DNA of 17,260 nucleotides. Source: Chloroflexota bacterium (GTDB taxonomy: Bacteria; Chloroflexota; Dormibacteria; Dormibacterales; Dormibacteraceae). Shown here piece by piece: positions 1 through 17,260 of this stretch; position 1 is the first letter of the stretch, and every line of letters begins with the position of its first letter. The notes beneath the pieces are model-generated. The model did not search any database and was not told where the DNA came from. It saw nothing but the letters and a program-made list of their open reading frames with translations. Made by a program: the position numbers and the translations under genes. The stretch covers positions 1,177-18,436 of the forward strand of contig VBJR01000039.1 of NCBI GenBank assembly GCA_005880175.1, in the 5' to 3' direction.

Positions 1-963
1 GCGCTCGATCCTGGCCACCAGGACGTCCGCCCCCGCCCGGCCGTGCAGCAGCTGGTACGGCCCCACCGGCTCCACCCGGTCCGCCGTCACCTCGACCACC
101 GTCAGGCCCGGGTCGAGGCGCTGGCCCAGGCGTTCGGGCCGGATGCCCAGCACCGCCCGCTCCACCCCCAGCGGCCGCGGCAGCTCCACCGCGAACGCCG
201 ACGCCGCCGCCGTCTGGCCCCGCATCGCGACCGGGACCAGGTTCATGCTCGGGCTGCCCACGAACCCGGCCACGTACACGTTGGCCGGGTGCTCGTACAC
301 GCCGCGGGGCGTGCCCACCTGCTGCAGCTCCCCGTCGCGCAGGATCGCGATGCGGTCGCCCAGGGTCATGGCCTCGACCTGGTCGTGCGTCGTGCAGATC
401 ACGGTCGTGCCCAGCTCCCGGTGCAGCCGCTGCAGCTCCACCCGCCGGGCCGCGGCCACCTTCGCGTCCAGGTTGCCCAGCGGCTGATCGAGCAGGAACA
501 CGCTCGGCCGCCGGACCATGGCGCGGCCCAGCGCGACCTGCTGGCGGTGGCCGAACGACAGCTGGGGCGGCCGCCACCGCAGCAGCCGGTCGAGCTCCAG
601 GCGGCGGCCCGTGGCGCTCACCGCGCGCTCGACCTGCGGCCGCCGCTCGCCCCGGACCTTGAGCGCGAACGCCAGGTTCCGGTAGACGTCCAGGTGCGGG
701 AACAGGCCGCCCGCCGACTGGAAGACCATGGCCACGTCGCGGCTCCGCGGAGGCAGGTCGTTGACCACGCGGTCCCCGATCAGGATCCGGCCCTCGGTGA
801 CCGTGTCCAGGCCGGCGACCAGGCGCAGGGTCGTCGTCTTGCCGCTGCCCGAGGGCCCGAGCAGCACCAGGAACTCGCGGTCGCGCACGTGCAGCGTGAG
901 ATCCCGCAGGACGGTCGTCTCGCCGCGACGCTTCGTGACGTGCTCGATGCCGACCGCGGCCAT
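1..963 (-). CDS. ABC transporter ATP-binding protein (sugar/CUT1-like), partial, degenerate motifs
   Basis: This is the ATPase subunit of a probable carbohydrate-type ABC importer, acting on the cytoplasmic face of the membrane. Its 3' end lies outside the window; 321 residues are visible from the ATG at 961-963. Seen: Walker A GPSGSGKTT (residues 36-44), Q-loop MVFQ (79-82), D-loop NLD (164-166), H-loop histidine in TTHDQVEAM (H193), and a C-terminal stretch with GIRPERLG (273-280) as in TOBE-containing MalK/UgpC-type subunits. Two core motifs are unusual. The signature reads LSFGHRQQ (135-142) where the family has LSGGQRQR, and Walker B ends LLDQP (157-161) with glutamine at the catalytic glutamate position. 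ATP hydrolysis may therefore be weak or lost. A purine-rich GGGAGGG lies 17-18 nt upstream of the start, rather far for a ribosome binding site. It is divergent from the P450 gene. No permease or binding protein is visible, so the substrate is unknown. Confidence 0.88.
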   Translation of the reverse strand, partial: MAAVGIEHVTKRRGETTVLRDLTLHVRDREFLVLLGPSGSGKTTTLRLVAGLDTVTEGRILIGDRVVNDLPPRSRDVAMVFQSAGGLFPHLDVYRNLAFALKVRGERRPQVERAVSATGRRLELDRLLRWRPPQLSFGHRQQVALGRAMVRRPSVFLLDQPLGNLDAKVAAARRVELQRLHRELGTTVICTTHDQVEAMTLGDRIAILRDGELQQVGTPRGVYEHPANVYVAGFVGSPSMNLVPVAMRGQTAAASAFAVELPRPLGVERAVLGIRPERLGQRLDPGLTVVEVTADRVEPVGPYQLLHGRAGADVLVARIER

Positions 964-1031
964 CGTTCCACAAGCGTATTCCCTCCCGTCTCGCGTGCGG
1001 CGCGTCTCGATCGCCGGACCGCCGGGTTCGC

Positions 1032-1070
1032 TTGACGCGGCTTGACGGAACCGTCGCCGAACCGCATGCT
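1032..1070 (+). promoter_or_regulatory. Tandem TTGACG promoter upstream of the P450 gene
   Basis: Two TTGACG boxes at 1032-1037 and 1042-1047 are 10 bp apart. The second sits 17 bp before CATGCT (1065-1070). The same layout recurs at 3211-3249. I read the second box as -35 and CATGCT as -10; the first box would be an activator half-site or an alternative -35. Expected transcription start is near 1077, just before the P450 start codons at 1094 and 1118. It is a sequence match only. Confidence 0.55.
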
Positions 1071-1093
1071 TCTCCGTCGAGCCGCCAGGTTGC

Positions 1094-2398
1094 ATGAAGG
1101 GGGGTTCCACCAACGGCATGGGTGCCGGAGAACAGGCCGACCGGTTCACCTTCGATCCCGCCAGGGAGGGCTTCGACCCCTCCGCCCCCGGCGTGATGGA
1201 CGACCCCTATCCCTACTATGCCGTCCTGCGCGAGCGCGACCCCGTGCACCACAACGGCAGGCTCGGCATGTACTTCCTCTCGCGGTACGACGACGTGCTG
1301 GCCGCGGCGCGCGACCACACTCGCTTCGTGCGCGGCCAGCAGAGCCGGTACTACGACGACTTCGGCCCGGCGGCCCGCATCCTGGTCGGCGACTCGCTGT
1401 TCACCAAGGACCCGCCCCACCACGGGCGGCTCAAGGGCGTGATCGGGCGCGCGTTCACCCGCACGCGCGTGGACGCGCTCCGGCCCCGCATCGAGGAGCT
1501 GTGCCGGGGCCTCCTCGACGAGCTGGACCCACGGCCGGGCGGCTCCCGGTTCGACCTGGTGCGCGCGCTCAGCCAACCGCTGCCGTTCCTGGTCATCTGC
1601 GAGATCCTGGGCATCCCGACCGACGACCGCGACGACTTCCAGCGCTGGAGCGCCGACGTGGTCCCCATCATCGACCCGTTCCCGCGGCCGGCCGTCAAGG
1701 CGCGGGGCGAGGCCGCCTGCACGGCGATGGTGGACTACCTGATGCTGCTGCTCTACGACCGGCGCCGCATGCTGCGCGCCGGCGCCCGCCCGCCCGGCCT
1801 GCTCACGTCGCTGGTGGAGCTGGCCGAGGGCGGCGAGCAGATCAGCTCCAGCGAGCTGATCATGCTCTGTGGCACGCTCGTGATCGCGGGTATCGAGACG
1901 GTGACGAACCTCATCTGCTGCACGGTGCGGGCCCTCCTGGAGCACCCGATCCAGCTGGAGGCGCTGCGGCTGCACCCCGAGCTGTACGCCAACCTGGCCG
2001 ACGAGGCGCTGCGCTATTACCCGACCGGCCAGTACACGCCGCGGGAGACCGCCGAGAACGTGGTCCTGTCGGGCACGAGCATCCCATCCGGCTCCCGGGT
2101 GGTCCTGCTCCGCGGCTCCGCCAACCGCGATGGGCGGCGCTTCGCGAACCCCGACGAGTTCGACCTGCGCCGGCCCAACATCGCGGACCACCTCGGGTTC
2201 GGCGACGGGCCCACGTTCTGCATCGGCGCGGGCCTGGCCCGCATCGAGGTGCAGGTGGCCATCCGGCAGCTGCTGGAGCGGCTCACGCCGGTGCGGATCA
2301 CGCGCTGGGTGCAGCGTCCGAGCAAGCTCATCTGGGGCCCTGGAGAGGTCGAGTTGGAATACGCCTGTACGGGCCTTTACCGTTCTGTCCGAACTTGA
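1094..2398 (+). CDS. Cytochrome P450
   Basis: This is a soluble bacterial heme-thiolate monooxygenase of 434 residues, a usual length for the class. Seen: a DPPHHGRLKGVIGRAFT segment (106-122) typical of the C-helix region, the I-helix oxygen-activation motif AGIETVT (265-271, with E where D is more common), the ExxR pair E304/R307 in EALRYYP, and the heme-binding loop FGDGPTFCIG (369-378) with cysteine C376 as iron ligand. All key residues are present, so it should be active. The substrate cannot be read from sequence. The start is ambiguous: ATG 1094 lies 24 nt after the putative -10, but ATG 1118 is preceded by a purine run (AAGGGGGG, 1097-1104) at a plausible ribosome-binding distance. 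It needs ferredoxin and reductase partners, which are not in the window. It is followed by the P-loop kinase after 79 nt. Confidence 0.95.
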   Translation: MKGGSTNGMGAGEQADRFTFDPAREGFDPSAPGVMDDPYPYYAVLRERDPVHHNGRLGMYFLSRYDDVLAAARDHTRFVRGQQSRYYDDFGPAARILVGDSLFTKDPPHHGRLKGVIGRAFTRTRVDALRPRIEELCRGLLDELDPRPGGSRFDLVRALSQPLPFLVICEILGIPTDDRDDFQRWSADVVPIIDPFPRPAVKARGEAACTAMVDYLMLLLYDRRRMLRAGARPPGLLTSLVELAEGGEQISSSELIMLCGTLVIAGIETVTNLICCTVRALLEHPIQLEALRLHPELYANLADEALRYYPTGQYTPRETAENVVLSGTSIPSGSRVVLLRGSANRDGRRFANPDEFDLRRPNIADHLGFGDGPTFCIGAGLARIEVQVAIRQLLERLTPVRITRWVQRPSKLIWGPGEVELEYACTGLYRSVRT

Positions 2399-2467
2399 CA
2401 GCGCACGGCCGGGGCCCCTCGCGCACAATATCCGACTCGATGGCGGGGCTGGACCCTGGGCCGTCGC

Positions 2468-2472
2468 GGAGG
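2468..2472 (+). promoter_or_regulatory. Ribosome binding site deciding a TTG start
   Basis: GGAGG lies 5 nt before TTG 2478. No ATG or GTG in this frame lies between the P450 stop and the P-loop at about 2592, so this site fixes the kinase-like gene start at a TTG codon. Confidence 0.6.
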
Positions 2473-2477
2473 CGCAG

Positions 2478-3203
2478 TTGACGACACCTGACTCACGTTC
2501 ACGCAGCAACCACACCCAGGGAGCCGAGCCAGCCGGCGACGCGGAGGACGATCAAGCCGCAGCAAGGCCGTTCGTCGTCGAGTTCGCCGGGACGCCGCGC
2601 GCGGGCAAGACGACGGCGCTGCGCCGCCTGCGGCCGTGGCTGGAGGCGCGCGGCCACCGGGTCGGCGTGGTCGAGGAACGGGCCCGTCACTGCAAGGTGC
2701 CGTACAAGCGCCATCCCGACTTCAACCTGTGGACCGCGAGCGCCACCGTCGCCGAGATCCTCCAGGCCCGGTACGCCGGCCACGACGTGCTGCTCGTGGA
2801 CCGGGGACCGTTCGACGCGCTGACGTGGATGGACTGGTACCGGCGCATCGGCCTGCTGCCGGACGACGAGCACCGGGCCATCCAGGGCTATCTGGGCGGT
2901 CCCACGCTGGCCAGGATGATCGACCTGGTCGTGATGATGACGGTGGACCCGGCAGAGGCGCTCCACCGCGAGCTCGCGGGCGGGCGGCCGCACACGCCGG
3001 GGCCGATCATCAACTCGGCGACGCTGCACACGATCAACGACGCCATCGACGCCGTCGCGCGCAGCCGTCCCGACTTCCGCGTCGAGCACCTGGACACGAC
3101 ACTGACGGACGAGTTCGCGACGTTCGCCCACGTGTCAGAGCTCGTCGCGACCTGCCTGCGCATGTCCTCGCGCGCCTTCGCACAGGAGCTGATCGGAACG
3201 TAG
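2478..3203 (+). CDS. P-loop nucleotide kinase-like protein (thymidylate kinase-like/AAA_33-like)
   Basis: Read from TTG 2478 this gives 241 residues. The open frame extends upstream into the P450 gene, but only the TTG has a ribosome binding site (GGAGG, 5 nt away). Seen: a polar, probably disordered N-terminus (1-30), then beta-strand plus Walker A FAGTPRAGKTT (36-46), and a second strand ending in DVLLVDRGPFDAL (103-115), where D108-R109 match the Walker B/DR position of thymidylate and deoxynucleoside kinase-like folds. A basic region around HRELAGGRPHT (163-173) could be a lid. This supports an ATP-dependent phosphotransferase of the small-kinase class. Whether the acceptor is a nucleotide is not shown by the sequence. 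It lies 79 nt after the P450 and just before the promoter of the primase-HD gene, so co-transcription with the P450 is possible. Confidence 0.72.
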   Translation: MTTPDSRSRSNHTQGAEPAGDAEDDQAAARPFVVEFAGTPRAGKTTALRRLRPWLEARGHRVGVVEERARHCKVPYKRHPDFNLWTASATVAEILQARYAGHDVLLVDRGPFDALTWMDWYRRIGLLPDDEHRAIQGYLGGPTLARMIDLVVMMTVDPAEALHRELAGGRPHTPGPIINSATLHTINDAIDAVARSRPDFRVEHLDTTLTDEFATFAHVSELVATCLRMSSRAFAQELIGT

Positions 3204-3210
3204 CGCAAGT

Positions 3211-3249
3211 TTGACAGCGCTTGACACCGCGTCCAAGCGCTGGCATGCT
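3211..3249 (+). promoter_or_regulatory. Tandem TTGACA promoter of the primase-HD gene
   Basis: TTGACA occurs at 3211-3216 and again at 3221-3226, 10 bp apart. The second box is followed by exactly 17 bp and CATGCT (3244-3249). Box spacing and the -10 sequence are the same as at 1032-1070, while the spacer sequences differ. The ATG at 3271 would follow a leader of only about 15 nt. The first TTGACAGCGC decamer also occurs once at 2395-2404, without a second box. Confidence 0.62.
3215..3242. repeat. Perfect 9-bp inverted repeat inside the promoter (operator-like)
   Basis: CAGCGCTTG (3215-3223) and CAAGCGCTG (3234-3242) are perfect inverted copies separated by 10 nt. They overlap the second TTGACA box and reach to one base before the -10 box. 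This position suits a repressor operator. It lies 12 nt after the stop of the kinase-like gene, so it could instead form a weak terminator stem. Confidence 0.55.
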
Positions 3250-3270
3250 GAACCGGATCCATCGGCTGTC

Positions 3271-4422
3271 ATGCAGGCCGAGTTCGCCCTGCCCGCAGGT
3301 TCGCAGTGGCTGCCTTCCACACATGATCGCTCAACATCGCCCCCGCGTCGGGCCGACGACTGGGTGAACGCGCTCGAGGTGCTCCAGCGGATCATCGAGC
3401 GCCACGACCTGCAGGACGAGACATTCACGCTGGTTTCCCACCGCACGAGCATCGGCTGGCGCGTGCGTCATCCGTCGGCCGAGGACCGCATCGAGCACCT
3501 GTCGTCCACCGAGGCGGCGGCGGAGAACCGGCGCCCGCGGGGCGCGCGCGTACAGGGCCGGGCCCTCCTCCGCTTCGGCATGCGCGACCTGGACGGCTAC
3601 CGGTCGCATCCCGACCACGTGGTCTCCATCTCGTCGCGGCTGGGCGGCGCCCGCCAGCGGGGCCACCTCGCGCTGATGGACCTGCACCTGGACGAGTTCG
3701 TCCCGCGCGACCGCCTGCTGGGCGCGATCAGCGCGCTGTGCGAGGAGCGCGCCGCCTGGCTGCTGCGCACCGACCGCCACTACCACGTGTACGGCGACTT
3801 CCTGCTCGACCAGGACGAGTGGATGCGCTGGAACGTGCGGTTCCAGATGTCCCTGGCCCTGGCCGACGCGCGCTACGTCGGCCACTCCCTGCTGTGGGGT
3901 TGCAACCTCCTTCGCCTCAACGCCGGGGCGCTGCACCAGATCCGCGTGCCCAGCACCCAGCCGGACGGGACCGCGGCGCCTCCGGGCCCGCTCGCGACCG
4001 CCGCCGTCCAGCTCGCCCAGCGCCGCCACACCCGGCAGCTGCGGCGGGGCGGCGGCCTCGTCGTCGAGCACCTGCGCGAGGTCGCCGAGCTGGCCACCGC
4101 CATCCACGCCGAGTGCGCCGCCCGCGGGATCGGGCTCGACGACGTCACGGCGGAGCAGGTGTATGCGTGCGGCTACCTGCACGACTGCCTGGAGGACACG
4201 AACACGGACTTCGAGGACGTCGTGCGCGTGGCCGGGGCGCGGGTCGCGTACCTGGTCGGGCAGGTCAGCATGGACAAGCGCCTGCCGATGCGGGCCCGGC
4301 GGGCGGCGTACAACCGGCAGATCGCGCGGGCCAGCCTGGCGGCCCGCATCGTCAAGCTCGCGGACCTGCTCTCGAACCTGCGCGGCCTGACCGGCCAGGA
4401 GGGGCGAGCCACCAGCGGCTGA
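3271..4422 (+). CDS. Primase-like (AEP, 1D-like) domain fused to RelA/SpoT-type HD hydrolase domain
   Basis: The start is taken at ATG 3271, because upstream in-frame codons lie in the promoter; no clear ribosome binding site is seen, and 383 residues result. The C-terminal half (about 255-383) is an HD phosphohydrolase of the RelA/SpoT/MESH1 kind: H267 in VVEHLREVAELA, HDCLEDT (304-310) with the metal-binding HD and the ED pair, and VKLADLLSN (361-369). Members cleave (p)ppGpp or related nucleotides; no synthetase domain follows. The N-terminal half resembles archaeo-eukaryotic primases: acidic motif ALMDLHLDEF (134-143), RTDRHYHVYG (166-175) as the s-x-H strand, and ADARYVGH (198-205) with the third acidic residue D199. 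The HD call is firm and the primase call moderate. The frame probably shifts near 4400 and continues to 4514. It follows its own tandem TTGACA promoter. Confidence 0.72.
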   Translation: MQAEFALPAGSQWLPSTHDRSTSPPRRADDWVNALEVLQRIIERHDLQDETFTLVSHRTSIGWRVRHPSAEDRIEHLSSTEAAAENRRPRGARVQGRALLRFGMRDLDGYRSHPDHVVSISSRLGGARQRGHLALMDLHLDEFVPRDRLLGAISALCEERAAWLLRTDRHYHVYGDFLLDQDEWMRWNVRFQMSLALADARYVGHSLLWGCNLLRLNAGALHQIRVPSTQPDGTAAPPGPLATAAVQLAQRRHTRQLRRGGGLVVEHLREVAELATAIHAECAARGIGLDDVTAEQVYACGYLHDCLEDTNTDFEDVVRVAGARVAYLVGQVSMDKRLPMRARRAAYNRQIARASLAARIVKLADLLSNLRGLTGQEGRATSG

Positions 4423-4514
4423 TGCGGCGTCAGCTCGTCGGGACGAGCGCCTACAACGAGGCGCGGGACCTCATCCACCAGTGGCGGGCGAAGTTGCGGC
4501 ACTCGGTCCGGTAG
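4401..4514 (+). other. Out-of-frame C-terminal tail of the primase-HD gene (suspected frameshift)
   Basis: After the HD core the annotated frame stops at 4422. The -1 frame reads on from the GGGG run at 4401-4404 to a TAG at 4512-4514, encoding about 35 residues including RQLVGTSAYNEARDLIHQW. Nearly every codon in it ends in G or C, as in the true genes of this window, and it forms a plausible amphipathic helix. One added G in the GGGG run would join it to the main frame. A GGG codon can also re-pair one base back here, so ribosomal slippage is possible but less likely than an indel or sequencing error. Confidence 0.5.
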
Positions 4515-4517
4515 CGA

Positions 4518-4536
4518 GCCGGCGGAGCCCGCCGGC
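4518..4536 (+). terminator. GC-rich hairpin after the primase-HD gene
   Basis: GCCGGCGG (4518-4525) and CCGCCGGC (4529-4536) form a perfect 8-bp stem with a 3-nt loop, starting 3 nt after the TAG at 4512-4514. There is no T-tract. Its position directly after 4514 rather than after 4422 gives mild support to 4514 as the real gene end. The remaining bases up to 4677 form the upstream region of the next gene. A CTGACA (4551-4556) and a TAGGGT (4579-4584) are present but 22 bp apart, so no convincing promoter can be called. Confidence 0.4.
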
Positions 4537-4677
4537 CGGCCGCGCCCGCGCTGACAGGCGCGAGCAACCGGCCGGCGCTAGGGTCCAGCCGTGTGCCGCC
4601 GTTCGGCCAGGCGGGCCCCACGCATCGGTCGTGCGGCGGTACCAGTCATTCCGACACGCGGTAGGGCGAGGTGGGCG

Positions 4678-7600
4678 ATGAGCGCCGACTACGGCAACGG
4701 CAGTGCGCCCGGCGGCCGGGAGCACCGCTCGAACGGGTGGAGCGTCCTGCCGATCGACCGGCTGTTCGATCTCCCGGCGGCGATCGAGCTGCCCGGCGAC
4801 CACCGGGAGATCGAGCAGCTGGTGACGCGGGGGCACCACGCCGAGGCGGCGACCGCCATCGCCGGCCTCGGCCCCCGGTCCCGCGTGGACCGGGAGCGGG
4901 CCGCCCGGGCCCAGGCCATCTGCCTCATGCGCGCCGGTGACCCGCAGCGCGCCGACCTGGTGCTGCGGTCGGCCACGCGCACCGCCGCGACCGCGTGGTT
5001 CCGGGCGTGCTCCCTGGTCCGCCTGGGCTGCCTGGTGGACGCCGCCGACGAGGTCGTGTGGACCGGTGAGCGCGTCCCGCTGCTCGGGAGCCGGCGCCGC
5101 GCCGCCCGGACCCTGCTCGGGATGCTCGGCCGGCCCCTGCCGCCCTGGCTGGTCGATCCCGTCCGCGACGGCGCCCTGAGCACGACCCCGCGCCCGTCGC
5201 CGCCGCCCTACCTGACCAGCTTCTTCTACCCGACGCGGCCCGACGTGCCGCCGGCGTTCGAGGACGCGGCCATCGCCGTCCAGCGCGGCCGCTACGACCA
5301 GGCCGCCCGCCTGCTGATCGACTCCCATCCGCGCTCGTCCCGGGTCGCGCGGCAGCTCGCCATCAGGATCGCCGAGTGCTGGCTGCTCGCCGGCGAGCCC
5401 GAGGCGGCGGCGGCCTGGCTGCACCACCGGCCGACCGCCGACGGCGCCTGGGCGCTGCTCTGCGCGCGCGTGCACCAGGACCGGCTGGACGAGGCGCTGG
5501 CGCAGCTGGTCGCGTCCGGTCCCTGCCCGAGGGCCTGGAGCAGCTGCGGGGCCACCCGTTCCTCGATCCCCGCCGGGCCCAGGACGCCGGCTACCGGCGG
5601 TTCGCGGACAAGGTCGTCCGCGAGGTCCGCCAGGGCGAGCCGGGCGCGGTCGAGCTGGTCGTCCAGCGGGTCGAGGCGCAGTGCGCCGGCCTCCCCGACG
5701 AGGCCGCCCGCAGCGTGCTGCTCCCGATGTACGAGGCCGCGGTGCGCGTCTGGTCGGCCCCCAGCCTGGCCGAGCGCGGGCTGGATCTCGCGCTGGCGCG
5801 GCCGGAGCTGCTCGGCAGCGACGAGGCGGCGTACTCCCGCGCGCTGCTGTTCGCGACCACGTGCGAGCGGCTGTCCCGGCTCCGCGCCGAGCTCCACGCG
5901 CTGGCCGGCCTGGTCGAGGACGACGCGACCCGGTTCGCGTGCTGGATGGCTTCCGCCAAGGCCAGCCTGGTCCTCGGCGACCTGGCCGGCATCAAGCGGG
6001 ACGCGGCCTACGCCCGCCACGCCGCCGCCTCGGACGCCGACCGGAACCGCGCCCGGCGAATGCGCCGGGCCGCCCACTGGCTGGCGCCGGAGGACGGGCC
6101 GCGCATCTCGCAGTGGCAGCTCCGGCCGCTGCACCACCTGCTGCCTCTGGCCGTCGCCGGGCGTCTCGAGGACCGCGACAGCACGTTCCAGGCGGAGCTG
6201 GAGGAGCGCGGCGCGGTGCTCGCCAGCCTGGACGCGGTCCTCCGCCAGACGCCGCCCTCGATCGCCGGTGCCCACGTGGTGGCGCAGGCGGCGCTTGAGG
6301 CGTGGGAGGACGCGCGGCGGACGCCCGGCGGCCGGAACGGCGTGCGGCCGGAGCAGCTGCCGCGCCTGCTGGCCCCCGCGTCGCCTCACCGGCCGGTCCC
6401 GTCTCTGGTCGAGGCGGCGCCGGCGCTCGGCGACGTGGTGACGATCCCGGCGGCCGAGCGCCTGACGCTGGAGCAGTGCTTCGTGGACCGCTGGGCGCTG
6501 CTCCCGGACGCGGCGCCGTTCCGCGGTCGCCAGTGGTTCGGGTCGGACACGGCGCACCGCCAGTACCAGCGCGGCCGCCAGGAGCTCGACGCCCGGGCCG
6601 CGTACAAGGCGTTCGAGGAGGCCTGGCTGATCGAGCCCAACTCCCGGCCGGCCACCCAGGGCCTGATCCTCGGCTGGGGCCGGCGTCTGGCCGAGAAGCC
6701 GGGGCGCCGGCACGTGCTCGAACACCTGGCGCGCATCCTCGACCAGATCAAGGGCCGCGAGGTGGAGGCCGCGCTCGCCTACACGACGCTCGCCGCCCAC
6801 GCGGACGTCCACGGCGGCCGGCGGGCGGCGCTGGAGCGGGCCGCCGCCGCGCTCGAACGCCGCGTGCGCCGCCAGCCCTGGACGCGCGCCCGCAACGCCG
6901 AGATCGCCATCCGGCTGGAGCTGGGCGACGTGGTGGCGGCCGGCGACGCCGCGTGGACCGAGTCCCAGCTGTTCCTGCCCGGCAGCGGGGACAGCAAGCG
7001 GTACGCGCTGCTCGCGGCCGCGCTGTGGGAGCGGGCGCGCGACCCCGGGCGGCTGCTGGGCGAGAGCGTGCGGGAGGCCCGGCAGCACGCCGTCCATCCC
7101 GAGCTGACGAACCGGGAGGCCGTGGAGTACGCGGTCGCGACCACCGGCCGGCTGGTGGCCCTGACCGACCTCACGCTCGACGAGGACGCCCTCGAGGACC
7201 TGTGGCTGGCCTGCCGGGGCGACGAGGACGACCTCTGCCGGTTCCTGGAGAAGCAGGGCACGCGGCCCGTGGACCCGCGCCCGCACTACCTGCGGTTCCT
7301 GGCCCGCAAGCTCGTCGCCGTGGACCCGGCCGCCGCGGCCCGGATCGACAGCATGTTGGCCCACCAGCGGCCGCCGGATCCGCCCGGGATCGCCTGGCTG
7401 CGCCTGGCCGCCGCCGACCTGATCGCGCTGGACCCCCTGGAGGAGGTGGCGACCCCGCAGAAGCAGCTCGCCGCGGTGCGCCTGCGCGAGTGCATGGCCG
7501 TGCTCCGCCAGTGCGCCCGGCACGACGAGGTCGCCTACTCCACGTTCGCCACCGCGGTGAAGGACGCGCTGGCGGCGCTGTTCGACGTGCGCGAGGCCGA

Positions 7601-8729
7601 CCCCTCGTCCGCGCCCGAGCCGTACGGCGAGCGGCTGGCCAAGGCCTCGGAGGCGCTCCAGGACGTGCGCTGGGCCGGCCGCCGCCTGGGCTCGCCGGCC
7701 GTCGCCGCCGTGGCCGAGCTGCTGTTCCGCTACCTGGCGCTGGCCCTCGACAGCCGCGTGATCGCCGCCTACCAGCTGCAGAAGGAGCGGCGCCTGGTCG
7801 CGAGCCGCATCGGTTCCCGCCTCGGCTCCTGGTGGGCGGACGTCAGCGAGGCGTCCGGCCCGCTCGACTTCTTCCACTACCACCAGTCGTACCGCTACGC
7901 CGGCGACGTCTCCCCGGACGAGTGGCTGCGGACCCACCACGTCCACGGCAAGCCGGTCCGCGAGGCCGTCGCCCTCCTCCTCGAGACGCTGGAGCGGCAC
8001 GGGCGCCGCCTCGCGGCCATCGAGGACGGCTTCCGGTCCGCCCGGCCCCGGCCGGGCCCGGTCCGGGACGCGTTCAGCCTCCAGGCCGAGCTCCAGGCCT
8101 GCTGCGGCGTGCTCCGGGGGGCGCTCCAGCCCTGCCCGGGAGCCGAGCAGCTGGGGGCGATGGAGACAGCGCTGGAGCGGCTGGGCCGGGCCCTCCGCCG
8201 CATCGACCTGGCGCGGCTGGTGGACCTCCCGCACCTCCTGTACGACAACGCGCTGCCCACCGGCCAGTACGTGCTGCCCCGGGCGACGGAGCTCCTCGAC
8301 CACCTGCGCCGCAACGTCCGGACCGGCGGCTGCCTCCAGGCCATCTGCGAGGTGGCCGACGACTCGGGCCGCGAGGTCAGCTGCGTGCTCACGCTGGACG
8401 GCGACGGCGGCCCGGCGCCCGAGTCCACGCCGCTTCGCGGCCTGAACCCGTTCTCCGACCTGGTCCAGGCACTGGGCGGCCAGTTCCACCTCTGGATGGC
8501 GCGGCCCGGGGAGCAGAGCGCCTGCCGCCTGCAGCACGACGACGGGCTGGTGTGCCTGGCGGACGACTACGTCCCCCGGATCGAGGAGCGCCTGCGCCGG
8601 CTCACCCGAGCCCGCTGGCGCAGCCAGCGCCAGACGGTGGAGCCGTGGCTGGGCGTCCTCGACGCGGCGCTCTCCACGCGGGGCAGCGTCAACCTCGCCT
8701 TCGTCCTCCTGCCACGCATGCACGAGTGA
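4678..8729 (+). CDS. Large TPR-like protein with degenerate histidine-kinase-type ATPase C-terminus; frameshifted
   Basis: The start is ATG 4678, behind GAGGTG at 4668-4673. The first frame encodes about 281 residues to about 5519; the rest (about 1069 residues) lies in the -1 frame to the TGA at 8727-8729. The protein is almost entirely helical with TPR-like pairs, such as GRYDQAARLLIDSHP and RLDEALAQLVASG, suggesting a scaffold or sensor. The last 150 residues look like a decayed HATPase domain: RATELLDHLRRNV where the N-box would be, CVLTLDGDGGPAPE resembling the D-x-G-x-G box, then RGLNPFSDLVQALGGQFHL resembling the G2 helix and the following GG-strand. Several ATP-binding glycines and the N-box asparagine are not conserved, and no phosphorylatable histidine box is evident. 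No transmembrane segment or signal peptide is seen. It heads an operon with three receiver proteins, which supports the kinase-like reading. It ends 10 nt before the next start. Confidence 0.68.
5511..5523 (+). other. Frameshift site in the TPR/HATPase-like gene
   Basis: Upstream, the frame of 4678 reads RLDEALAQLVASG. From about 5520 the -1 frame reads SLPEGLEQLRGHPFLDP, a normal continuation for TPR proteins. The old frame continues only as low-complexity shadow sequence to 6441. One inserted base around CGGTCCCTG restores a single reading frame. There is no good slippery heptamer, so an indel or base-calling error is likelier than programmed frameshifting. Confidence 0.8.
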
Positions 8730-8739
8730 GTGACCGACC

Positions 8740-11430
8740 ATGACGCCGACCGGCCCAGCCACCGCCTGCCTGACCGTGCTCCTGATCGACGACGCCGAGA
8801 CGCAGTCCGAGCGCATCCAGGACTGCCTGCGGGACTACGCGGTCTGGGTGGAGTGGCGGCCCAGCTACCGGGCCGCCGCGGAGCTGCTGCACGACCCTGA
8901 CCGGGGCCAGCTGATCGACCTGATCCTGATCGACCAGGACTTCACCGGCGACGCCGTCCCGCCGGAGGACCTGCTCACCCGTTCCGAGGTCGGCGGCCTG
9001 ACCGGCACGGACGACTGGGACGTGCGCCTCCACCAGGGCCTGTTCGTGATGGCGCGCCTGGGCCAGGACATGCGCGAGGGCCGCATCCCGTTCGCGCCCA
9101 TGATGATCCTGACCCACTACGCCAGGGTGGACATCGCGGGCCAGGTCAGCCTGGGCGGCTACGAGAGCAAGCGGCGCCTGATCACGGACCCGTACACCGC
9201 GCTCAAGGGCTACCTGGCGGCGATGCGGCCGACCGAGGTGGACGTGGACCGGCGCCTGGCCGACCTGCGGGCGCGGCTGGACCTGCCCGACGAGCTGACG
9301 GCCGAGATCCGGCGCGCGGTGCTCGGCGGCCTCGACCTGGAGGAGACGTCCGCCGCGGTCGGCCGGCTGACGGACCCCACCGACTGGCGCGCGGTCGGGC
9401 GGTCACTGGAGCGGCTCGCGGAGCGGCGCCGGACGTACTCCGTCGAGCGGCTGGCGCGGACGATCGAGGGGGCCTGGCTGGCCTCGCAGGCCGGATGGCT
9501 GCGCGTCGGCCACGTCGAGCCGGCGGGCCCGCTCGACCGCGAGTTCGACGCGTTCCAGGTCGAGATCTGCCAGCCCGGCACCACGTTCCCCGCCCTGCTG
9601 GCGGCGCGGGCCCTCCCGCCCGAGCAGATGCCGGCGACGGCCCAGGTGTCGCGCGGCTTCCGGATGCTGCGCGCGACCGACGGGCGCAGCCGGCCGGTCC
9701 GCCTGCACGACGCCGGGTGGACGATCCTCGGCTGCTGGGTGGCGCGGCCCGAGCGCTGGGACACCGGCCCGGGCGCGGCCGCCCGGCGCCTGCTCGGCGT
9801 GACCCGCCACGTGCGCCACCTCCACGGCCGCGGGCTGGCCCACGGCTCGCTGTCCGTGCTCAGCACCGGGTACGAGCCGCCGGTGTTCGGCGCCATCCGC
9901 TGCCTGGCCGGCGCCTGCGACGCCGCCCAGCTCCGGCTCGACGACCTCCGGCAGCTGCCGGCGCTCGCGGTGTCGGCGTTCGGCGAGGACCCGGCGCCGG
10001 CCGTGCGCGCCGAGCTGGCGCGGTGGGCCGCGTGCGTGGACGCGGGCGACCTCGACGGCGCCGAGCGGGTCCTGGAGGCGGCCGACCTGCGGGACGAGGC
10101 GCCCGCGTACCTCGACTTCGACAGCCGCCTGTACTGCGGCGGGGAGCAGGGCTTCCGCGACCGGCTCCTGGCCAGCCTGGGCGCCGAGGATGCCGTCCTG
10201 CGCGAGGTCCGGTGCGACGAGGTGTCGGCCTCGCCGCTGGACTTCGTCGTCTGCGCGGCGGGCGCCGTGGCGGTGCTCGAGCACCGGACGCGGCTCCGGC
10301 GCGTCGTGCTCGGCAACGGCGACGTGGCCGGCGTCGAGGCCGATGCGCCCGAGTCGGAGGACGCGCGGTGCCGGCGCTCGCTGGCGCGGTGCCGGCGCTC
10401 GGCCGACGCCCTGGCCGCCCGGGTGGAGGCGGCGATGGACCTGGGCCCCGGCTCCGTTCGCCGGCTGGCGGCCCTGGTGGTCGCCGAGGGCACGGTCGTC
10501 GAGCCCGGGTACGCCGCCGCCTGGCGTCCGGTGGTGACGGAGGCGGAGGCCGTCTCGGAGCTGGTGAGCCTCTCGCGGGCAGGGCGCTCGCCGCGGGGCG
10601 TGGACATGGCGAGGTACGTCTCCCCGCCGTCGCCGCCGGACGACGAGGCGCACGCGGGGCGGCGGGCGCTGCACTGGACGACCCTCGCCTTCGGCCCGAA
10701 CCTGACCCGGATGCGCACGTGGCGCAAGCAGTGGCCGGCCAGGTCCTGGCGGCACCTGCTGACCCGGCTGGCCACGGCCCGGCTGGCCCTGCGCCCGCCT
10801 GGCGACGAGGCCGCGCCGCTGCGGCTGGTCGCCCTGCGCGCGTACGACGACGACGGCAGGGCCCGCGACGTGGCCGAGGAGGCCGAGGCCGTGGACGTGG
10901 TCGAGTACGACCTGCGGATGCCGGGCGAGACCGCGCCCCTGGCCACGTACTTCGGCGACGCGGGCAGCGAGGCCGTCCGGCGCCGGATGGCCGCCCAGGT
11001 GCTGCGCAGCCTGCTCTGCTGGGAGCGCTGCCGCCTCGCCTACCGGACGATGGGGCCGGACGGCCTCGTGTACGCGGGCGGGATCGTCCACTTCGACCTG
11101 CTGCAGTCGGTCTCCCCGCCCGACGTGGAGTCGCGCTGGCGCATGCGGCTCGGCGCGGCCGCCAGCCTGGTGTTCCTGCTGTCGCCGTGGCCGCACGCCT
11201 GGCCGGCCGTCCTGGGCGGGACCACGCCCGCGCTGCCGGTCCGGCCGGACGAGGGGTCGGCGTGGGGCATCGCGGCCGGGGCCGTGGCGGTGCTGCTGGA
11301 CCCCGACGCCGAGCTCGGGCGCCTGGAGGCGACGCTCTACGAGAGCGTCCAGCTGCTCGACGCGGCAGCGCTGCTCGACCACCGCTTCCCCGCGTGGCCG
11401 GCCGGCCTGGCCCGCGAGGCGCTCTCTTGA
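8740..11430 (+). CDS. Receiver-pseudokinase-NERD-like fusion protein
   Basis: This 896-residue protein starts 10 nt after the TPR gene. Residues 11-160 form a receiver domain: LLIDD (14-18) acidic pair, phosphoacceptor D65 in DLILIDQDF, T125 in MMILTHYA, and K144. An insertion of about 35 residues after strand 3 makes it longer than usual. Residues about 240-400 resemble a protein kinase whose catalytic loop reads LHGRGLAHGSLSVLS (361-375): HRD is HGS, and DFG is VFG (382-384), so it should be a pseudokinase. Residues about 465-620 resemble a NERD domain (PD-(D/E)xK-like nuclease fold), with PLDFVV (D501) and VAVLEHR (E514, then R516 where lysine is usual), so catalysis is doubtful. NERD-kinase fusions occur in phage-defence proteins such as PglW. 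The remaining 280 residues are unassigned; AGGIVHFDLLQ (779-789) is faintly kinase-like. The receiver call is firm and the other two moderate. Confidence 0.68.
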   Translation: MTPTGPATACLTVLLIDDAETQSERIQDCLRDYAVWVEWRPSYRAAAELLHDPDRGQLIDLILIDQDFTGDAVPPEDLLTRSEVGGLTGTDDWDVRLHQGLFVMARLGQDMREGRIPFAPMMILTHYARVDIAGQVSLGGYESKRRLITDPYTALKGYLAAMRPTEVDVDRRLADLRARLDLPDELTAEIRRAVLGGLDLEETSAAVGRLTDPTDWRAVGRSLERLAERRRTYSVERLARTIEGAWLASQAGWLRVGHVEPAGPLDREFDAFQVEICQPGTTFPALLAARALPPEQMPATAQVSRGFRMLRATDGRSRPVRLHDAGWTILGCWVARPERWDTGPGAAARRLLGVTRHVRHLHGRGLAHGSLSVLSTGYEPPVFGAIRCLAGACDAAQLRLDDLRQLPALAVSAFGEDPAPAVRAELARWAACVDAGDLDGAERVLEAADLRDEAPAYLDFDSRLYCGGEQGFRDRLLASLGAEDAVLREVRCDEVSASPLDFVVCAAGAVAVLEHRTRLRRVVLGNGDVAGVEADAPESEDARCRRSLARCRRSADALAARVEAAMDLGPGSVRRLAALVVAEGTVVEPGYAAAWRPVVTEAEAVSELVSLSRAGRSPRGVDMARYVSPPSPPDDEAHAGRRALHWTTLAFGPNLTRMRTWRKQWPARSWRHLLTRLATARLALRPPGDEAAPLRLVALRAYDDDGRARDVAEEAEAVDVVEYDLRMPGETAPLATYFGDAGSEAVRRRMAAQVLRSLLCWERCRLAYRTMGPDGLVYAGGIVHFDLLQSVSPPDVESRWRMRLGAAASLVFLLSPWPHAWPAVLGGTTPALPVRPDEGSAWGIAAGAVAVLLDPDAELGRLEATLYESVQLLDAAALLDHRFPAWPAGLAREALS
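10363..10401 (+). repeat. Perfect 18-nt in-frame direct repeat, period 21 nt
   Basis: GCGCGGTGCCGGCGCTCG occurs at 10363-10380 and 10384-10401. The 21-nt period equals seven codons, so the protein repeats ARCRRSL then ARCRRSA in a helical segment after the NERD-like strand motifs. This looks like a recent in-frame duplication. Confidence 0.85.
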
Positions 11431-11437
11431 GCGCGGA

Positions 11438-12313
11438 ATGGCAAGAGGGGGCGGGCCCTCGGTCTCTTCCGGGGCGGTTCCAGTGAGCGCCGCCGTGCGG
11501 CCCGCCGGCCCCCCGGATGTCCTGGTCTGCCTCGGCGGCGGGCTGTCGGTGCCGTGGGAGGGCCGGGTGGTGGACCTCCGCGACGCTGGCCCGCTCAGCG
11601 CGCAGCGGCCGGACGAGGTGACGGTCTGGGCGCCCGCGGGCGCGTGGTGGCGGGCCTTCCGCCTGCTCGCCCTGTTCAAGAGCGCCGCGCCCGAGGCGTG
11701 CCTGGTGCTGACCGACGAGCTGCCGCCGCTGGACCTCGTGCCGTTCGACGGCCGGGTGTCGGTGGTGGCCGGCAGCGCGCCCGGCCGCGTGTGGGCCGGC
11801 ACGGCGGCGTTCTCCTGCGCCGACCTCCGCAGCGACCGGATCTTCCGGCTCCTGCTCGACGGCCGGGCCCGGCGGCGGCCGCGCCTGGAGGACCTCCTGC
11901 GCATGCACCTGCTCGCCGGCACGGCGCACGGGGCGCGGACCCTGGAGCGCTGGCGGGACGTGCTGCCGGTCCTGTTCGGCGGCGGCCTGGAGGCGATGAT
12001 GCCCGGCGCGCTGCGGGCCGACCTGGAGGAGCTCCGGGAGGCGGCGCGCGACGCCGAGCACGCGGTCACGGGCGGCTTCCACGCGCTCGATGGGGTCGTC
12101 CGGCGGCCGCCGGAGTGGGAGGCGGGGGCGCGCCGGTACCTCCGCCTGGCCGCCGCCCACTCGCCGGCGGCGCGGGCGGCGGTGGACCGCTGGCTGGAGG
12201 CGAGGACCGGTTGGGTCGAGGCGCCGCCGGCCCTCCAGGAGGAGTACCGGGAGGCGGCGGCCCGGCTGCTCCACCGCCTGGTGGACGACCCCTGGCTGGA
12301 GGGGCCACCGTGA
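11438..12313 (+). CDS. Uncharacterised protein of the receiver operon
   Basis: I do not recognise this 291-residue protein. It begins 8 nt after the stop of the receiver-pseudokinase gene, or at GTG 11483, which has a GGGGCGG 5 nt upstream and would drop 15 residues. The first 120 residues alternate short hydrophobic strands and helices (DVLVCLGGG, DEVTVWAP, CLVLTDELP, RVSVVAGSAP), consistent with a Rossmann-like or very divergent receiver-like fold, but the receiver acidic pair and phosphoacceptor are not visible. Residues from about 130 to the end are helical and rich in Arg, Leu and Ala, with an aromatic patch WLEARTGW near the C-terminus. There is no signal peptide or membrane segment. 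The stop overlaps the GTG of the next gene by 4 nt (GTGA), so it is translated with the receiver proteins and probably binds one of them. Confidence 0.75.
   Translation: MARGGGPSVSSGAVPVSAAVRPAGPPDVLVCLGGGLSVPWEGRVVDLRDAGPLSAQRPDEVTVWAPAGAWWRAFRLLALFKSAAPEACLVLTDELPPLDLVPFDGRVSVVAGSAPGRVWAGTAAFSCADLRSDRIFRLLLDGRARRRPRLEDLLRMHLLAGTAHGARTLERWRDVLPVLFGGGLEAMMPGALRADLEELREAARDAEHAVTGGFHALDGVVRRPPEWEAGARRYLRLAAAHSPAARAAVDRWLEARTGWVEAPPALQEEYREAAARLLHRLVDDPWLEGPP
12298..12304 (+). promoter_or_regulatory. Ribosome binding site for the stand-alone receiver
   Basis: GGAGGGG lies 5 nt before GTG 12310 and supports that start inside the GTGA overlap with the preceding gene. Confidence 0.75.
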
Positions 12314-12918
12314 GGCTGCGCACCGCCCTGATCGTGGATGACGAGGAGGAGCGCCGGTACGACATGCGGGACGGGCTGCGGGAGCACGGGGTCGCGTGCG
12401 ACGAGGCGGCGACCGTCGAGGAGGCGATCCGGCGGCTGGTCTCGGCGCCGTACGACCTGGTGGTGTGCGACATGATCCTCTGCGACCCGCCGGGGGCCGC
12501 CAACCCCGAGCTCCGCGGCTACCTGGCCGTGTGCTTCGCGCTGAGCCGGCCGGGCGCCCTCGTGGTCCAGGCCAGCTCGCTGCGGCGCTGGGCGCACGCC
12601 GGGGCGGTCCTCACGAACTGGCGGGCGGACGAGGTGGCCGAGCTGGTATACGGCTGCGCGGGCATCCCGCCCGGCCGCAGCGCGGATGGCGGGTGTCCGC
12701 TGGAGGCGCTGCGGCGGGTCACGGCGGCGACGCTCGCCCGCCGCCGCGACGCCGTGGAGGACCTGCTCTCGGTGCCCATCGTGCGCCACCTGGAGCCCGT
12801 GCTCGACGGCGCGCTGGCCGTCCTGGAGGACGCCGCGGAGGGACGGGCGGACTGGGAGCTGGCCGTCTCCGGGGCGTGGGCCGCGATGTTTCCGGGAGGT
12901 CGCGATGGCGCTGTCTGA
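12310..12918 (+). CDS. Receiver-domain protein with helical C-terminal tail
   Basis: The GTG start gives 202 residues. Residues 5-115 form a response-regulator receiver: ALIVDDEEE (6-14) gives the acidic pair D10/D11, VVCDMILCDPP (51-61) gives phosphoacceptor D54, and VVQASS (85-90) is the strand-4 Ser/Thr. The lysine normally found at the end of strand 5 (usually KP) is replaced: VLTNW (100-104) puts N103 there, so phosphorylation switching may be altered. Residues 115-202 are helical with no DNA-binding motif, so this is a single-domain output or relay protein, perhaps acting by binding. It overlaps the upstream gene by 4 nt and the downstream gene by 14 nt, so it belongs to the same operon and likely exchanges phosphate with, or competes with, the other receivers here. 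Confidence 0.85.
   Translation: MRLRTALIVDDEEERRYDMRDGLREHGVACDEAATVEEAIRRLVSAPYDLVVCDMILCDPPGAANPELRGYLAVCFALSRPGALVVQASSLRRWAHAGAVLTNWRADEVAELVYGCAGIPPGRSADGGCPLEALRRVTAATLARRRDAVEDLLSVPIVRHLEPVLDGALAVLEDAAEGRADWELAVSGAWAAMFPGGRDGAV
12894..12900 (+). promoter_or_regulatory. Ribosome binding site for the double receiver-wHTH protein
   Basis: GGGAGGT lies 4 nt before ATG 12905, inside the end of the preceding gene. It fixes the start of the 644-residue regulator. Confidence 0.8.
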
Positions 12919-14839
12919 CGACCGTGCGCTGCGCTGGTGGGAGGCGTGGGAGCGGCGCCGCCAGCGCTGCCTGCGCCAGGACGAGGTCGGCGACCAGCGG
13001 TCGTCGCTGGCTCCCGAGGCGCTGGCGATCCTGCAGGAGGCGCGGGCGCTGGCCGCCGTCGCCGACCCGGCGGTGCACGCCGCGGCGCCGGTGGACCTGC
13101 TGATCGAGCGGGTGAACGACCTGCCCCACGTGGCGGCCGTGCTGCTGCACGGGCCCGTGTGCAACGGGCTGAGCATGCTGCGGCTGTCGGCCCAGGAGCT
13201 GCTGGCCGCGGCCGCGACGCCCCGCCGGGCGGCGACGGCGCCGCGGCCGCGGCGGCCCGCCGCCGACGGGCGGGCGAGGGGCCCCGGTCGCCGGGGCCGG
13301 TTCGACTGGTTCCTGGTCGTGGGCGACGGCGCCGAGATGGTCGAGCTGGCCGAGGAGTGCAGCGCGTCGCTGACCGGGTCACCCGCGGTGCGCGCCGCGG
13401 GCACCGTCGAGGCGGCCCTGGAGGCGCTCCGGCGCGAGGGTGGCGGCATCGTGCTCACCAGCCTGATCCTGCCCTCCGCCGAGGCGGGGCCCGGGCCGCA
13501 CGGGCTGCGGGTGGCGCGGGAGGCGAGGCGGCGCCGCCACGCCGTCCTGCTGCTGACCGCGGCGAGCGACTACCTCGACTACTGGCCGCGGCTGGCCGGG
13601 GCGGGGCTGACCGGCCACGACGTGGTGGTCAAGACCCGGGCCGACTTCGCGGCGCACCTGGTCCGGCGGGTGCGGGAGATCGTCGAGCCGGAGCCGCTTC
13701 GGATCACGTTCGACCAGGACACCGGCCACGTGGTGCACATCGGCGACGTCGAGGTGTCGCACCTGGAGGCGCAGGAGGCGCTGGTGCTGCGGTTCCTGGA
13801 CGCGACGTGGCAGACGCCCGAGGTGGTCGCGGACGCGTGCGCCCAGGAGACCGACCTGGCCCCCACGCCGGGCGGCGTCCCGCCGCTGATCTCGACGCTG
13901 CGCCACAAGCTGGCCGCCGCGCTCGTGGACGCGGAGAGCCCGAGCGCCCAGCGCGAGGTGATCGAGAGCCGGCGCCGCGAGGGCCTGCCCACCCAGTACC
14001 GGCTGGCGCCCTGGCTGCGCCGCGACGACCCGCCGGAGCCGGCCGGAGCCGCGCCCGAGCTGCCGCCGGTGCTGGTGGTGGAGGACGACCCGGACTGGGC
14101 GCAGTGGGTGATCGGCTGGCTGGAGGAGCTGCGCTGGCCGGCCAGCGTGGCGGCGACGGTGGAGGACGCACGGCGGGCGCTGTCGGGGACGGAGCTGCCG
14201 GTCGTGGTGGCGGACCTGGGCCTGCGCCGCGCGGCGGGCGAGGTGCCGGACCCGGAGGCCGGGCTGACGCTGATCGAGGAGGTCTCGGCGTGCCGGCACG
14301 GCATGCGGGTGGTGGTCCTGTCGGCGTTCGGCGGCCGCGACACGCTGCGCGCCAGGCTGTTCGAGGCCGGCGTGCGGACGGTGGACGTGATCGACAAGGC
14401 GGCGGGCCGGGACGAGTGCCGGGCCGTGCTGCTGACGTCGCTGCAGCGGGCGGCGGACGAGGTGTGGCGGGGCGTGCGGCGGGGTCGGGAGCGGTCGCCG
14501 GTGCACCGGGTCATCCGGCTGGAGCGGGCCCGGATCGAGGTGGACGGGGTGGCGATCACGAAGCTGTCCACCCGGGAGGCGCAGGTGCTGGACGTGCTGT
14601 TCGCCCACGCGAACCAGCCGGTGAAGGCGGAGCTGCTGGAGCTGTGCTTCCCAACGGGCCCACGCTCGGGCCACAACCCGCCGCTGAACAAGGTCCAGCT
14701 GACGGTCTCGCGGCTGCGCGGCAAGATCGACCGGAGCGTGGGCCGCTCCGGCACGGGCGAGTCGGTGATCCGCACGCGCCACCGCGGCGCGATGAGCACG
14801 TACGAGCTGTACGGCGTGGTGACGGACCCTCCGCGCTAG
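12905..14839 (+). CDS. Tandem response regulator: receiver-wHTH-receiver-wHTH
   Basis: This 644-residue protein starts at ATG 12905 with a good ribosome binding site. Residues 1-110 are a helical N-terminus without a recognised family, followed by a Pro/Arg/Ala linker. The first receiver (133-250) is degenerate: strand 3 reads IVLTSLILP (182-190), putting S186 at the phosphoacceptor, while K243 in VVVKT is kept. The first OmpR/PhoB-like winged helix spans about 266-368 (LISTLRHKL, then PTQYRLAP). The second receiver (388-510) is complete: E393/D394/D395, D437 in VVVADLGL, S473 in VVLSAFG, and K498 in VIDKAAG. The second winged helix spans about 535-637: KLSTREAQVLDVLF, LTVSRLRGKID as recognition helix, and IRTRHRGAMSTYEL as wing. 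It is the obvious DNA-binding output of the operon, one chain able to contact two sites. The TAG stop is followed by the convergent terminator region. Confidence 0.9.
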   Translation: MALSDDRALRWWEAWERRRQRCLRQDEVGDQRSSLAPEALAILQEARALAAVADPAVHAAAPVDLLIERVNDLPHVAAVLLHGPVCNGLSMLRLSAQELLAAAATPRRAATAPRPRRPAADGRARGPGRRGRFDWFLVVGDGAEMVELAEECSASLTGSPAVRAAGTVEAALEALRREGGGIVLTSLILPSAEAGPGPHGLRVAREARRRRHAVLLLTAASDYLDYWPRLAGAGLTGHDVVVKTRADFAAHLVRRVREIVEPEPLRITFDQDTGHVVHIGDVEVSHLEAQEALVLRFLDATWQTPEVVADACAQETDLAPTPGGVPPLISTLRHKLAAALVDAESPSAQREVIESRRREGLPTQYRLAPWLRRDDPPEPAGAAPELPPVLVVEDDPDWAQWVIGWLEELRWPASVAATVEDARRALSGTELPVVVADLGLRRAAGEVPDPEAGLTLIEEVSACRHGMRVVVLSAFGGRDTLRARLFEAGVRTVDVIDKAAGRDECRAVLLTSLQRAADEVWRGVRRGRERSPVHRVIRLERARIEVDGVAITKLSTREAQVLDVLFAHANQPVKAELLELCFPTGPRSGHNPPLNKVQLTVSRLRGKIDRSVGRSGTGESVIRTRHRGAMSTYELYGVVTDPPR

Positions 14840-14934
14840 GGGGTGGACTGGAGGGCTGGCGGCCCTGGCCTCGCCTTCGGCCTCAGACGCTCCCCTTCGC
14901 CATGGGGGTAGGCAGAGCCGCTGAGGCCCCGGCA

Positions 14935-14973
14935 CCCATCCTGTCCGGGCCTGGGGGGCCCGGACAGGATGGG
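14935..14973. terminator. Perfect 17-bp hairpin between convergent genes
   Basis: Arm CCCATCCTGTCCGGGCC (14935-14951) and its exact complement at 14957-14973 flank a 5-nt TGGGG loop. It lies between the two convergent operons and should work as a bidirectional terminator. Neither side has a T-tract, which is common in GC-rich bacteria. Confidence 0.7.
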
Positions 14974-15011
14974 ACCCTGCCGGCTGGCGTCGGCCAGCAC
15001 GCCTGGATTGC

Positions 15012-15073
15012 GCGATTTGGCGCCGAACCGCCCATTCGCCCGCACTTGATGCAGCGATATGGCGCCAAATCGC
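15012..15073. repeat. 13-bp perfect inverted repeat with 36-nt spacer
   Basis: GCGATTTGGCGCC (15012-15024) and GGCGCCAAATCGC (15061-15073) are exact inverted copies, each containing the palindrome GGCGCC. The spacer (15025-15060) has no open frame of note. The arms are less GC-rich than the surroundings. Possible roles are a second terminator, a regulator site or a mobile-element remnant; none is shown. Confidence 0.75.
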
Positions 15074-15087
15074 CCGGTCCCCGGGCG
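15071..15087 (-). terminator. Short hairpin abutting the thiolase stop
   Basis: CGCCCGG (15071-15077) and CCGGGCG (15081-15087) form a 7-bp stem with a 3-nt loop immediately after the thiolase TAG (15090-15088 on the minus strand). It shares three bases with the right arm of the 13-bp inverted repeat, so the two structures cannot form fully at the same time. Confidence 0.45.
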
Positions 15088-16230
15088 CTACCTCGTGAAC
15101 ACGTGGACCGCCGAGACCAGGTTGTCGCCCTCGCCCCAGCCGCCCGCGTTCTGGGCCAGCGCCACCCGGGCGCCCTCGACCTGGCGCTCGCCGGCCCGGC
15201 CCTGGACCTGCAGGACCGCCTCCGTGATCTGGGCCAGCCCCGTCGCCCCGATCGGGTGGCCGCGGGCCAGCAGGCCGCCGCTCGTGTTGACCGGGCACGT
15301 TCCGCCCAGGCGCGTCGCGCCGCTCCGGATCAGCGCCGGGCCGTCGCCCGGCGCGGCCAGGCCCAGCTGCTCGTACAGCGTCAGCTCCGCCGACGCCGCC
15401 GCCTCGTGCAGCTCCACGCAGTCGAGTTCGCTCGGGCCCAGCCCGGCCATCTCGTACCCGGCCTGGGCGGCCAGCTCCGACACCTTCGCGACAGGGCCGG
15501 CCGACCGCAGCACCGACGCGGCAATCCGCGGCCTTCCCGGCGCCGGCGCGGCCACCAGCACCGCCGCCGCCGCCCCGTCGGAGATCGGCGAGCACATCAG
15601 CAGCGTGAACGGCCACACGATCGCACGCGAGGCCAGCACCTCGTCCACGGTCAGCTCGCCGCCGTACTGGGCGAGCGGGTTGAGCGCGCCGTGCCGCTGG
15701 TTCTTGACCACCACCTCGGCGAAGTCGCGGACCGTCGCCCCGGTCGCCTCCATGTACTCGATCGCGGCGCCGGCGTAGAGGTCCATCAGGAACGAGCGGT
15801 CGGACGGCTGCTCGGCCGGGACCGTCTCCACGTCGATCGAGCCGCCGATGGCGGCGAACGAGCGCGCCTTGTCCGGGTGCGTCATCTTCTCGGCCCCGAC
15901 CGCCAGCGCCACGTCGCACATGCCCGCGGCCACCGACTGCCACGCCAGGTGGAACGCGCTGGACGCCGACGCGCAGGCGTTCTCGACGTTGAACATCGGG
16001 ATGCCGCCCAGCCCCAGGGGCCGCAGCGTCACCTGCGCCGCCACCATCTCCTGGCCCGTGATGGAGCCGGCCACCGCGTTGCCGAACCAGCACGCCTGGA
16101 CGTCGCCCACGTCGAGCTCCGCGCCGGCCAGCGCCGTCCGCACCGCCTCGGCGGTCAGGTCCTTCAGCGACCGGTCCGGCTGCTTGGCGAACAGCGTCAT
16201 GCCGACGCCGCCGACGTAGACGTCCCTCAC
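15088..16230 (-). CDS. Thiolase family protein (SCP-x/lipid-transfer-like acetyl-CoA acetyltransferase)
   Basis: This is a cytoplasmic thiolase-fold enzyme of 380 residues, the usual length for SCP-x-type thiolases, which cleave or condense acyl-CoA thioesters. Seen: nucleophile C86 in VENACASASSAF (82-93), CVELHEAAAS (271-280) with H275 at the position of the family's NEAF/HDCF loop, and GGLLARGHPIGATG (318-331) with catalytic H325. The C-terminal cysteine loop of classical thiolases is replaced by AQNAGGWGEGDN (359-370), as in SCP-x and lipid-transfer-type members. The start is GTG 16228-16230, overlapping the methyltransferase TGA by 4 nt. There is no clear ribosome binding site, so translation is probably coupled to that gene. 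Partner OB-fold/zinc-ribbon (DUF35) proteins common beside such thiolases are not in the window. The substrate is unknown. Confidence 0.88.
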   Translation of the reverse strand: MRDVYVGGVGMTLFAKQPDRSLKDLTAEAVRTALAGAELDVGDVQACWFGNAVAGSITGQEMVAAQVTLRPLGLGGIPMFNVENACASASSAFHLAWQSVAAGMCDVALAVGAEKMTHPDKARSFAAIGGSIDVETVPAEQPSDRSFLMDLYAGAAIEYMEATGATVRDFAEVVVKNQRHGALNPLAQYGGELTVDEVLASRAIVWPFTLLMCSPISDGAAAAVLVAAPAPGRPRIAASVLRSAGPVAKVSELAAQAGYEMAGLGPSELDCVELHEAAASAELTLYEQLGLAAPGDGPALIRSGATRLGGTCPVNTSGGLLARGHPIGATGLAQITEAVLQVQGRAGERQVEGARVALAQNAGGWGEGDNLVSAVHVFTR

Positions 16231-17258
16231 CGGGAGGCCGTGATGTACGTCCAGCAGGCGCGGAAGTCCTTGCGGCCGCCGAACAGGATGTCCATCGAGT
16301 GGCGGATCAGGGCCAGCCGGTCCTCCACCGCCTCGGGCGACGGCGGCTGACCGTCCACCCGCTCGGTGCCGCCGACCCAGCCCAGCACCGCGTCGTGGTA
16401 CGTGCTCATCAGCTCGAACCAGTCGTCCACGCTGGCCTCGATCGTCTCCTCGTGCACGTCCTTCACGTGCAGGCTCGCCGCCTCCAGCGTCTCCAGGTAG
16501 TACTGCAGCGGCCGCGGCGTGATGAACACCCGGTCCCGGTGAGCCCGGTGGGCGCCCAGGCGCTCCTCATCGTCCAGCGCGTCCCGGTACGCCGCGTAGC
16601 GAGCGTCGGTCCGGACCAGGCCCTCGGCCACCTCGTCGATGACCCACACGGTCTCGTCCAGGATCCACTCGTTGGGCCGGGCCCGCGGGTTGCGGATGTT
16701 GCCCGAGTTGATGAACACGGACCCGCCCGGCCGCAGCGTCCGCACCCACGAGGCGAGCGTGTCGGGCAGGTCGTAGTAGAGGTGGATCGCGTTCGTCGAG
16801 ACGATCGCGTCCACGCCCCGGCCGGCGATCTCCGGGCCCAGCACCTCGTCCAGGAGCAGCAGCCGCTTCTCGGCCTTCAGGTAGGGGAGCAGCCGCAGCC
16901 CGACCAGCGGGTCGTCGCGGAACTTCTCCAGCGCGACGCGCAGGAACTTGGCCGAGCTGTCCACGATCAGCATCCCCACCTGGCGGTCGAACATGCGCAG
17001 CTTGAGCCGGTCGAGCAGGATGCCCGTGCCGCCCGAGTAGTCCACCAGCAGGTCGCCGTCGCGCAGGCTGCGCGTCAGGTCCTCGACCGTCGGGTCCAGG
17101 TTGCGGTACCAGCCGTGGTTCTCGACCGTGTCGTACGCGAGCCCGAAGCTGTCCACGTCCTGCCGCGTCCAGTCCTCGTCCGGGATGCGCGCGAACCCGG
17201 CCGGCCACGCGAACTCGCGGGAGCCGGCGGCGGCCGCGCTCGGCAGCGGGGCCGACAC
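16227..17258 (-). CDS. Class I SAM-dependent methyltransferase
   Basis: The protein is 343 residues if it starts at the GTG at 17256-17258, right at the window edge, so the true start may lie outside. Seen: SAM-binding motif I LLVDYSGGTGILL (70-82), a second-strand acidic end in GMLIVDSSAKF, motif IV-like DAIVSTNAIHLYYDL, and the post-strand RTLRPGGSVFINSG typical of Rossmann-fold methyltransferases. An N-terminal region of about 65 residues (SFGLAYDTVENHGWYRNL) and a C-terminal helical part probably form the acceptor pocket. The acceptor is unknown. The thiolase follows with a 4-nt overlap, suggesting a shared lipid, polyketide-like or acyl-CoA pathway. Confidence 0.88.
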   Translation of the reverse strand: MSAPLPSAAAAGSREFAWPAGFARIPDEDWTRQDVDSFGLAYDTVENHGWYRNLDPTVEDLTRSLRDGDLLVDYSGGTGILLDRLKLRMFDRQVGMLIVDSSAKFLRVALEKFRDDPLVGLRLLPYLKAEKRLLLLDEVLGPEIAGRGVDAIVSTNAIHLYYDLPDTLASWVRTLRPGGSVFINSGNIRNPRARPNEWILDETVWVIDEVAEGLVRTDARYAAYRDALDDEERLGAHRAHRDRVFITPRPLQYYLETLEAASLHVKDVHEETIEASVDDWFELMSTYHDAVLGWVGGTERVDGQPPSPEAVEDRLALIRHSMDILFGGRKDFRACWTYITASR

Positions 17259-17260
17259 CG

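Follow-up and report, generated by a model that had tools for sequence, protein, structure and literature searches.

The locus described here raises the question of what a bacterium does with an operon that combines receiver, kinase-like, NERD-like and DNA-binding domains, several of whose catalytic sites appear altered together. It lies in a window of 17,260 nucleotides (the whole stretch of DNA analyzed) from a Chloroflexota bacterium of the Dormibacteraceae (GCA_005880175.1, contig VBJR01000039.1).

Operon organization and relatives

By their ORF coordinates in the window, five plus-strand genes are arranged with gaps of 10, 7, -4 and -14 nt, as claimed in the sequence-only reading that preceded this work, genes 2-5 lying at 8740-11430, 11438-12313, 12310-12918 and 12905-14839; we accordingly treat the operon as real. 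A strong hairpin follows gene 5, where the convergent gap contains a perfect 17-bp inverted repeat (14935..14973; shuffle z of -5.57 for the 66-nt stretch) that likely marks the end of the transcription unit. The listed relatives number 16 for gene 1, 10 for gene 2 and 19 for gene 5, and the few that carry a name come down to a single MAG of Ca. Dormibacteraeota and a single record of Ca. Eisenbacteria. Judged by equal size, seven contigs recur between these three lists, one of them in all three, and five of the six sizes among contigs of at least 20 kb appear for at least two of genes 1, 2 and 5.

A receiver fused to two kinase-like domains and a NERD-like domain

Gene 2 (8740..11430, 896 aa) begins with a receiver (aa 9-161; 8764..9222), which scores below the Pfam cut-off (E=0.03) and is nonetheless intact, with D17, D18, D65 and K144 present in 11/11 members and T125 in 10/11. 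The acidic, phospho-Asp, Thr/Ser and Lys residues of two-component receivers are hence found both here and in the second receiver of gene 5. Downstream of it, structure prediction supports two kinase-like folds. In the first (aa 237-452; 9448..10095), the catalytic loop reads HGS, the DFG position lacks Asp and, by our motif reading, Arg occupies the beta-3 Lys position in 10/11 members. The second (aa 637-891; 10648..11412) extends to the C-terminal end of the protein at residue 896 and has K663 and D786 in 10/10 members, with a residue other than Asp at position 770, read as the catalytic base (HRD Asp), in all nine rows with letters. Both domains look catalytically dead from these residues.

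Between the two lies a NERD-like domain (aa ~456-630; 10105..10629) with a predicted helix-strand-strand-strand...helix-strand order. Its site reads D...ExR (D501, E514-x-R516): D501 is present in 10/11 members and E514 in 9/10, and the position of the ExK Lys is taken by Arg in nine of ten and by Trp in one. The domain gave no significant profile match, and a VIA look at gene 2, in which only residues 8-162 are well sampled, has no NERD or restriction enzyme among the 50 rows listed; more generally, the HATPase, NERD and kinase families were not reached by Pfam sequence search. The fusion had initially been read as receiver-pseudokinase-NERD. Predicted structure bears out a kinase-like domain, but the second one (637-891) had been missed and the NERD assignment stands without a profile match.

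Altered and intact receivers in genes 4 and 5

Gene 5 (12905..14839, 644 aa) consists of an N-terminal domain, a pseudo-receiver, a wHTH-like domain, an intact receiver and a wHTH domain. The N-terminal domain (12905..13240) features H82 in 19/19 rows, in a motif that, to our eye, presumably recalls the DHp H-box; a DHp-like reading was unsupported in comparisons with PDB sequences (14 of 20 rows used) and was set aside. Receiver 1 (13277..13690) has T218 and K243 in 19/19 rows, and residues 126-208 match the PDB receivers BfmR and RstA at E about 0.002. In all 19 rows with letters (the window plus 18 relatives), its phospho-Asp position is occupied by N, S or G, in line with the altered first receiver of the earlier reading. 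The first wHTH-like domain (13694..14032) shows a weak, collinear match to the second (hhalign probability 10.4%). Receiver 2 (14057..14449) retains D437 and K498 in 20/20 members, and gene 5 has a Pfam receiver match above the cut-off. The second wHTH domain (14477..14836) is of the OmpR type: Trans_reg_C is matched by 19/20 members at E<=1 (best 1.2e-10), with the window's own copy at E=0.0015, below the curated cut-off. As in OmpR-type response regulators, receiver 2 and wHTH 2 together are spanned by a match to BasR and its relatives; unlike them, gene 5 displays two receivers, two wHTH domains and an extra N-terminal domain, and its first receiver has lost the phospho-Asp. A TIR domain is carried by one of the 19 gene 5 relatives.

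Gene 4 (12310..12918, 202 aa) codes for a receiver with a tail, in which, as judged from this single sequence, the Asp is present and the Lys apparently lost. It matches Response_reg below the Pfam cut-off (E=4.2e-06) and receiver 2 of gene 5 with an hhalign probability of 93.7%. PADLOC profiles PDC-M60B/C and SduA gave weak matches (E 0.0007-0.005) to genes 4 and 5, on receiver stretches only; we read these as the sharing of a common domain.

A helical protein with a probable histidine kinase-like pseudo-ATPase end

Gene 1 (4678..8729) codes for a helical, TPR-like protein with a C-terminal domain resembling the CA (HATPase) domain of histidine kinases, and it is broken in the window. The sequence-only reading missed the damage, and gene 1 does not form a single open frame: from the ATG at 4678 to the end of the last frame at 8729 the span is 4052 nt, which is not a multiple of three, a frame change occurs near 5511-5520, and near 6200 a further stretch has been lost, this time in frame. 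A close relative, P0031, matches frame 1 (4678-5511) with its residues 1-278 and frame 3 (5514-8726) with the remainder. Intact relatives exist, with 1435-1477 aa in 6/16 of those listed. Another relative, P0032, from a different assembly, is 100% identical over 843 aa and has the sequence just before one gap, so that this gap is possibly an assembly fault or a polymorphism.

The TPR assignment falls below the Pfam cut-off (E=0.0084); among the 16 members, six match DUF309 (best E 0.00022) and two match ANAPC3 (best 4.3e-05), and HATPase_c is absent from the 12 families listed for them at E<=10. By its structural model (residues 330-509), the C-terminal region (8187..8726) likely adopts the histidine kinase-type ATPase fold. 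It retains an N-box-type Asn and a G1-type Asp; the ATP lid is short and the glycines of the G1 and G2 nucleotide boxes are not conserved, these box names being ones that we presume to fit the positions concerned. The domain is probably a pseudo-ATPase of the histidine kinase type.

Comparison with known systems

According to the part of the source available, PglW of type 2 BREX combines NERD, an inactive kinase, an active kinase, a helical domain, three wHTH domains and an inactive STAND domain (PMC12839542). Gene 2 resembles PglW in that a single protein unites a NERD(-like) domain with a pair of kinase-like ones, of which PglW has one inactive; unlike in PglW, the order is receiver, inactive kinase, NERD-like domain and a second, inactive-looking kinase within 896 aa, and the C-terminal triple wHTH and inactive STAND described there are absent. 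Profile-profile comparison with five PglW proteins from plasmids gave P 0.049 for the NERD-like domain, which is not significant, an unrelated pair scoring 0.037. The two kinase-like domains gave P 0.12 and 0.10 against the active kinase of PglW and 0.26 and 0.12 against the inactive one, with the same unrelated pair at 0.037; the best local alignments of both fall on the catalytic loop of the active kinase and are not significant. Variants of DndF in DndFGH systems, as far as the accessible text describes them, likewise fuse NERD to tandem inactive and active kinases, sometimes with wHTH, but their kinase core is of the P-loop type and bears a large lid, a feature not seen in gene 2, and the word 'receiver' does not occur in that text (PMC10853773). 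Within these partial sources, the nearest published architecture is the portion of PglW and DndF that comprises NERD, an inactive kinase and an active kinase, from which gene 2 differs in order, in the receiver and in activity.

For gene 1, a precedent is DivL of Caulobacter, described in the available portion of PMC4211667 as a histidine kinase that has become a sensor for a response regulator in its phosphorylated form. PAS domains and a known partner distinguish DivL from gene 1, which instead contains a long region of helical repeats and gave no significant sequence match. In the open-licence literature, we found no paper joining a NERD domain, a receiver domain and a kinase, none on TIR, response regulator and histidine kinase in anti-phage defense, and nothing on Dormibacter defense systems with two-component proteins; the accessible part of PMC7159879 mentions receivers once, among sporadic effectors.

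A proposed mechanism and its alternatives

The receivers of genes 2, 4 and 5 include ones with the phospho-Asp, and no active histidine kinase is visible in the cassette; hence, a phospho-donor from outside is needed, and the earlier description of the cassette as self-contained is not supported. There is support for the broader idea of a signaling cassette in which a number of catalytic sites have changed jointly, and the altered residues in genes 2 and 5 are common to relatives (those of gene 2 among proteins 52-63% identical to the gene 2 product of the window), so that decay within one strain is not the cause. We posit, with a probability of about one half, an undescribed signaling operon, few relatives of which are known, where a protein complex takes its state from receiver phosphorylation and not from the catalytic activity of the operon's own kinases. 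The operon, the gene 2 receiver with its two kinase-like domains, and the altered and intact receivers of gene 5 with their DNA-binding domains are the directly observed or well-supported elements. By analogy to the docking of DivK~P by DivL, gene 1, with its long helical-repeat region and pseudo histidine kinase end, would dock the receivers; phosphoryl groups would come from an outside histidine kinase, phosphorylation of the gene 2 receiver would release or hold its kinase-like/NERD-like body, gene 5 would turn the state of the complex into transcription, and the outcome could be a response to invaders or to stress. This reading is favored by the operon spacing and terminal hairpin, the contigs recurring by size between the relative lists, the intact receivers of gene 2 (11/11) and gene 5 (20/20) against altered sites common to relatives, the two kinase-like folds of gene 2, the CA-like fold of gene 1 with its short ATP lid, and the DivL precedent as far as the available text describes it (PMC4211667).

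It is possible, with odds of perhaps a minority share, that the operon is instead a lineage-specific housekeeping or developmental regulator (of cell cycle, dormancy or secondary metabolism) with no conflict role, its NERD- and kinase-like parts being scaffolds only. The flanking P450, thiolase-like, methyltransferase and ABC ATPase genes are consistent with this, as is the absence of any PADLOC match at E<=10 among gene 2 members (0/11). No relatives of genes 1, 2 or 5 were found in viral contigs by a scan that needs exact short peptides, whose absences weigh little, and tblastn found none of gene 2 in plasmids or phages and none of gene 5 in plasmids; the same kind of scan, with the same weak absence, found no relatives in genome contigs with two of these three queries. 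Against it stand the combination of NERD with tandem kinase-like domains in PglW and DndF, the TIR domain in one gene 5 relative and an AEP-like/HD gene upstream of the operon. Moreover, a two-component pair reportedly regulates CRISPR-Cas (PMC8523701), such that regulation and defense need not exclude each other. Within this window, no known defense system was recognized around the cassette, nor any BREX partner among its five genes and the six flanking genes scanned. A role in defense is plausible; the earlier suggestion of phage conflict draws on the PglW/DndF resemblance, the one TIR fusion and weak PADLOC matches, which are confined to receivers and nil for gene 2.

More tentatively, and in our view doubtfully, the cassette might be an immune-like switch in which gene 1 senses an invader and restrains the receiver-gated NERD/double-pseudokinase protein, and receiver phosphorylation, read through the dead/live receiver pair of gene 5, times the release of the NERD-like effector and its genes. 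If so, this would be a two-component system whose every cassette kinase is a pseudokinase. An outright PglW/DndF-like nuclease system, with an active NERD nuclease and merely regulatory receivers, is unlikely: the set of NERD, inactive kinase and second kinase resembles PglW as described in the excerpt available (PMC12839542), D501 and E514 are largely retained and both kinase-like domains align best, if not significantly, with the active-kinase catalytic loop, but the ExK Lys is replaced, the second kinase lacks its catalytic base, the domain order differs, an unrelated pair scores as well as the PglW profiles, and PADLOC is silent on gene 2. That the cassette is a decaying relic, as the frame change and missing stretches of gene 1 and the lost catalytic residues might suggest, is very improbable given the altered residues common to relatives, the full-length gene 1 relatives and the sequence of P0032.

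Under the preferred reading, of a complex set by receiver phosphorylation, the cassette would unite phosphorelay receivers with PglW-/DndF-like modules and offer a compact case for conserved pseudoenzymes acting as docking switches; the dead and live receivers within one DNA-binding protein make pseudo-receiver function directly testable.

Gene 3 and a family of unknown function

Gene 3 (11438..12313, 291 aa) has no recognized domain. As a receiver it was rejected, with 29, 36 and 17 of 40 shuffles scoring as well against three receiver profiles; it shows weak local similarity to the NERD-like profile of gene 2. Receiver and wHTH stretches also account for the matches of PHROG 731, whose function is unknown, at 1.5e-15 in gene 5 and 7.5e-07 in gene 4.

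Relatives and linkage of genes 1, 2 and 5

Genes 2 to 5 (8740-11430, 11438-12313, 12310-12918 and 12905-14839) are open plus-strand frames, spaced as the sequence-only reading had claimed. Protein searches, each scoring only the approximately 7990 candidates with the most shared words, yielded 11 proteins for gene 2 (counting the window's own); gene 5 gave 19 and gene 1 gave 16. Few of the relatives carry an organism name: VIC57, a Candidatus Dormibacteraeota MAG, accounts for four of these proteins, and a fifth is labelled Candidatus Eisenbacteria. Co-location was read from the equal size of the longest contig of each protein cluster, which is an indirect sign of one shared contig. By this measure, a 236366-base contig is listed for genes 1, 2 and 5, contigs of 29102 and 40874 bases for genes 2 and 5, those of 55572 and 108747 bases for genes 1 and 5, and those of 9117 and 4535 bases for genes 1 and 2. 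The proposal that these genes form a cassette is thus backed for genes 1, 2 and 5 as regards linkage, since five of the six contig sizes of at least 20 kb are listed for at least two of them; all three occur together just once (one of the six), and the sixth size (59201) is found in the gene 1 list only. Within VIC57, the gene 1 and gene 2 relatives bear the locus tags 10180 and 10175, respectively, and their contigs are equal in size; two partial gene 1 relatives are also present in this MAG. Separately, the differing gene 1 relatives P0033 and P0043 are both assigned a contig of 14060 bases, which suggests two gene 1 copies on one contig.

Domain architectures and sequence features

Comparison with its close relative P0031 (1467 aa) reveals that gene 1 (start 4678, end 8729) is broken in the window. 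Residues 1-278 of P0031 align to frame 1 and the remainder to frame 3, with 96% identity in the last 843 residues and 91-92% before these, and a 95-residue stretch of P0031 is absent from the window near 6200. P0032, a relative from another assembly, is 100% identical over 843 aa and includes sequence from immediately before this second junction; hence, the gap near 6200 could reflect either a fault in the assembly or a polymorphism.

The second receiver and second wHTH of gene 5 are, by their sequence, of the OmpR type. Its first receiver matches the second with a probability of 96.9% (hhalign) and PDB receivers with an E-value of about 0.002; across all 19 aligned rows it is missing the phospho-accepting aspartate and keeps T218 and K243. 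The two wHTH domains align collinearly and weakly (hhalign probability 10.4%). H82 in the N-terminal domain is likewise present in 19/19 rows. The surrounding region has what we take to be a resemblance to the H-box of DHp domains; a search of PDB sequences, made with 14 of the 20 rows, gave this reading no support. One of the 19 gene 5 relatives, P0026, displays a C-terminal TIR_2 domain (E = 1.9e-15) fused to the two-headed regulator.

Gene 4 is classed as a receiver, and its lysine, judged from one sequence, seems to be replaced. No family was assigned to gene 3. Around a ...VCxGG... strand, its N-terminal part (11438-11830) shows a likeness to gene 2's NERD-like profile; this match spans 59 columns at a probability of 29%, beats 150 of 150 shuffles and was chosen among 65 comparisons.

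Comparison with PglW and DndF, and a proposed mechanism

Behind its NERD domain, PglW has first an inactive and then an active kinase (PMC12839542), and PMC10853773 attributes the same arrangement to some DndF proteins. Set against these proteins, gene 2 displays a similar set of modules; however, its order differs and a receiver is placed in front. We do not class gene 2 as PglW because its homology to PglW in profile comparison falls below significance and PADLOC returned no match for it, and gene 2 may instead work with parts similar to those of PglW. A search of the open-licence literature found no paper uniting a NERD domain, a receiver domain and a kinase.

The presence of intact receivers beside kinases that are not intact favors a scheme in which control would be exerted both by phosphorylation from outside the cassette and by docking onto gene 1, by analogy with DivL, a Caulobacter histidine kinase turned sensor of a phosphorylated response regulator (PMC4211667). 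Gene 5 would then act as a transcriptional reporter and gene 2 as a gated effector. We place the odds between a role in biological conflict and a plain regulatory role at about even.

Operon boundaries and neighboring genes

The window has a G+C content of 70-79% per kilobase, and neither tRNA nor Rfam matches were found in it; a consensus scan likewise detected no T-tailed terminators or sigma-70 promoters in the window. A perfect 17-bp inverted repeat (14935-14973), situated between convergent gene ends, probably marks the end of the operon's transcription unit. The convergent gap also contains two near-palindromes (15012-15031 and 15054-15073), 42 nt apart, with two mismatches and one mismatch, respectively, to GCGATTTGGCGCCAAATCGC, a pattern derived from these very sites; there are no further copies of it elsewhere in the window and none in shuffled sequences.

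Upstream, a plus-strand gene (3211-4422) combines an archaeo-eukaryotic-primase-like domain (PF24387, E = 2.9e-18) with an HD domain similar to that of SpoT/RelA. A small P-loop kinase-like gene on the same strand ends at 3203, 7 nt ahead of it, and the two possibly constitute a separate nucleotide-handling or conflict module.
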